Origin: Candidatus Zhuqueibacterota bacterium
Lineage (GTDB): Bacteria > Zhuqueibacterota > Zhuqueibacteria > Oceanimicrobiales > Oceanimicrobiaceae
Reading direction: 5' to 3'
NCBI GenBank assembly: GCA_029262055.1
Contig: JAJDAD010000027.1
Location: 1 to 64,000 of the forward strand
DNA: 64,000 nucleotides
Shown here: piece by piece, positions 1 through 64,000 of the stretch
How positions within the stretch are numbered: position 1 is the first letter of the stretch
Layout of the letters: the number at the start of each line of letters is the position of its first letter
Notes under the pieces: model-generated
Told to the model about the DNA's origin: nothing
The model's input: only the letters and a program-made list of their open reading frames with translations
Databases searched by the model: none
Translations under genes and position numbers: made by a program

Positions 1-138
1 TCTCGCACTTAGAAATATCTCAAAAAAATGGAGCATGCCAATCAGAGATTGGGGACAAGCAATCAACCAATTTGATATCCTGTATCCCGATAGAATGAAA
101 CTTCAATAAATCAATTTACACAGAATTATTTACAGGCT
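1..138 (+). mobile_element. Right end of an IS256-type insertion sequence
   Basis: The transposase tail (2-109) is followed by CAATTTACACAGAATTATTT and then ACAGGCTC, ending near base 138. IS256-family inverted repeats often contain a TTTACACA-like block a few bases inside the end, so the element probably stops here, directly at the stop codon of the convergent small gene (139-141). The left end and the target duplication lie outside the window, so the boundary is an inference. Confidence 0.55.
2..109 (+). CDS. IS256-family (mutator-type) transposase, C-terminal fragment
   Basis: An open frame enters from the left edge and ends at TAA (107-109), giving the last 35 residues of a protein. It contains the stretch KKWSMPIRDWGQAINQF followed by a short tail ending MKLQ. 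This W-x-MPI-x-x-WG-x-A-x-NQF pattern is what I know as the extreme C-terminus of IS256/mutator-type DDE transposases. The catalytic residues lie outside the window, so activity cannot be judged. The frame is read from the sequence; the family call rests on recognising the tail only. It is followed within 30 bases by an AT-rich end sequence that fits an insertion-sequence terminus. Confidence 0.72.
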   Translation, partial: LALRNISKKWSMPIRDWGQAINQFDILYPDRMKLQ

Positions 139-477
139 CTATATCTGCATCCAAATGCGGACATTTTCGGAGCCTGTACCGATAAGTGTTATTCTATTTG
201 CTTTTACGCCTGTGATCTGGCAGGTACCGTTTTCATTTACTTTAACTGCGCTAATCCTCCCCATGGTAATACCCATGAAACTGCGGCCGCCGCCGCCCAA
301 CATGGATGGCTTGCGAAACCAGGCCTGAGCCTGGCTGGCTACCGTGGTAAGGTCCTGCAGAACGGCATTGGTGTTGGCCTGCAAAGCGTTTTGTCCGAAT
401 GCCTTGATACCGACCACAAACAGAATGCCGGTAACGGCTACGGCTAAGACCACGAGGAGGAGTTGTTGCTGTCCCAT
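139..477 (-). CDS. Small pilin-like membrane-anchored protein (MGQQQLLL family)
   Basis: A 112-residue protein starting MGQQQLLLVVLAVAVTG, with one hydrophobic helix at residues 5-27. It then has a helical stretch rich in A, Q and N (to about residue 55), the segment RKPSMLGGGGRSF, and a short beta-like domain. This layout resembles a minor type IV pilin or pseudopilin stalk, but the usual GFTLIE prepilin site is missing. Short proteins beginning MGQQQLLL are, to my knowledge, common in FCB-group genomes and uncharacterised. Its stop codon abuts the presumed IS end, so the insertion may have cut it off from a downstream partner. A localisation in or on the inner membrane is inferred from the single helix. 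Confidence 0.6.
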   Translation of the reverse strand: MGQQQLLLVVLAVAVTGILFVVGIKAFGQNALQANTNAVLQDLTTVASQAQAWFRKPSMLGGGGRSFMGITMGRISAVKVNENGTCQITGVKANRITLIGTGSENVRIWMQI

Positions 478-671
478 GTTGCACCTCTAGGCTAGTAGAC
501 ACTTTAGCTTTCCGACTCCCTCAGGAGTGAAGTTGTCTTGTTCGGTGATGAAGACGTAGACCTCCAAAAATATGGCATATCCGACAGAATTGCAAGCACA
601 CGGACGCACTAGGATATTAATTTGTTTTTACAAACCACAGGTATGTCCATCTAGCTGCCAGGCCACTGCCG

Positions 672-1649
672 CTAGTCTGTGGCCAGATGGTAATTTTTCT
701 CTCCCGCAGGTATTGGCACGGGCAGCTTGTTCTGCGCCGGCGGCAGTGGGCATGTGGCAAATTCCGTAAATGCGCAAGGTGGGTTATAGGCCTTATTGAA
801 ATCCAGGTACGTAATGCCCGCCTCAGTTGGCAGGTCAGCATAAAGAAACCTGCCTCCACCGTATGTTTCGGTGCCGCTGGTTTCATCCCCAAACAGAATC
901 CAAAACTCGTCATCCTGTGGTTCCGCGATCGGGTCGAGGCGATAGGTTTTTCCCGCCACTTCAAATTCCAGGGCTCCGGGCGATTGCTGTTCAATCAAGG
1001 TTCCAAGTATCGTTGGCACGGACAGAGTTTTCGCCGGCTTATAAGGAAGGAAGCGCGCTTTGATGCGCCAGTCTGACTGTACCGGGTACCTTGCAATCCC
1101 GGAAAACTCAGCAATGCGGGGATTCTCCCGGTCTTTTAAACGCACCGCAAAGTCGTTGCCGCGCTTGATCACGTACCAGCTGAGGGAGCCGGAAGAGAGC
1201 ACTGTTCGTTCCGCATCACGATCGGTTTGAAGCGCCATTTTTGTGATTTGCTGCTCCTTGTGCAGCACGGTAAATCCGTCCCGTACTTCGATGCTCACGA
1301 CTTCATCGTGCAAGACAAACCAACCGGCATGGGCAGGCGCTTTGCCGGCGGGGAAGATAAGGTCGTTCGACTTATCCGAGCCAAAACTGTTGCGACCCGG
1401 GTTCAGCCAAAAAAGGCCGGCCAGGCTCAACCAACCGTCCTCAGCGGTGAGGGAAGCTACCCGCTTTTCGTGCCAGATATCAATCTTTTTGACGTAATCC
1501 GTCTCATCAGCGGAATCTGCTTTCGGTTGATCGCAGGCGGAAAGGAAAAGCGAGCAAACGAGCACTGTTAATAGCATCGCTACAGTCAGGCAGACTTTCG
1601 TGTCAGAGGCTTGTGGCATTAAGGCAAGACGTTTGTGAACGGTTGGCAT
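672..1649 (-). CDS. DUF1684-family lipoprotein
   Basis: A secreted lipoprotein of about 325 residues. I place the start at 1649 because an AGGA ribosome site lies 8 bases upstream; the frame stays open 12 codons further up to 1685. A signal peptide ends in the lipobox LSAC (Cys39). The body matches the DUF1684 pattern: an early KR-x-x-x-L-x-x-x-DGWLSLAGLFWL block, a central IARYPV region, and a C-terminal YADLPTEAGITYLDFNKAYN followed by NPPCAFTEFATCPLPP. DUF1684 proteins occur widely in bacteria and have no firm biochemical role. It is the last of three minus-strand genes and is not clearly in an operon with the next one, because about 100 bases separate them. Confidence 0.85.
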   Translation of the reverse strand: MPTVHKRLALMPQASDTKVCLTVAMLLTVLVCSLFLSACDQPKADSADETDYVKKIDIWHEKRVASLTAEDGWLSLAGLFWLNPGRNSFGSDKSNDLIFPAGKAPAHAGWFVLHDEVVSIEVRDGFTVLHKEQQITKMALQTDRDAERTVLSSGSLSWYVIKRGNDFAVRLKDRENPRIAEFSGIARYPVQSDWRIKARFLPYKPAKTLSVPTILGTLIEQQSPGALEFEVAGKTYRLDPIAEPQDDEFWILFGDETSGTETYGGGRFLYADLPTEAGITYLDFNKAYNPPCAFTEFATCPLPPAQNKLPVPIPAGEKNYHLATD

Positions 1650-1752
1650 CGCAATTGTCCTGTTTTTTAGGTTCCTCGCAAACACGGAAGGATCCGCCAG
1701 TTTGGCTAGATGGTCCCATGACGGTATTAGCGATTTCGCGAAACAGTTGTGT

Positions 1753-2307
1753 TTAGGACTCGTTGTTTCTTGATCGAAGACGCTTTTCGACCACGGCGCG
1801 AACGCCCTTCATCCCGGTCTTTTCAGCCAGAGCCAGCGCCTGGTCGATGTTCATATTCTGATTTTCGATGAGCCACACCGCCCACAGCCCCGATACCCGA
1901 TTGCCGGAGCCGCAGTGCAAGACAATGGGCCGTTCCGCTTTCTGCATAAGCTGCGCAAAGCCTCGCACTTGTTCGTCCGTGATTTCATTGACCGGGGGCG
2001 TCATCGGGATGCTGACGAACTTCATGCCCAGTGCTTCGACTTTGGCCTGTTCATTCCAGGGAACCTCGTTGACAGAGCGGGTGCTAAGCACGGTCCGGTA
2101 TCCATCCGATGCCAGGCGCTCCAGCGCGCTAGCCGACGGCTGGCCGGCAAAGAGAAGATCTCCCACCAAGACACCGGGACTCATCCCCTCAATTGCAATC
2201 GTCTTTGGTTCCGGCACCGAAACCTGACTTCCGCAGCCGAATAGAAATAGAATCATCCCCAATACGTGCGAACATCGCTTTGTGAGTTTTGTCATGCAGG
2301 TTCTCAT
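1753..2307 (-). CDS. DUF442/Blh-type protein phosphatase-like lipoprotein
   Basis: 184 residues with a short signal sequence ending LFGC (lipid Cys about residue 25). A tyrosine-phosphatase-like fold follows. The segment LLFAGQPSASALERLASDGYRTV is typical of the DUF442 / beta-lactamase-hydrolase-like phosphatase N-terminus. The P-loop HCGSGNRVSG (Cys132, Arg137) has the C-x4-R spacing seen in that family, not the C-x5-R of classical tyrosine phosphatases. Known relatives act on unknown or sulfide-linked substrates. Periplasmic anchoring is inferred from the lipobox. An ATG at codon 5 (2295) is an alternative start. Confidence 0.75.
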   Translation of the reverse strand: MRTCMTKLTKRCSHVLGMILFLFGCGSQVSVPEPKTIAIEGMSPGVLVGDLLFAGQPSASALERLASDGYRTVLSTRSVNEVPWNEQAKVEALGMKFVSIPMTPPVNEITDEQVRGFAQLMQKAERPIVLHCGSGNRVSGLWAVWLIENQNMNIDQALALAEKTGMKGVRAVVEKRLRSRNNES

Positions 2308-2376
2308 CGAATTTCGCTCTACTTTGTTTTCATTCTTCCTGGTAACGTCGTTTTGTACACAACTGTTCGCCGGGGG

Positions 2377-2892
2377 TCAGGCGTTTAAGTATCGCTCCCG
2401 GATGACGTCCAGGTGATGGCGTTCGTGTCCGGCGATGATAAACGGGAAAGAGCCTGCCGTAAATTCGCAGTTGCTCGCAACTCCCCTGCGGGAGGCCGTT
2501 TCATCATCAAGGCCTTTGAAGAAAGCGATGCTGGTGCGACGACCGTGCTCATACTCATCAATTAGACCAGCAAGATCGCGTGCGTCAAAACCGGCGTGCG
2601 CAACCCACAGATTCTCGTCCATCCCCGGGAGTGGTCCTGAGTCGTTTCTGGCAAAGCAGGTGGCCCGGTAAACGAACACCCTTTCCGAGTCAATCAGATG
2701 GCCCAAAAGTTCCTTGCAGCTCCATTTTCCCGGGGCATAGCGGTAGCGCGCCCGCTGTTCGTCCAGGGCGTTAAATACTTTTAGGGTTTCCGAAAGCTGC
2801 TGCCCCAGAATTTCCAGAATATTTCCAGCAGGAAGTTCGTCAATATATTTTTGGTAGTAGGGAGCGCAATCATCACGCGAGGGTTTGTTCAT
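2377..2892 (-). CDS. DinB-family four-helix metal-binding protein
   Basis: A cytoplasmic protein of 171 residues and the usual DinB/YfiT length. It shows the family landmarks: YRYAPGKWSCKELLGHLIDSERVFVYR (first metal His in GHLID), an acidic central helix, and the closing IIAGHERHHLDVIRERYL, with the His pair that completes the metal triad. DinB-superfamily proteins include bacillithiol- and mycothiol-dependent transferases and many of unknown role; nothing here picks a substrate. It starts at an ATG at 2892, and the gene upstream on the plus strand is divergent, 0.4 kb away. Confidence 0.85.
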   Translation of the reverse strand: MNKPSRDDCAPYYQKYIDELPAGNILEILGQQLSETLKVFNALDEQRARYRYAPGKWSCKELLGHLIDSERVFVYRATCFARNDSGPLPGMDENLWVAHAGFDARDLAGLIDEYEHGRRTSIAFFKGLDDETASRRGVASNCEFTAGSFPFIIAGHERHHLDVIRERYLNA

Positions 2893-3369
2893 TCCTGGTC
2901 TCCGAATACAGGTAGATTATTGCCACCGGGCCTGGTCAACTATGCCGGCTTTGTTCGAGATCCTGCCTACAGACTCTATTGTTCATCCACAACGAACACG
3001 CAAGCTATTCACGACTTGCAGGATAGCAGAAGCTCCTTTTTATCGCGCCCGGGAAAGTGCCATCAGGGATGTGACTGCCAGGCGAATGGTTTGGAGCATG
3101 GGTTGAAGATAGGAGATAGTTAAGAGGAATTCAAATGTTTCTTGCGTGTCAAATCATATTATGGCCGAATAGCGAATTCTATCACTAACAGGGCACAACC
3201 GGGAGCAGGCTCAGAGGGTTCTGACCTCCTGACTCACATCAAACCAGTTCGGGAATGATGGTGCCATTCGCACGATTTACTAAAGAACTTGCGCTTATCG
3301 CAATTATGTTGTTAAATGAACAACGCATTTTCACGACATGGCAAAGTTGTTTCAGCAACGGATATATTT
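2893..3369. other. Intergenic region with no recognised gene
   Basis: Divergent spacer of about 480 bases between the DinB gene and manA. I found no convincing promoter, hairpin terminator, RNA gene or conserved reading frame. Short open frames here lack ribosome sites and family features. Confidence 0.5.
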
Positions 3370-4377
3370 ATGAATGAGTCGATCTATCCTCTTTTGTTTT
3401 GCCCGGTCCTGAAGCACTACCCCTGGGGCGGTCGCAATCTGGAGAACCTGGGCAGGACGCTACCACCGGGACAGGTTGCCGAGAGCTGGGAAATAGCGGC
3501 ACATGAAGATGGTGCGTCCATCATCGCCAACGGCCATTTCAAAGGAAAGAGCTTATCTGAATTGCACGAGATACTCGGTTTGGATCTGATTGGCCGGGAA
3601 TCGCAGTGGGCCCAGGAACGCGGCAAATTCCCCTTGTTGGTCAAGCTACTAGATGCAAACAAGCCTCTTTCGGTACAGGTGCATCCCGACGACAGCTATG
3701 CGCTGCTTCACGAAGGCAACGAGCTTGGAAAGACCGAGATGTGGGTGGTCTTGCACGCCAAGCCCGGTGCGGAGATCATTCTCGGCCTGAGAGAAAATGT
3801 CACTCCTGAGGAATTCAGGGCGGCTCTGGCTGACGACAGCCTCGAACCCCTTTTACACGCGATCAAAGTACAGGCCGGCGACCACATTTGTGTCCCAGCC
3901 GGCTCATTGCACGCGATCATGGACGGCCTCCTGATCGCCGAAATCCAGCAAAACTCCAATACCACTTACCGCGTCTACGACTGGAACCGGTCCACTGCAG
4001 ATGGTCAGAGACGTCCTTTACACATTGACAAGGCGCTCGATGTAATCGATTTTGATCAGGTGGCGCCGATTATGCCAGAGCCAAAGCTGATTGCATCGAA
4101 TGATGGTGTTTGCCGATCCTTACTTTGCCGCAACGAGTACTTCACAGCGGAGCAAGTCACAATGGAGCCAGGCTGCTCATTTCATGGCGACTGTGCGGGC
4201 CGCACTTTTGAGATCTGGGGTGTTACTGACGGCAGAGTCGAGATCCGTACGGCCACTGACACAGTCTTGCTGGAGGCTGTTGGTTTTGCTTTGCTACCCG
4301 CCGTTCTCGGCCCGTTCAGTGTTTCTGCCCCAACCCAGGCAAACCTCCTGCGTGCCTACGTGGGCGCTCCCGAGTAA
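3370..4377 (+). CDS. manA: Mannose-6-phosphate isomerase, class I
   Basis: Interconverts mannose-6-phosphate and fructose-6-phosphate in the cytoplasm, feeding GDP-mannose synthesis or mannose use. The 335-residue form beginning MNESIYPLLFCPVLKHYPWG matches the compact Bacillus-type class I enzyme. The zinc site is visible as VQVHPDDSYA (Gln and His), KTEMWVV (Glu) and the cupin His in PAGSLHAI. The catalytic-side block TYRVYDWNR is present. An in-frame ATG at 3316 would add 18 non-family residues. Neither start has a clear ribosome site, so I chose by homology. A weak hairpin follows the stop. The pyrophosphorylase 0.9 kb downstream suggests a surface-sugar supply role (inference). Confidence 0.9.
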   Translation: MNESIYPLLFCPVLKHYPWGGRNLENLGRTLPPGQVAESWEIAAHEDGASIIANGHFKGKSLSELHEILGLDLIGRESQWAQERGKFPLLVKLLDANKPLSVQVHPDDSYALLHEGNELGKTEMWVVLHAKPGAEIILGLRENVTPEEFRAALADDSLEPLLHAIKVQAGDHICVPAGSLHAIMDGLLIAEIQQNSNTTYRVYDWNRSTADGQRRPLHIDKALDVIDFDQVAPIMPEPKLIASNDGVCRSLLCRNEYFTAEQVTMEPGCSFHGDCAGRTFEIWGVTDGRVEIRTATDTVLLEAVGFALLPAVLGPFSVSAPTQANLLRAYVGAPE

Positions 4378-4390
4378 TTCCGTCTCTTGA

Positions 4391-4411
4391 TGTCCCTTGC
4401 GGGACACTTTT
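4391..4411 (+). terminator. Weak intrinsic terminator after manA
   Basis: TGTCCC (4391-4396), loop TTGC, GGGACA (4401-4406), then CTTTT. The stem has only 6 bp and the U tract is short, so termination may be partial. Confidence 0.4.
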
Positions 4412-4573
4412 GTCCCGGACCGGACTATCATGGTTTTTGGCCTTCCATCTTCTGTCCTTGTCTAACCCTTTCTAAACAGATACTTGCGTGATAATCATCT
4501 TCCCTGGCACCTGCTTTGCCTTAGCCAGGGCTGTCTGTCGAAAGCAAGAGACCTAAGATAAAGGAGACTCACC

Positions 4574-4888
4574 ATGTTCAGATTAAGAAACCTTCTGCTG
4601 TTAGCTGCCCTGTCTGGGCTCTTCATTGTTCCCACGGACTCCAGGGCCGGGGCTCGTGTTTACATAAGGGTTGCGCCCCCGGTGGCCAAGGTCCGGGTTG
4701 TGCGTCCCGCGAATCCTTATCGCCGCGGAGTGTGGGTGAATGGGCACTATCGTCACAACGGGCACCGCCATGTCTGGGTCAGAGGACACTACGTGCAAAC
4801 CAGGAGTGGATTTGTTTATGTTCAGCCTCATTGGAAAAAGACGAGACGAGGCTACTATTTTGTTCCCGGGCATTGGGTTAAGCGGTAA
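4574..4888 (+). CDS. Small secreted YXWGXW-repeat-like protein
   Basis: 104 residues. A signal peptide (about residues 1-25, ending DSRA) is followed by a very basic, aromatic-rich body with repeated units: RRGVWVNGHYRHNGH, RHVWVRGHYVQ, and RGYYFVPGHWVKR. The spacing of W/Y, G and H/W recalls the YXWGXW and WXXGXW repeat proteins found in many Gram-negative genomes; their function is not known. AAGGAG lies at 4561-4566, 7 bases before ATG. It is flanked by its own terminator, so it is probably a single-gene transcript. The pI is clearly high and an envelope location is inferred. Confidence 0.75.
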   Translation: MFRLRNLLLLAALSGLFIVPTDSRAGARVYIRVAPPVAKVRVVRPANPYRRGVWVNGHYRHNGHRHVWVRGHYVQTRSGFVYVQPHWKKTRRGYYFVPGHWVKR

Positions 4889-4920
4889 GTGAAGCGACAC
4901 CCCTGCTACATTCGTGAAGG

Positions 4921-4953
4921 CCCTTCATCACGATCTGTGATGAGGGGTTTTTT
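4921..4953 (+). terminator. Intrinsic terminator after the YXWGXW-like gene
   Basis: CCCTTCATCAC (4921-4931), loop, GTGATGAGGGG (4937-4947) with one G-T pair, then six T residues (4948-4953). Confidence 0.85.
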
Positions 4954-5236
4954 GTTTGCGCGTGCTCTCTAAATCATGGCAGCAAAACAAGTATGGTCCT
5001 GTATTTCCCTTCTTTGCGTCAGGACTAAATATGCAGAAGGTCGTGCCTGGTGCCGTCTACCGAAGAAAGCGGACTATATAGCTTGCAAAGCCTTGCCGGT
5101 TTGACTATGTTGTTACTCAATTCTGGTCCCCGCTGGCTTTCTGCCAGGTCAAGATAGCTTTCGTTCGAACCGATACGGACTATGCAAGCAGAGGGCGGGG
5201 GCGAGCAAACCAACTGGAACTGGAAAGGAAGAACAA
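4954..5236. other. Intergenic leader of the nucleotidyltransferase gene
   Basis: About 280 bases after the terminator. AAGGAAG near 5225-5231 is the ribosome site of the next gene. I saw no recognised riboswitch, promoter consensus or small gene in the rest. Confidence 0.4.
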
Positions 5237-5956
5237 ATGAAAGGTGTAATACTTGCCGGCGGGCTTGGCAGCAGGCTGCATCCGCTAACAAAGATCACAA
5301 ATAAACACTTACTGCCAATTTACGATCGGCCTATGATCTACTACCCGCTTGCAACTCTGGTTAATGCCGGCATCGACGACATTTTGCTGGTGACCGGCGG
5401 AAACAACGCAGGCGATTTCTTGAAATTGTTAGGGAACGGCAAGGAGTTTGGACTGCGTCACCTGAATTACACCTACCAAGAGGGAGAAGGCGGCATTGCC
5501 GAGGCCTTGGGCTTGTGCGAGTATTTTGCCGACCGGGAACCTATAGTCGTCATTCTGGGCGACAATATAATAGGAGGCTCTATCAAGCCGGCTGTGGTGG
5601 ATTTTCAAGAGCAGGGAGGTGGCGCCAAGATCTTGCTTAAGGAAGTGGAGGATCCCTGGCGCTTTGGCGTGGCCGAATTGTCTGGCGAGCGCGTGGTGAA
5701 TATCGTCGAGAAGCCTAAGGACCCGACAAGTAACCTGATCGTAACCGGCATCTATTTGTATGACCATCAAGTATTCGATTTCATCAAGACCCTGGAACCC
5801 TCCAAAAGGGGAGAGTTGGAGATAACGGATGTCAACAACATGTATATCCGGCAGGACCGGATGACCTATGAAGTACTGGATGGCTGGTGGACTGACGCCG
5901 GGACGTTTGAGTCGCTTTTCCGGGCGAACTCCTTGGCGGCGGGACACAAGATATAG
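5237..5956 (+). CDS. Glucose-1-phosphate thymidylyltransferase-like nucleotidyltransferase (short RmlA type)
   Basis: Predicted to join a nucleoside triphosphate (dTTP in the best-known relatives) to a hexose-1-phosphate. The 239 residues start MKGVILAGGLGSRLHPLT, the nucleotide-binding loop. ITNKHLLPIYDRPMIYYPL then matches RmlA closely, with VILGDNIIGG as the metal-binding Asp motif, VEKPKDPTSNLIVTGIY, and GWWTDAGTFESLFRA. It is about 50 residues shorter than E. coli RmlA and lacks the C-terminal helices, as in the short form found in many thermophiles and FCB bacteria. The sugar specificity cannot be read. The rest of a dTDP-rhamnose operon is not in the window. Confidence 0.85.
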   Translation: MKGVILAGGLGSRLHPLTKITNKHLLPIYDRPMIYYPLATLVNAGIDDILLVTGGNNAGDFLKLLGNGKEFGLRHLNYTYQEGEGGIAEALGLCEYFADREPIVVILGDNIIGGSIKPAVVDFQEQGGGAKILLKEVEDPWRFGVAELSGERVVNIVEKPKDPTSNLIVTGIYLYDHQVFDFIKTLEPSKRGELEITDVNNMYIRQDRMTYEVLDGWWTDAGTFESLFRANSLAAGHKI

Positions 5957-5972
5957 TCTTTCATTTTTTGTG

Positions 5973-6048
5973 CCGCCTCCGCTAAAGTTAAGGTCCTAAA
6001 CGGACGTTTATAGTGACTATAGGACCTTAAAAAACCGTTTGGAGGCGG
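5973..6048 (+). promoter_or_regulatory. Structured leader that can mask the ribosome site of the next gene
   Basis: Two nested inverted repeats fill the 100-base gap. The outer arms are CCGCCTCC (5973-5980) and GGAGGCGG (6041-6048); the second arm contains the GGAGG ribosome site, 10 bases before ATG 6056. The inner arms are TTAAGGTCCTA (5988-5998) and TAGGACCTTAA (6020-6030), 11 bp without mismatch. AAACGG (5998-6003) and CCGTTT (6035-6040) offer a competing pair. The pairing is seen; regulation by masking is inferred. Confidence 0.55.
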
Positions 6049-6055
6049 TATCACT

Positions 6056-7225
6056 ATGACCATCAGAAACATTCTCATTGCTGCACTGACTTTCAGTATT
6101 TCGTTGCCTTCGATCACCCACGCACAACTAAATAGCGGTGTCGGACTTCTGCACGTCCAATCCGCTCGTGTCACCCAACCAGGGTCTGTGCTGCTGAGAA
6201 GCTCATCGAGCGTTTTTGGTACTACCGGTGATGCCTTCACCACCAATACACCTGTGACTTTCTGGTCTGTTTCCGGACGCGTCAATCTCAGCTATGGATT
6301 GAGTGACCACCTTGAGCTTTTTGCTTCACCGACAGTCTACCAGGATACAAATCGATCCGGAAATGGCACGAATACGCCCGGGGATTTTTTGCTCGGCGTC
6401 AAGCTGGGAGGACTCCATTCTCCTGGAAGCGCACTGACTTACGGCGGCTCGGTAGTTGCCAGGATCCCTGCGGCCGGTGTTCACAATGTGCCATTTGAAC
6501 CTTACGCAGCAGGGCAGTTTGCTTTTGGCTTCAACGGAATGCTGACCTACTCGGCGGACGGCCTTTACCCTCTAAACTCTACCAGCATCCATGTCAACCT
6601 GGGTTATTGGAATCACAATGATGTCGGCGCCGAACTCGTGCGAGGCGGTTCAGTTGCCACGCAACCGACAAGCGCCAGTCAGGAACTGTTATATGGCATT
6701 GGTATTGAAGTCCCGCGGGGAGCGTTCAGCCTGTCTGCTGAGCTTTTTGGTAACGCATTTATCAAGACACCTCCGCCGGCTGCCTACAGCCGGGAAAACT
6801 ACTTGTACCTGTCACCCGCAGTTAAATACAAGCCGCTGAATTGGCTGGCCTTGAACCTGGGTGTAGACTTCCGGGTTTTAAATGTTCAGGACAAAACTCT
6901 GTACTCGCCAGAACCGAACGGCGTCAGCCCAACAATTGTGGGTGGCCAGCCAAACTATGCATCCTGGCGGATCAATGTGGGAACCTCTCTCACCTTCTCC
7001 GCGAAGAGACGGTATGGCCTCGGTTCGCATCAACTGTTGTTGCAGAAGGCCCAATCCAGGCGTGAACTGTTTGAGAGCATTATCCGTGAGCGTAAGGAAA
7101 CCGAATCCGCTGAAGCGGAATTAGACAGGATTAGGTCTGAACGCATCCGCGCCGAGCAAGAGCTTGCCAGACTTCGAAGAATTCTTGAAGCGCAGGCCGG
7201 AAGCCCTGACGGAACTAGCGACTAG
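6056..7225 (+). CDS. Secreted outer-membrane-type protein of unknown function with C-terminal coiled coil
   Basis: 389 residues with a signal peptide cleaved after THA (about residue 23). Residues 25-330 alternate polar and aromatic residues and G-rich turns, for example GRVNLSYGLSDHLELFAS and LNLGVDFRVLNV, as in a transmembrane beta-barrel. The C-terminus (about 335-385) switches to a charged heptad-like stretch rich in E and R, a predicted coiled coil. That part would face the periplasm and might bind a partner or peptidoglycan (inference). I do not recognise a named family. It is a single gene between a structured leader and a strong terminator. Confidence 0.65.
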   Translation: MTIRNILIAALTFSISLPSITHAQLNSGVGLLHVQSARVTQPGSVLLRSSSSVFGTTGDAFTTNTPVTFWSVSGRVNLSYGLSDHLELFASPTVYQDTNRSGNGTNTPGDFLLGVKLGGLHSPGSALTYGGSVVARIPAAGVHNVPFEPYAAGQFAFGFNGMLTYSADGLYPLNSTSIHVNLGYWNHNDVGAELVRGGSVATQPTSASQELLYGIGIEVPRGAFSLSAELFGNAFIKTPPPAAYSRENYLYLSPAVKYKPLNWLALNLGVDFRVLNVQDKTLYSPEPNGVSPTIVGGQPNYASWRINVGTSLTFSAKRRYGLGSHQLLLQKAQSRRELFESIIRERKETESAEAELDRIRSERIRAEQELARLRRILEAQAGSPDGTSD

Positions 7226-7256
7226 CATCCAAAACAGCGCCAAATCGAATTGAACT

Positions 7257-7295
7257 ACAGCCCTTTTTCATCAGTGAAGAAGGGCTGTTTTTTTT
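7257..7295 (+). terminator. Strong intrinsic terminator
   Basis: ACAGCCCTTTTTC (7257-7269) pairs with GAAGAAGGGCTGT (7276-7288) with one mismatch, and is followed by a run of T to 7295. Confidence 0.9.
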
Positions 7296-7432
7296 GGAGT
7301 TGCCAGATTGTGGGGACTGCACTCCGGACTGCGAGAATCAAGGGTGTTATTTGGGTCCAACCTTCAACAAAATCTCACACTAAGCCGATAGAATTAGATA
7401 ATAAGATTATGATTCGCTAGACTAAGTCCGGG

Positions 7433-10400
7433 GTGTGGTTTTACATGCAAGACCTTAAGCTGCTGATCGTTGATGATGAAACATCCGTCCTACACATGGT
7501 CGATGATGCCCTGTCTCCCAGGTACAAGACCTTTTTGGCTGACAATGGGCCAAGGGCCCTTGAGATTCTTGCGAAACAGAAGGTGCACATTGTCCTGACC
7601 GACCAACGCATGCCAAAGATGTCAGGTCTGCAGTTTCTGCAAAAAGCCCAATCCGTTTCCCCCGACTCCGTCAAAATATTATGCACCGGCTTCTGGGACA
7701 GGGAAACCAGCACACGTGCCATCAATTCCGGTCTCGTTTGGAAGTACCTTTGCAAGCCGTTCGAGCTCGATGAACTGCAAGAGCTCATTCAACAAGCGGA
7801 GACACATTACTACAGCTCCAAAGGCAAAAACGCAGGAACGGGGTTAGTCCCATCACCAGATCATCAACTGATGGATGCACTTGGCTTCGGCTCGTATAGA
7901 AGCACTGCCGAGGGCGCATTTGTCGCTGCCAATTCAGCGTTACTGACATTGCTGGGCTTCAAACGCCAGGCTGCTTTCCTGAAACGCAACGCCTTCGATA
8001 CGCTTGGGCTGTCCGGGAAGGAGAGACAAGAGTTGCTGGCAGGGCATCGCTCAGGTTCAGCGCAGGCGCCCATCGAAGTCGTTCTCAAGAAAAAGTCAGG
8101 ACAAACTCAGCCTCTGGAACACTACATCAACGCCCAATATGACTGGCAAGGGAGGTTGTTGTATTTTGACGGAGTGCTCAAACCCACCGCTGCCGGCGAG
8201 CCAAAAGCTGAGAGGCTGGACTCCCACGAAAAATATCTTGATGCTCTCTCCTCAGCCGTCCGGGAAGCGGCCGTCCTCTGGGATGTTGCGGGAAAGGCCC
8301 TGCGTACAAACGAAGCTTTTGAAAAGTTGTTCGGCTATTCTCAAGAGGAGATTAAGGGCAAGGAGCTTATAGAGCTGACTGTCCCGCCTGACAAACGACA
8401 AGAAGCCATCGCGGCTTTGAAGAAAGTCAAGTCAGGCAGTGATGTATTCCTGGACACGGTGCGCACGGCGAAGGACGGGAGCACCTTGGCTGTCGAGCTT
8501 ATCGGGACGTCCATCGTCGTTGATGGCAAGGCGATAGGATATTTTTCGACCTATAAAGACATTAGCGAACGAAAAAGGGCTGAGCAGGTCATCACGGCTG
8601 GTGAGAAGAAATACAAAAACCTCTTCAACCAGATCGTCGACCCGGTATTTATTATTGATAAAGAGACCCACCTGTTTCTGGACTGTAACCAGTCCTCTCT
8701 CGAAATCTACGGCTACAGCCTGAATCTGCTGAGAAAGATGAAGCCTATCAATCTTTATCCGCCGAATCAACGCGATAAAGTCACTGAGTCGCTACATCAA
8801 AAGAACCTGGAAAAATTGGTTGTGCAAACGCACATAACCAAAGAAGGTAAATTCATCGACGTCGAGATCCTCTCCGATGAAATTGAGTACCAGGGACGCC
8901 CCGCCATCATCAGTATTGTGCGCAACATAACCGACCGAAAGATGGTCGAAGCTGAGTTGCGGGCAGTCAATCAGGAGCTGGTTTCCAGTAAACAGCAACT
9001 TAGCGCTGCGTTCCAACAGTTGCTCGCCAGCAACACACAATTACTTTCCAACGAAAGGGCGCTGCGACAAAGTGAAGAACTGTTTCGCCTAATCTCTGAG
9101 AACGCAGCGGACCTGATAGCCGTGTTTGACCGGCGCGGCAATTATCTGTACGCCAGTCCTTCTTATAGTTCGATTCTTGGCTACCAACCGGACAAACTGA
9201 TTGGCGAGTGGGGATTTGAAAAAGTACATCAAGAGGACCATGCGGCTGCGGTTGAGAGTTTCCGGAATGCGATAAGCACGCGGACCGGGTATGTCACCGA
9301 GTGCCGGATTCAGCACAAAAATGGCAGCTGGCGCGTCATCGAAACGTCAAGCAATGTGATCTGCGATTCGCATAATGAGCCTGAAAGAGTGGTCATGGTG
9401 GCGCACGACATCACCCAAAGAAAACAAACCGAGATAGAGTTGCACCTGGCAAAAGAAGAGTCCGAGGCCGCAAACCTGGCCAAGAGCCAGTTTCTTGCCA
9501 ATATGAGCCATGAAATCCGCACGCCACTCAATGGCATCATTGGTTATCTTGATTTATTGTTGGAAGATGACCTGACCCCGGAACAGTCTGAGTTTTCACG
9601 CATCATTCAGACTTCGGCAAATTTTCTTCTCGAACTGATCAACGAGATTCTCGATTTGTCAAAAATCGAGTCAAAAGGCGTCGAGCTAGAGCTTAAGCCT
9701 CTGCGCCTGACCGATGTCATTAATGAAAAAATCAATGTCGTCGACCCCAGACTATCCGAAAAATCCGTTGAACTGAAACTGCAAATAGCCAAGGATGTGC
9801 CAGTTGTCGTCGTGGGCGACAGGACGCGCCTGGGCCAGATCGTTTTGAACCTCCTTTCTAATGCGACCAAATTCACAGACGACGGCGAGATAACTTTACA
9901 AGTTGGAGAAGGCCAGATCCCGGTCCCGGAGGGCTACTACGCTCTTGAGATTTCCGTCGCGGACACAGGTATTGGTATCTCGCATGACAAATTAGCCACC
10001 ATTTTTGACAGCTTTAGCCAGGTCGACGCCTCCAGCACCCGGCGCTATGAAGGCACCGGGTTGGGCTTGGCGATTTCTAAAAAATTGGTCGAGCTCATGG
10101 AGGGTACAATTCGTGTTGAGAGTCGGCCCGGCAGCGGTTCAATATTTACGATCGTGATTCCTCTGGAAATCGGCAGCATAGAAGACTGCGAATCTATTTG
10201 TGATACTCCGCAGCCGCTTGAGGGAATCGGTGCAACTGCGTCTCAGGATACCGCGGTCCGGTTCGCAATTGACGATTCCGCCCACCCGCAAGTGGCGAGC
10301 AACCTCGCTGCCAATGCCACGGCGCCCAGGATCCTGCTAGCGGAAGATAATGAGATGAATTGGCGCCTGATCGAGAAGATCATTGAGCGCCTGGGCTACG

Positions 10401-11023
10401 ACCTGACGGTGGTGGAGAACGGTCAGCTTGCTTTGGAGGCACTTGCCACGCAGAGCTTTGACTTAGTCCTGATGGACATACAGATGCCGGTCATGGATGG
10501 TCTTGAGGCAACCAGGCTGATTCGTGAATCCTATAGTCAGATGGAGCTGCCAATCATCGCACTGACCGCAAACGCGATGATTGGCGATGCGGAAAAATAC
10601 AAGGCCGCCGGCTGCAACGACTACATGTCAAAACCGATCCATAATCGCTTTTTCGTCGATTGCTTGCATACGTACTTAAGCCGGGACGTTTCCGAGGTGC
10701 CAGCTCTACCCGCTGCTCACGTCGGTGGTTTTGAGGCCGAGATCGCAAGAGAGATGCATAATCTTCGCGGTTACTATTTGAACACGCTTTCTGAGCGCTA
10801 TTCGCAATTGACCGAGGCCTTTACCAACGAAGAGTTCGGTGAAATGAGCTTTATCGGCCACAAGATGAAAGGCAGCGGTTCCAGTTATGGCTTTGAAGAA
10901 ATCTCCGACCTTGGCTTGAAAATAGAAGAAGCCGCCAACAACAAATCCACGGGTGACCTGGAGACCCTGATTACACGATTCTCTACATTTCTATCCCACC
11001 ATCAGCCTGTCACGCCGGGTTGA
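7433..11023 (+). CDS. Hybrid sensor histidine kinase: REC - multiple PAS - HisKA - HATPase - REC - HPt
   Basis: A large phosphorelay protein of 1,196 residues. Order: receiver 1 (about 5-125, phospho-Asp57 in LTDQRMP, Lys in CKPF); four PAS-like segments between about 145 and 670 with a coiled coil near 505-545; HisKA with the phosphoacceptor His693 in [11 protein letters not shown]; HATPase with NLLSNATKF (N box), DTGIGI and GTGLGLAI; receiver 2 with Asp1015 in [11 protein letters not shown]; and HPt with His1143 in [13 protein letters not shown]. All phosphotransfer residues are present, so an internal His-Asp-His relay is plausible. It has no membrane segment, so it should sense a cytoplasmic signal. 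No response regulator lies next to it. ATG 7445 is an alternative to the GTG start. Confidence 0.92.
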
Positions 11024-11221
11024 GCCCACCCCTGAAAACTGGTTGCCGCGACAAGAACCTCAGCAGCATTTTCTGATTGACTCTTGACTAGGAATTATGT
11101 AATACAATAGTCGTTTTTGGCCTTCCCTGCCATGGTCTTGACGACCTTTGCAGGATTGGAAGCGCCGGGAGTTCAACGAGTGGACTTCCCTGAATTTGCC
11201 AAATTAAGGAGTCAAAACCAT

Positions 11222-13921
11222 ATGCAAGATCTCGTGAGAGAATCGTTACATTTAACCAGCAGCACTGAGGATTCAGATGTTGATGAAACCCAGGAGTGGT
11301 TGGAAGCACTTGAAGATGTAATTCAAACGAAAGGTCCGGAGAGGACGATTTTTCTGCTTAACAAGCTAGTAGAGAAAGGTTACAGCCAGGGGATCAAATT
11401 ACCCTTTACAGCCAACACTCCGTACCTGAACACAATACCTGCTGATCAACAGCCGGTTTTCCCCGGCGACCGCGTGATTGAGCGCAGAATCAAAAGCATC
11501 ATCAGGTGGAATGCGATGGCGCTGGTGGTGCGTGCGAATATCAAGTCCCCGGGCATTGGCGGCCACATCTCAACCTACGCATCGGCGGCGACACTCTACG
11601 AAATAGGCTTCAATCACTTTTTTAGAGCGAAAGATGACAGCCACAACGGTGACCAGGTCTTCTTTCAAGGACACGCTTCCCCCGGGATCTACGCCCGGGC
11701 TTTTCTGGAGGGACGTCTCAGTGTCGAGCAGCTGGAGAATTTTCGCTGCGAGTTGGCTGTCGGGGGTGGCCTTTCATCCTATCCCCATCCGTGGCTCATG
11801 CCTGATTTCTGGCAGTTTCCGACAGTCTCCATGGGGCTTTCTCCCATCTCCGCAATTTACCAGGCGCGGTTCAATCGTTATCTGCACGACAGGGGGATCA
11901 AAGACACGTCCGACAGCAACGTCTGGGCATTTTTGGGCGATGGTGAAACCGACGAACCCGAGACCCTGGGCGCAATCAATCTTGCTTCCCGTGAGCATCT
12001 GGACAACCTGATCTTTGTGGTCAACTGCAACCTGCAGCGCCTCGATGGCCCTGTCCGCGGCAACGGTAAGATTATTCAGGAGCTTGAAACCAGCTTCAGA
12101 GGCTCGGGCTGGAACGTCATCAAGGTTATTTGGGGCGAAGATTGGGACCCGTTATTGGCACAGGACACGCAGGGACTTCTGGTGCAGCGCATGAACGAGG
12201 TCGTGGATGGCCAATTTCAGAAATACACGGTGGAGTCCGGGGAATACATCAGAAGGGACTTTTTCGGCAAGTATCCGGAACTGTTGAAGCTGGTGAAACA
12301 CCTTTCGGAACAACGGGTGAAAAAGTTGCGGCGCGGCGGGCACGATCCTATGAAGGTTTATACCGCCTACAAAGCAGCGGTTGAGTGCTCGGACCGTCCG
12401 ACCGTCATATTGGCCAAGACCATCAAGGGCTATGGGCTTGGTGAAGCCGGTGAAGGCCGGAATGTCACACATTCCCAGAAGGAGCTGAACGAGCAGGAGA
12501 TGAAGGATTTCCGCGACCGCTTTGATATCCCTATTCCAAATTCAAAAATGGGCACCGCGCCTTTTTATAAACCTGATCCCGACAGCGAGGAGGTGAAGTA
12601 CCTCATGGAGCACCGTGCCGCGTTGGGTGGTTTCGTCCCGGCGCGAACTTCCGTTGCGGTTCCAATTGACATGCCGGGCCAGGAGCCGTTCGAGGAGTTC
12701 TTTTTGGGATCCGAGCGAGAAGTTTCGACCACGATGGCGTTTGTGCGCATGCTCTCCTCCCTCTTGAAGGATGAGAAACTCGGGAAACGGATTGTCCCAA
12801 TCGTGCCCGACGAAGCACGGACCTTCGGAATGGAATCGCTGTTCCGGCAGTGCGGGATCTATTCACACTTGGGCCAGGTCTACGAACCGGTCGATGCGAA
12901 CACCTTTCTCTACTATCGTGAGGAAAAAGACGGTCAGATCCTGGAAGAGGGCATCACGGAAGCGGGCTCAATGGCCTCATTCACTGCGGCCGGCACATCC
13001 TATTCCACCCACGGGGAAATGATGCTGCCGTTCTTTATCTTCTATTCGATGTTTGGCTTTCAGCGCGTCGGGGATCAGATATGGGCATTTGGAGATTTGC
13101 GCGGCCGTGGCTTTCTGCTCGGCGCGACCTCCGGTCGTACGACCCTGAATGGAGAAGGGTTGCAGCACGAAGACGGGCACAGCCATGTTCTGGCGAGCAC
13201 CGTTCCGAATCTGCTCACCTACGACCCGACGTTTGCGTACGAGATTGCCATAATCGTCCGGGAAGGCATAAGACGCATGCTGAAAGAAAACGAAGATATC
13301 TTCTACTATATAACACTTGGTAATGAAAACTACAAAATGGCGGCAATGCCTGCGGACGCTGAGACCGGTGTGCTGCGTGGATTGTACAGATTCCGCAAAG
13401 CAAAGAAGCCAAGGGGAAAGAACGTCCTGCACGCGCAGATTTTGGGTAGCGGTTCGATTTTGAATGAAGCGTTGCGGGCGCAGGATATCTTGTCGGACAA
13501 ATATGGAGTTGCCGCCGATGTTTGGAGCGCTACCAGCTACAAAGAGTTGCGCCGTGATGCGCTTGCGGTAGAGCGGTGGAATATGTTGCATCCCACCGCC
13601 AAGCCGAAGGAACCCTATGTTACCACTCTGCTAAAGAAAGAACAAGGTCCGGTGATCGCGGCATCTGACTACATGAAGATCGTCCCGGAACAAATCACCA
13701 GGTGGGTCCCCGGTGGACTTTATGCCCTGGGTACGGACGGTTTCGGGCGCAGTGATTCCCGGGAAGCGCTAAGGCGTTTTTTTGAAGTGGACGCCGAATG
13801 CATCACAATAGCGGTGCTTTCCCGGCTGGCTGCGCTTGGCCAAGTAAAACCGGACCTGGTCAAGAAGGCGATCAAGGACCTGGGAGTGGATCCCGCCAAG
13901 CCGGATCCGCTATTATCGTGA
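11222..13921 (+). CDS. aceE: Pyruvate dehydrogenase E1 component, homodimeric type
   Basis: Thiamine-diphosphate enzyme that decarboxylates pyruvate and acetylates the lipoyl group of E2. 899 residues, the normal AceE length. ATG 11222 is preceded by AAGGAG with 10 bases spacing; the frame is open to 11117 but that part is not family-like. Landmarks: FQGHASPGIYARAFLEGR (substrate His), the thiamine-binding block FLGDGETDEPETLGAI ending at VVNCN, KTIKGYGLG with MAFVRMLSSLL opening the second half, and TSGRTTLNGEGLQHEDGHSH. E2 and E3 genes are not in the window. It supplies acetyl-CoA for the acetyl-CoA carboxylase subunits encoded nearby and uses the pyruvate made by Eda. Confidence 0.97.
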   Translation: MQDLVRESLHLTSSTEDSDVDETQEWLEALEDVIQTKGPERTIFLLNKLVEKGYSQGIKLPFTANTPYLNTIPADQQPVFPGDRVIERRIKSIIRWNAMALVVRANIKSPGIGGHISTYASAATLYEIGFNHFFRAKDDSHNGDQVFFQGHASPGIYARAFLEGRLSVEQLENFRCELAVGGGLSSYPHPWLMPDFWQFPTVSMGLSPISAIYQARFNRYLHDRGIKDTSDSNVWAFLGDGETDEPETLGAINLASREHLDNLIFVVNCNLQRLDGPVRGNGKIIQELETSFRGSGWNVIKVIWGEDWDPLLAQDTQGLLVQRMNEVVDGQFQKYTVESGEYIRRDFFGKYPELLKLVKHLSEQRVKKLRRGGHDPMKVYTAYKAAVECSDRPTVILAKTIKGYGLGEAGEGRNVTHSQKELNEQEMKDFRDRFDIPIPNSKMGTAPFYKPDPDSEEVKYLMEHRAALGGFVPARTSVAVPIDMPGQEPFEEFFLGSEREVSTTMAFVRMLSSLLKDEKLGKRIVPIVPDEARTFGMESLFRQCGIYSHLGQVYEPVDANTFLYYREEKDGQILEEGITEAGSMASFTAAGTSYSTHGEMMLPFFIFYSMFGFQRVGDQIWAFGDLRGRGFLLGATSGRTTLNGEGLQHEDGHSHVLASTVPNLLTYDPTFAYEIAIIVREGIRRMLKENEDIFYYITLGNENYKMAAMPADAETGVLRGLYRFRKAKKPRGKNVLHAQILGSGSILNEALRAQDILSDKYGVAADVWSATSYKELRRDALAVERWNMLHPTAKPKEPYVTTLLKKEQGPVIAASDYMKIVPEQITRWVPGGLYALGTDGFGRSDSREALRRFFEVDAECITIAVLSRLAALGQVKPDLVKKAIKDLGVDPAKPDPLLS

Positions 13922-13976
13922 GGGTGTCGGCGCATCGCCGGGTACCGGAACGTAGCCTGGCAGGTAGGTTCTGCGG

Positions 13977-14861
13977 ATGAATACGATCTATCTCATCGAC
14001 GCAAGTCCGTACATTTTCAGGGCCTTTTTCTCGCTTCCTGAGACGATGACTGCCCCGGACGGGCGTCTGGTCAATGCAGTCTACGGCTACACGGATTTCC
14101 TGATACAGCTTCTCAAAAGAGAAAAGCCCGCCTATATTGCGGTTGCGTTCGATGGCAGCCTTATCACATCGTTTCGTAATGACATCTATCGTGACTACAA
14201 AGCCAACCGCGCGTTGCCACCGCCGGAACTCGAGGCCCAACTTGACCTGTGCCGGGAGATAACTTCGGTTTTGGGGATCCAGTCTTTTATTAGCGACACG
14301 TACGAGTCCGACGACCTGTTGGGGACGCTGCTAACCCGACTTGACAACCCAGACAGTGCCTTCGTGCTGGTTTCAAATGACAAAGATCTCATGCAGTTTG
14401 TTGGCGACCGGGTTGTTTTTTGGGACTTTGCGAAAGACCGCCGGCTCGCAGCCGGGGACGTGGTTGAAAAGTTTGGCGTCCGCCCCGAACAATTGCTGGA
14501 CTACCTGGCTCTTACCGGTGACTCGGTCGACAACATCCCCGGGATTCGTGGTGTCGGACCCAAAACTGCTGCCGCCTTGCTACAAACCTACGGGACCCTC
14601 GACAAGATCTATGCCGAATTGCGTTCTGTTGCAGAGCTTCCCATCCGGGGCGCCCGGACTGTCCAGACCCGTCTGGAGCAGGGCAAGGAAATGGCGGAGT
14701 TGTCCAAAGCGCTGGTGACCATCAAAGTCGACATTCCTCTCGCAGTTGAGTTGGAGGACTTACGTTATCGCGGATGGTCCGAGGAGCCGGTTGCAGAGCT
14801 TTTTCAAGATCTGGGGTTTGGGGGCATCAAGGAGCGGCTACCAGAAGTCGTCCAGGCTTAA
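13977..14861 (+). CDS. Stand-alone 5'-3' exonuclease (FEN/PolA N-terminal domain family)
   Basis: 294 residues corresponding to the 5' nuclease domain of DNA polymerase I without the polymerase. Metal-binding acidic motifs are visible: LIDASPYIFRAFFSLP, VAFDG, YRDYKANR (arch region), TYESDDLLGTL and LVSNDKDLMQFV. The helix-hairpin-helix DNA clamp LTGDSVDNIPGIRGVGPKTA is also present. It would remove 5' flaps or RNA primers in replication and repair. Whether this genome also encodes a full PolA cannot be seen. It lies 55 bases after aceE, and co-transcription is possible but functionally unexplained. Confidence 0.93.
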   Translation: MNTIYLIDASPYIFRAFFSLPETMTAPDGRLVNAVYGYTDFLIQLLKREKPAYIAVAFDGSLITSFRNDIYRDYKANRALPPPELEAQLDLCREITSVLGIQSFISDTYESDDLLGTLLTRLDNPDSAFVLVSNDKDLMQFVGDRVVFWDFAKDRRLAAGDVVEKFGVRPEQLLDYLALTGDSVDNIPGIRGVGPKTAAALLQTYGTLDKIYAELRSVAELPIRGARTVQTRLEQGKEMAELSKALVTIKVDIPLAVELEDLRYRGWSEEPVAELFQDLGFGGIKERLPEVVQA

Positions 14862-14961
14862 GATGAAAATTGTTGCTTTTTTGTCGATCAAGCTTTATAT
14901 TGCGAAGATTTTGCACACCTCTTTCTGTTTCTATCAAAATTAATTTTATTAGACTTAAGTG

Positions 14962-15432
14962 ATGAATGAACACGAAATAAGACAACTCGTGAAAATTGTC
15001 GAGCAGAGCAACATCGGTGAATTGGAGATCAAGCGGTGGGGCAAGAAAATCAGGATCTCAAAGTATGCCTCGGGTACAAATGTAGCTTCCAACCCGGCGC
15101 CGGCTGCGCCCGCAGCAGTCCCGGCTCCTCCCGCTGCTGCACAGGTCCAGCAGCCAGAGGCTGCTCCGGCCCCTGAACCAGCCAAACACAGTGGCACGGA
15201 GATCAAATCTCCGATGGTGGGGACATTTTATCGCTCACCATCGCCGGATGTAGATCCCTATGTGCAAGCCAATGATGTGGTCAAGAAAGGCCAGGTGCTC
15301 TGCATTATCGAAGCCATGAAGCTCATGAATGAAATAGAGGCCGAGCAAGATGGCCGTATTGTTGAAGTACTAATCGAAAATGCGCAACCTGTTGAATATA
15401 ACCAACCACTCTTTATTATAGAACCCGCCTAG
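14962..15432 (+). CDS. accB: Acetyl-CoA carboxylase biotin carboxyl carrier protein
   Basis: 156 residues. The N-terminal helix pair ([20 protein letters not shown] and on) matches AccB. Residues about 40-75 form an Ala/Pro-rich flexible linker. The biotinyl domain ends with [18 protein letters not shown], with the biotin on Lys120. The protein carries CO2 between biotin carboxylase and carboxyltransferase in fatty-acid synthesis. A GTG immediately upstream (14959) is another possible start. It is followed 34 bases later by accC, the usual pairing; accA/accD are not in the window. Confidence 0.96.
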
Positions 15433-15466
15433 CGATTCGTCTTAAATAAAACTTCGGGAAACTCTT

Positions 15467-16813
15467 TTGTTCAAAAAAGTACTGATAGCAAATCGCGGAG
15501 AAATTGCGCTCAGGATTATTCGCGCCTGCAAAGAACTGGATATCGGAACCGTGGCTGTCTATTCAGAAGCAGATGCTGATTCCTTGCACGTGCGTTTCGC
15601 AGACGAGGTTGTTTGCATCGGACCGGGACCAAGCAACCAAAGCTATTTACAAATCCCCCGGATAATCAGCGCTGCTGAAGTCACGAACTCGGAAGCCATC
15701 CATCCCGGATATGGTTTTCTGGCCGAAAATGCCAATTTTGCAGAGATTTGCGCTTCCTGCAATATGAAGTTCATTGGCCCTACCCCTGAAATGATCACAA
15801 GTATGGGGAACAAATCTCTGGCCAAAGAGACCATGAAAGCAGCCGGCGTTCCGGTTATTCCCGGCAGCGACGGTCTTCTGAAAGACGTGCATCAGGCTAA
15901 GAGCATTGCAGACGGAATTGGCTATCCGGTTATCATCAAGGCCTCCGCCGGTGGTGGTGGCCGTGGCATGCGCATCGTTCGCAACCCGGACGAGATAGAA
16001 GGAGCATTTAATCAAGCCCGAACCGAGGCGGATTTGGGATTCGGAAACCCTGACGTCTACATGGAAAAATTTTTCGAGAATCCCAGGCACATTGAAGTAC
16101 AGTTGCTGGCAGACTCACACGGAAATGTCGTGGCACTCGGTGAACGCGAGTGTTCCATTCAGAGGAAACATCAGAAGCTGATCGAGGAATCGCCTTCACC
16201 GATCGTGTCGGAAGAGATCCGCAACCAGATGTGCGAAGCAGCGATAAAGGGTGCGCGTGCCGTTAATTATGAAAGTGCGGGCACCGTCGAGTTTCTTTTT
16301 CAGAACGACAAGTTCTACTTCATGGAAATGAACACCCGCATCCAGGTTGAACACCCTGTGACAGAAGCGGTTTTTAGCATGGACCTGGTAAAGCGGCAAA
16401 TCGAAATAGCTGCCGGCAACAAGTTCAGTTGGGATAAGAAGTACCAGATGCGCGGACACGCCATTGAATGCCGCATAAATGCTGAGGATCCTGCCAAGGG
16501 ATTCCGCCCGTCACCGGGACAAATTAGCAGTTTTCATGTACCTGGAGGCCCGGGGGTACGCGTAGATACGCACGCCTATGCGCACTACGTGATTCCTCCT
16601 TTCTACGATTCTCTGATTGCCAAGTTGATCACCCACGGAAAAACCAGAGAAGAGGCAGTTGTCCGCATGAGCCGTTGTTTGGAAGAGTTCGTCATTGAGG
16701 GCATTGCAACCACCATTCCGTTTCATCAGGCTGTCTTGGAAGATGAGCAGTTTCTGGCGGGTGATTTCGACACCAAATATGTAGAGCAGAGGCAGAGTTC
16801 ATTCTTTATATAG
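15467..16813 (+). CDS. accC: Biotin carboxylase subunit of acetyl-CoA carboxylase
   Basis: 448 residues with a TTG start, placed by the canonical N-terminus [25 protein letters not shown] lies 6 bases upstream. ATP-grasp features: the glycine-rich lid [14 protein letters not shown], the block [20 protein letters not shown], and the metal and bicarbonate region [16 protein letters not shown]. It uses ATP and bicarbonate to carboxylate the biotin on AccB. The length is that of AccC alone, not a fused acyl-CoA carboxylase alpha chain. It forms an operon with accB; gcvH follows after 137 bases. Confidence 0.97.
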
Positions 16814-16950
16814 AACATGGAAAGCGCGAGAAGGATTGTAGTCACCCTCGGCTTACGCAAAACATGTCTGAGAACGAGGCCATGCCCGTCCGAGAGGTTC
16901 CGGACGCTGAGGACAAGATTCTTTAAGCAGGAGAACGAGGAGGAAACCGA

Positions 16951-17331
16951 ATGAACACTCCCAAGGAGTTATCGTACACCGCTGAGCACGAGTGGGTAGC
17001 CATCGAAGACGACACTGCAACAATCGGAATCACTGATTATGCCCAGGGCGAGTTAGGTGACATCGTGTTTGTTGAATTGCCGGGTGAAGGAGACAGCACG
17101 GTACAAGGGGATCCATTTGGCACAATTGAAGCTGTAAAATCAGTCTCGGAATTATTTGCGCCGCTAAGCGGTATAATCATAGAGGCGAACACAGCGCTCG
17201 AAGATCAGCCGGAGTTGGTCAACAGCGACCCGTATGGCGATGGCTGGATCATCAAACTCAAGGTAGCGGATGCTGCCCAGGTAGAGAAACTCCTTTCTGC
17301 CGAGGAATACGAGGAGCAGGTCAGCTCATAG
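16951..17331 (+). CDS. gcvH: Glycine cleavage system H protein
   Basis: 126 residues, the standard GcvH size. YTAEHEWVAIEDDTATIGIT opens the lipoyl-like fold and GTIEAVKSVSELFAP carries the lipoylated Lys63. SDPYGDGWIIKLK closes it. It shuttles aminomethyl groups between the P, T and L proteins. A GAGGAGGAAA ribosome site precedes ATG. GcvT and GcvP genes are absent from the window, so here it stands beside accBC instead of in a gcv operon; a role as a lipoate carrier is possible. Confidence 0.96.
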   Translation: MNTPKELSYTAEHEWVAIEDDTATIGITDYAQGELGDIVFVELPGEGDSTVQGDPFGTIEAVKSVSELFAPLSGIIIEANTALEDQPELVNSDPYGDGWIIKLKVADAAQVEKLLSAEEYEEQVSS

Positions 17332-17568
17332 AGTTGGTCCAGGGTGAGACATAGTTGGGGCCGCGGACAATTACTTACGGTAACCGACGAATCGGACAAG
17401 CAGGTTTTGCCATCCTTTAGCTTTTTATAAATAATCATTTAAGGCAAGTAGTCGTTTCAGCCGGAAGCCTGGCACAATAGTTGGCAATGTAACAAAGAGT
17501 TGTTTTTTAGATATAAGTTAAGTTTTGTTCGGTCGGGTCGATTCTGACGATGTGGGTATAAAAAGAAC
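17332..17568. other. Intergenic region after gcvH
   Basis: About 240 AT-rich bases. No terminator directly follows gcvH and I saw no small gene. The region leads into the consensus promoter at 17569. Confidence 0.4.
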
Positions 17569-17597
17569 TTGACAATATTAGCGCGAATACATATATT
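17569..17597 (+). promoter_or_regulatory. Sigma-70-type promoter upstream of the porV-like gene
   Basis: TTGACA (17569-17574), a 17-base spacer, and TATATT (17592-17597). A start near 17604 would give a leader of about 250 bases before ATG 17852. Confidence 0.75.
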
Positions 17598-17652
17598 TGC
17601 CGTCACTAACCTGAGGAGTAAGCCTATATAGATTCGTTAAGGGTTTTGGTGG

Positions 17653-17669
17653 CCTGACAATTAGTCAGG
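17653..17669 (+). promoter_or_regulatory. Leader hairpin 1
   Basis: CCTGAC, loop AATTA, GTCAGG, followed by a T-rich stretch (TTCCTTGTTTTGTTT). It could be a weak pause or terminator hairpin in the leader. Confidence 0.45.
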
Positions 17670-17739
17670 TTCCTTGTTTTGTTTCAAGATATCTTTGAAT
17701 ATCAGAACACCTTTAGACGAATTCGTTTGGCTTATGGGC

Positions 17740-17799
17740 CCGAATGTTTAAAGGGTTTTTGGATTCCCCCAAAGCCTTTGCATTCGGTTTTTTTATTTT
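17740..17799 (+). terminator. Terminator-like hairpin inside the porV leader
   Basis: A stepped stem: CCGAATG/CATTCGG (17740-17746 with 17781-17787), AAAGG/CCTTT (17750-17754 with 17775-17779), TTTGG/CCAAA (17758-17762 with 17769-17773), then TTTTTTTATTTT. It lies between the promoter and the gene, so it either ends a short RNA or acts as an attenuator. Confidence 0.75.
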
Positions 17800-17851
17800 A
17801 GGGCATATACTTAGAAATAGTGTTTAACAATTACTTCTCGGAGGTTGTATC

Positions 17852-18883
17852 ATGAAACGGTTCTCCACTCTCATTACTGTGCTTTTGGTGCTGGTGATCG
17901 CGGTGCCAAATGTGTTTGCTGTCAGTGAAGCAGCTGTGCTGTTTTTGCTGATTTCGCCACACTCACGTGCCGGTGGCATGGGAGAAGCGTTTGTGGCTCT
18001 TGCTGATGATGTCTCGGCGTCCTACTGGAATCCGGCAGGCCTGGCCTTTCAGCAAGGTAGTCAGTTCACTTCCATGTATTCGCGCTGGCTGCCTCAGTTT
18101 AATCTAAGTGATCTCTACTATTTGTTTGGCGCCTATCGACAGTCGTTTGAGGGACTTGGAACGATCGCGGGTAATATCACATTCATCAATCTTGGTGAGC
18201 AGACCCAAACAAGCGAAGTCGGTACGGAACTCGGCGTCTTCAGCAGCAATGAATTTGCATTGACTCTGTCCTACGGTACGCTGTTATCCGAGACTTTCGG
18301 CGTTGGAGTCAATATCAAGTATATCCGCAGCAACCTTTCAGATGTGGCGGTAGGTGCGCAACGCGACAAAGGGAGGGCCACGGCGTTTGCCGTCGGCGTT
18401 GGTCTGTTGAAAAAGCAATTCCTGCTGGACAACTTGAACTTCGGCCTCAGTATTTCCAATATGGGGAACAAAGTCACTTTCGTCGATGCGGACCAGGCCG
18501 ATCCTTTGCCTACGAATTTGCGCGTCGGATTCGCCTACCGCGTGCTCGATCAGGAATTCAATAAGCTGACAATCGTCACTGACGTGAACAAGTTGATCGT
18601 CAACAAGGACGAAGATGGCAATACGGATTCGGTCTTGAAAGCATTCGCCACATCGTGGGAAAACGATGACTTCATCTTTAATGTTGGCGCCGAGTACTGG
18701 TACGCTGACCTGATCGCCCTGCGTACAGGCTACAACTACGATGACGCCGGCAACGTCAAGTACCTCACCTTTGGTGCGGGTTTGCGGTACGCCACTTATC
18801 AGTTTGATTTTGGCTATATCGCCGGCGGAGAAAACAGCCCGCTCAATGACACTATGCGTTTTTCCTTGACCATCGGAAGATAA
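17852..18883 (+). CDS. PorV/PorQ-family outer-membrane protein
   Basis: 343 residues with a signal peptide (about 1-23, ending VFA). The start of the mature protein has the family hallmark SPHSRAGGMGEAFVALADDVSASYWNPAGLA, as in FadL-like barrel proteins of the type IX secretion system. The rest is beta-barrel-like and ends in RFSLTIGR. PorV shuttles T9SS cargo from the translocon to the attachment complex. Here a T9SS-tagged protein is encoded just downstream, which supports such a role, but the family also contains paralogues of unknown job. GGAGG precedes ATG. The gene is framed by its structured leader and a strong terminator. Confidence 0.85.
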   Translation: MKRFSTLITVLLVLVIAVPNVFAVSEAAVLFLLISPHSRAGGMGEAFVALADDVSASYWNPAGLAFQQGSQFTSMYSRWLPQFNLSDLYYLFGAYRQSFEGLGTIAGNITFINLGEQTQTSEVGTELGVFSSNEFALTLSYGTLLSETFGVGVNIKYIRSNLSDVAVGAQRDKGRATAFAVGVGLLKKQFLLDNLNFGLSISNMGNKVTFVDADQADPLPTNLRVGFAYRVLDQEFNKLTIVTDVNKLIVNKDEDGNTDSVLKAFATSWENDDFIFNVGAEYWYADLIALRTGYNYDDAGNVKYLTFGAGLRYATYQFDFGYIAGGENSPLNDTMRFSLTIGR

Positions 18884-18892
18884 TCACCGATT

Positions 18893-18922
18893 GCCCCACT
18901 GCAGTCTGGCAGTGGGGCTTTT
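18893..18922 (+). terminator. Intrinsic terminator after the porV-like gene
   Basis: GCCCCACTGC (18893-18902), loop AGTCTG, GCAGTGGGGC (18909-18918), then TTTT. The 10-bp stem is perfect. Confidence 0.88.
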
Positions 18923-18990
18923 GACTGGTGTTCTTCCAGCCTCTTCAACACACATTTTCCATTTCAGTTTGTCAGGACGGGAGCTAAGAA

Positions 18991-19160
18991 ATGAAGAAGC
19001 TGAGCTTGCTGTCCGCGCTAGTGTTGATTCAGGCTCCTTTTTCAGTGATCGAAGGAAGCCAGAAGTGCGTTACAACCATGATTTCGGCAATACATTTTCG
19101 AACGAAATAGGAGAAGGGACTAATCGTTCCGTCGGTCTCCTGCTGGGACTTAAGTTTTGA
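18991..19160 (+). pseudogene. Remnant of a small secreted barrel-type gene with a frameshift or deletion
   Basis: ATG 18991, with GGGAG 6-10 bases upstream, opens a clear signal peptide (MKKLSLLSALVLIQAPFS) that stops after about 39 codons at 19109. A second frame over the same stretch ends with RYNHDFGNTFSNEIGEG and then the aromatic terminus LLLGLKF at 19160, typical of the last strand of an outer-membrane barrel. The distance from ATG to that stop (170 bases) is not a multiple of three. The stop TGA overlaps the TTG start of the next gene, as in a coupled operon. I read this as a decayed gene or a sequence error; an intact gene would be short. Confidence 0.5.
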
Positions 19161-22100
19161 CCTATCGTACACCACTCCTTTTGATTGGCCTGCTGGTCGG
19201 CAATGCCTTTGCCACCGCTGAAATAACCGCGACGGCGCGTGACAATGCGCAGCCTCGCTTTCGTGTCGGAAAATCATCCGACCGCGATCTTTTGGGCTTG
19301 GGGCCTGTAAACAGCCGGTTGTCCGGTGCCCGGGTCGCCCTTCAGAATGCTTCGGCCAAATCCGACACACTTCGGATTCTGGCAATCCGGGTCGACTTTC
19401 AGGAAGATGATAACTCGTTGACAACGGGTAACGGGAAATTCGACCTGACATCGGGCGGAGAGACTTTCATAGACCCGGCGCCCCACAATCTGTCCTACTT
19501 TGAAGACCAGTTACGCGCCTTATCGAATTACTATGGTTCCGTTTCTCGCGGACAATTGATCCTGGAGGGCGAAGTTTATCCACGCGAGCCGGACGCAAGC
19601 TACACGGTCTCACAGGAGATGAGTTCCTACGTGCCTCCGAACGATGAGACTCTTCTCGATCAAAGATTGGCAGAATTCTTTCAGGAAAGTTTTCAGGCCG
19701 CAGACGCAGTAGATAACATCGATTTTTCGCGTTACGATGTGTTTATGATTTTTCATGCAGGAGTTGGCGCCGACTTTTCGTTTGATTTCGATCCAACTCC
19801 CCAGGATGTGCCTTCGGTATTTCTCGACTTCGGTACGCTTAGCGAAAACCTCGGAGGGAATGATCCGGGTTATCAGGGTGTTGAACTCAGCAACGGCGTC
19901 TTTATTCGCGACGGCATTATTCTCCCTGAAACTCAAACCCAGGAAGGGTTCGAATTGGCCCTTCTGGGGACAATGGCCATCATGTTCGGCAACCAGTTGG
20001 GGCTGCCGATTCTGTTTAACCCGGACACCGGAAGATCGGGAATAGGTGTGTTTGGCCTGATGGACCAGGGGTCGGGCAACTTCTTCGGCCTGCTCCCCGC
20101 TCAACCAAGCGCCTGGTCGAAAGTTTTTCTCGGATGGGAAGTGCCTATTGAGGTCACAGAGGGGGTGGACTTGGAGATTGCAGCAGCACTAGCCCAAAAT
20201 GACAACAAGCTGTACAAAATTCCGATCAATACTAATGAATACTTCCTTCTTGAGAATCGTGACCGTGACATTAACAACGATTCTCTCGCGGTTGGCGCCA
20301 CAGGCAGCGGTGCACGCGTCGAGTTCCGTTGGGATAGAAATGGCCAGCAAGTCACCTTTGAAGAGCGTGGCGTTGTGACTGAAACCAATGAGTACGATTT
20401 TGGCGTTCCCGGCTCGGGTATTCTCATTTGGCACGTGGATGAAAACACAATCGCAGCTAATTTCGCAGACAATCGGGTTAATGCGGATCCGTTCAACAGG
20501 GGCGTCGATTTGGAAGAGGCGGATGGCGCACAGGATATTGGACAAATCTATGGGTTTCTGGACCCGGGAGCAGGCGCGGAAAACGGGGTGGTCGAGGATA
20601 TGTTCTGGGGCCAAAACGAGATCAATATGTTGGTAAATGACTCTTCGGACGTCGTGGTCTTTTCCCCGACCACCAGACCCAATAGCAATTCCAAGAGCGG
20701 CGCGAATTCTCACATTGCGATTTTTGACTTCAGCGCCCGCGACTCGGTCATGACTTTTAGCGTTGGAAATGACATCGTGCAAACCGGCTTTCCGCAGTAC
20801 GCGGGCCCACAGACGGATATGGAGAATTCCACACTTCTTGCCGACCTGGATGGTGATGGCGTTAGGGAGACCATCGCCGCCTCCAGTACCAGCATGCAGC
20901 TTTTTGTCTGGCGCGCCGACGGTGGTAAGTTGATTCCGAATAACGAAACGGCGCAACTACCCTTGGTGAATGGCGAATCACGTTCGGTATCCGCTGCAGT
21001 CTTTGCCGAACTTCCGGGGCAGCGGCTGTTTTCGCCCGCTTCCGTGAGACTCGGACAGGAAACACTGGTCATCGCTGCCAGCAATACCACGGTTGCTGCG
21101 TACAGAGGGACTGACCAGGACGGGAACGGCTTGGCAGACCCGATATTTACGGCTGCAAGTTCTTCCGAATTGACAACAAGTCCGCTGGTGCTAACGGACC
21201 TTGTGTCCAGAGATTTTCAGGTGGTCGTGGGAACGATCGACGGCGACCTGGTGCTGGTGGACAGCGGCGGCTTGCTCTCTAGGCTCGCTAATGCGCTCGG
21301 TGGACAGATATCCGGCACAGCCTTGTTGCCGGGTAACCGCATCGTTTTCGCAACCAGAGATGGGGTTGTCGGGGTCGTTGACCTATCCGGCAGTGTCCTG
21401 TGGAGTCGCAACGCCGGTCATTCGATTTCTGTTTCTCCGGTGATTGCCGACCTGAACCAGGATGGCGTCCTCGAGGTGACTGTGGTCACCGAGCTTGGGA
21501 CAGCCTTTTCAGTTGCGCACGATGGAACCGATTCCACGACCTTCGTAAGTGAGTCGGGATTCAGCAACCCCTCCCGGCTTGCGGTGGGCGATATCGACGG
21601 AGACCAGTTTCTCGACGTTGTTTTCGTCTCAGCCAACAAGCTTTATGTTCTGAATCACACCGGCTTTGTGAAGGACGGCTTCCCGGTTGCTGTCAGCAGG
21701 GATAATCCGGGAACGCTTTCGTCGCCAGTGCTGGTTGACTTGAACGGCGACAACCTTGCCGACATTGCTGTTGGAACAGGACAAAACCAAGTCGTCGCGT
21801 TCGACGGGAATGGTGAGCCGGTTGCCGGCTTCCCGCTGTCGACCGGCGGTGCGGTGCACGCGACGCCCTTTGCAACGGATATCGACGGTGATGGTGATGT
21901 AGAGTTGAGCGTGGTGTCGGAAGATGATTTTGTCTACGTGTGGGATTTGCAGATTCCCTTCAACAGGGCGGCTTCGCCCTGGGTTGGCTTTCTGGGAGAC
22001 GAAGGCCACGGCAATGCGAATCTTGCCAGCGGGCAGGTTCAGCCGGGCGGTGGTGCGCTCATGCCATCCAATTTGGTTTACAATTATCCCAATCCGACTG

Positions 22101-22339
22101 AAGGGACTCAGACGACGATTCGCTATACGCTCAACACCTCTGCGCAGGTACGGATCAAAATCTACGACCTGGCCGGCGATTTTGTCCAGGAGCTCAGTGG
22201 CACGGGTTTTGGTCAAACAGAAAACGAGGTCGATTGGCGTCTGGACGATGTTGAAAGCGGCGTCTATCTGGCCAGGGTTGAGGCGAGCAGTGGAAGCCAA
22301 ACTGAAGTTGCCATCATCAAAGTCGCAGTTGTCAAATGA
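19157..22339 (+). CDS. T9SS-exported M6-metalloprotease-like protein with lost zinc site and FG-GAP repeats
   Basis: 1,060 residues, TTG start overlapping the previous stop. A signal peptide (to about residue 20) precedes an M6 (immune-inhibitor-A-like) domain (about 60-420). It has TLRILAIRVDFQEDD, the GVFGLMDQGSGNFFG block and the WSKVFLGW motif of that family. Where active relatives have HEFGHxLGLP this protein has IMFGNQLGLP (residues 275-284). The two zinc His residues and the catalytic Glu are replaced by I, N and M. About five FG-GAP/VCBS repeats follow, with DLDGDG, DLNQDG, DIDGDQ, DLNGDN and DIDGDG loops that would bind calcium. The end (from VYNYPNPTEGTQTTIRY) is a type A T9SS sorting domain. 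A surface binding or scaffold role is inferred. Confidence 0.85.
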   Translation: MTYRTPLLLIGLLVGNAFATAEITATARDNAQPRFRVGKSSDRDLLGLGPVNSRLSGARVALQNASAKSDTLRILAIRVDFQEDDNSLTTGNGKFDLTSGGETFIDPAPHNLSYFEDQLRALSNYYGSVSRGQLILEGEVYPREPDASYTVSQEMSSYVPPNDETLLDQRLAEFFQESFQAADAVDNIDFSRYDVFMIFHAGVGADFSFDFDPTPQDVPSVFLDFGTLSENLGGNDPGYQGVELSNGVFIRDGIILPETQTQEGFELALLGTMAIMFGNQLGLPILFNPDTGRSGIGVFGLMDQGSGNFFGLLPAQPSAWSKVFLGWEVPIEVTEGVDLEIAAALAQNDNKLYKIPINTNEYFLLENRDRDINNDSLAVGATGSGARVEFRWDRNGQQVTFEERGVVTETNEYDFGVPGSGILIWHVDENTIAANFADNRVNADPFNRGVDLEEADGAQDIGQIYGFLDPGAGAENGVVEDMFWGQNEINMLVNDSSDVVVFSPTTRPNSNSKSGANSHIAIFDFSARDSVMTFSVGNDIVQTGFPQYAGPQTDMENSTLLADLDGDGVRETIAASSTSMQLFVWRADGGKLIPNNETAQLPLVNGESRSVSAAVFAELPGQRLFSPASVRLGQETLVIAASNTTVAAYRGTDQDGNGLADPIFTAASSSELTTSPLVLTDLVSRDFQVVVGTIDGDLVLVDSGGLLSRLANALGGQISGTALLPGNRIVFATRDGVVGVVDLSGSVLWSRNAGHSISVSPVIADLNQDGVLEVTVVTELGTAFSVAHDGTDSTTFVSESGFSNPSRLAVGDIDGDQFLDVVFVSANKLYVLNHTGFVKDGFPVAVSRDNPGTLSSPVLVDLNGDNLADIAVGTGQNQVVAFDGNGEPVAGFPLSTGGAVHATPFATDIDGDGDVELSVVSEDDFVYVWDLQIPFNRAASPWVGFLGDEGHGNANLASGQVQPGGGALMPSNLVYNYPNPTEGTQTTIRYTLNTSAQVRIKIYDLAGDFVQELSGTGFGQTENEVDWRLDDVESGVYLARVEASSGSQTEVAIIKVAVVK

Positions 22340-22374
22340 ACACCTTTTCTCGCTTTGCAGTGGTTGGAGATTTT

Positions 22375-25300
22375 ATGCACAGAATTAGAGCCACGGTTTT
22401 TCTTTTAGGAATTTTCTTCGGCCTGCAATGGGTATCTCCCTTGTCTGCGCAGCCTGAGCAGTTTAACCACCCCGAACTGGACTGGTATTCAATCGAATCT
22501 GAACACTTTTTTGTCCATTTCCATGCCGGCGCTGAGCGTACCGCCCGCGTGACCGGGAAGATAGCGGAAGAGGTTTACGAACCGATCACGTCCCTCTACC
22601 AATATAAGCCTCCGGGCAAGATGCATTTCATCATCCGCGATCACGATGACTACTCGAACGGTGCGGCTTTTTTCTACGACAACAAAGTGGAGATCTGGGC
22701 TCCTGCTGCCGCGTTTGAGTTTCGAGGGGCGCACAATTGGTTGCGCAACGTGATCACGCATGAATTCACCCACATGATTCAGATCAACGCGGCGCGAAAA
22801 ATAACTCAGCGAATTCCCGCTTTTTATTTTCAGGCAATCGGTTACGAGGATGACCGCCGCGAAGATGTCTTGCACGGTGGGCCTAATGTCATTGCCTCAT
22901 ATCCGCTGGCCATGACCGTCATGCCGGGCTGGTTCGCCGAGGGTGTGGCACAGTACCAGGTGCCGGGCCTGGACTATGACTCGTGGGACACGCACCGTGA
23001 CATGATTTTGCGAACCGCGACTATCGACAATCAACTTCTCACGTTCAACGAGATGGGTGTTTTCGGCAAGAACAGCCTGGGAAATGAGAAGGTGTACAAT
23101 CATGGCTATGCCTTCGTCTCCTACCTGGCCGACCGATTCGGCATAGAGGCCTTGCGTTCGATCTCCGTTGAGATGAAAGGCCTGTTCCGCACAACTCTTG
23201 ACGGCGCCATCAAGAAGGCAACCGGCCACGAGGCGCGCACGCTGTACGCCGATTGGGTCAAGTCGCTGCGGGTGCGCTACGCTGTGCAACTCAAGGAGGT
23301 TACACCGCGCAGGGCAGAAGGAACTTTCGTTGAAGAAAAAGGAATAGGAAATTTCAGTCCAGCCTGGTCCCCCGATGGCACCCGTTTGGCCTATCTTACC
23401 ACAGGCGGCAATGACTATCTTTCGCAAACCGCACTGGTGGTGAAACACCTGGAGACAGGGGCGACTGACAAGATCGCTGCCGGCGCAAAGTACGGGTTCA
23501 GTTGGTCTCCGGACGGCACGAAGTTGGCGTTTGCGGATAAGTCCGCGCGTAGCAAAGGTGGCTCCCGATATTTTGATCTCTATGTTTTTGACCTGGCTAC
23601 CCGCAAGAAGGAGCGCGTTACCTTTGCGTTGCGGGCACACAGTCCGCACTGGTCTCCGGATGCCGGGCAGCTCGTTTTTATCAAAAGTTCGGACGGAACC
23701 GACAATTTGATGACAGTCGATCTTACCGGCAAGAACCTTCGCAAACTGACACATTTTGAAAATGGCGAGCAGATTGCGAGGCCTCAGTTTTCCCCGGATG
23801 GCAAGTCTGTTCTCTATTCCACCCACCGGCGCAATGGGCAGGACATCTATCAGTTGGAGTTGGGTTCCGGCAAAATACGGCCGATCGTGAACGGTGCCCA
23901 TGACTCAAGAGATGCCGTCTGGAGCACCGATAGCCAATCAATCTATTTTAGCTGGGACCGTACCGGCATTTTCAATATTTATGAATTGAACCTGGAATCC
24001 GGCCGCGTGCAACAGCTAACCAACGTGACGGGCGGCGCGTTCATGCCTGCGCGCAGCAAGAGCGGTCAGTTAGCATTTACGAATTTTACCTCAGGCGGCT
24101 TTAAGATTTCGCGCATTGAGAATCCGGAGCCAGTGGAGGTTTTCGAGATTGAAGATATGCCGGTGTCGAGCACAGACACGCCGGCATTAGCATCGGCGTC
24201 AACCAATGTTCAGCAGTCTATCGCCGAAGGGCTCACGCCACAATCGTACGATGATTCCAAGGTGCCCAATCTGACGAAAAGCCCGTACCGCACGCAATAT
24301 GCCCCGATTTCGTTTCTTCCGCGAGTCATGGTGGATTATGGCACGTTGAAGATCGGCACATACCTCTATTCTTTTGAAGTGCTAAACAAGTATGGTTTTC
24401 TGGCCGGTGTTGATTTTAATTCGCGCGGCGACTACGACCTGTTTGCCCTGCTGGAGTATCGCAAGTTCGGTCCCACGCTCTTTCTCGAAGCGTACAACCA
24501 GGTACAGAACACTGATTTTGATGTTGATTCCACCGAGGTTATTCGACGCCAGTTGTTCAACCGTGAGGTGGCGCAAGACAAATTCCGGTACAACCTGCTG
24601 GAAGCGAACCTGGGCGTCAGTTTCAAGTTGGGTGAAGCCAACGAATTGCGCACCGCGTTCATCATCAGCCGCTACAGTACCAGGGCGAAGTTTGATGAAG
24701 CAACCGGCGTCCGTTCAACTCTGAATTTCAACTACTTTATTGGTAGAGACATTTCAGTGAAGTTCAAGCACCGGGGTCTGCGGTCGCATCGGCATTCAGC
24801 GATCAGCCCGTTAGGCCGGTCTTTCACTTTGGGGTATGACCGGGAGTTCGATAGATTTCTCGTAGACTTTGCCACTGACCGCGTGGTCAGCGCAGAGGTG
24901 TTTGAGAACTATAACTTCAACAAGTTTACGCTCGACTGGCAGGAACACCGTGCGATGCCCATCGCCGGGCACACCCTTTCGCTGGATGTAGATGCCGGTT
25001 ACATCGACACGAAAGTCGATAGCTTTTTTAACTTTTTTGCGGGTGGAATGCTTGGTAATCGCGGCTATCCGCTCTACAGCATTGAGGGCCGGAAGCTACT
25101 ACAGGCGCGTGCCACCTACCGCTTTCCTTTGTTTAAACATCTCGATTCGCGCCTGGCACACCTTTATTTTGACAAAGTGTTTTTGGGACTCTTTTTTGAT
25201 TATGGCAACGCATTCAGCGGTTCACTTGCGCTGGACTCTTTTAAATCGAGCCTTGGTGCGGAGTTGCGAATGGACTCGTTTTCCTTCTATTCGTTCCCCA

Positions 25301-25413
25301 CAAGAATGTTCTTCGGCGCCGCTTACGGTCTTGACCAGTTCCAAAACTCGGATCAAATCTATGGTCACGAGTGGCGCTATTATTTTGGCCTGTCATTCGG
25401 ATATTTTGACTAA
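22375..25413 (+). CDS. Surface metallopeptidase-like / TolB-type propeller / outer-membrane barrel fusion
   Basis: 1,012 residues from ATG 22375 (GGAG 5 bases upstream; the frame is also open from an ATG at 22336 overlapping the previous stop). Signal peptide to about residue 27. A gluzincin-like peptidase domain follows, with HEFTH (His129, Glu130, His133) and the downstream WFAEGVAQY third-ligand region, so the site looks complete. Residues about 325-610 hold five PD40 beta-propeller repeats (WSPDGTRLAY, WSPDGTKLAF and similar). From about 660 onward it is a BamA/surface-antigen-like barrel ending in LSFGYFD. It would display a peptidase and propeller at the outer membrane. The substrate is unknown; its partner may be the neighbouring pseudo-protease. 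Confidence 0.82.
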   Translation: MHRIRATVFLLGIFFGLQWVSPLSAQPEQFNHPELDWYSIESEHFFVHFHAGAERTARVTGKIAEEVYEPITSLYQYKPPGKMHFIIRDHDDYSNGAAFFYDNKVEIWAPAAAFEFRGAHNWLRNVITHEFTHMIQINAARKITQRIPAFYFQAIGYEDDRREDVLHGGPNVIASYPLAMTVMPGWFAEGVAQYQVPGLDYDSWDTHRDMILRTATIDNQLLTFNEMGVFGKNSLGNEKVYNHGYAFVSYLADRFGIEALRSISVEMKGLFRTTLDGAIKKATGHEARTLYADWVKSLRVRYAVQLKEVTPRRAEGTFVEEKGIGNFSPAWSPDGTRLAYLTTGGNDYLSQTALVVKHLETGATDKIAAGAKYGFSWSPDGTKLAFADKSARSKGGSRYFDLYVFDLATRKKERVTFALRAHSPHWSPDAGQLVFIKSSDGTDNLMTVDLTGKNLRKLTHFENGEQIARPQFSPDGKSVLYSTHRRNGQDIYQLELGSGKIRPIVNGAHDSRDAVWSTDSQSIYFSWDRTGIFNIYELNLESGRVQQLTNVTGGAFMPARSKSGQLAFTNFTSGGFKISRIENPEPVEVFEIEDMPVSSTDTPALASASTNVQQSIAEGLTPQSYDDSKVPNLTKSPYRTQYAPISFLPRVMVDYGTLKIGTYLYSFEVLNKYGFLAGVDFNSRGDYDLFALLEYRKFGPTLFLEAYNQVQNTDFDVDSTEVIRRQLFNREVAQDKFRYNLLEANLGVSFKLGEANELRTAFIISRYSTRAKFDEATGVRSTLNFNYFIGRDISVKFKHRGLRSHRHSAISPLGRSFTLGYDREFDRFLVDFATDRVVSAEVFENYNFNKFTLDWQEHRAMPIAGHTLSLDVDAGYIDTKVDSFFNFFAGGMLGNRGYPLYSIEGRKLLQARATYRFPLFKHLDSRLAHLYFDKVFLGLFFDYGNAFSGSLALDSFKSSLGAELRMDSFSFYSFPTRMFFGAAYGLDQFQNSDQIYGHEWRYYFGLSFGYFD

Positions 25414-25433
25414 ATTGTTGTGAGGCAGAGACT

Positions 25434-26306
25434 ATGAAAACAGCTTCTTTCCTGGCCGGAATTTTCGTTCTCCTAGGTTCAATATCTGTATCTGCAGCGG
25501 GGGAGCGTGAGACAGCACGGCAGCTCCTGCTCAAATCAGGACCAGCCGCTGAGTTTCGCCATAACCTGAACGAAAATCTGCGCGAGTCGAGTGAGTACGC
25601 GGCTCCGGAGGTTATATTGCCGCGGCAGTCTGTGGCCAAGGGCGTGGTTTTCTCAGCCTTGATTCCCGGCGCCGGACAGGCTTACAACGGCTCATACCTA
25701 AAAGGGGCACTGTTTCTTGCCATCGAAGTAGCGGCCCTGGTCGGGCATTTCCATTACCAGAACAAGGGCCAGGATTTTGAAGATGACTTTGAGCGACTTG
25801 CCGATGCCAATTGGAATGAAGATGCCTACTGGGATTGGATGTCTCAAATCAGCGGAGTTTCTCGAAACGACCGCGCCGGCCTGCAGGAGTATGAAAGCAA
25901 CAACTTCAGCCACTTTCTGCCGGATGAAAAGAGCCAGCAGTACTACGAAAATATCGGTAAATATAATCAATTCGTGGTCGGATGGGATGACTTCCGGGAA
26001 GAAACGCTTGGGTCAGATACCTTTACTGAAACGCACTACCGGAGCGGCTTTTACACAGGCACCAGGCTGGAAGATATCTCGCCGACGCGGACCGAGTATT
26101 TTGTGATTAGGACTGATTCAAACGACAACCTTAAGCGCGCAACGAATCTCGTCACGGTGGCATTTCTTAACCATGTCGCCAGCGCTTTGGACGCCGGGTT
26201 GAGCATCAAGCGCAGAAACCAGCGGGCGCAGGCGGAGCTGAAGCTCGGCAGTTTCCTACATAATAGCAAGGTGGTTCCTGCAATGACTCTGGGTGTGTCG
26301 TGGTAA
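25434..26306 (+). CDS. DUF5683-like secreted/membrane protein (copy 1)
   Basis: 290 residues with a signal peptide ending SAAG (about residue 22). The segment GVVFSALIPGAGQAYNGSYLKGALFLAIE contains the PG-x-GQ-x-YNG-x-x-x-KG motif I associate with DUF5683, and a hydrophobic helix follows at about 98-112. The middle is highly charged and aromatic. A second hydrophobic helix (VTVAFLNHVASALDAGLS) carries the conserved N-H/ASALDA pattern. Function unknown; relatives in FCB genomes sit beside surface-protein genes. It follows the peptidase gene after 20 bases and overlaps copy 2 by 7 bases, so the three are one operon. Confidence 0.68.
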   Translation: MKTASFLAGIFVLLGSISVSAAGERETARQLLLKSGPAAEFRHNLNENLRESSEYAAPEVILPRQSVAKGVVFSALIPGAGQAYNGSYLKGALFLAIEVAALVGHFHYQNKGQDFEDDFERLADANWNEDAYWDWMSQISGVSRNDRAGLQEYESNNFSHFLPDEKSQQYYENIGKYNQFVVGWDDFREETLGSDTFTETHYRSGFYTGTRLEDISPTRTEYFVIRTDSNDNLKRATNLVTVAFLNHVASALDAGLSIKRRNQRAQAELKLGSFLHNSKVVPAMTLGVSW

Positions 26307-27124
26307 GATCTCAACTGGCATTTCATCTTCTGTGCCTTGTTCTCGCTACCAGGGCATTCGCTTTCGGAGGAGACGCAAGCCGCGGCGGGATTGCCCCGGA
26401 CGAGGAAACCATCCTTGGACCGTCCAGCAAGGCGTTTGAGCTTAAACAGCAAGTCGTGGAAGCGAGTGTGGCCAGGATAATAGCTGAAGAAACCGGTGCT
26501 CCGTCTCAAGCAGGAACGGTCTTCGCAGCAGAGGGCAAGGTTGCTGGTAAGTCGAGAGGGAGAGCATTTTTGCAGTCGCTCCTGCTGCCGGGTTGGGGGC
26601 AACATTACGCCGAGTCCCCCAAGATGATGCGCGTTTTTATCGCTTCCGAAGTGCTGTTGTGGGGCGGCTTTATCGGATTTACCAAGTGGAGCGATTGGCT
26701 CGAAGACGACTACCGCGCCTTTGCGGTGGAACACGCGCGCATTGATTTGCAGGGTAAATCTGACCGCTATTTCAGCGACATCTCTATTTTCAATGGTATC
26801 GATGAGTTTAACCAGGATCAGTTACGCAACCGGGACGTAACCACTTTGTACAATGACCGGGAAGCAGACTTCTGGCAATGGGACAGCAGAGGGAACCGTT
26901 TGCAATACGCCAATCTGCGTTTCCGGAGCAATAATGCCGATAATCGTGCCGAACTTATGCTGGCTGCGATTTTCGTGAACCACCTGGCCAGCGCTATTCA
27001 TTCAACGCTGTCTGTGTTTAAGTTTAACAAGAGGTTGCAGAAGGAGGAGATCGGTTTGCACTTAGACTTCCAGCCTTCACAAAGTGGCCAGCGTGTTGCG
27101 GTCCGTCTCGAAAAGCGCTTCTAA
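26300..27124 (+). CDS. DUF5683-like secreted/membrane protein (copy 2)
   Basis: 274 residues, GTG start overlapping the end of copy 1 (GTGGTAA). It repeats the same plan: signal peptide, a variable spacer, then AFLQSLLLPGWGQHYAESPKMMR (PG-x-GQ-x-Y motif), a membrane helix, a charged centre with FWQWDSRGNRLQYANLR, and IFVNHLASAIHSTLSVFKF near the end. The matching NHxAS-A block in both copies supports an ancient tandem duplication. Overall identity with copy 1 is low by eye. Function unknown. It ends the surface-protein operon and is convergent with the symporter gene. Confidence 0.65.
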   Translation: MVRSQLAFHLLCLVLATRAFAFGGDASRGGIAPDEETILGPSSKAFELKQQVVEASVARIIAEETGAPSQAGTVFAAEGKVAGKSRGRAFLQSLLLPGWGQHYAESPKMMRVFIASEVLLWGGFIGFTKWSDWLEDDYRAFAVEHARIDLQGKSDRYFSDISIFNGIDEFNQDQLRNRDVTTLYNDREADFWQWDSRGNRLQYANLRFRSNNADNRAELMLAAIFVNHLASAIHSTLSVFKFNKRLQKEEIGLHLDFQPSQSGQRVAVRLEKRF

Positions 27125-27142
27125 TTCTCCGTCACCCCTCCG

Positions 27143-27189
27143 AAAAAAACAGGTGATCGACCCAAAGTCAGACCGGTAACGGCCTGTTT
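27143..27189 (-). terminator. Probable terminator of the minus-strand symporter gene
   Basis: Read on the minus strand, AAACAGG (27189-27183) pairs with CCTGTTT (27153-27147), followed by further T residues (to 27143). The loop is long (about 29 bases) but can pair internally. Confidence 0.45.
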
Positions 27190-27215
27190 AGCGTGCGGTC
27201 TCCGGTCCTCGGTGT

Positions 27216-29066
27216 CTATTCAGCATCAGCCAGTCGCAGCCACATCTTCTTCAGTACAAGTGCGCAGGCCGCTGCTGCCAGCGTCAAGAGTGTCGCCCGG
27301 AAAAACTCCCCGTAGATCCACAGCCCAATGCCAAACAATGCGCAATAGACGGCCATGCAGGAGATGAGCATGGCGAGCAGGCCCAGGGTGATTTGCGAAG
27401 TTCCGGTATGTTTGGTGAGGGGATTGCCGTTTCGCCGGGCCTCTGCCAGGACCCTGTTCCAGCCCGGCCCGCCCGGATGTTCCAGCGCGTAGAACGCTCG
27501 CAGGGTCTTCTGGTCTGTCGGTCTGGTCAGGAACGTGACCAGAATCCAGGCCAATGTCGTGATGCCGACCCCGAGCAGCAGTTCTTCCCAGGTCTTGAAT
27601 CCCCCAACTTGCGCCACGGCTTCAGCCCGCGCCATGCCGCTCTGTACCAGCTCCTGCACTTTGGCAGCATTGAAACTCCTGTAAACCATGAAAGCCACCG
27701 CGAGCACGAAGGACACCAGCATGGCGGTTAGTTCACTGTAGGCGTTGATGCGCCACCAGAACCATCTCAGAATGAAAATCAGACCAGTTCCCGCACCTAT
27801 CTGCAGCAGGACATTGAAAGCCTGGAGCGCGGATTCCAGGTAGAGTGCGATGCTGCTTGCCATGACCATCATGACAACTGTGGCGATCCGACCGATCTGG
27901 ACCAGACGCTTTTCGGTCGCGTCCGGGCTGATGAAGCGTTTATAAAAATCATTCACGACATAGGACGCACCCCAGTTCAGACTGGTCGAAATGGTCGACA
28001 TGTACGCGGCGGCAATGGATGCCAGGGTCAGTCCGAGAAAGCCGGTAGGAATGACATTGAGCATTGCCGGGTAGGCCAGGTCGTGGCCCAGAATATTTTC
28101 GTTCAGAGTTGGGAAGGATTGCTTCAGAGTTGCCAGTTCCGGGTAGATCACGATCGATGAAAGCGCAACGAGAATCCATGGCCAGGGCCGAAGCGCGTAA
28201 TGTGCCACATTGAAGAAGAGGGCCGAAGCCACGGCGTGATTCTCATTCTTGGCCGCCAGCATACGCTGTGCCACATAACCGCCACCGCCGGGTTCGGCGC
28301 CTGGGTACCAGACACTCCACCACTGTACTGCTAGTGGAATCACCAGAAGCGTGACCACCATTTCGGTGTTGCTGAAATCAGGTACAAAGGCGAGTTTATC
28401 TGCCACCTGCGGATGGCTGAGCAGATTGGCAAGGCCTCCGACTTTGGCATGATTGACGGCAAAGTAAGCCGCACAAAAGGAGCCGACCATGGCGACTGAA
28501 AACATGACAAAATCGGTCAGCAGCACGCCGAGAAAACCACCCAACGAACTGTAAACTACAGTGACACCGCCCGCTACAAGAATGGTCTGAATCGGCGTAA
28601 AGTCGAGGAGGATGGCCGAGAACTTGATGACGGCCAGGGTGACAGAGGCCATGATGACGACATTGAAAAAGACGCCGAGATAGAGCGCCCTGAAACCACG
28701 TAGAAAGGCTGCCTGCTTGCCGCTGTAGCGCAACTCATAGAACTCAACATCGGTCATCACTGCTGAGCGCCGCCAGAGTCGGGCGTAGATGAAGACGGTC
28801 AGCATCCCGGTCAGGAGAAATGACCACCAGACCCAATTACCGGCCACGCCGTTCTGGCGCACGATGTCGGTTACCAGATTGGGCGTATCGACTGAAAATG
28901 TCGTGGCCACCATCGACATGCCCAGGACATACCAGGGCATGTTCCGGCCGGATAGAAAATACTCAGAAGAACTTTGCCCTGCACGTTTCGAAGCCCATGC
29001 ACCGATTGCCAGGGCAACGACGAAGAATCCGACAATAATGCTCCAGTCAAGGGGTGCGATCTGCAT
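27216..29066 (-). CDS. Sodium:solute symporter (SSS family)
   Basis: 616 residues with about 14 predicted membrane helices. It opens MQIAPLDWSIIVGFFVVALA and carries SSS-family landmarks: the loop SSEYFLSGRNMPWYVLGMSMVATTFSVDTP (Na+-site region in helix 1) and EFYELRYSGKQAAFLRGFRAL. Another is LASIAAAYMSTISTSLNWGASYVVNDFYKRFI, the SSF signature area in helix 8. It would bring in a sugar, uronate or similar solute with Na+. GGGAGA lies 5 bases before ATG. The locus suggests an oligosaccharide or monosaccharide product of glycan breakdown; the substrate cannot be read. Confidence 0.9.
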   Translation of the reverse strand: MQIAPLDWSIIVGFFVVALAIGAWASKRAGQSSSEYFLSGRNMPWYVLGMSMVATTFSVDTPNLVTDIVRQNGVAGNWVWWSFLLTGMLTVFIYARLWRRSAVMTDVEFYELRYSGKQAAFLRGFRALYLGVFFNVVIMASVTLAVIKFSAILLDFTPIQTILVAGGVTVVYSSLGGFLGVLLTDFVMFSVAMVGSFCAAYFAVNHAKVGGLANLLSHPQVADKLAFVPDFSNTEMVVTLLVIPLAVQWWSVWYPGAEPGGGGYVAQRMLAAKNENHAVASALFFNVAHYALRPWPWILVALSSIVIYPELATLKQSFPTLNENILGHDLAYPAMLNVIPTGFLGLTLASIAAAYMSTISTSLNWGASYVVNDFYKRFISPDATEKRLVQIGRIATVVMMVMASSIALYLESALQAFNVLLQIGAGTGLIFILRWFWWRINAYSELTAMLVSFVLAVAFMVYRSFNAAKVQELVQSGMARAEAVAQVGGFKTWEELLLGVGITTLAWILVTFLTRPTDQKTLRAFYALEHPGGPGWNRVLAEARRNGNPLTKHTGTSQITLGLLAMLISCMAVYCALFGIGLWIYGEFFRATLLTLAAAACALVLKKMWLRLADAE

Positions 29067-29367
29067 CTTTTCTCCCGGTTCAGGTTATTATCTGCACTCC
29101 AAACCTGCAAGAATGTGTCTACTTTAGCAAATTTCTGGAGCCACGGATTTGCACGGATGGAACACGGATTTGTTTCGTGAGGCTTCCAATGCAATGCCTT
29201 CCAATACCAGAAAGTGTTCGAATTATTTTCCCGCCAAACGCCTCAGACATCCGTGATAATCCGTATGCAGCCGTGGCAAATTTCAAGGACCTTTGTTGCG
29301 GCTTGGGCCGCGCCAGGCCACTCTATCTCTCAGGGGCTGAAGATATGAATTTGGTAAATTACAGGTG
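29067..29367. other. Spacer carrying the CACGGAT palindromic element
   Basis: The 301 bases between the two minus-strand genes hold the inverted element described separately (29140-29277) and presumably the symporter promoter on the minus strand. No reading frame of note. Confidence 0.5.
29140..29277. repeat. Palindromic intergenic element with CACGGAT arms
   Basis: The left arm has three CACGGAT units (29142, 29152, 29163). The right arm has the reverse complement series ATCCGTG (29249), ATCCGT (29259) and CCGTGGC (29271). GCCACGGATTTGCACGGATG at 29140 mirrors the right arm with small indels. Similar CACGGAT-rich palindromes are, to my knowledge, scattered between genes in many environmental genomes. 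It may be a small non-autonomous mobile element or a transcript hairpin. Confidence 0.6.
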
Positions 29368-30165
29368 TTATTCGAAAGAAAACAACTGGCGCCAGAATTT
29401 CTTGTAGTCGCGCCATTTCATAAAATTGATGCCCCAGTGCGGACTCGCTCCCGTCATCCAGCAGGTGACCCGGCCGTTTCCGTACGCCCGGGAGGCAAGC
29501 AACGGATGCCATTGCTCCTTGTTCCGAATTTCAACCAGGCCATCGCTCTCTTGCCGCAATTTTGCTTCATTGAAGCCCAGCAGGGCCGGGATGCCGCTCC
29601 AATCGATACCTTTGACAGCCGGGTGGTCGACCAGAGTGCATCTCACGTCATAGCCGTCGGTGGACTCGATCAGGTCGTCGTGCTGCAGACACTCCACCGG
29701 CAGCACATCGTGAAAACGGCTTCTGCCCCAGCCGCCGCGACCAATCTCTCCTGAGAAACTGAGCCAGCCGCCATTCATGTGAAAGTGGCCGCCGGCCTTG
29801 ACCCAAGCACGCAGCAGATCGAAACGATCCGGGAAGGTGACGGGTTCATCTCCCCATTTGGCCCGCGTGAAGAAGTCAGGGTGGAGCATCAGGCATTTTG
29901 TTTCAACATCTGCAAATATGATGGTCGTAGCCCAGGCGAGCTGTTGTTCGAATGCCTCGGGTGACATGCGATACAGGTCCCAGGATGGTTGTGACCGCAC
30001 TTCTGCGCCGGGAATTGCGTTGAGGGCATCCACGAACGGTTGTGCGTAATTGTGTATCTCAACCTCCTTGGTGTGCGATACAAAGGGTGACTCGATATAT
30101 TTCTGTCCGATATGAATACACCAGTTTCCTACGTGCCAAATTCTGGGTTTTGTCAAGCTACTCAT
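29368..30165 (-). CDS. Class I glutamine-amidotransferase-like (GATase1-like) cytoplasmic protein
   Basis: 265 residues, no signal peptide. The fold pattern is that of PF07090/ThuA-like flavodoxin-type GATase domains: PRIWHVGNWCIHIGQ at the start, WATTIIFADVE, LLRAWVKAGGHFHMNGGWLSFSGEIGRGGWGR, then FHDVLPVECLQHDD, and RAYGNGRVTCWMTGASPHWG at the end. I see no classic Cys-His-Glu amidotransferase triad, as in other members of this group, which are often sugar-locus proteins of unknown function. It is transcribed away from the GntR-type regulator and probably with the symporter, so it may belong to the same carbohydrate pathway. Confidence 0.7.
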   Translation of the reverse strand: MSSLTKPRIWHVGNWCIHIGQKYIESPFVSHTKEVEIHNYAQPFVDALNAIPGAEVRSQPSWDLYRMSPEAFEQQLAWATTIIFADVETKCLMLHPDFFTRAKWGDEPVTFPDRFDLLRAWVKAGGHFHMNGGWLSFSGEIGRGGWGRSRFHDVLPVECLQHDDLIESTDGYDVRCTLVDHPAVKGIDWSGIPALLGFNEAKLRQESDGLVEIRNKEQWHPLLASRAYGNGRVTCWMTGASPHWGINFMKWRDYKKFWRQLFSFE

Positions 30166-30239
30166 CTGTTTCTCGCGGTTTCAATTCAGTCACATTTTAT
30201 GGAGTCTTAGGTGAAGAAAGTGCGTGAGCCGTGTCTTTG

Positions 30240-30254
30240 TTTACAAAATGTAAA
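30240..30254. promoter_or_regulatory. TTTACA-AAA-TGTAAA palindrome
   Basis: A perfect 6-bp dyad with a 3-base centre, just upstream of the -35 of the regulator promoter and 75 bases from the divergent gene start. It could be a second operator. Confidence 0.4.
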
Positions 30255-30260
30255 AAAGCC

Positions 30261-30288
30261 TTGACAGGTAGACTATTTGTACTATATT
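30261..30288 (+). promoter_or_regulatory. Promoter of the GntR-type regulator gene
   Basis: TTGACA (30261-30266), a 16-base spacer and TATATT (30283-30288). The -10 lies inside the 41-bp dyad, as expected for autorepression. Confidence 0.72.
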
Positions 30289-30318
30289 AGGTATACCAAG
30301 TATAGCCAATATAATACA
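30278..30318. promoter_or_regulatory. 41-bp operator-like dyad
   Basis: Left half TGTACTATATTAGGTATAC (30278-30296), centre CAA, right half GTATAGCCAATATAATACA (30300-30318). The halves match at 16 of 19 positions as inverted repeats. It overlaps the -10 and transcription start region, so a bound dimer would block transcription. The regulator encoded downstream is the obvious candidate ligand. Confidence 0.65.
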
Positions 30319-30392
30319 TTCCAGAAAACAATCAACCATTTCCTGATCCGTCGTTTTCGGGATTAACACTCATACAACTGGCGGGTAGCATC

Positions 30393-31532
30393 GTGGCAAT
30401 CGACCATAGAAACCCCGAACCTCTTTACCGGCAAATTGTCGCGGACCTCAGGTCACGCATCCAGTGCGGTGAGCTTAAGGTAAACGAGCAGGTAGGTTCA
30501 CACCAGGAGCTCTGCCGCCAATATGAGGTGAGCTTGATTACCGTTAAGCGCGCTCTGGCTGAATTGATCCAGGAGGGCGTCCTCTACAGCCGCGTTGGAA
30601 AAGGAACATTCGTGGCCAGTAAGTCCCCTTTTGTTTTGCACACCAAGCATCAGACTCTCGGCGTTGTCTTGAGCGACCTCACCAGCCCTTTCTTCTCCCT
30701 CATTATAGAGAGCTTTGAAGAGACGGCGCACGATCTGGGTTACAACATCTTGCTGTCGACGTCGTCGGACCGGGTGGACAAAGAGGAAACACAGATTCGC
30801 CGCTTCATGGACATCGGTGTCGATGGCCTTCTGATCGCTTCGATGTCGCATGTCTATCGGGCAACACCCACCGTTCGGCGTCTTCATGAAGACAGTTTTC
30901 CGTATGTCATGGTATCCTATGTCGACGATGACGATGTCTACTACGTTGGGACTGACAATGAGCAGGGCGCGTTCATGGCCACCGAACATTTGCTCAAGCT
31001 TGGTTACCGGCGCGTCGGCTATATCAGCGGCGAAATGGGGAACCTGCTGGGCGACCTCAGGCAACGTGGCTATACAAAGGCTTTGCAGGCTTTTGACATT
31101 CCTTTCGACCCGGGCCTGGTTTACCGCTTGCGTGACAAGTGGAACGGCTACGGTTCGGGTTTTGAGATCGGCCGCTCCTTTCTTGCTTCTTCCGATCGAC
31201 CGGACGCGGTGTTTGTTTACAATGACCTTTCCGCACTCGGCTTTGAGAAAGCTATCCTCGATGGTGGTCTCCGCGTACCGGAAGATATCGCCATCGTCGG
31301 TTTTGATAATATCAAACGGTGTGTCGTGGCATCGGTTGCCTTGACGACCGTGCACCAGCCAACGCGGAGAATCGGCCAGATTGCTTTTGAAGTCCTGAAT
31401 GCACGTATGCAACGCAGCGTAGTTGCGCCTAGGACCATTTTGGCCCCGGAACTGGTGGTCAGGCAATCGTGTGGGGCCCGTCAGCAGGGCTATCCGGAAG
31501 TAAACCAGGGAGAGCGCTCTTCCGGGTTCTAA
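30393..31532 (+). CDS. GntR-type transcription regulator with LacI-type sugar-sensing domain
   Basis: 379 residues, GTG start. Residues 8-75 are a GntR winged helix (PLYRQIVADLRSRIQCGEL, SLITVKRALAELIQEGVLYSRVGKGTFV). From about residue 88 a periplasmic-binding-protein fold of the LacI/GalR kind follows: LGVVLSDLTSPFFSLIIES, RFMDIGVDGLLIAS, HLLKLGYRRVGYISG, PDAVFVYNDLSALGFEKAI, IVGFDNIK. This AraR-like architecture binds a sugar effector and releases DNA. The gene is behind a promoter overlapped by a large dyad, and the TonB receptor and T9SS protein follow in the same direction. It most likely controls that glycan-uptake group and perhaps the divergent genes. Confidence 0.92.
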   Translation: MAIDHRNPEPLYRQIVADLRSRIQCGELKVNEQVGSHQELCRQYEVSLITVKRALAELIQEGVLYSRVGKGTFVASKSPFVLHTKHQTLGVVLSDLTSPFFSLIIESFEETAHDLGYNILLSTSSDRVDKEETQIRRFMDIGVDGLLIASMSHVYRATPTVRRLHEDSFPYVMVSYVDDDDVYYVGTDNEQGAFMATEHLLKLGYRRVGYISGEMGNLLGDLRQRGYTKALQAFDIPFDPGLVYRLRDKWNGYGSGFEIGRSFLASSDRPDAVFVYNDLSALGFEKAILDGGLRVPEDIAIVGFDNIKRCVVASVALTTVHQPTRRIGQIAFEVLNARMQRSVVAPRTILAPELVVRQSCGARQQGYPEVNQGERSSGF

Positions 31533-31592
31533 TCAGCTCGTGTTGCTGCTTCGGCATTTATTCGATTTGCTGTTTTGTCTCTTTGAGGTCGA

Positions 31593-34409
31593 ATGTCTAT
31601 GTGTAAGTCAACCGTGTTTGTCATTCTCAGTCTTCTTCTATGGCCAATTCCGTCGCGAGCCGGTAATGGCGTAGTCCGTGGCGTGGTTACGGATGCGCAC
31701 TCTGGTGACGGTCTGCCCGGTGCAAATGTATCGATCAGGGGGACGGCGTTAGGTGCTGCCACCGACCTGGAAGGTAAATATAGTATTCGCAGTGTCCCAG
31801 TCGGGCGCTACAAGGTGGTCATCTCCTTTATTGGCTATAAAACCATGGAATTCGACATTCGGGTTGTCGTGGATGAGCCCGCCATACAAGATGCGCAGTT
31901 GGCCTTCGAAATGGTGGAGAGTGAAGAAGTTGTGGTCACGGCACTCATGGAAGGCCAGGTGCGAGCCATCAATCAGCAACTGTCGTCGAATACGATTGTC
32001 AACGTAGTTTCAAAAGACCGCATCGAAGAACTACCGGACCAAAATGCGGCAGAGTCGCTGGCACGGTTGCCCGGTATCGCAGTGCAGCGCGACGCCGGTG
32101 AGGGGCAGAAGGTCGTGGTTCGCGGCTTGTCTCCCAAGTTTAACTCCATTACTATTAACGGTGAACGCATTCCCGCCACTGATGCTGAAAACCGATCCGT
32201 CGACCTGAGCATGGTATCTACTGACGTCCTTTCTGGAATCGAGGTGTTCAAATCATTGACTCCGGACAAAGACGGGGATGCGGTCGGCGGCACCGTTAAT
32301 TTTGTTATGAAGAAGGCGCAGCCCGGACTGAATGGCAACATGCGTTTTCAATCGGGTTACAATGACCACGAGACCGAGCTCGGCCAATACAAAGGCAGCG
32401 CCAGCCTTGGCCACCGGTTGCTCAATGGCAGACTCGGTCTGCTTGGCACCGGCAGCATTCAACGCGCAAATCGCAGCTCTGATCTGCTGGATGCTGAGTA
32501 TATCTTCAAACGTGAAGCACGCGAGGGTGAAGACCGTGCCCTCATTGAGGTCGGGAAGTTAAACCTGTCCGACAGATTGGAAACCCGGTACCGGCTCAGT
32601 GGTAGCTTTTCGGCAGATTTCGATTTGGATGAGGGGGAGTTGCTTCTGACCAGTTTGTGGGCCCGGACTGAGCGTGACGAGTTGAGGCGGCGCAAGCGCT
32701 ACCGGGTTGACGCCGGCCGCGTCGAATACGACTTGCGGGATCGTGAAATCAATACGACACTTTGGAGCAATGCGCTCAGCGGTAAACACGACTGGGGCGC
32801 GTTACAGATAGATTGGCGCAGCTCATTCTCCCGTACAACGCGGGACATTCCATTCTCCAATCTTGCGCGCTTTCAGGAGCGCGCCGCGTTCAACAATAGC
32901 TTGATCGATGACCAGGGGCCAGACCTCATCCCCGCCGGCGCGAAAAATGACATCGAGGATACCTGGTTTCAATTCGGAACTTTCAATCCGGAGCGAATCA
33001 CAGACAGAGACCTCACGGGGCAACTCGATCTGAGGCTACCCGTCCGTCTGGGACGGAATGTTGCCGGGTTCTTCAAGGCTGGCGGCAAGATCCGTGATAA
33101 GAACAGGGATCGGGATAAAGAGGAGCTGCGTACGCCATTCGCTGAGACCGACCGCATCGGCAGGGAAAACAGCGACCAGTTTGATTTGACCCGTGAAGGC
33201 CATATCAAAATCGGAAATTTCATCGATCCTGTTTTTGATGCCGGGGATTTTCTGGATGGCCGGTTTGAATTTCCGCTCGGTCTCTCCCGGGACCGGATAA
33301 ATGACTTTCGAACGACTTTTCAAGACCGGTACGATGTTAATCGTGTCGCGCTGCTGGATAATTATGAGGCGGGTGAAACCATCTCCAGTGCCTACTTGAT
33401 GACACAGCTCAACCTCGGGCGCCGGATTATGCTCCTGCCGGGGTTTCGGTTTGAGCGAACCACAAATTCATACGATGCCAAGGTAGGAGAGTTGCGCGGG
33501 GACCTGGGCGCTCAGGGCGCGATAATCGACTCTACGGGTGGACAGGAGTATAGCGAGGTTCTGCCCATGTTTCATCTGCGATATAAGGTGACGTCGAATT
33601 TTGACATCAGGCTTGCCGCAACACGCTCTCTCTCCAGGCCGGATCATTTTAACCTCGTACCGTTTGAAAACATCAGCCGCTCCGAGCAAACAGTCACCCG
33701 CGGTAACTCCGAACTTAAGCATACGACGGTTTGGAATTATGACGCGTATCTTTCCTTCTACGGTCGCGCAGGGCTTTTCACTGTGGGCGGATTCTATAAA
33801 GAGCTGAAGGATATCGATTATATACGCCAGACCCGCCTGACTGAAGGCGAGCTCTCGGGTTTTACCGTGACTGAACCCGTGAACGGAGAGGAGTCCACCG
33901 TCTACGGGATTGAATTCGACATACAGACCAACCTTAGCTTTCTGCCCAGTCCACTCGATGGCATTGTCCTCAATGCCAACTACTCTTTTGTTGACTCCGA
34001 GACCTTCTTCCCGTTCTTCAAAATTGGCCCGCGCAGCCCGGACCCGCCATTTAGGCCGACCGTCATCGACACCGTGCGCGAGTCGACTCTGCCGGGCCAG
34101 TCACGGCACATTGCCAACCTGTCAGTCGGTTACGAAAAGAGAGGGTTTACCGCTCGGGTTTCAGTGCTTTTCCAGGAAAAGAGCTTGATCACAGTCGGTA
34201 CCCGCGACGAACTTGACGGCTTTACGGATGAAACCGTGAGATGGGACATCGCTTTTTCGCAAAAGTTCGGAGGCGGTTTAAGCACCTTCTTCAACCTAAA
34301 CAATTTTTCAGACGCTCCGGAAGGTGCGTTTCTCGGCATTTCCGCTTTTCCCACGCGGGAAGAGTTTTTTGGCTGGACCGGGGATCTCGGTGTTCGCTAC
34401 AGATTTTAG
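31593..34409 (+). CDS. TonB-dependent receptor with carboxypeptidase-regulatory-like domain
   Basis: 938 residues. Signal peptide to about residue 23 (SRAG), then a beta-sandwich CarboxypepD_reg-like domain (about 26-110: VVRGVVTDAHSGDGLPGANV, YKVVISFIGYK). The plug follows (about 120-240: VVSKDRIEELPDQNAAESLARLPGI, VVVRGLSPKFNSITINGERI), and then a 22-strand-type barrel with the usual aromatic end (LGVRYRF). The plug wording resembles the proteobacterial TonB-receptor subfamily linked to carbohydrate uptake as much as SusC. It would import an oligosaccharide using TonB energy. It follows the regulator by 60 bases and precedes a T9SS-exported protein; no SusD homologue is present. Confidence 0.94.
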   Translation: MSMCKSTVFVILSLLLWPIPSRAGNGVVRGVVTDAHSGDGLPGANVSIRGTALGAATDLEGKYSIRSVPVGRYKVVISFIGYKTMEFDIRVVVDEPAIQDAQLAFEMVESEEVVVTALMEGQVRAINQQLSSNTIVNVVSKDRIEELPDQNAAESLARLPGIAVQRDAGEGQKVVVRGLSPKFNSITINGERIPATDAENRSVDLSMVSTDVLSGIEVFKSLTPDKDGDAVGGTVNFVMKKAQPGLNGNMRFQSGYNDHETELGQYKGSASLGHRLLNGRLGLLGTGSIQRANRSSDLLDAEYIFKREAREGEDRALIEVGKLNLSDRLETRYRLSGSFSADFDLDEGELLLTSLWARTERDELRRRKRYRVDAGRVEYDLRDREINTTLWSNALSGKHDWGALQIDWRSSFSRTTRDIPFSNLARFQERAAFNNSLIDDQGPDLIPAGAKNDIEDTWFQFGTFNPERITDRDLTGQLDLRLPVRLGRNVAGFFKAGGKIRDKNRDRDKEELRTPFAETDRIGRENSDQFDLTREGHIKIGNFIDPVFDAGDFLDGRFEFPLGLSRDRINDFRTTFQDRYDVNRVALLDNYEAGETISSAYLMTQLNLGRRIMLLPGFRFERTTNSYDAKVGELRGDLGAQGAIIDSTGGQEYSEVLPMFHLRYKVTSNFDIRLAATRSLSRPDHFNLVPFENISRSEQTVTRGNSELKHTTVWNYDAYLSFYGRAGLFTVGGFYKELKDIDYIRQTRLTEGELSGFTVTEPVNGEESTVYGIEFDIQTNLSFLPSPLDGIVLNANYSFVDSETFFPFFKIGPRSPDPPFRPTVIDTVRESTLPGQSRHIANLSVGYEKRGFTARVSVLFQEKSLITVGTRDELDGFTDETVRWDIAFSQKFGGGLSTFFNLNNFSDAPEGAFLGISAFPTREEFFGWTGDLGVRYRF

Positions 34410-34504
34410 TACTTTAGTCCATTGCTGTTTTTGCCCACGGCCACAATAGATTGGCTCGACCAAGAATTTCACATAATTTCTCAATTAAGATCAAGGAGGG
34501 AAAC

Positions 34505-37207
34505 ATGCCAGGACGTTACTCTAATTTCGTGTTTGTGGTGTTCCTTACATGCGCTGTCCTGTTGTCCCTGGCGGGGATTGACAAGAGCAGTGCCCAAATC
34601 CGGGAAGTCCGTGTTGCGCAAGGGGTTGGAACTTTGAATGAAGCCATAGATTCCGATACCACTGCCACCGGCGAGCGCGCTGGCGGCGACTCGACCACGG
34701 TATACGTGCTGGAAAGTGGCGGAATCTACCTTCTCAGCGGCTCGATTGAGAATCGCTTTCCACTGACCATTGTTGCAGAGGACGGTTGGACTGAGCGTCC
34801 GCGCCTGATTCCCGGAGTTGATGATGGCGGTTCATCGGGGCGCCCATTCCGGGCCAGAGGCGATCTAACTCTGCGTGGGCTGTACATAACCAATGAGGAT
34901 GAGCTGGGTGCGCGCAATACGCGGATTGTCCGAATCAGTGCGGACAGCATCAAGGTAAGTCTTGATCAGTGCCATCTGGACAAAGATGGCCAATCCGGTT
35001 TCAGGTTTGACAATGACTTTGTCAGTGTCTGGCTAACCAATTCGATCATGAGCAACATCGGCACGATGGAGTCACCGAACAATGGTCGTGGCTTCGATGA
35101 CCGCGGTAATCCCATCGATACTCTGTTTGTGGAGAATTGTACGTTTTATAATCTCACCAGCCGGGTCCTGCGCGATGACGGTGGGATCATAAACTACGCT
35201 CATTTCAACCACAACACTCTGGTCAACATCGGCCAGCGGGGCGTTACGTTTGGCGAAGTGGTGAGCGCATCGTTTACCAATAATCTTTTGATAAACACGT
35301 CATTTTTGGGTTCGGCTGCGCTTGGAGATCAGGAGCTTGCCACGGTGTCGGTCGATACGTTGTTGGATGTGACCAAGACCCAGACAGTGGACATCCGCAA
35401 CAACAATATCTACAACGGGGCCGCGGTCGTGGCAGCTTTGCCGGACACGGTGGATGCGCTGGTCAACTTTGGACCTTTGGCACAGTTCTACGTTGACCAG
35501 GGCGGCGCTGGCGCTACCATCATCTCTGATGCGACCGTCTTCAACAACGGTCCTGCGGCGCCGGTAGATGTGATAACGAGCTTCTTCGACCCGGCGGCAA
35601 CGAACATCGAAATGGACACTGCGGGCGAGCCGTTTGATTATTTGTATCCGAACACGACCGCCTCGTTCACCGGTTCCACGGCCGGGCAGCCGTTGGGCGA
35701 CCTGAACTGGTTTGGTCTTGATATCATCCCTGGTGGAACTCCGGCACCCGTCCACATCCGGGAAGTGCGCGTTGCGCAAGGCGTTGGGACTTTAAATGAG
35801 GCCATAGATTCCGATACCACTGCCACAGGCGAGCGTGCTGGTGGCGATTCGACCACGGTCTACGTGCTGGAGAGTGGCGGAATCTACATCTTGAGTGGTT
35901 CGATTGAGAATCGTTTCCCCCTGACAATCGTTGCTGAAGACGGCTGGACCGAACGCCCGCGCCTGATTCCGGGAGTCGACGATGGCGGTTCATCGGGGCG
36001 TCCATTCCGGGCCAGAGGCGATCTAACCCTGCGCGGGCTGTACATAACGAATGAAGATGAATTGGGTGCGCGCAACACACGAATTGTTCGAATCAGTGCG
36101 GACAGTGTGAAGATAAAGCTTGACCAATGTCACCTGGACAAAGACGGCCAATCCGGTTTCAGGTTTGACAATGACTTTGTCAGTGTCTGGCTAACCAATT
36201 CGATCATGAGCAACATCGGCACGATGGAATCACCGAACAATGGCCGTGGCTTCGATGACCGCGGTAATCCCATCGATACTTTGTTTGTGGAGAATTGTAC
36301 GTTTTATAATCTCACCAGCCGGGTTCTGCGCGATGACGGCGGGATCATAAACTACGCTCATTTCAACCACAACACCTTGGTCAACATCGGCCAGCGGGGC
36401 GTTACGTTTGGCGAAGTGGTGAGCGCATCGTTTACCAATAATCTTTTGATAAACACGTCATTTTTGGGTTCGGCGGCGCTTGGAGATCAGGAACTTGCCA
36501 CGGTGTCGGTTGATACGTTGTTGGATGTGACCAAGACCCAGACGGTGGACATCCGCAACAACAATATCTACAGCGAGGCCGCGGTCGTGGCAGCTTTGCC
36601 GGACACAGTGGATGCGCTGGTCAACTTTGGGCCTTTGGCTCAGTTCTACGTTGACCAGGGTGGCGCTGGCGCTACCATCACCTCTGAGGCGACCGCTCTC
36701 AACAACGGTCCTGCGGCGCCGGTAGATGTGATAACGAGCTTCTTCGACCCGGCGGCAACGAACATCGAAATGGACACTGCGGGCGAGCCGTTTGATTTTT
36801 TGTATCCGAACACGACCGCCTCGTTCACCGGTTCCACGGCTGGCCAGCCGTTGGGCGACCTGAACTGGTTTGGACTCGATATCATCACGTCAGTGGCCGG
36901 ACAGGATGGTGGTGGCGAACAGCCTGAGTCTTTCGGTCTGCTCAGCAACTATCCGAATCCCTTCAACCCGTCGACCAACATTGTGTATACCTTGTCCAGC
37001 TCGGCCACGGTTAAGCTGGCGATCTACAACATGTTGGGGCAAAGGGTGGTGACACTGGTTGCAGGCGAAGCACAGCTCTCCGGACAACACACTGTGCAGT
37101 GGGACGGTAAAGATGACATTGGCAATCCGGTGTCGAGCGGAGTCTACCTGTACAGAATCGAGGCTGGCGAGCTGGTGGAGACCAGCAAAATGATGCTGTT
37201 GAAGTGA
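34505..37207 (+). CDS. T9SS-exported protein with two near-identical beta-helix-like units
   Basis: 900 residues from ATG 34505 (AAGGAGGG ends 5 bases upstream). Signal peptide to about residue 31. Two units of about 386 residues follow, each starting IREVRVAQGVGTLNEAIDSD and ending LGDLNWFGLDII. They are almost identical. Each has a parallel-beta-helix look (VYVLESGGIYLLSGSI, FYNLTSRVLRDDGG, SASFTNNLLINTSF). The last 90 residues, from LLSNYPNPFNPSTNIVYTL to SKMMLLK, are a type A T9SS sorting domain. There are no obvious catalytic residues. A surface glycan-binding partner of the TonB receptor is my inference; I do not know a named family beyond DUF5123/DUF4957-like outer-membrane proteins. 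Confidence 0.8.
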   Translation: MPGRYSNFVFVVFLTCAVLLSLAGIDKSSAQIREVRVAQGVGTLNEAIDSDTTATGERAGGDSTTVYVLESGGIYLLSGSIENRFPLTIVAEDGWTERPRLIPGVDDGGSSGRPFRARGDLTLRGLYITNEDELGARNTRIVRISADSIKVSLDQCHLDKDGQSGFRFDNDFVSVWLTNSIMSNIGTMESPNNGRGFDDRGNPIDTLFVENCTFYNLTSRVLRDDGGIINYAHFNHNTLVNIGQRGVTFGEVVSASFTNNLLINTSFLGSAALGDQELATVSVDTLLDVTKTQTVDIRNNNIYNGAAVVAALPDTVDALVNFGPLAQFYVDQGGAGATIISDATVFNNGPAAPVDVITSFFDPAATNIEMDTAGEPFDYLYPNTTASFTGSTAGQPLGDLNWFGLDIIPGGTPAPVHIREVRVAQGVGTLNEAIDSDTTATGERAGGDSTTVYVLESGGIYILSGSIENRFPLTIVAEDGWTERPRLIPGVDDGGSSGRPFRARGDLTLRGLYITNEDELGARNTRIVRISADSVKIKLDQCHLDKDGQSGFRFDNDFVSVWLTNSIMSNIGTMESPNNGRGFDDRGNPIDTLFVENCTFYNLTSRVLRDDGGIINYAHFNHNTLVNIGQRGVTFGEVVSASFTNNLLINTSFLGSAALGDQELATVSVDTLLDVTKTQTVDIRNNNIYSEAAVVAALPDTVDALVNFGPLAQFYVDQGGAGATITSEATALNNGPAAPVDVITSFFDPAATNIEMDTAGEPFDFLYPNTTASFTGSTAGQPLGDLNWFGLDIITSVAGQDGGGEQPESFGLLSNYPNPFNPSTNIVYTLSSSATVKLAIYNMLGQRVVTLVAGEAQLSGQHTVQWDGKDDIGNPVSSGVYLYRIEAGELVETSKMMLLK
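34598..36890 (+). repeat. Tandem duplication, period 1,158 bases, inside the T9SS protein gene
   Basis: Unit 1 begins at 34598 and unit 2 at 35756 (386 codons apart), both at ATCCGGGAAGT. Long stretches, for example 34982-35400 against 36140-36558, differ at only a few third positions. That shows a recent duplication or ongoing gene conversion. The junction carries a short unit-specific linker (GGTPAPVH). Confidence 0.92.
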
Positions 37208-37511
37208 TCCTGCTCAATTCATGACGCGAGAGATGATGGCCGCACCTGCATTTGCGCATTATCCTGACGCAGGGGGCCATTGTTCTCGATCGAGCATTTG
37301 TTACGGTATTACAGAGTATCTTTCCGCACGAGACTGGCAACGGGTATATGGAGGCGTAAGCGACGCCGGCTCGGCTCAGCTTTATCCGGGTAAGTGAGAC
37401 GCAAAGCACGGGCGGCTTCCGCAAGTAGTGTCATTGCGCATAGCTGTTGCGACAGTGGTTCTTGGTGTGTCGTAATTTGGCTCAGGTGCAATAAGAGAAG
37501 GGAGAAATTGG
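37208..37511. other. Intergenic region before the beta-glucuronidase gene
   Basis: About 300 bases. GGGAG about 8 bases before the TTG start is the only signal I support. No clear promoter, terminator or gene. Confidence 0.4.
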
Positions 37512-39308
37512 TTGCTGTATCCACAGAATAATCGATGCCGAGCGGTGATAGATCTGTGCGGCTTCTGGGAACTTAAAGTCGACGCCCAGGCTATTGGACG
37601 TGAGAAGGACTGGCACAGTGGATTTGAGCCGGACGCCATTGTCGGCGTGCCCGGCAGCTGGAATGAGCAACTCGCGGAACTGGGGTTGATGAATTATGTT
37701 GGTCTCGTCTGGTACCAGAAACAGTTCTGTGTGCCACAGACATTGCAGGAAAAGACGTTATACCTGCATTTCGGTTCCGTGGACTTTCATGCCTGCGTCT
37801 GGCTAAACGGACATCTGCTGGGTGAACATCGTTCGGGCTTCTTGCCTTTTGAGTTTGATATTTCACCTTACTGCAATGAAGGGGACAACCGTCTGGTCGT
37901 CGCCGTCGATAATGTTCTTTCGCATGACACAATCCCGCAGAGCGCCTCTGCCGAAGATTTCCGTGCCTTTTCCAAAGAACGTGAAGAATCCTTCCCGCCG
38001 ACGGTATTCGATTTTTTCCCTTACGGCGGGATTCACCGATCAGTCAATCTCATCGCGCTGAGCAAACAACACATCACCTCAATTGAAGTTGGGACAGGTC
38101 TCGACGATGCCACGGGATCTGTCTCGGTCCGGGCTGAATACAGCCAAGAGGACGAACGCAATTGTGGTGCAAGATTGACCCTCAGCCTGGACGGCGAGAC
38201 CGTTAGAGAGTGGTCTGGTTCCGCGAATCAGGTGATGCAGGGTGTCACACTCGAAGTCAATGACTGTCGCCCCTGGTCACCGCAGGATCCCTGCCTGTAC
38301 CGGTTGTCAGTGCAACTATTTGACGGCGATTTGCTGCTCGACGAGTACGAACAAGACGTGGGTATCAGGCAGATAAGCGTGGAGGGACACCATTTATTGC
38401 TTAACGGCGAACCGATTTTTTTGAAAGGATTCGGCAAACACGAAGATTTCGCGATTCTGGGCAAAGGATTTTCGGCCGCGCTTGCAGCAAAAGACTTTCA
38501 CTTGATGAACTGGATCGGCGCAAACTCCTTCCGCGCCGCGCATTATCCGTATGCGGAGGAGGTGCTGCAACTGGCCGATCAGATGGGATTCTTGGTGATC
38601 GCCGAGTGTTCGGCGGTCAGCCTCAACCTGAAACATGTTACTGATAAAACGCTGGAAAACCACAAGCAGGCGCTGACCGAGCTTATTCTGCGCGACCGCA
38701 ACCATGCAAGCGTGGTCGCCTGGAGCATCGCAAACGAAGCCGGAATATGGCTTGAAGAGGAGGCGACCTCCCAGAAGGCGGAAAGCTACTGGCAGCAGAT
38801 TTACGACCACACCAAAGCCCTGGATGCGTCCCGTCCGATCACAATGCCGACTTTCTCCAAGCTGGGAAGCCGGGATTTCGGCAACAAGTATTGTGATTTT
38901 ATTTCGATTAACCGCTACTGGGGCTGGTACGAAGCTCCCGCCGACCTGCAACGTGCGGCCGAGATGCTGCGCGACGAGCTGGTTGCACTGTTCGAGCGCT
39001 ATGAGAAACCGATCCTGGTGTCGGAATTTGGCGCCGACACGGTGGAAGGCCTGCACGCAACCTACCCGCAGCTTTTTACCGAAGAATACCAGACGGAATT
39101 CTTGCAGACCTACTTTGATGTGATTGAATCTCTGCCGTTCACCATCGGAGAGCACATCTGGAATTTTGCTGACTTTCGGACACCGCAACATTTTAGGCGG
39201 GTGGTGTTAAATCGGAAAGGTGTTTTCAACCGCCAGCGTGAACCCAAGTCTGCCGCCTTCGCCGTCCGCCAGCATTGGCAACCCACGACACCTGAAAATG
39301 ACAAATAG
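37512..39308 (+). CDS. uidA: Beta-glucuronidase (glycoside hydrolase family 2)
   Basis: Releases terminal beta-D-glucuronic acid. 598 residues, close to E. coli GUS (603), TTG start, no signal peptide, so cytoplasmic. The sugar-binding jelly roll opens at VIDLCGFWELKVD and the Ig-like domain follows. The TIM barrel has the acid/base Glu409 in AWSIANEAG and the nucleophile Glu505 in PILVSEFGADTVEGLH. EEYQTEFLQTYFDVI, GEHIWNFADFRTPQ and the region around NRKG (Asn567, Lys569) also match. This N-x-K motif contacts the uronate carboxylate and marks true glucuronidases within GH2. It heads a group with two transporters, so it probably cleaves imported glucuronides or oligosaccharides. Confidence 0.93.
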   Translation: MLYPQNNRCRAVIDLCGFWELKVDAQAIGREKDWHSGFEPDAIVGVPGSWNEQLAELGLMNYVGLVWYQKQFCVPQTLQEKTLYLHFGSVDFHACVWLNGHLLGEHRSGFLPFEFDISPYCNEGDNRLVVAVDNVLSHDTIPQSASAEDFRAFSKEREESFPPTVFDFFPYGGIHRSVNLIALSKQHITSIEVGTGLDDATGSVSVRAEYSQEDERNCGARLTLSLDGETVREWSGSANQVMQGVTLEVNDCRPWSPQDPCLYRLSVQLFDGDLLLDEYEQDVGIRQISVEGHHLLLNGEPIFLKGFGKHEDFAILGKGFSAALAAKDFHLMNWIGANSFRAAHYPYAEEVLQLADQMGFLVIAECSAVSLNLKHVTDKTLENHKQALTELILRDRNHASVVAWSIANEAGIWLEEEATSQKAESYWQQIYDHTKALDASRPITMPTFSKLGSRDFGNKYCDFISINRYWGWYEAPADLQRAAEMLRDELVALFERYEKPILVSEFGADTVEGLHATYPQLFTEEYQTEFLQTYFDVIESLPFTIGEHIWNFADFRTPQHFRRVVLNRKGVFNRQREPKSAAFAVRQHWQPTTPENDK

Positions 39309-39326
39309 TAATCTGAGATACTGACC

Positions 39327-41027
39327 ATGCTGGGTATTGCACCAATTGACTGGCTTGTGCTGGCCATCTATTTTGTCGGAACCACAGCGCTCGGACTTTG
39401 GACCTATAGAAAGGTCAAGTCTTCGGCGGACTATTTCATGGGCAACCGCAGTTTCGGCAAGGTCTTGATGGTGGCCCAGGCGTTTGGCGTCGGTACGCAC
39501 ACAGATCAACCCGTATCGGTTGCGGGCGCTTCCTACACCAACGGTCTCGCCGGAATCTGGTACCAGTGGATTTACCTGTTTGCGACCCCTTTCTTTTGGA
39601 TCATCGGTCCGATATACCGCCGTTTGCGCTACATTACCATGGCCGACTTTTTCGAGGAACGCTACGGTAGATCCATGTCGGTGTTTTATACTTTGATTGG
39701 GACCCTTTACTTTTGCATGAATATGGGTGTGATGTTGAAGGGCACCGGCATCACGATTCAAGGCTTGACCGACGGAGTGCTCCGGGAAGAAGTGGTGATT
39801 CTGGTATCCACGCTTCTCTTTGTCTCATACGGCCTCGCCGGCGGCATCGTGGCGGCGGTCGTTACGGATCTGGTACAGGGCGTCCTGATTCTGGTCTTGT
39901 CTTTCTTGCTGATTCCGTTTGCGATTCACGCAGCCGGGGGAATGGGAGCCTTACACGCGGGTTTGCCGGAGCAGATGTTTAGCCTGGTTGCTCCGCAGGA
40001 GGTCACTCTTTTTTTTATCTCCATGGCGGTCCTGAATGCCCTCGTTGGCGTGGTCGTACAACCGCACCACATGGCGATTGGCGGGGCGGGGAAGACCGAA
40101 ATCGCGTGCCGGGCCGGTTGGACCTATGGGAATTTTCTGAAACGTCTCGCAACGGCGGGTTGGGCGTTTACCGGAATTTTTGCAGCATTCCTGTATCCCG
40201 GGCTAACCGAGGAGACACGCGAGCTTGCTTTTGGAATTACGGCAAAGAACCTGCTCCCGGTTGGCATGGTGGGGCTTATGTTGGCGGCTATGATTGCGGC
40301 AGTCATGTCCACCTGTGACGCCTTCATGGTGCATGCGTCGGCACTGTTTACACAAAACATCTACAAACCGACTTTCAAACCCAATGCGACCGATGACGAG
40401 CTGCTCAAGGTTGGTCGTTGGGCCTCGCTTTTCATCGTAGTCGGTGGCCTTGCTTTTGCGTTTTCGTTTGACAGCGTGATTTCCGGGCTGAAAGAGGCTT
40501 GGAAGGTTACTGCTTTCCTTGGCCTGGCTTTTTGGTTCGGCGTGAGCTGGCGGCGTGCAAATCGCTATGGGGCCTGGAGCAGCGCGGTGGCCATGGCGCT
40601 CATTTCGGTTTACACGGGTAATGTTCTGGAGTGGTCCTTCCCGGCACAGGTGGCTGCCTACCTGCCGGTCGGTATTGTCCTGATGGTCCTGGTGAGCCGT
40701 GTAACCAAATCCGAGCCGGAAGAGAAGCTGAATCACTTTTATGCCTTATTGGATACTCCCGTTGGCAAGGAAGATGCCCTGTTGCAAGCAGGCATCGAAA
40801 TAAAGCTGCAGGGAGACTCAAGTGCTCCTGCAAAGAGTTCACGATTTGAGAAATTCTTAAGCGATCCTGATGTCGACGACGGCTTTCTTATTGTGGACTT
40901 ATTCTCACTCAGATCGAAATTCTCGTGGAAACGGTATCGAACCGATATCATCGGGTTCGTAAGTGCGTCCATCTTGGCCTTCGTCATCGTGCTCCTGGTC
41001 ATGCTGGTGGCTCAAATTGGAGGTTGA
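39327..41027 (+). CDS. Sodium:solute symporter (SSS family), second copy
   Basis: 566 residues with about 13 membrane helices. It starts MLGIAPIDWLVLAIYFVGTT and shows SSADYFMGNRSFGKVLMVAQAFGVGTHTDQPVSVAG in the helix 1 to 2 region. It has GLAGGIVAAVVTDLVQGVL (helix 5) and GLMLAAMIAAVMSTCDAFMVHASALFTQNIYK, the SSF signature. It is not a close copy of the minus-strand symporter: the gating regions differ, so the solutes probably differ. Placed 18 bases after the glucuronidase and overlapping the next transporter gene, it is a good candidate for uronate or glucuronide import (inference). Confidence 0.9.
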   Translation: MLGIAPIDWLVLAIYFVGTTALGLWTYRKVKSSADYFMGNRSFGKVLMVAQAFGVGTHTDQPVSVAGASYTNGLAGIWYQWIYLFATPFFWIIGPIYRRLRYITMADFFEERYGRSMSVFYTLIGTLYFCMNMGVMLKGTGITIQGLTDGVLREEVVILVSTLLFVSYGLAGGIVAAVVTDLVQGVLILVLSFLLIPFAIHAAGGMGALHAGLPEQMFSLVAPQEVTLFFISMAVLNALVGVVVQPHHMAIGGAGKTEIACRAGWTYGNFLKRLATAGWAFTGIFAAFLYPGLTEETRELAFGITAKNLLPVGMVGLMLAAMIAAVMSTCDAFMVHASALFTQNIYKPTFKPNATDDELLKVGRWASLFIVVGGLAFAFSFDSVISGLKEAWKVTAFLGLAFWFGVSWRRANRYGAWSSAVAMALISVYTGNVLEWSFPAQVAAYLPVGIVLMVLVSRVTKSEPEEKLNHFYALLDTPVGKEDALLQAGIEIKLQGDSSAPAKSSRFEKFLSDPDVDDGFLIVDLFSLRSKFSWKRYRTDIIGFVSASILAFVIVLLVMLVAQIGG

Positions 41028-42294
41028 CATTCAAAACAGCGAAGCTGCTACCCGGCCCGGGCTCCGGCAAAGAGTAGCGATTTTTCTAGCGTCGATCGGC
41101 CCGGGGATCTTCCTCATCGGCTACAACATCGGAACCGGCAGCGTTACCACCGCGGCTTCAACCGGCGCCAAATACGGCTTGACCTTGCTCTGGCCGCTGC
41201 TTCTTTCCTGTGTTTTTACCTATATTTTGATCGTTACCTTTGGCCGCTACACGGCCATCACCGGCGAGACCTCGCTGCACAGTTTTCGCAAATACTTCGG
41301 TAGCGGCATGTCGGTCTTTGTTCTGGTTTCCGTGGTCTTTAGCGAATGGGTAGCGTTCATGGGCGTCATGGGGGTAGTCACAGAGGTCGTAAAGGAGTGG
41401 TCCCGGCCGCTAACCGCATCCGGCGATGGCATCAGTATGGTGATTCTGAGCTTACTGTTTGGCGGTTTGATATACTTCTTGTTCTGGCGTGGCCAGCATC
41501 GCTTTTTCGAGAATATTCTGCTGGTCTTTGTGGGCATCATGGGGTTGAGTTTTGTGCTGACCATGTTCATGGTGATTCCTGAGCCTGTCGCACTCATCAA
41601 GGGACTGGTTCCCAGAATTCCGCAAGAGTCAAACGCGGCCCTGTTGATCGCCGGGATGGTCGGGACGACGATGGGCGGAGTGCTCTATATTGTCCGGTCT
41701 ATTCTGGTGCAAGAAAAAGGTTGGACGGTTAACGACCTCCGTGAAGAGAAGCGGGACGCTTTTATTTCGTCTCTGCTGATGTTCATTTTGAGCGCTGCCG
41801 TTATGGCTTGTGCGGCCGGCACATTGTATCCTCGCGGTCTGGAAGTGGAGAGCGCCATCGACATGGTCAAACTGCTGGAACCGTTGGCTGGCCGATTTGC
41901 TGTTTCTATCTTTATTGCGGGTATTGTGAGCGCGGGCCTTTCGTCTCTTTTTCCACATATTCTGTTGGCACCCTGGTTGCTGGCCGACATACGGAATGCA
42001 CCGAGAGATATGACTCTAAAGCACAATCGTTTGATTGCCTTGTTTACCGTCAGTCTTGGGCTTGTGGTTCCGGTTCTTGGTGGACGGCCTGTCCTGATCA
42101 TGATTATTTCGCAAGCCATGGTGGCCATTGCGACGCCCGTGATCATCCTGTTGATGCTTCTGCTCCAGAATAAGGAGGATGTTATGGGAAGTTACCGTGC
42201 TTCGACAGGTTTCAACATAACGATAGGCGTGATCTTCTTGTTCACGGTATTCATGGCGATTGTCGGGATCATCGGGCTCAAGGGCCTGCTTTGA
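41017..42294 (+). CDS. Nramp-like transporter lacking canonical metal-site motifs
   Basis: About 425 residues, 11 predicted helices in a LeuT-type arrangement. The overall pattern (IGPGIFLIGYNIGTGSVTTA, AKYGLTLLWPLLLSCVFTYI, GETSLHSFRKYFG) fits the Nramp/MntH superfamily. The helix 1 DPGN that binds the metal is replaced by NIGTG. The helix 6 MPHN region reads TMGGVLYIVRS. It is therefore unlikely to move Mn2+ or Fe2+ and may carry an organic solute. I use TTG 41017, which overlaps the previous stop; GGAGG at 41019 could instead serve an ATT at 41029. The frame is open from 40963 inside the symporter gene, but that part is not family-like. Confidence 0.75.
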   Translation: MEVDIQNSEAATRPGLRQRVAIFLASIGPGIFLIGYNIGTGSVTTAASTGAKYGLTLLWPLLLSCVFTYILIVTFGRYTAITGETSLHSFRKYFGSGMSVFVLVSVVFSEWVAFMGVMGVVTEVVKEWSRPLTASGDGISMVILSLLFGGLIYFLFWRGQHRFFENILLVFVGIMGLSFVLTMFMVIPEPVALIKGLVPRIPQESNAALLIAGMVGTTMGGVLYIVRSILVQEKGWTVNDLREEKRDAFISSLLMFILSAAVMACAAGTLYPRGLEVESAIDMVKLLEPLAGRFAVSIFIAGIVSAGLSSLFPHILLAPWLLADIRNAPRDMTLKHNRLIALFTVSLGLVVPVLGGRPVLIMIISQAMVAIATPVIILLMLLLQNKEDVMGSYRASTGFNITIGVIFLFTVFMAIVGIIGLKGLL

Positions 42295-42413
42295 GCGCAG
42301 ATAGGCTCTCTTTAATAAACAGCAGTTGTGCCAACTGGGGCTGCTCGCTAATCAGTACGGGCCGGATCACCTGCCGAGAATCAGTTAGGACATACTTCTG
42401 AGGAGTAGACACT

Positions 42414-43166
42414 ATGGTGCTTCTGATGCAAGAAAAAGTTCTCGATCCCGGCCAAATAGAATTTTATGCCAAGGAAGGATATTTGATCCTTGAACGCCTC
42501 CTCAGCGAGTCCGAAGTTGACAGGCTGCGGAGCGAGGTGCTGAGCGTTCTGCGGCAAGTCTCCCAGGGGCAGTCGAAACTTCACCAGACCACACAATACC
42601 AGCGCGGCGGTGAGATTGATGCATTGGTAAACAATGCCGCAGTGCTGGGGCTCGCCGAACAACTTATGGGTGGGCCGAGTACGCTTTACATGCCGTTTGC
42701 TGCTGTTAAAAGTGGCGGCGGTGGCGGACAATTTCACTTTCATCAAGACAACCAGTATACTGAATTCGATGGCCCGGGCATCAACCTGTGGTTTGCCCTG
42801 GAGGAGATGACAACCCAAAACGGTTGCTTGCAGATCGTCCCGGGTTCTCACCTGGAGGGTACGCTGCCGTCGATCACTTCCGGGGACGGTGACCACCACA
42901 AGAAGATCACCGGGGAATCTGTGGACTGCAAGCCCATGCTTGCGCAAGCAGGCGATTGCATAGCGTTCACCAGATTGACGGTTCACGGCTCCGGGCCAAA
43001 CGTAAGCGGCCGGGACCGGGCGGCATACGCGGTACAGTTTCATCGTGACGATGTACGTATGCGCGCTCCTGATAACGATTGGCGTCTGTTAAAAGACAAC
43101 CCCCGCTGGTGTGTGGGCCCGCTTGACGATATCCAACCCGGGGTGCGTAACCGTGTATTCGAGTAA
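42414..43166 (+). CDS. Phytanoyl-CoA dioxygenase (PhyH) family Fe(II)/2-oxoglutarate oxygenase
   Basis: 250 residues, cytoplasmic. The iron facial triad is visible: HQD (His110, Asp112) in FHFHQDNQYTEF and the distal His191 in VHGSGPNVSGRDR. The Arg following it binds 2-oxoglutarate. ALEEMTTQNGCLQIVPGSH is the conserved middle block. PhyH proteins hydroxylate or demethylate small molecules; members in carbohydrate loci have no assigned substrate that I know. A GAGGAG ribosome site precedes ATG. It follows the Nramp-like gene and precedes the sugar isomerase-like gene, so oxidative modification of a methylated or amino sugar is possible (inference). Confidence 0.85.
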   Translation: MVLLMQEKVLDPGQIEFYAKEGYLILERLLSESEVDRLRSEVLSVLRQVSQGQSKLHQTTQYQRGGEIDALVNNAAVLGLAEQLMGGPSTLYMPFAAVKSGGGGGQFHFHQDNQYTEFDGPGINLWFALEEMTTQNGCLQIVPGSHLEGTLPSITSGDGDHHKKITGESVDCKPMLAQAGDCIAFTRLTVHGSGPNVSGRDRAAYAVQFHRDDVRMRAPDNDWRLLKDNPRWCVGPLDDIQPGVRNRVFE

Positions 43167-43478
43167 GGCTTATGCTTAGGGAGCCTCGTTTGGCTGCCGG
43201 CATTTTATTTGTAAGGTCATGCGGGTTGAGCATTACCGGCCCGGGTGAGCCGGAGTGGCTGTGGTTGATTGCCTATGTCCATAGGAGATACTTGAAGCTT
43301 ATTCTGAGCCATGGTGACTGATTTTTCAGCCAGGAACACCTCCATAGTACGAAGCGTCAGCGAATGGCAGAGGAGGTTAGGTCCGCGCAAGGAGAAAGGT
43401 CTGCAGCCGGCGTGTGAATGATGTTTAAATAACTGTTTTACGGTAGTATGCCTTAAGAATATGTGACTTTACAGAGCA
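43167..43478. other. Intergenic region before the TIM-barrel gene
   Basis: About 310 bases. I see no strong promoter consensus, terminator hairpin or small gene. Confidence 0.4.
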
Positions 43479-44378
43479 ATGTTTGATCAATCGATCGTGT
43501 GCTGTTATTTACATCCCATTACGAAGTACGGCTATCCGCCAGCCGCCCGAGAAACCGGCAAACATTTGCAGGAAATGGCCGACCTTGGTTTCAAAAGTGT
43601 GGAGCTAGAAGGTGTTCGGCGTGAGCATCTGCTCGCGATCTATGAGAATAGATACGAGATAAAGGACAAAGTCGATGACTTGAGTCTTGCGGTTCCATAT
43701 TTTTGTACGGTGCTCCCCGGCCTTTCTTCACCCAACTCAGTGGATAGGGCGAGCAATCTGCGACTGTTTGAAAAGGGGTGTGAGATAGCTGAGTTACTGG
43801 GTTCGAAGGGCGTAGTCGACAATGGCCCGCTACCACCTTATCAGTTCGTAGCCGACATTCCCGTGGCCCGTCACTACGACGCCGAAGTCCTGCGCGGTGC
43901 TTCTCTGCCGGCGGACCTGGATTGGGAGCAGTACTGGCGCAGCCTGGTTGAAACTTTTCAGGCCGTGTGTGATACCGCGGCAAAGTACGATTTGACCTAC
44001 AATGTTCATCCCTGTCTTGGCGTATTGTCAGCCACCAGCGACGGTTTTCTCTACTTCTGCCAGGCTGTGGGACGGGAGAATCTGCGCTTTGTTTTTGACA
44101 CGGCTAATCAGTTTTGCATGGAAGAAAACCTCAATCTCGCACTGCAGCGGCTGGCTAAACATATAGACTACATCCACCTTTCAGACAACCGCGGCGGCAA
44201 GATCGAACATCTGGTTCCGGGCAAGGGAAGAATCCACTGGCCGTCTTTTTTTGAAACAGTCGTCCGTGTGGGCTTTGCCGGTGATTTCGGTGTCGACGTC
44301 GGTGGCGCGGAATCAGGAATTGATGACATTGACTCCGCTTATGTGCAAGCGGCCAGGTGGCTGGAGGAGAGAATATAA
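43479..44378 (+). CDS. Sugar phosphate isomerase/epimerase-like TIM-barrel protein
   Basis: 299 residues, cytoplasmic, of the xylose-isomerase-like / AP-endonuclease-2 superfamily. Candidate metal ligands sit at the ends of the barrel strands: FKSVELEGV, TYNVHPCLG, LRFVFDTANQF, HIDYIHLSDNRGGKIEHLVPGKGRIHW and FGVDVGG. The LVPGKGRIHWPSFF block is typical. Members epimerise or isomerise sugars, inositols or dehydro-sugars, and the exact reaction cannot be read. It begins the stretch of polysaccharide-degradation genes. Confidence 0.85.
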   Translation: MFDQSIVCCYLHPITKYGYPPAARETGKHLQEMADLGFKSVELEGVRREHLLAIYENRYEIKDKVDDLSLAVPYFCTVLPGLSSPNSVDRASNLRLFEKGCEIAELLGSKGVVDNGPLPPYQFVADIPVARHYDAEVLRGASLPADLDWEQYWRSLVETFQAVCDTAAKYDLTYNVHPCLGVLSATSDGFLYFCQAVGRENLRFVFDTANQFCMEENLNLALQRLAKHIDYIHLSDNRGGKIEHLVPGKGRIHWPSFFETVVRVGFAGDFGVDVGGAESGIDDIDSAYVQAARWLEERI

Positions 44379-44450
44379 GCATGCTTTCTTTGAAAACAAA
44401 AACCGGACTTCCCGGCTGCTGCGCATGGGACGCAAAAAAGTGAGGTACCG

Positions 44451-46082
44451 ATGGTCAAAAGAGCGCAGTCTGCTCTCTCTTTTGTAGCACTGCTTGCAGG
44501 TCTGGGTGCCTTGGCTGTGACTGGTTCCGTCGGCCGTGTTCTTGATGTCCGGGATTTCGGCGCAAAAGGAGATGGGGCAACACTGGACACCCGCGCCATC
44601 CAGGCGGCCATCGACTCGTGCAGCAAGAGAGGCGGAACGGTAGTCCTGCGGGGCGGCACATTTTTATCCGGAACCGTGGTGCTGAGAAGCAATGTAAGAT
44701 TAGAGATCAGCGCCGGTGCAACTCTGCTCGGCAGCACCAATCCGTTGGATTACCCCGCTATGAGCGTGGACATCCCGTCATACAATGACAGCTTCTTGAA
44801 TCAGAGTTTGATCTTTGCGGACGGCCAGAAGAACATTGCGATCACCGGCATGGGAACCGTTGACGGTCAGGGCGGGGCTTTCAAGGTGACCACGAACAAG
44901 AAGCCAGACCGCTACCGTAACCGGCCGTTTGGTTTGCGCATCGTAAATTGCGGGAATGTCTTGGTCGAGAATGTTACGATGACTAATTCCGCCATGTGGA
45001 TGCAGCAGTATTTTGCCTGTGACGGTGTGGTCATTCGCGGCATCAAGGTCTACAATCACTGCAATAAGAACAACGACATGATCGATATTGATTCATCACG
45101 CAACGTGGTGATGTCTGACTGCTTCGGCGATACGGACGACGACGCCATCACTATCAAAAGCACAACAGGCAGAATCGCGGAGAACATCACTATCAGCAAT
45201 TGTGTCGTCAGCAGCCACGTGAATGCCATCAAACTTGGCACGGAATCGCACGGCGGCTTTCGGAATATTACGATTTCTAATATTGTCGTCCGTCCCTCGG
45301 CTCATCCGACGAAGATTTACGGTACGGCAAACGGCTTGGGTGGCATCACTCTGGGCATGGTCGATGGCGGTATTCTCGATGGCGTGGTGATCTCTGACAT
45401 TCGCATGGACGGTGTCGCGAACCCGATTTTCATGCGCCTGGGCAATCGTGGCCGGACCTATTTTGCAGGGCAGGAAAAACCGGGCGTCGGGACGTTTAGG
45501 AATGTCAGCATCAGCAACATTGTTGCGACCGGAGCTGGGGAGAACGGCTGTGCGCTTTCCGGTCTACCAGACTATCCCATCGAAAATATATCTCTGAGCA
45601 ATATCCGCATCCAATTTGCCGGTGGCGGCACTGCGGTGGATGCGACCAGGGAACCACCGGAGAATGAGAAGGGTTATCCCGGCAGCACGATTTTTGGCCG
45701 ATTGCCGGCCCACGGATTTTTTGTTCGCCACGCCAGCGGAGTCATTTTGAACAACATCCATCTGTCAAGCGGGCAAAGCGATCTCCGCCCGGCACTAATT
45801 GCGGATGATGTCGCGGATCTTGATGTCCAGGGTTTGCGCGCCGGCGGCAGCGGTGCGGGAGAAGCAATACGACTCGTAGACACGCGGGATGTGGTGGTCA
45901 GCGCTTCGCGTCCCCTGGGGCAACCGGCGGCGTTTGTATCGGTGCGCGGTGCTGCTTCTTCGAACATCGATCTGGCCGTAGGCCCGGGCCTCGACAACGC
46001 CACTGCGGCAGTGGTAGTCGCGGACGATGTGCCCGCAGATGCGGTCAGACTTTTTCACGAACAACGGTCCACAGGGAATTAA
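44451..46082 (+). CDS. Secreted glycoside hydrolase family 28 (polygalacturonase-like)
   Basis: 543 residues. Signal peptide (about 1-25). The pectate-lyase-3-like opening LDVRDFGAKGDGATLDTRAIQAAIDSC and the right-handed beta-helix follow. GH28 motifs: NNDMIDIDS (Asp209, usually NTD), the DD pair 230-231 in DTDDDAITIKS, and His267 in ESHGGFRNI. The fourth motif (usually RIK) reads TKIYGTANG, so it is a divergent member. It would hydrolyse an alpha-1,4-linked galacturonate or related uronate glycan in the periplasm. No T9SS tail. Followed by GH20 after 11 bases, so co-transcribed. Confidence 0.87.
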   Translation: MVKRAQSALSFVALLAGLGALAVTGSVGRVLDVRDFGAKGDGATLDTRAIQAAIDSCSKRGGTVVLRGGTFLSGTVVLRSNVRLEISAGATLLGSTNPLDYPAMSVDIPSYNDSFLNQSLIFADGQKNIAITGMGTVDGQGGAFKVTTNKKPDRYRNRPFGLRIVNCGNVLVENVTMTNSAMWMQQYFACDGVVIRGIKVYNHCNKNNDMIDIDSSRNVVMSDCFGDTDDDAITIKSTTGRIAENITISNCVVSSHVNAIKLGTESHGGFRNITISNIVVRPSAHPTKIYGTANGLGGITLGMVDGGILDGVVISDIRMDGVANPIFMRLGNRGRTYFAGQEKPGVGTFRNVSISNIVATGAGENGCALSGLPDYPIENISLSNIRIQFAGGGTAVDATREPPENEKGYPGSTIFGRLPAHGFFVRHASGVILNNIHLSSGQSDLRPALIADDVADLDVQGLRAGGSGAGEAIRLVDTRDVVVSASRPLGQPAAFVSVRGAASSNIDLAVGPGLDNATAAVVVADDVPADAVRLFHEQRSTGN

Positions 46083-46093
46083 GGCACAAGCCA

Positions 46094-48655
46094 ATGAATA
46101 AGATAAATGTTGTCAGATTCTCTATCCTACTGTCTCTATTGACAAACGCTCTCTGGGCGCAGCAGGCTAGTTTGCCGCTGCTGCCGATACCGCAAATTGT
46201 GGAAAAACAGAGCGGAGGCTTCAAGCTTGGGCCGGCAGGAGTGACGTTGCAACTGCTGGTTCGGGACACGAGCCGCACCGCAGTTATGTTGAGTGTTTTG
46301 CACGAGGGATTCAAAGTAAACCCAACTCTGGCTGGCAGAACGGCCGCAATTGTCGTCGGCATGCCCGAACAGGACTCCGGGTTTAGGGAGCGCTGTGTGC
46401 AGAAAGGCCTGTGGCCTGATGACAGGCTTGGCGATGAAGGGTACGTGCTGCTCATCGAGAAAGCAGAGATAACGCTTGCCGCGCACACGAAAGCCGGTCT
46501 CTTTTACGGCACACAAACGTTAAAACAACTTGTGCAAAACCGCGAGAAGAGCAACCGCGTGCCTTGTCTCAAGATTGTCGATTGGCCGCAGTTCCCCTAT
46601 CGCGGCATGATGGACGACATCAGCCGCGGTCCGGTGCCAACCCGGGCATTCATGCAGGAACAAGTGCGGCGCTGCGCAGAGATGAAACTGAATATGCTTT
46701 CCTACTATACCGAACATGTGGTGCGTACGGAGAGTCACGGTGACTTTGCGCCCGCCGGGGGCGCACTCCCGATTTCCGAGTGGCGGGCGTTGGCCGAATA
46801 CGCGGACAAGCACTTCATTCAACTGGTCGGCAATTTCCAGTCGTTCGGACATTTTGAGAAAATCCTCTCTTACCCGCAGTATCGGCATCTTGGCGAAGCT
46901 GACCGGCTCATCTCGCCGGCCTTCGAGGAGAGCTATCGCTTTCTGGCGGATGTTTACCGCGAGATGGTGCCGGCCTTCAATTCCACTTTCTTCAATGTGG
47001 ACGCAGACGAAACCTGGGACCTGGGCCGTGGCGCGTCAAAGGCTCTGGTCGATAGCCTTGGCGCCGCAGAAGTCTACAGCAGGCATTTGAACCGGCTGCA
47101 CGCTGAGTTGAAGAAGCTTGACCAACGCATGATGATGTGGGGCGATATCGTCTTGAAAAGGCCCGAAGTTCTGGACAAGCTGCCGGGTGACACTATCGTT
47201 GGAACCTGGGGTTACGGCGCCGATGAGCCATTTGAGGCGATGATAGCGCCGATTGAAGAAGCCGGATTCGACATGATGATTTCCTGCGGCGTCCTGAATT
47301 CCAATCGTATCATGCCGGACTTCAAAATGGCCTTTGCGAACATCAAGGGTTTCATCGAAACAGCGGCCAGACACAAAGTCATGGGCGTGCTGACCACGGT
47401 CTGGGACGACGGCGGCTCTGCCCTCTTTGGGCGGGATTGGCTCGGCGTTGCTTACGCCGCGGAAAAGAGCTGGAACGTTGCCGGCCGCGGTGATCGCGAT
47501 TTTGACCAGCGCTTCGACCAGTTAGTCTATGGCGACGCGCAGAATCATGTGGCAGCGGCCATCTGGAAATTGACGGAACTGACCGAGCTGACGCCAACCC
47601 AAAAAATGAACGAAGCCGTCTTCTGGGAGAAACTCGTACCTGACCGCGGCGAGCATCTCAGTCTTAATCTGGATGAATGGGACGAAGTTGCGGCGATTTG
47701 CGATCTGGCTGAGGCGCACCTGCAGGCCGCGCAACCGACCCGGCGTGCCGACGAGTTGGACTACTGGCGCTTCACAGTTGCTCAGTACCGGCACTTGGCT
47801 GACATGCGCATGAATTTGTCGGCAGCGGCAGAGGCGTACGGCACCGCTTTGCAGTGGCAGAGGCAGACGCGCGACCAGGCCCGGGCGCGCCTCATCAGCA
47901 GTCTGGAATTTACAGCGCAGGCGCGCCAGTCATTCATCGCTCTGCAACAGGACTACCGCAGTCTCTGGCTGCGGGAGAACCGTTCGTACTGGCTTGACCG
48001 CATGCTGGAGAAATATGACGAACGCACCCGCTTGCTGACAGAGACCGAGCGCCTGCTACTCGGCGCGGTTAAGGATTTCGACAATGGCCACTTTTTGCCA
48101 CCACCCGAGGCCGTTCGTCTCGACATTCGCGAAACCAAAGGGCGTTATTTTCAATATTGGCTGATGGCCGGACCTTTCCCAAATCCGAAGAAGAAAGGCT
48201 ACGACATCGATCACCTGGTAGAACTAGGGGGTGAGAAAAAGGCTCGCGGCAAGGTTGCGGGCCAGTTCAAAGGGCTGGATGGCCAGACGCATCGTTGGCA
48301 GAAAGTCGCGTTTCCGAAACTCGCCGAGTGCGACCTCGCCGCTTATTATGCCCGGAATGAAGTGGTGCTGGCGTACGCCTATGCCAGAATTACAAGTCCA
48401 AAAGCGCAGAAGGTACGGGCAACATTCGGCAGTAACGACGGCATAAAAGTATTCTGCAACGGCGAATTGGTTTTTGAGCGCCATGTCACGCGCAATCTGA
48501 TGCCTGATGAGGACGAAGTAGAACTGTCTCTGCAAGCAGGACAGAATCATCTTTTGCTCAAAATCGATCAAGGCAAGGGCGGGTGGGGTTTTTCCTTCCG
48601 GCTGCCGGACAATAAAGTGAGAAGCCACAAGTACAAGTACACCATTGTTGAGTGA
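46094..48655 (+). CDS. Secreted GH20 beta-N-acetylhexosaminidase-like enzyme
   Basis: 853 residues, signal peptide ending LWAQ (about 22). A GH20b-like domain precedes the barrel, and the catalytic barrel opens FPYRGMMDDISRG. The catalytic Asp305-Glu306 pair in FFNVDADETWDLG takes the place of the classical GGDE, and GTWGYGADEP follows. From about residue 660 a C-terminal region (WLMAGPFPNP, VRATFGSNDGIKVFCNGELV) resembles a beta-sandwich for carbohydrate binding. GH20 enzymes remove terminal GlcNAc or GalNAc by substrate-assisted catalysis. Together with beta-glucuronidase this points to a glycosaminoglycan-like or GlcNAc-uronate substrate. Confidence 0.88.
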   Translation: MNKINVVRFSILLSLLTNALWAQQASLPLLPIPQIVEKQSGGFKLGPAGVTLQLLVRDTSRTAVMLSVLHEGFKVNPTLAGRTAAIVVGMPEQDSGFRERCVQKGLWPDDRLGDEGYVLLIEKAEITLAAHTKAGLFYGTQTLKQLVQNREKSNRVPCLKIVDWPQFPYRGMMDDISRGPVPTRAFMQEQVRRCAEMKLNMLSYYTEHVVRTESHGDFAPAGGALPISEWRALAEYADKHFIQLVGNFQSFGHFEKILSYPQYRHLGEADRLISPAFEESYRFLADVYREMVPAFNSTFFNVDADETWDLGRGASKALVDSLGAAEVYSRHLNRLHAELKKLDQRMMMWGDIVLKRPEVLDKLPGDTIVGTWGYGADEPFEAMIAPIEEAGFDMMISCGVLNSNRIMPDFKMAFANIKGFIETAARHKVMGVLTTVWDDGGSALFGRDWLGVAYAAEKSWNVAGRGDRDFDQRFDQLVYGDAQNHVAAAIWKLTELTELTPTQKMNEAVFWEKLVPDRGEHLSLNLDEWDEVAAICDLAEAHLQAAQPTRRADELDYWRFTVAQYRHLADMRMNLSAAAEAYGTALQWQRQTRDQARARLISSLEFTAQARQSFIALQQDYRSLWLRENRSYWLDRMLEKYDERTRLLTETERLLLGAVKDFDNGHFLPPPEAVRLDIRETKGRYFQYWLMAGPFPNPKKKGYDIDHLVELGGEKKARGKVAGQFKGLDGQTHRWQKVAFPKLAECDLAAYYARNEVVLAYAYARITSPKAQKVRATFGSNDGIKVFCNGELVFERHVTRNLMPDEDEVELSLQAGQNHLLLKIDQGKGGWGFSFRLPDNKVRSHKYKYTIVE

Positions 48656-48690
48656 AACAACAGCATCGCAAAACCAAACCGGGAGAAGGA

Positions 48691-49953
48691 ATGAGCAAGT
48701 TTAAACAGTATTCTTTTCGGGCACTTGCCCTTCTCATTGTGGCCGCGCAGTCTCTATTCGCGCAAGAAGCCACAGCCCCGCAGGCTGACATCCTGCAGGC
48801 CATCAATGCTGGCGCCAATTACGCTGCGGACGTCTTGTTGGACGAGGAGGGCAAGTCACGCTGCGACTACAATGTTCTGCAGGGAAAGTGGTACCCGTAC
48901 GAACCTGCCTGGCACACGGGACAGGTCATCTACGGCCTGGTGCGGGCATACCAGGTCACGCATGATGAAAAGTATTTGGAAGCAGCCAAACGCGCAGGCG
49001 ATTGGTGGGTGGGACTCGAGATCAAAGACAACCCGAAGCTGGCCGGTATGATTTACGCGGCCCACGACGACTATGTCGACGAATACCTGATCTACTCAAC
49101 CCTGACCGATGGCTCCGCCGGTCTGTTCCGCCTGTACGGCGTGACCGGGGACAAACGCTACGCGGATGTGCCAACTGCCGCCGGTTACTGGACCTATGAA
49201 AATATGTGGATTCCGGAACACCGCATGTTTTACAACGTCGTTGATCCCAAGACCGGCGAAGTGATCAAGAATCACAGCCCGTTCTTCCCTGACCTTGAGA
49301 ATCCGGGCTTGAACGTCGTGGCCCGGCCAAACAACGAAGGCTCCATCCACCGTGACATGTACAACTACACCGGCGATGAGCGCAATAAGGAAATTTTCAT
49401 CGAAGTGTGCGAAGGTGTTTTACAGACACAGGACGAAGATGGGCTGTGGATGAATTTTATGCCTAACAGCAAAGAGGACGCCTACTTTCATCCGCGTTTC
49501 AATTTGTGGTACGCCGAGTCTCTGCTTGACGGCTACGAGTTGACCGGCGATCAGCGCTATCTCGACGCCGCACTGAAAACCGGCCGATTGTATGCGAAGT
49601 TTCAGAAAGGGGACGGCACGATTTACTACCGCAACTATCTGAGCGGCAAAGCGAATAAAAACTCGATTTGTGGTTCCGCGGTTTCGTTCGCCGGAATTAT
49701 CTGGCTGCGCTTGCTGCAAAATGGAGTGGGCGCTGAGTTCGAGGAGAATATTGAAAAGTCAGTGAAATGGGTTTTAAAAAATCGCTACGCCAGCGATCAT
49801 CCGGACAAGAACCTGGCCGGCGGCTTTTTCGAGGTTCGCACCCGGCGCCGGCACGGTGGTTACTGGATCTCCATTCGCGACATTGCTACATCCTTCGGCT
49901 TGCGCTTTCTGTCGGATTATCATGATCACGTATTTGCCTCGACCTCAAATTAA
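48691..49953 (+). CDS. Secreted six-hairpin glycosidase-like protein
   Basis: 420 residues from ATG 48691 (GGAGAAGG just upstream; the frame also opens at a GTG at 48652 overlapping the previous stop). Signal peptide ending LFAQ. Repeated helical hairpins typical of (alpha/alpha)6 barrels: WHTGQVIYGLVRAYQVTHDEKYLEAAKRAG, GSAGLFRLYGVTGDKRYADV, WYAESLLDGYELTGDQRYLDAALK. GGFFEVRTRRRHGGYW lies near the end. It fits the broad six-hairpin group that includes GH88, GH105 and GlcA C5-epimerases, but I cannot assign a family with confidence. It probably processes an unsaturated or uronate glycan. Confidence 0.6.
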   Translation: MSKFKQYSFRALALLIVAAQSLFAQEATAPQADILQAINAGANYAADVLLDEEGKSRCDYNVLQGKWYPYEPAWHTGQVIYGLVRAYQVTHDEKYLEAAKRAGDWWVGLEIKDNPKLAGMIYAAHDDYVDEYLIYSTLTDGSAGLFRLYGVTGDKRYADVPTAAGYWTYENMWIPEHRMFYNVVDPKTGEVIKNHSPFFPDLENPGLNVVARPNNEGSIHRDMYNYTGDERNKEIFIEVCEGVLQTQDEDGLWMNFMPNSKEDAYFHPRFNLWYAESLLDGYELTGDQRYLDAALKTGRLYAKFQKGDGTIYYRNYLSGKANKNSICGSAVSFAGIIWLRLLQNGVGAEFEENIEKSVKWVLKNRYASDHPDKNLAGGFFEVRTRRRHGGYWISIRDIATSFGLRFLSDYHDHVFASTSN

Positions 49954-52464
49954 ATGAAGAATCAAATCAAGTTCATCTTGCTAAGCGTTTTCCTCAGCCT
50001 GGGTTTCACGACCTTTGGTTTAGCCCAAAACGTCTACCTCTTTGATGCTGGCGCTCCGGACTCGAAAGTTGCGCCGGGTGCGATTTTGTTGTCCCCAGAC
50101 AAGGATTTCACTCATGGCGGAAATTGGGGATGGCACACGACACCATCGCGAGCGTTTGATCGAGACAACTTGAGCCGCTCCCGATCGGACTTGACAGTCG
50201 ATGGCGTCGTAGGTGACCGCCTCGTCTTCGCTGCGAAACTAAAACCTGGGAATTGGTGGGTGACTTTTTGGCTTGAAGCAGGGATGGAAGATTCAAGCAC
50301 GGTTCAACTCAAACTCAATGGCGAATCAAGAAACCCCGATTGGCACATATTTGCCGGTCCTTCAGAACCACGGGAATCGCTGCAGAAAGTCTTTCGTACT
50401 TACCACGGTCAGGCAGAAGTCACGAACGATATCTTTACGATCGAGTTAACCGCCGGGAATGATCCAATTCGTCTTCTCGGGCTGGAGTTGATTCATGAGC
50501 CAGTGTTTTCCGGCGACGCGCCCGGCATTTTAGCCGAAATTGAAGCGGTGGGCCGCTACGGTTCAACCGTAGTGCCTGCTGACCTGTACGACAAGCTTGC
50601 GAACCTCAGCGAACAAGATCCGGCGGACGCTTTCTCAGCCCTATGGCTCAGACGCCTGGGATTTCTGATCGAAGCGGAAAGACACTTTGAATTACGCGGC
50701 TGGGAATGGGCAAGGGAGGAAAGCGGCCTGAGCATTTTCGACCGGTTCCGGCAGGCTGTGATGTTGTTGGACGGCCTCATTAACCGCGGAGAAGGATCGA
50801 AAAACCCCCTGTACGAACGCTCCCTCGGGCTGCGCGGCCGGATTCTGTACTGGCTCGCAAAGGAGCGAGGCGGCAAGCATAATTTGGCCGACGGTTTGCG
50901 CGACCTGGGCAGGCTTTACAAGCGCTACCCGGACGATAAAGTGCTGGCCATGTATGCCGGGGAGAAAATCGACTTGCCCGACGCCTGCGACGACCTGGTT
51001 CCCAATGCGAGTGCCCCGGAATGGTCCAATGTGCAAAGAGAAGTGCTGTGCCGGATGCGCCAGATCGCGCACTGGTGGGTAACCGAGCAGCAGGCCGAAA
51101 ACGGCGAGTTCGGCGGCAAGCTGGGAGATGACGTCGAACTGTTCCGCTGGTGGGTACCGTTGACGCTTTCCGGAGACAAACTCGCTCTTAATGGATGGCA
51201 AAAACTGGCTGACGGCGTCTGGGTCAGTCCAAAGCTGTACGAAGGGTACTCAAAACGCCCGTTGGATGTGGAGCACGCAGCCGAGTATATTTCAGACACC
51301 GCTCCGCTGATGGTTCTACACAGCGACGCCACGGAATACGCTGACCGTCTGCGCTACTCCAGCAACTACTTCAAGAATCTCTGGACCGGCCAGACTGAAA
51401 AGGGAAATCGTTTATTCAAATCGTCCTGGTTTAGCTCCACCGAAGTTCTCGACACGCCGCCGCGGAATCGCGATCTCGATTACAATGCGCGCGCAGTCAA
51501 AGCCGTTCGCTACGATGCGTGGATTAGCAGAGACAATGCGGTGATTCAGGCTCTGTATGAGTGGACGCAAACCTGGGTGAAAATTGCAATGGGCACGGAT
51601 AAGGGAAAGCCGATTGGCATCATTCCGGCATCGGTGCGCTTTCCGGACGAAGCAGTGAACGGCGATTCACAGACCTGGTACGCATCCGGCATGTACTGGG
51701 ATTACTTTGAGTGGGAGCACAATGCGGGTAGCATGCTTTTGGACCAGATGCTGTTCACGTGCGGCCTTACCGGCGACGAGTCTTTGCTGGCGCCTTTGCG
51801 ACAGACCCTAGGGTTGATTGCTCGTTATGAAAACCAGGAGAATCTGGATGCGGCGGAAATCGGATCGGAGGCCTGGACCGTTGCCGTTCTCAGAAGGAAC
51901 AAAGGATTTTGGAGTGTTGCCAGTCAATGGCGTTTAACGCAACAGGACAGCACGCACTTCGATCCGCTTTTCCTGCGCTACGGCACACAGTACTTGCGTT
52001 TTCGACTAACTGGCGACCACGGTCATTTGGTTAAGGGAATGCAACGAACCCTGGCGACCATTCGATTCAACACCCCAATGCTCACGACTGAGGCAGTGCA
52101 CACGGACCGCGTTTACGTACCCAACTCGGACCACCTGAAAGCGATGTTGACCGGCGACGGTATGGTCGCCAGTCGTTCGCCATACTACGCTGTCACCTGG
52201 GAAGACACGGATGATGATTTCACCGCGCTGGTTACAGACGCAAGTCCTACGAAACTTCGGGTTGATCTTTTTTCGCATTCCACTAGTGCACAGAGGGCGG
52301 TGCTGCGGTTCTGGCAGCTCCAGCCCGGAAAGTACGAAATGACCACATCCTCAGGCAGCGACTCCACAGTCCGCACGGTTGAACTCAAGAAGATGGGGCA
52401 GCGCGTTCGAATCGATCTGCCCGCGCAGCAAGTTTTCACCGTTGCTTTCAGAAAAGCAAAATAA
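49954..52464 (+). CDS. Large secreted protein: malectin-like N-terminus plus helical toroid, unrecognised family
   Basis: 836 residues, ATG directly after the previous stop. Signal peptide ending LAQ (about 25). Residues 28-180 look like a malectin-type carbohydrate-binding domain (VYLFDAGAPDSKVAPGAILL, GGNWGW, FWLEAG). The rest is helical and rich in aromatic and acidic residues (WWVTEQQAENGEFGGKLGDD, WYASGMYWDYFEWEHNAGS, LRFRLTGDHGHLVKGMQRTL), in the style of (alpha/alpha) toroid lyases or hydrolases. A beta-sandwich ends it. I do not recognise the family. Its place between two six-hairpin enzymes suggests a uronate polysaccharide lyase or hydrolase; no lyase of a known PL family is otherwise present. 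Confidence 0.5.
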   Translation: MKNQIKFILLSVFLSLGFTTFGLAQNVYLFDAGAPDSKVAPGAILLSPDKDFTHGGNWGWHTTPSRAFDRDNLSRSRSDLTVDGVVGDRLVFAAKLKPGNWWVTFWLEAGMEDSSTVQLKLNGESRNPDWHIFAGPSEPRESLQKVFRTYHGQAEVTNDIFTIELTAGNDPIRLLGLELIHEPVFSGDAPGILAEIEAVGRYGSTVVPADLYDKLANLSEQDPADAFSALWLRRLGFLIEAERHFELRGWEWAREESGLSIFDRFRQAVMLLDGLINRGEGSKNPLYERSLGLRGRILYWLAKERGGKHNLADGLRDLGRLYKRYPDDKVLAMYAGEKIDLPDACDDLVPNASAPEWSNVQREVLCRMRQIAHWWVTEQQAENGEFGGKLGDDVELFRWWVPLTLSGDKLALNGWQKLADGVWVSPKLYEGYSKRPLDVEHAAEYISDTAPLMVLHSDATEYADRLRYSSNYFKNLWTGQTEKGNRLFKSSWFSSTEVLDTPPRNRDLDYNARAVKAVRYDAWISRDNAVIQALYEWTQTWVKIAMGTDKGKPIGIIPASVRFPDEAVNGDSQTWYASGMYWDYFEWEHNAGSMLLDQMLFTCGLTGDESLLAPLRQTLGLIARYENQENLDAAEIGSEAWTVAVLRRNKGFWSVASQWRLTQQDSTHFDPLFLRYGTQYLRFRLTGDHGHLVKGMQRTLATIRFNTPMLTTEAVHTDRVYVPNSDHLKAMLTGDGMVASRSPYYAVTWEDTDDDFTALVTDASPTKLRVDLFSHSTSAQRAVLRFWQLQPGKYEMTTSSGSDSTVRTVELKKMGQRVRIDLPAQQVFTVAFRKAK

Positions 52465-52544
52465 ACCTAATCCCTGGCGCTTGACTTTTTTGAGCAAGCC
52501 CTCACGTTTGATTTGCGAGCAGCAAAACCTATCCGGAGAAAGTC

Positions 52545-54323
52545 TTGAAAAATAATCGAGTAGGAGTCTTCCCGCGACTGGCCGCTGCCCTCTTGTTATT
52601 CGTAGGGGCAAATGGAGAAGGAGCAGCATTTCAGGCTCGTAGTCCGCTTGCTGTCGCTAAGTCTGTCGCGGATAAAGTCATGCGGGAATCAAGTTTCAGT
52701 TTTGAGCTGCGGCCCCAGAGAACGGTCGCCGGTGTCCAATTGATCGATTTTGGCGAAAGTTTTGGCCCGGCAGATCAAGCAACGGCGTTCGCCCAAAGTT
52801 GGATCATGAGCGAAAAGGACACCACCATTACCTTCGGCTCCAGCAGCGCGAATGCGATCAAGATTTGGATAAATGATGACCTCGTTCTGAGCCGTGCTGC
52901 TAGTCGCGAGCTTGCAGTCGCCGAGGTCGCCTACAATTTGTTTGATTTTCAGGACACGTTTTCTGCAAAGCTGAACGCGGGTGCAAACCGAATTCTCATA
53001 CAGTCGAACGCAAGTCCGGAGCAGTGGACGGTATTGCTGCGCCCTGTGACCCCGCATGGTATGCTGGAAACGTCGATCTATTTTTCAAATACCCGGCGGC
53101 GCGGGGAAAAATCGCGTGAGAGTGCCTGGGCGATTCTTGGGCCGGTTCCAACCGGCTTTGAGGACTCCGAGAAGTCTGCGCCACCGCAGGCCAATTCCGA
53201 AACACCTTTTTGGGAAATTGGTGATAAGCGCCATGCCTGGCAGGCGCCGGTACTGAGTTTTCTTCCTCGCCTGACCGTAAACCAAGAAAACAGCTACAAG
53301 CGGGAATCGTACCTTGAGTGGCACTATTCGCACGGCGCTCTCATGCTGACCCTGTTGCACCTGGCCGATTTGAACGGAGATAAAACTTATTCGAAATTTG
53401 TTGAGCGTGTCGTTGACTTTGCGCTGACCAACCGCGACTACTTCGAAGGACAGTACCGTAAAAAGCATGCTTTGCGCGGGAGCTACCACAGGCTGTTCCG
53501 GCGCACCATGCTCGATGACACCGGCGCTGCAGCGCTTGCAGTTGTGGAGTTGGCTATTCGTAAACAGCGGAGCGATCTCCGCGAGTTTGTTGGACCAATT
53601 GGCGACTATGTCCTGCACAAACAACAGCGTTTAGCTGACGGCACGTTCTGCCGCCCGGAACCGATGCCCAGGACCGTCTGGGCCGACGACTTGTTTATGA
53701 GCGTTCCCTTTATGCTGCGCATGGCACAGTTGACTGGCAATTCGGCTTATGCAGAGGATGCCGTTCAACAGATGCTGACTTTTCATCGCCATTTGTTTGA
53801 TCCGGAAACGAGACTGTTTCATCACGGCTGGTTCGATCAGTCAAGCCAAAACTCCACCGTATTTTGGGGAAGAGCAAACGGCTGGATTGTTTGGGCATTC
53901 TCAGAGGCCCTAGCAGTTTTGCCGAAGAGCCACAGCGAATATTCGAAAGTGCTGAAAATCTTTCAGGAACATCTTCGCGGTCTGGCCGCTTTTCAGGATG
54001 ACAACGGCATGTGGCACCAGGTGCTCGACCATCCCGAGTCGTACGAGGAAAGCTCTTGCACCGCGATGTTTGTCCTGGGTATGGCCCGCGGCGTACGCAA
54101 CGGTTGGCTGGATGAGAGTTTCACAGCGGTTGCCCTCAAAGGCTGGCAAGCGCTGACCGGTAAAATTGCGGCAGACGGCACTGTGCACGGAATTTGTCGC
54201 GGCACCGGAATGGGTGAAGATTTGCAGTTTTACCTGGATAGACCAACCTTTGATCACGACCCGCGCGGCCTTGGCGCCGTTGTCACCGCCGGGATTGAGG
54301 TCGCAAAGCTCACAGCCAAATGA
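52545..54323 (+). CDS. GH105-type unsaturated uronyl hydrolase, secreted
   Basis: 592 residues, TTG start with GGAG upstream. Signal peptide, then an N-terminal beta domain (about 30-185). The GH105/YteR (alpha/alpha)6 catalytic domain opens YLEWHYSHGALMLTLLHLAD. Family motifs: RTVWADDLFMSVPFMLRMA (general-acid Asp), FHHGWFDQ, VFWGRANGWIVWAF, DDNGMWHQVLDHP, ESSCTAMFVLGMARGVRNGW. It would remove the 4,5-unsaturated uronyl unit left by a lyase, giving 5-keto-4-deoxyuronate for KduI. The N-terminal extension is longer than in YteR. Translationally close to nagA (ATGA overlap region). Confidence 0.85.
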   Translation: MKNNRVGVFPRLAAALLLFVGANGEGAAFQARSPLAVAKSVADKVMRESSFSFELRPQRTVAGVQLIDFGESFGPADQATAFAQSWIMSEKDTTITFGSSSANAIKIWINDDLVLSRAASRELAVAEVAYNLFDFQDTFSAKLNAGANRILIQSNASPEQWTVLLRPVTPHGMLETSIYFSNTRRRGEKSRESAWAILGPVPTGFEDSEKSAPPQANSETPFWEIGDKRHAWQAPVLSFLPRLTVNQENSYKRESYLEWHYSHGALMLTLLHLADLNGDKTYSKFVERVVDFALTNRDYFEGQYRKKHALRGSYHRLFRRTMLDDTGAAALAVVELAIRKQRSDLREFVGPIGDYVLHKQQRLADGTFCRPEPMPRTVWADDLFMSVPFMLRMAQLTGNSAYAEDAVQQMLTFHRHLFDPETRLFHHGWFDQSSQNSTVFWGRANGWIVWAFSEALAVLPKSHSEYSKVLKIFQEHLRGLAAFQDDNGMWHQVLDHPESYEESSCTAMFVLGMARGVRNGWLDESFTAVALKGWQALTGKIAADGTVHGICRGTGMGEDLQFYLDRPTFDHDPRGLGAVVTAGIEVAKLTAK

Positions 54324-55519
54324 CCGCCCCCGAACCGCGAACGCCCGCCAACGTGGTGGCCTGGTCGTATCGCGACGGCCGGCCCGTCAGAATAGAAATC
54401 AAAGATGGGTTGATCCGTTCCGTCGAACAGCTTGTGCTTACTGAAAGCGATATAACGTCTGAGCTGTTTGTGGCTCCCGGCCTGATCGATAATCAGATCA
54501 ACGGCTATGCATCGGTCGGCTTCACGTCGCTCGGACTGACGGTTGCGGACGTCTGCAAAGCCGTGCGAGCACTGCAGCATGTAGGCGTGACCAGCTTCCT
54601 GCCAACAGTTTACACCAATTCGACTGAACGCTTTTTGCAGAACTTCAGTGTCCTGCGGCAGGCCCTTGCAGAGCCGGAGGTTGCGTTGGCGGTTCCAGGG
54701 TTTCATCTCGAGGGTCCGTATCTCTCAAGCCTGGACGGTGCGCGCGGAGCCCACGCAGCCGAGTGGGTACGGCGGCCTGATTGGCAAGAGTTTGAGCGGC
54801 TGAATCAGGCAGCGGGTGGTTACATCAAACAGGTGACCCTGGCGCCGGAGCTGGAGGGCGCCCTGGATTTTATCGAGAAGTGTGTGGCAAACGGGATAGT
54901 AGTGGGACTTGGACACCATAATGCAACGGCGGAGACCATCAAACGCGCCGTGGATTTGGGCGCCGGCATCGCCACACACCTGGGCAATGCCTGTGTGAAC
55001 TGGATACACCGTCACAACAACCCGCTGTGGCCGCAACTTGCAGAGGACCGGCTCTGGGCGAGTTTGATCGTCGACGGTTTTCACTTAAATGAAAATGAAA
55101 TTCGGGTTTTCTACCGGGCGAAAAAACAGGAACGCACGATTCTTGTTTCCGATGCGGTCAGGCTGGCGGGGATGCCGCCGGGTCGCTATCGTGAAGGCGA
55201 TGTGGAAGTTGAGATGTCCGCAGATGGCGTCGTCCGCATCGCGGGAGAAGACATGCGCGCGGGATCATCCATGCCATTGTGCCAGGGAGTGGCAAACATG
55301 GTTCGGCTTTCCGGCTGTACTCTGGCCGATGCCGTCGACATGGCTTCAGTGAACCCGGCCCGACTAAACAACCTCGCTGATCGTGGCGAGATAAGTCCGG
55401 GCAAGCGCGCCGATCTCATTCTCTTTACTTTTGACGGAAAAAGCCTGTCGGTCTACAAGACGCTGGTCGCCGGCCGGGTCGTGTATGATGTTGACCATCC
55501 CGATTCGGCACGGGATTGA
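54320..55519 (+). CDS. nagA: N-acetylglucosamine-6-phosphate deacetylase-like amidohydrolase
   Basis: 399 residues, cytoplasmic. Amidohydrolase motifs in order: APGLIDNQINGY, FHLEGPYLS (metal Glu), VGLGHHNATAE, ATHLGNACVNWIHRHN, VDGFHLN, TILVSDAVRLAG (catalytic Asp), and VASVNPAR-type MASVNPARLNNLADRGEISPGKRADLILF. NagA removes the acetyl group of GlcNAc-6-P. The THLGNAC block differs from the usual THLYNAM, so related deacetylations are possible. ATG overlaps the TGA of the GH105 gene. It complements the GH20 enzyme by processing the released amino sugar. No nagB or GlcNAc kinase is present here. Confidence 0.85.
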   Translation: MTAPEPRTPANVVAWSYRDGRPVRIEIKDGLIRSVEQLVLTESDITSELFVAPGLIDNQINGYASVGFTSLGLTVADVCKAVRALQHVGVTSFLPTVYTNSTERFLQNFSVLRQALAEPEVALAVPGFHLEGPYLSSLDGARGAHAAEWVRRPDWQEFERLNQAAGGYIKQVTLAPELEGALDFIEKCVANGIVVGLGHHNATAETIKRAVDLGAGIATHLGNACVNWIHRHNNPLWPQLAEDRLWASLIVDGFHLNENEIRVFYRAKKQERTILVSDAVRLAGMPPGRYREGDVEVEMSADGVVRIAGEDMRAGSSMPLCQGVANMVRLSGCTLADAVDMASVNPARLNNLADRGEISPGKRADLILFTFDGKSLSVYKTLVAGRVVYDVDHPDSARD

Positions 55520-55655
55520 TAAATCTCTGCTCTCGCTGACCCCCCCCTGCCATGCCTGTTGCAGACTCGGTAGCTCTGGCCCGAAGGCGTCAAAGTTTCA
55601 TGGCTGCCTCCGGGGTGCTACTTGGATGAAAGTTCTACGCTCCACCAATATTCTC

Positions 55656-55684
55656 TTGACAGAAATGTATTGAATTACTATAAT
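55656..55684 (+). promoter_or_regulatory. Consensus promoter of the uronate operon
   Basis: TTGACA (55656-55661), 17-base spacer, TATAAT (55679-55684). Both boxes are identical to the sigma-70 consensus; the first operator begins 5 bases downstream. Confidence 0.9.
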
Positions 55685-55688
55685 ATCC

Positions 55689-55698
55689 GAACCGGTTC
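55689..55698. promoter_or_regulatory. LacI-type operator 1
   Basis: GAACCGGTTC, a perfect palindrome with a central CG, placed at the likely transcription start. Confidence 0.75.
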
Positions 55699-55754
55699 AG
55701 AAAGCAAAACTGGTACAAATTAAAGCCAGATAAAACAATCAGCAATATACAGCT

Positions 55755-55764
55755 AAACCGATTC
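55755..55764. promoter_or_regulatory. LacI-type operator 2
   Basis: AAACCGATTC, 8 of 10 positions like operator 1, 66 bases downstream (about six helical turns) and next to the ribosome site of the regulator. A looped double operator is possible. Confidence 0.5.
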
Positions 55765-55772
55765 AGGTGAAT

Positions 55773-56771
55773 ATGACAATCGACGACATCGCCCGTCTTG
55801 CCAGTGTTTCAAAGGCGACTGTGTCGGCAGTGCTCAATGACAAGCCCGGCGTAGCCCGGCTGACCCGGGATCGCGTTGCAGCAATAATTGATCGGTTCAA
55901 CTATCAACCGAGCCATGTGGCGCGCTCCCTTTCGGTGCGTTCGACGAAAAGCATCGGGTTGGTCATCAAGGAAATCGACAATCCGTACTACACCAGGATC
56001 ATGCGCGGTGTGTTTGATGCCTGTTCCAGGCGGGGATACACGGTCTTCCTCGGAAGCTCGGAACTGACTTTTGTCCAGGAAGAAAAGAGCATTCAGGCAA
56101 TGGTCAATCAGCAGGTCGATGGCCTGATTCTTACGCCTCTGCAAGGTGGCAATCGCGACATCACCTATCTCGCCACACTCATCGCACGCAAGTTCCCTCT
56201 GGTGTTGATCGGCGAGGTCAAGAACTTACAAACCGGCGTCGTGACCATTCTCAACGCAGACGCTGCTTACGAAGCGGTCTCGTATCTGATACAGCAGGGA
56301 CGCAGGGACATCGCTTACTTTGCCGGTCCGGCCACTTCAATGCACAACGATGAGCGTTACGAAGGTTACCGGCGGGCGCTTGCCGAGCATGAACTTGCCA
56401 TTTCACCGCGCTACGTCCGGGAGGCAGGTTCCTATTTTGAAGGCGGCAGAAAAGAAGGTCTCGAGCTGTTCGGTGGTCCGGGTGAAAAACCCACCGCGGT
56501 TTTCTGTTATAATGATTTGGTTGCCATCGGCCTTATCAATGCCTTGCAGGAGTTGAAGATAAGAGTTCCGGAGGACGTGGCGGTAATTGGTTTTGACAAT
56601 ATAGATTTCTGTCGCTATGCCAACGTGCCTCTGACCACCATTGAGAATCCTGCCGCAGCAATGGGGGAAGCCGCAGCCGACTTGTTGATCGGACAAATAG
56701 AGCAGGGTGACCGCTTTGTGCCGGAGAGAATTACACTAAACGCGCGTCTGATCAAGCGTTCATCAACCTGA
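55773..56771 (+). CDS. LacI-family regulator of the uronate operon (KdgR-like)
   Basis: 332 residues. MTIDDIARLASVSKATVSAVLN is a standard LacI helix-turn-helix, followed by the hinge SYQPSHVARSLSVRSTKSIGLV-like region and a sugar-binding core (EIDNPYYTRIMRGVFDAC, VDGLILTPLQG, FCYNDLVAIGLINAL, VIGFDNIDFCRYA). AGGTGA lies at 55765-55770; a GTG at 55767 is an alternative start. It sits first in the operon behind an operator-flanked promoter. Eda and kdgK come next, so KDG, KDPG or a uronate is the likely effector (inference from context). Confidence 0.92.
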   Translation: MTIDDIARLASVSKATVSAVLNDKPGVARLTRDRVAAIIDRFNYQPSHVARSLSVRSTKSIGLVIKEIDNPYYTRIMRGVFDACSRRGYTVFLGSSELTFVQEEKSIQAMVNQQVDGLILTPLQGGNRDITYLATLIARKFPLVLIGEVKNLQTGVVTILNADAAYEAVSYLIQQGRRDIAYFAGPATSMHNDERYEGYRRALAEHELAISPRYVREAGSYFEGGRKEGLELFGGPGEKPTAVFCYNDLVAIGLINALQELKIRVPEDVAVIGFDNIDFCRYANVPLTTIENPAAAMGEAAADLLIGQIEQGDRFVPERITLNARLIKRSST

Positions 56772-56781
56772 TGAGGCCGTC

Positions 56782-57429
56782 ATGAACCGAGCTGAAATTG
56801 TCGAGAGAATTACCGGCGAAGGCGCTGTTGCCGTTATCCGAATGGCCGACTCCGCGAAGCTGACCAAGGTTGCGGAGGCCGTGCAGAAGGGGGGCATCTC
56901 TTCCATTGAAATCACTATGACCACCCCCAATGCGCTGACGGTAATTGAGACCTGCTGCAAGGAGATGAGCGATGATTTGTTGATCGGCGTCGGTTCGGTG
57001 CTCGACTCCGAGACGGCCAGGTTGGCTATTCTGGCGGGGGCAAAGTACGTTGTCAGTCCTGTGCTGAAGCCCCAGGTCATACGCATGGCGCACCGCTATG
57101 GCATCGCGGTGATGCCCGGTGCGTTCACCCCGACAGAGATTCAATCTGCACATGAACAGGGTGCGGACATTGTCAAGATTTTCCCTGCGGATGTAGTCGG
57201 CATGGCATTCTTCAAAGCGGTGAAGGCGCCCATGCCACATGTGCGCTTGATGCCGACCGGCGGAGTATCACTGACCAACGCCGGCGACTGGCTGAAGGCA
57301 GGTGCCTGCGCTGTGGGCGTTGGTAGCGCGTTGCTGGATAAGCAGGCAATAGCGGACGAAAACTACGCTGTCCTGACGCAAAATGCCAGGCAACTTTGCG
57401 AGTGCATTGCTGCAAGTAGAGTTGCGTGA
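56782..57429 (+). CDS. eda: 2-keto-3-deoxy-6-phosphogluconate aldolase
   Basis: 215 residues. Cleaves KDPG to pyruvate and glyceraldehyde-3-phosphate. [72 protein letters not shown], and [12 protein letters not shown] with the Schiff-base Lys132. The phosphate site [13 protein letters not shown] and [11 protein letters not shown] close the barrel. Ten bases after the regulator and overlapping the kdgK frame, so the order regulator-eda-kdgK is one operon. Confidence 0.96.
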
Positions 57430-57443
57430 AAACAGAGGAAGAC

Positions 57444-58478
57444 ATGAGCAATAAAGTCGTGACACTTGGGGAAATTATGCTGCGCCTATCGCCGCCCGCA
57501 TTCAGCAGGTTTGTGCAGGCACAGAACTTTGATGTCACATACGGTGGCGGCGAAGCCAACGTCGCTGTTTCTCTTGCAAATTTTGGCATGGCCAGCACGT
57601 TTGTCACCAGGGTGCCGCAGCACGAGATCGGGCAATCCGCGTTAAATCATCTAAGGCGATTTGGCGTCAATTGTGACTATGTCGTTCGCGGGGGCGATAG
57701 GCTCGGCATCTATTTTCTGGAGATCGGGGCAAGTCAACGCGCTTCCAAAGTCATCTACGATCGTGCAGGTTCGTCTGTCAGTCAGATGGACGCCAGTGAG
57801 GGTGATTGGCCCAGGATTTTCGAAGGCGCGTCCTGGTTTCATTGGACCGGTATCACGCCGGCCCTGGGAGAACAGGCGCGCGAGTGCACGGTTGCCGCCT
57901 GCGAGGCGGCGAAGGCTGCCAATGTGACGGTGAGCTGCGACCTGAATTTCCGCAAGAAACTGTGGACCGAACAGGAAGCGCAGGGTTTCATGCGGCCGCT
58001 TATGAAGTACGTAGATGTCTGCATCGCTAATGAAGAAGACGTCGAAAAGAGCCTCGGTCTTCGTCCGGACCTGTCCGATGTGGAGTCGGGCAAACTCGAC
58101 GAGGCCTCGTACCTGAAACTGGCGAGTCTGGTGAAATCGCAATATGACTTTGACACCGTTGCCATTACATTGCGGGAGAGCTATTCCGCATCGCGCAACG
58201 GCTGGAGCGCGCTCATGCTGGACAACAAAGATTGTCGGCAGGGCCACCGGTCGAAGAAATATGATATTCAAATCGTGGATCGCGTGGGTGGCGGCGATGC
58301 TTTTGCCAGTGGTCTTATTTACGGCCTTGCCAATTCAACTGACACGAAACAGGCACTGGAGTTTGCGGTTGCCGCTTCATGTCTCAAACAGACGATTCCG
58401 GGGGATTTCAATCACGTCACGGTGGACGAAGTAGAAAAACTGGCCAGGGGCGGCGGCTCCGGCCGGGTGGAAAGATAG
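57444..58478 (+). CDS. kdgK: 2-keto-3-deoxygluconate kinase
   Basis: 344 residues from ATG 57444 (GAGGAAG before it; the frame is open from a GTG at 57426). PfkB/ribokinase fold: [73 protein letters not shown], and [17 protein letters not shown] with the catalytic Asp285. KDG is phosphorylated to KDPG, the substrate of the preceding Eda. Assignment to KDG follows from the neighbour and from the YGGGE start seen in KdgK; a related sugar acid is possible. Confidence 0.93.
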
Positions 58479-58589
58479 TCTTATGATGATTGCTCTGTTT
58501 CAGATCAACCATGCGCTAATTACGGCACGCTGGCGTGCAATGACCTCGGCTGCCAACACGTATCTGGTTCATTTTTGCGAGGGGGAAAT

Positions 58590-59858
58590 ATGAGAAAAAC
58601 ACGTCCGGTCCGACTGCTGTTGCTGCTGGTCGTTGCTTCTTTCGCCTGCGAGGGGCTACAATCCGATGGCGGGTCCCGGGGCATTCTCAAGTTTCGGCTG
58701 GTCAACGATTTGAACATGGAACGAAATGACGAGTTAGTGACGCTGAGTGTGACTGATTTGAAGGAGCAGTTCTCCGGGTTTGACCCGGAGGCATTTGCTG
58801 TCCTTGAATCGGAGACCGGACTCGCCTGCCAGTCAGACGACCTGGACGGCGACGGTGAGTTGGATCAGGTTAGCTTTGTGGCAAACTTTGGCGCCAATGG
58901 AGAAAAGGAGATCACTTTACGCAATTACCTGGAAGGAGAGGAACATCCTGCCTTCAAAAAACGCACCCAGGCTGAGATCTCGCACAAGTTCGATGGTCAT
59001 TTTGCAGAGCGAAAGTACATCGCCGGCGAGTTCCGTAACGTTGGGTTCGTACGGGTACCTGCCGAACATACGGACCACAGCTTCTTCTTTCGCTACGAAG
59101 GTCCGGGCTGGGAGTCGGACAAGGTCGGTTACCGCTACTACCTTGACTGGCGCAACGCCATCGACATTTTTGGCAAGAAGACGCCGGAGATGGTTTTGCA
59201 GAATGTCGGCCTGGATAATTTCGATTCATACCATGAGATGTCTGACTGGGGCATGGATATCCTGAAAGTCGGTGAATCGCTCGGTCTCGGCTCGATCGGG
59301 ACCTTCCACGACGGCAAGGTTGTACGGGTGTCTGAGACCGACAGCACATCCTGTGAAATTGTGGCAAATGGCCCCGTCTATTCACAAATACGCACGAACT
59401 ACAACGGCTGGAAGATAGGGCCCGGCAAGCACGATCTTGTCTCCAACTTGGCGATTTCTGCCGGGAGCAGGCTGACGAAGCACACGGTGACCATCGCAGG
59501 TGAGATCGAGAACCTCTGTACGGGACTGGTCAAGCATGAGGCAACAGAGGTGTTGCAAGCAGACGCACCTAACGGTGATTGGCAGTATTTTGCCCTCTTT
59601 GGTAAACAGAGCCTGGCAGAAGATGAGTTGGGCATGGCGATCATTTTCAGAGAGTCTGATTTGTCTGAAATCGTCGAAGACGATCTCAGCCACGTGATCG
59701 TACTAACACCGCGCAAGGGCGAATTAACCTACTACTTCCTGGCGGCCTGGGCCCAGGAACCGGGTGGGATTAAATCAAAAGGCGAATTCCAGCAGTACCT
59801 TGCAGCAACCACCTCGCGCCTGAATTCACCAATCACGGTACGGTCAAACGACAAATGA
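58590..59858 (+). CDS. DUF4861 family secreted protein
   Basis: 422 residues from ATG 58590 (GAGGGGG just upstream). A hydrophobic signal (LLLLLVVASFAC, possible weak lipobox at Cys) precedes a beta-rich domain. FRLVNDLNMERNDELVTLSVTD and DDLDGDGELDQVSF open the DUF4861 pattern, with GPGWESDKVGYRYYLDWRNAIDIFGKK, DSYHEMSDWGMDILKVGESLGLGS and RTNYNGWKIG. These proteins sit in uronate and pectin loci and are thought to be carbohydrate-active, without a proven reaction. It lies between kdgK and the glucuronokinase-like gene, and the next ATG overlaps its stop (ATGA). Confidence 0.8.
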   Translation: MRKTRPVRLLLLLVVASFACEGLQSDGGSRGILKFRLVNDLNMERNDELVTLSVTDLKEQFSGFDPEAFAVLESETGLACQSDDLDGDGELDQVSFVANFGANGEKEITLRNYLEGEEHPAFKKRTQAEISHKFDGHFAERKYIAGEFRNVGFVRVPAEHTDHSFFFRYEGPGWESDKVGYRYYLDWRNAIDIFGKKTPEMVLQNVGLDNFDSYHEMSDWGMDILKVGESLGLGSIGTFHDGKVVRVSETDSTSCEIVANGPVYSQIRTNYNGWKIGPGKHDLVSNLAISAGSRLTKHTVTIAGEIENLCTGLVKHEATEVLQADAPNGDWQYFALFGKQSLAEDELGMAIIFRESDLSEIVEDDLSHVIVLTPRKGELTYYFLAAWAQEPGGIKSKGEFQQYLAATTSRLNSPITVRSNDK

Positions 59859-60850
59859 TTATTGAAGTTCGTGCTTACGCCCGCGCGGGTTTGCTTGGGA
59901 ACCCTTCGGACGGATACTTTGGAAAAACCATATCCATCAGCGTCAGGAATTTCGGCGCGCATGTTTCACTTTATGAAACGCCGGAGTTGCAGATTGAGCC
60001 GCAGCAGCAGGACACCAACAAATTTCGCAACATACATGACCTTGTCGAGTCGGTAAACCTGATGGGGTACTATGGCGGCGCCCGGCTCATCAAAGCGTCC
60101 ATAAAGAAATTTAGCGAGTACTGCAATGAAGCTGGCATTAAGTTGTCCAACAAGAATTTCACGATCCGCTATCACTCCTCCATTCCACGACAAATCGGTT
60201 TGGCGGGATCGAGCGCGATCATAACGGCGACGACGCGGGCTTTGATGCAATTCTATGATGTGGATGTACCGCTTGAGATTCTACCCAACATTGTTTTGTC
60301 CGCGGAGAGAGACGAACTCGGAATTAATGCCGGTTTGCAGGACCGGGTTATCCAGGCTTATGAGGGATGTGTTTACATGGATTTTGACAAGAAAGTGCTG
60401 GAGAAAAAGAAACACGGGAACTACGAACGTATCGACTCGACGTTTTTGCCGCACCTCTACATTGCTTATAAAACAGATCTCGGCAAAGTGTCGGGAGCAG
60501 TCTTGAACGATATCCGGACGAAATACGAGCAGGGAGATGAAAAAGTACTCACAGCCCTAAAACGAATCGCAGATGTGGCAGAGGAGGGCAAGCAGGCGCT
60601 GTTAGGACAAGATCAGCTTAAACTTCACGCACTCATCAATGAGAACTTCGACTTGCGTCGCCAGATAATGAACATCAGCGCCAGCAATCTCGAAATGATT
60701 GAAGTGGCGCGCAAATGCGGCGCTTCGGCAAAGTTCGCCGGTTCCGGTGGTTCCATCATTGGTGCCTATTCAAATGACGAGATGCTAACCCGGTTGATTG
60801 TGGCTCTCAAGAAAATAAATGCGCGAGTCATAAAACCGTATGTTATCTAA
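59855..60850 (+). CDS. Glucuronokinase-like GHMP kinase
   Basis: 331 residues, cytoplasmic. GHMP motif 1 is ARAGLLGNPSDGYFGKTISI and motif 2 (ATP loop) is PRQIGLAGSSAIITA. Near the end FAGSGGSIIGAY forms motif 3. From memory, ARxGLLGNPSDVYFGRTIS, GYYGGxRLL, IPRQxGLxGSSAI and LGIxAGLQDRVxQxY are hallmarks of plant glucuronokinase (EC 2.7.1.43). This protein follows them (MGYYGGARLIKA, ELGINAGLQDRVIQAY). It would make glucuronate-1-phosphate from free glucuronate. The GalU-type gene comes next, the second step to UDP-glucuronate. Other GHMP sugar-1-kinases (galacturonokinase, arabinokinase) are the main alternatives. Coupled by ATGA to the previous gene. Confidence 0.78.
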   Translation: MIIEVRAYARAGLLGNPSDGYFGKTISISVRNFGAHVSLYETPELQIEPQQQDTNKFRNIHDLVESVNLMGYYGGARLIKASIKKFSEYCNEAGIKLSNKNFTIRYHSSIPRQIGLAGSSAIITATTRALMQFYDVDVPLEILPNIVLSAERDELGINAGLQDRVIQAYEGCVYMDFDKKVLEKKKHGNYERIDSTFLPHLYIAYKTDLGKVSGAVLNDIRTKYEQGDEKVLTALKRIADVAEEGKQALLGQDQLKLHALINENFDLRRQIMNISASNLEMIEVARKCGASAKFAGSGGSIIGAYSNDEMLTRLIVALKKINARVIKPYVI

Positions 60851-60874
60851 GAATCACACTTGGGAATTGCAACT

Positions 60875-61804
60875 ATGATTAGGAAAGCGGTTATTCCGGC
60901 TGCGGGTTTCGGAACGCGTTTTTTGCCGGCCACCAAGGCTCAACCCAAAGAGATGCTGCCAATCATCGATACGCCGACGATTCAGTATGTCGTGCAGGAA
61001 GCGATTGATTCGGGAATCGACGACATTTTGATTGTTTCCGGAAAAGGCAAGCGGGCCATTGAAGACCACTTCGACCGCAACCACGAACTCGAGATGGAGT
61101 TGGAGGGGAAGGCCGACGAAGCGATGTATAACGAAATGCTGAGAATTTCGGACATGGCGAACATCCACTATATCAGGCAAAAGGAACTGAGAGGTCTCGC
61201 CGACGCCATTTACCATGCACGCCTGCATACAGCGGACGAGCCGTTTGCCGTTCTTCTGGGTGATACGATTGTCGATTCCGTCATTCCCGTGACGCAGCAA
61301 CTCATCGATATTCATGAACAGTTCGGACGTACGGTGATCGGTGTTGAGATCGTCCCGAAGGACAAGGTCTCACGCTACGGGATTGTCGGCGGCGAACAGG
61401 TAAGTGACAGCATCTTGAATGTCACTGAACTAGTGGAAAAGCCGTCAACTGAAGAGAGTCCTTCAAATCTGGCCATTGCCGGACGGTACATTTTAACCCC
61501 CGAGATTTACAAGTCTATAGAGCAGACAGAAGTCGGCAAAAATGATGAAATGCAGCTAACCGATGCGTTGCGCCTGCTTCTCCGGAGAGAAAGTATTGCT
61601 TCGTATACAATCGAAGGTAAGCGCTACGACATCGGGAACAAGCTCGATTACCTCAAAACCACAGTTGAGTTTGCTTTGCGCCGCAAGGAATTTGCCGAAC
61701 CTTTTGCCCGGTTCCTGCAAGAGACTCTGCAAGCCAGGGGAGTCGACCAGGCCATAACCGGAAAAGGAACCGCACAAACGATTGAGGAAGAACATGAACG
61801 TTAA
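60875..61804 (+). CDS. galU: UTP-glucose-1-phosphate uridylyltransferase (GalU type)
   Basis: 309 residues from ATG 60875 (weak GGGA upstream; an in-frame TTG at 60860 is possible). MIRKAVIPAAGFGTRFLPATK is the nucleotide loop and KEMLPIIDTPTIQYVVQEA the sugar side. GLADAIYHA, FAVLLGDTIVD (metal Asp), ELVEKPS, GRYILTPEIY and YDIGNKLDYLKTTVE follow GalU well. Bacterial GalU normally makes UDP-glucose; the neighbour suggests it may accept glucuronate-1-phosphate. Its end overlaps kduI by 11 bases. Confidence 0.9.
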   Translation: MIRKAVIPAAGFGTRFLPATKAQPKEMLPIIDTPTIQYVVQEAIDSGIDDILIVSGKGKRAIEDHFDRNHELEMELEGKADEAMYNEMLRISDMANIHYIRQKELRGLADAIYHARLHTADEPFAVLLGDTIVDSVIPVTQQLIDIHEQFGRTVIGVEIVPKDKVSRYGIVGGEQVSDSILNVTELVEKPSTEESPSNLAIAGRYILTPEIYKSIEQTEVGKNDEMQLTDALRLLLRRESIASYTIEGKRYDIGNKLDYLKTTVEFALRRKEFAEPFARFLQETLQARGVDQAITGKGTAQTIEEEHER

Positions 61805-62624
61805 ATTTTTGCCGGACCGGTCGCGTTATCCGGACATGACAACCAGCCAGCTTCGGGATGGCTACCTTATCACCGACCTCTTTGTCCCGGGCGAGATTCG
61901 GCTGAATTACATGGACCTGGAAAGAGCGGTCGTCGGTTCGGCAGTTCCGACGGAGACTACGCTAAAACTCGCAACATCAAAAGAGTTGGCCGCAGCCTAC
62001 TTTGCCGAGCGAAGAGAGCTCGGCGTGATCAATATTGGCGCAGAAGGCACCGTCACAGTAGGTGATCAGGACTTTCTTCTGCAAAACCGCGATAGCCTGT
62101 ACGTTGGCCAGGGCAGCGAGCAAGTCGGGTTCTCCAGCAGGAGTCCCGCTGAGCCCGCGCAATTCTATTTGCTAAGTTACCCGGCCCACCAGGCTTACCC
62201 GACCAGGCTCGTCACAAAAGCGGAAGCTAACCGGGTTGAGTTGGGTTCGAAGAAGGGAGCGAACCAACGCACGATTTTCCAGTCGATCTGCCCCGGCGTG
62301 ACGGAGAGCTGCCAGCTTGTTATGGGTTTTACAGAGCTTGCCGAAGGGTGCGTCTGGAATACCATGCCGCCGCACACTCATCTACGCAGGTCTGAAGTCT
62401 ACATGTATTTTGACCTTGCTGCCGATGCTCGTGTGTTTCATTTGATGGGCGATCCTGCAGAAACGCGCAGTCTTGTGATTCAGGATCGACAGGCAGTTTT
62501 TTCACCAAGCTGGTCGATTCACTGCGGGGCCGGCACGAGCAACTACACATTCATTTGGGGCATGGGTGGCGAGAACCAGGAATTCACAGACATGGACGGT
62601 GTTCAAATGGCAGAACTACTCTGA
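61794..62624 (+). CDS. kduI: 5-keto-4-deoxyuronate isomerase
   Basis: 276 residues (GAGGAAG before ATG 61794). Converts 5-keto-4-deoxyuronate to 3-deoxy-D-glycero-2,5-hexodiulosonate. The cupin metal site is clear: MPPHTHLRRSEVYMYFDL (His, His, Glu) and SIHCGAG (His). DLERAVVGSAVPTETTLKL, ELGVINIGAEGTVTVGDQDF and WGMGGENQEFTDMDGVQ match the family. The next step (KduD dehydrogenase) is not encoded in the window and may lie beyond the right edge. Confidence 0.95.
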   Translation: MNVKFLPDRSRYPDMTTSQLRDGYLITDLFVPGEIRLNYMDLERAVVGSAVPTETTLKLATSKELAAAYFAERRELGVINIGAEGTVTVGDQDFLLQNRDSLYVGQGSEQVGFSSRSPAEPAQFYLLSYPAHQAYPTRLVTKAEANRVELGSKKGANQRTIFQSICPGVTESCQLVMGFTELAEGCVWNTMPPHTHLRRSEVYMYFDLAADARVFHLMGDPAETRSLVIQDRQAVFSPSWSIHCGAGTSNYTFIWGMGGENQEFTDMDGVQMAELL

Positions 62625-62669
62625 GCCGGGTTAGACCTTAGAGACTTGTCAAAATCAAACGGAGGGAAC

Positions 62670-63656
62670 ATGAGATTTTGCAAAAATCCGGGAACATTTC
62701 TGGCCGGCCTGTTTGTCCTGATGAGTCTGGTCGCGTGCGGTAAGACCAGCGATGTCGTCACTTTGAAGCTGGCGCACGGTCTGGCGACCAGCCATCCCGT
62801 GCACCGTGCCATGGAGTTCATGGCGCAAAAAGCGATTGAGAAGAGCGACTCGACACTCGTCATTGAGATTTACCCAAACGAGCAATTGGGCAACGAAAAA
62901 GAGTCGATTGAGAAATTGCAGCTTGGAGCCATCGCCATGACCAAGGTGTCCAGCAGCATGCTCGAGAGCTTTCTCGATGAATACAAAGTCTATGCGCTGC
63001 CCTACTTATTCCGCGACGATGCTCACCGGTGGCAAGTACTGAATGGAGTAATCGGTAAAAAGATACTGGCCTCAGGCGAAGGTCTCAAGTTGAAAGGATT
63101 GGTCTATTTCGACGCCGGTTCTCGTAGCTTCTACACGACCGGCAAGCCGGTTCTGCACCCGGATGATCTTGCCGGCCTAAAGATCCGTACTCAGCAAAGT
63201 CCCATGGCTATGAAGATGGTTAAGGCCTTGGGTGGCTCCCCGACACCAATCTCATGGGGAGAACTTTACACCTCTCTGCAGCAGGGCGTGGTCGATGGTG
63301 CGGAGAACAACGAACCAAGTCTGTTTACCTCTAACCACTATGAAGTCTGCAAACACTACAGCTTGGACGAACATACCAGCGTGCCGGACGTGGTTGTGAT
63401 CAACACCCTGGTTTGGAGCAATCTTTCCGAACGCCACAAGACGGCACTTCGGGAAGCTGCGGATGAGTCGGTGTCATATCAACGTCAACTCTGGCGCGAG
63501 TTTTCCGAGAAAAGTATGGCAACGATGGTAGCTGCCGGTCTGCAGGTGCACCACCCCGACAAAGAGCCCTTTCGCAAGAGGAGTATGGAAATGCTGGAAG
63601 AATTTCAAGGGACCGTTATCGCCGATCTCGCAAATGAAATTGAAGCGGTGCAATAG
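62670..63656 (+). CDS. dctP: TRAP transporter solute-binding lipoprotein (DctP type)
   Basis: 328 residues from ATG 62670 (GGAGGG upstream; a TTG at 62646 is open but not needed). The signal ends in the lipobox LVAC (Cys23), so it is a lipid-anchored periplasmic receptor. DctP features: LKLAHGLATSHPVHRAMEFMAQKA, EIYPNEQLGNEKESIEKLQLGAIAMTKVSS, the ligand Arg region LAGLKIRTQQSPMAMKMVKALGG, and LQQGVVDGAENNEPSLFTS. TRAP receptors bind carboxylates; a uronate or KDG-like acid fits the operon. Confidence 0.93.
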   Translation: MRFCKNPGTFLAGLFVLMSLVACGKTSDVVTLKLAHGLATSHPVHRAMEFMAQKAIEKSDSTLVIEIYPNEQLGNEKESIEKLQLGAIAMTKVSSSMLESFLDEYKVYALPYLFRDDAHRWQVLNGVIGKKILASGEGLKLKGLVYFDAGSRSFYTTGKPVLHPDDLAGLKIRTQQSPMAMKMVKALGGSPTPISWGELYTSLQQGVVDGAENNEPSLFTSNHYEVCKHYSLDEHTSVPDVVVINTLVWSNLSERHKTALREAADESVSYQRQLWREFSEKSMATMVAAGLQVHHPDKEPFRKRSMEMLEEFQGTVIADLANEIEAVQ

Positions 63657-63659
63657 ACC

Positions 63660-64000
63660 GTGCTCACAACTTTGAAAACCTGGGTGGATAGATTTGTTGA
63701 ATTCACAACCCTGCTGGTTATGGGCGTACTTGTTCTGGTTGTGCTCTGGCAGGTCGCGACGCGTTTTGTCCTCAAGAATCCCAGCAGTTGGACGGAAGAG
63801 CTTGCAACATATTTGCTGGTTTGGGTTGGACTGCTCGGTTCGGCCGTAGCCCTCAATCGCGGTGCACACCTGGGCATCGATTACTTCGTAGGTAGGTTGG
63901 CGCACCGTCAGCGACTGTGGACAGAGCTGGCAGTCTTTATCAGTGTTGCAGGATTTGCTGTTTCTGTTTTGTTAGTAGGCGGCTGGCAGCTAGTCAGCGA
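63660..64000 (+). CDS. dctQ: TRAP transporter small permease (DctQ type), truncated by the window edge
   Basis: GTG 63660, 3 bases after the dctP stop, opens a frame that runs off the right edge after 113 codons. A long hydrophobic helix (LLVMGVLVLVVLWQVATRFV) is followed by the DctQ signature NPSSWTEELATYLLVWVG and then LGSAVALNRGAHLGIDYFV. A third hydrophobic stretch follows before the edge. It pairs with a large DctM permease that should lie downstream. Confidence 0.9.
   Translation, partial: MLTTLKTWVDRFVEFTTLLVMGVLVLVVLWQVATRFVLKNPSSWTEELATYLLVWVGLLGSAVALNRGAHLGIDYFVGRLAHRQRLWTELAVFISVAGFAVSVLLVGGWQLVS

Follow-up and report, generated by a model that had tools for sequence, protein, structure and literature searches.

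Related surface and outer-membrane systems

Several described systems resemble parts of the locus analysed here. The attachment complex of Porphyromonas gingivalis, PorU:PorV:PorQ:PorZ, unites the PorV and PorQ barrels with surface proteins bearing a C-terminal sorting domain (CTD), and its pairs, PorU held by PorV and PorZ by PorQ, are known from experiment (PMC5562754). Type B cargo of the type IX secretion system (T9SS) has a cognate PorP/SprF shuttle, the shuttle barrel gene adjoining that of the cargo (PMC12618676). In the Bacteroidota BAM canopy, BamA-BamG-BamH, FadL-type and Omp85 barrels are found with a large surface protein (PMC12611786, PMC12578637), and the WD40-Omp85 subfamily described by Heinz and Lithgow in 2014 carries a TolB-like propeller N-terminal to the Omp85 barrel (PMC4104836). 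For PlpD, an enzyme of the Omp85 type, the N-terminal domains have been shown to be periplasmic (PMC11116518).

A five-gene cassette in Zhuqueibacterota

The window is the whole stretch of Candidatus Zhuqueibacterota DNA that was analysed, 64,000 nucleotides in length. A sequence-only reading had proposed five neighbouring genes for envelope or surface proteins at 17852-27124, and all five open reading frames (ORFs) were found there. The genes and their predicted features are:

17852..18883, + strand: porV, FadL/PorV-type outer-membrane shuttle
18893..18918, + strand: between porV and M6i, a strong predicted terminator-like hairpin of 10 pairs (8 of them G-C) followed by TTTT
19157..22339, + strand: M6i, M6 pseudo-peptidase with 8-bladed FG-GAP propeller and type A T9SS tail
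19979..20011, + strand: degenerate M6 active site of M6i, from alignment with Cloacimonadota HEFGH proteins
20777..21955, + strand: FG-GAP propeller of M6i (residues about 541-933)
22085..22321, + strand: type A T9SS CTD of M6i (Por_Secre_tail, TIGR04183, 40.5 bits, cut-off 23)
22336..25413, + strand: MAbar, MA-clan metallopeptidase with 6-bladed TolB-like propeller and 16-strand Omp85 barrel
22759..22773, + strand: intact HEFTH zinc site of MAbar (H142, E143, H146)
22939..22941, + strand: E202 of WFAEG in MAbar, probable third zinc ligand
24310..25398, + strand: Omp85-type barrel of MAbar (residues 659-1021, 16 strands; RGYP at residues 909-912)
25434..26306, + strand: DUF5683 protein 1, with signal peptide and helical membrane segments carrying a PGAGQ motif
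26300..27124, + strand: DUF5683 protein 2, paralogue of DUF5683 protein 1

The tight spacing that had been claimed holds for four of the genes, with overlaps of 4 bp (M6i/MAbar) and 7 bp (between the DUF5683 ORFs) and a 20-bp gap from MAbar to the first DUF5683 ORF, and not for porV, which by its ORF coordinates lies 273 bp from M6i with the hairpin between. As comparable hairpins occur in 4 of the 40 porV-M6i gaps of relatives, the terminator was dropped as a conserved feature.

PorV and the M6 pseudo-peptidase

The first gene scores 99.9 bits against PF19572 (cut-off 27) and 294 bits against NF033709 (PorV_fam, cut-off 90). Against the equivalog model NF033710 it reaches 231.3 bits, under the cut-off of 250, the genome's six other typed PorV-family proteins all scoring 91 bits or less; by profile score it is thus by far the top match to canonical PorV among the seven typed. 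Assignment as BamG was rejected, NF053685 (cut-off 250) giving no match to the window PorV at E 0.001 and about 20 bits for two paralogues. By analogy, PorV is predicted to bind and shuttle CTD cargo. A CTD gene is found within 4 kb of 7 of the 12 PorV-family genes in the genome (about 0.004 by a simple binomial).

The product of the second gene, M6i, scores 632.7 bits (cut-off 600) against NF052323, the NCBIfam model "T9SS-dependent M6-like inactivated metalloprotease". The earlier reading knew of no system with such a layout, and our literature search found no paper describing the cassette, but this protein type is already catalogued as NF052323, a model that the reading had missed; what is new here is the cassette, its active relatives and two losses of the site. 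In alignment with the Cloacimonadota proteins, the residues at HEFGH...D are I275, M276, F277, G278, N279 ... I285, and HExxH is absent from the window M6i and all 39 aligned relatives in the phylum. Of the 151 columns conserved at 90% or above in the phylum, 125 fall in the dead M6 region (residues 61-540) and 9 in the propeller, and the pseudo-peptidase region is therefore itself under selection. With the site residues lost, the sorting tail present and the M6 domain strongly conserved, the proposal of a T9SS cargo with a dead M6 domain was borne out; the calcium-binding repeats that it named correspond to four FG-GAP_3 stretches.

An AlphaFold model of M6i (pLDDT 89.3) was used for structure searches, in which the propeller gave Z of about 31-36 against designed 8-bladed propellers and BamB. 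When the whole model was searched, the propeller filled the matches listed and no solved M6 structure was among them, which is not evidence against the fold.

The MAbar metallopeptidase and the DUF5683 proteins

The third gene had been described as encoding an intact HEFTH site, a propeller and an outer-membrane barrel, and this description stands: a PD40 propeller and an Omp85 barrel accompany a HEXXH motif that, together with E202, is invariant in 40 aligned proteins. Against PF13485 (Peptidase MA superfamily, gathering score 32.4), MAbar scores 32.2 bits, compared with 34.3 and 39.8 bits for two paralogues that the genome also encodes. The AlphaFold model (pLDDT 86.6) contains 16 barrel strands; the conserved RGYP, which corresponds to the RG(F/Y) motif in loop 6 of Omp85 barrels, sits in the long loop that joins strands 11 and 12. 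Its propeller matches TolB with Z 28.3 (2.7 Å over 244 residues), and its barrel matches BamA barrels with Z of about 21-22.5. A paralogue of MAbar is encoded close to PorU here; a tie between the MAbar family and PorU was rejected, as none of 20 other PorU neighbourhoods contained a MAbar-like gene.

The N-terminal peptidase of MAbar is probably periplasmic rather than at the surface, because an Omp85 barrel leaves N-terminal domains inside, as judged from the loop pattern of the model and the precedent of PlpD. This bears on the proposal of a coordinated surface complex, where the dead protease would serve as an inhibitor of the active one or as a subunit that binds it. Known roles of pseudo-peptidases include scaffolding, protein binding and the regulation of active relatives (PMC11266112), and the invariant co-occurrence of M6i and MAbar, adjacent through their overlap, would suit such a pair; however, the two belong to different protease families, and Omp85 topology would place the MAbar peptidase in the periplasm while the sorting tail places M6i outside. 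The coordination is upheld, the action of all five proteins on the surface is not, and a direct inhibitory or binding pair is very improbable on topology.

The last two genes encode proteins that align as paralogues, DUF5683 protein 1 scoring 28.4 bits against PF18935 (cut-off 26.7) and DUF5683 protein 2 falling just below at 26.2 bits. To our knowledge, DUF5683 has no known function.

Conservation across the phylum

Across 40 Zhuqueibacterota loci, the order PorV-M6i-MAbar-DUF5683-DUF5683 and its strand are constant wherever the contig permits a test, and the flanks vary while the cassette stays, with AccB/AccC/GcvH and others coming and going. Family-specific matches to M6i occur in about 78 of 82 Zhuqueibacterota genomes. 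The genes were thus found neither apart nor in random order in relatives, and the claim that they are coordinated as a set agrees with this phylum-wide comparison. At the level of gene order, the conservation is far beyond chance, and since it is kept across a whole uncultured phylum, the five genes appear to be a genuine working unit. The existence of the cassette is solid; its function we infer.

Separate housekeeping functions at the surface and in the envelope could instead share an operon-like locus for co-expression only, M6i being an ordinary adhesin or a structural protein that PorV shuttles as cargo. The general shuttle role of PorV, the terminator-like hairpin after the window porV and the small additional genes tolerated within the block in some genomes would all fit. 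Such an arrangement is nevertheless unlikely, as the order is invariant in the phylum, and partly in a second, while the neighbours change, and M6i, the one sorting-tail protein surveyed in this way, occurs in nearly all genomes of the phylum.

The T9SS itself is widespread in the phylum: SprA passes its cut-off in 79 of 81 genomes and PorU does so in 72 of 81, while for PorZ 15 of the 21 genomes searched have such a score. The window genome encodes 147 T9SS sorting tails. The GldM family model had no match in it and gave none in the control either. PorU (845 bits) and PorZ (271.9 bits) are both encoded elsewhere in this genome, ruling out M6i as a replacement for either.

Active and inactive M6 proteins in Cloacimonadota

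A version of the cassette in Cloacimonadota, overlooked by the earlier reading, consists of PorV, an M6 protein with HEFGH intact in 16 of 16 and DUF5683 proteins, without the barrel-peptidase gene. When active M6 proteins are used to root the tree, this HEFGH clade is sister to the window M6i clade (support 99/95). Cloacimonadota also possess a second M6 protein, which is dead (mostly HQFGH). It had seemed the nearest kin of the window clade from higher profile scores and a midpoint-rooted full-length tree, a placement overturned by the active-M6 rooting. Directly after it, 18 of 26 loci have a gene that scores with the PorV profile, and a further 7 have an unscored ORF of about 300 aa. PorU was considered as the identity of the large third gene in these clusters and rejected for the two loci read, where the gene encodes a subtilase bearing a T9SS tail; most other loci have an ORF of about 1,230-1,450 aa nearby.

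As the rooted tree makes the active Cloacimonadota M6 the sister, the site would have been lost in the window phylum, where the MA-peptidase/Omp85 gene is present. One possibility is that MAbar took over catalysis from an active M6, with M6i surviving as its substrate adaptor and both acting on shared target proteins at the outer membrane. The presence of MAbar wherever contigs permit a test in the dead-M6 phylum, and its absence beside HEFGH, argue for this, as do the rooted tree, the proximity of the dead Cloacimonadota M6 to a subtilase or large ORF, and pairwise distances of M6i and MAbar that correlate beyond an AccC control (partial r 0.61), although base composition and the shared locus confound such correlations. 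With few independent events (two losses) and two proteases on opposite sides of the membrane, such a replacement appears somewhat unlikely.

A possible T9SS accessory module

The reading that we tentatively prefer is that the cassette forms a T9SS accessory module, with a pseudo-protease subunit held by PorV outside and an Omp85-peptidase in the periplasm for processing or quality control. Read directly from the genomes are the five-gene order, the dead but conserved M6 with its T9SS tail, the intact metallopeptidase site joined to an Omp85 barrel and the paralogous DUF5683 proteins. M6i would cross the outer membrane via the T9SS and then be retained on the surface by PorV, as modelled on PorU:PorV and PorZ:PorQ, where it may bind cargo or shuttle without cleaving. 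In the same outer membrane, MAbar, its peptidase and TolB-like propeller facing the periplasm, would cleave or clear proteins in transit, and the DUF5683 pair may help from the membrane. The ancestral cassette would have had an active M6 protease, as in Cloacimonadota today; in the window phylum, its site would have been lost and a different metallopeptidase would have joined. Counting against the module, M6i fills no missing T9SS slot, since PorU and PorZ exist elsewhere; the Cloacimonadota cassettes lack MAbar, so the core idea does not depend on it; and co-inheritance could result from shared regulation alone.

A more specific scheme of trans-outer-membrane quality control, in which a pseudo-protease permanently bound to PorV recognises cargo outside and the Omp85-anchored metallopeptidase, with its TolB-like propeller, cleaves cargo that is stalled or immature on the inner side, catalysis having moved in evolution from the secreted M6 subunit to the membrane-anchored one, is decidedly unlikely.

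An order-invariant T9SS-shuttle cassette suggests undescribed accessory parts of type IX secretion outside Bacteroidota, and a metallopeptidase-bearing Omp85 protein gains a genetic context. The active cassette of Cloacimonadota and the inactivated cassette with a second peptidase provide a natural experiment that bears on why the active site of a secreted protease is lost while its fold is kept.

Comparison with known systems

NF052323, of which M6i is a member, names the protein only. Gene 3 differs from the WD40-Omp85 proteins in adding an N-terminal HEXXH peptidase, the word "peptidase" being absent from the main text of that paper (PMC4104836). Compared with PorU:PorV:PorQ:PorZ, the cassette has an M6 pseudo-peptidase as the partner predicted to associate with PorV, and it further includes an Omp85 peptidase and DUF5683 proteins. 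The cassette is also unlike the BAM canopy: its PorV matches PorV models and not BamG, its Omp85 barrel is preceded by a peptidase and a propeller, and its surface protein is a T9SS cargo, whereas that of the canopy is a lipoprotein. Finally, in contrast to type B cargo with PorP/SprF (PMC12618676), the shuttle of the cassette is a PorV-family barrel and the tail is of type A.

The five-gene cassette

All five genes proposed as a surface cassette by the sequence-only reading were recovered in place. Family scans of the window identified PorV, an M6-type protein ending in a type A T9SS tail (M6i), a metallopeptidase-propeller-barrel protein (MAbar), and two DUF5683 proteins.

17852-27124, + strand: cassette of PorV, M6i, MAbar and two DUF5683 genes
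18893-18918: strong terminator-like hairpin immediately 3' of porV, rare among relatives
30393-37207: LacI-type regulator, TonB-dependent receptor and sorting-tail protein (tail 36950-37195), adjoining the cassette's convergent SSF transporter

The last of these resembles an ordinary locus for nutrient uptake. The cassette PorV is the top canonical-PorV match of the genome (NF033710, 231 bits; six other typed PorV-family proteins score at most 91). M6i scores 632.7 bits, above the 600 cut-off, against NF052323, an existing curated family named "T9SS-dependent M6-like inactivated metalloprotease"; proteins that combine a dead M6 with a T9SS tail were therefore already known.

When the phylum was searched with NF052323, about 78 of 82 genomes (hand count of listed matches) had a family-specific match; the four genomes without one are fragmented or incomplete assemblies. 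Gene order was compared in 40 fetched loci: PorV lies upstream of M6i on the same strand in all 40, MAbar is the next cassette gene in every locus whose contig runs on, and both DUF5683 genes follow wherever the contig is long enough. The flanks are variable, with an AccB-AccC-GcvH cluster seen upstream in approximately half of the loci and missing from that position in the rest. This constant order means that the genes neither occur apart in these relatives nor vary at random, the two outcomes against which the idea of a coordinated set had been staked.

The M6i-MAbar gap holds extra genes in a few loci: one for a small protein of 121-230 aa in L043, L055 and L063, a CreD-like protein gene in L052, and a second PorV-family gene in L074. 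M6i is split into two ORFs in L078 (genome G041); an in-frame TGA is reported for this genome, and the split could alternatively stem from a frameshift or an error in sequencing.

Loss of the M6 active site

The M6 alignment comprised the window protein and 39 phylum relatives, together with two Cloacimonadota types, A (16 proteins) and B (26). HEFGH is present in all 16 A proteins, B proteins mostly carry HQFGH, with Gln for the catalytic Glu, and an HEFGH-type motif is absent from the window protein and its 39 relatives. In the window M6i, I275, M276, N279 and I285 occupy the positions of the M6-consensus His, Glu, His and Asp. H142, E143, H146 and E202 of MAbar are invariant in 40 aligned proteins.

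The M6i single-chain model (pLDDT 89) comprises the M6 region, an eight-bladed propeller (Z about 31-36 against designed propellers and BamB) and the sorting domain. Of 151 columns at least 90% conserved in the phylum, 125 fall in residues 61-540, the dead peptidase, and only nine in the propeller, which argues that the pseudo-peptidase is the selected part and points to a binding function.

Comparison beyond the phylum, by contig profile scan, covered Cloacimonadota. The A locus is PorV, active M6 and usually three DUF5683 genes, without MAbar. The separate B locus (clusters in L141-L179, e.g. L142:6081-14354), often with EF-P upstream, has a dead M6 with a PorV/PorQ-family gene next downstream; of 26 loci, 18 show a PorV-profile match at this place and seven others an ORF of similar length that is unscored. 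Behind this, most loci have an ORF of ~1,230-1,450 aa, a subtilase with a T9SS tail in both loci read.

When three active M6 proteins from the phylum are used to root an M6-domain tree, A groups with the clade of the window protein (ultrafast bootstrap/SH-aLRT 99/95), in agreement with their common PorV and DUF5683 neighbours, and B falls outside; branches are long. A full-length tree, drawn with midpoint rooting, instead joins B to the window clade. Under this rooting the M6 site was lost twice, the same catalytic Glu having disappeared independently in B. In the window's phylum the loss goes together with a different metallopeptidase being part of the cassette.

T9SS context and proposed roles

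With SprA, PorU, PorZ and 147 sorting tails encoded, the genome has a T9SS, and a role of M6i as stand-in for PorU or PorZ is ruled out. TIGR03517 (GldM motor subunit) found no match, its control being silent too. Tandem duplicated PorU genes occur in several phylum genomes (L182, L196, L201).

In this genome, PorV-family genes lie near genes for T9SS sorting domains (CTDs) at a higher rate than expected: by hand count, 7 of 12 are within 4 kb (~0.004, simple binomial). Many paralogues lie <4 kb from type A CTD genes (contigs C14, C52, C58, C60, C61 and C103), a proximity which may mean that type A cargo has dedicated shuttles; such shuttles have so far been described for type B cargo.

In Porphyromonas, PorV anchors PorU and PorQ anchors PorZ (PMC5562754). 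M6-family genes of the phylum and of Cloacimonadota A adjoin PorV, and most of those in B adjoin a PorV/PorQ-family gene, suggesting a pairing of the same kind.

The MAbar single-chain model (pLDDT 87) has a helical peptidase, a six-bladed TolB-like propeller (Z 28) and a 16-strand Omp85 barrel (Z about 21-22.5). Its longest loops follow odd strands and RGYP lies in the strand 11-12 loop, as in BamA, so on this model the N-terminal domains are expected to face the periplasm. In PlpD, an Omp85 enzyme, a periplasmic location of the enzymatic domain has been shown (PMC11116518).

From the Porphyromonas pairing and the PorV-family/CTD proximity, the favoured reading is that M6i may be a non-catalytic surface subunit held by PorV, and MAbar an outer-membrane-anchored periplasmic protease of the same secretion pathway. 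AccC-corrected pairwise-distance correlations are mostly higher within the cassette than against AccB and GcvH, but carry little weight because base composition and shared locus confound them. Among known systems, MAbar fits the WD40-Omp85 subfamily (PMC4104836), from which it differs in its added peptidase domain.
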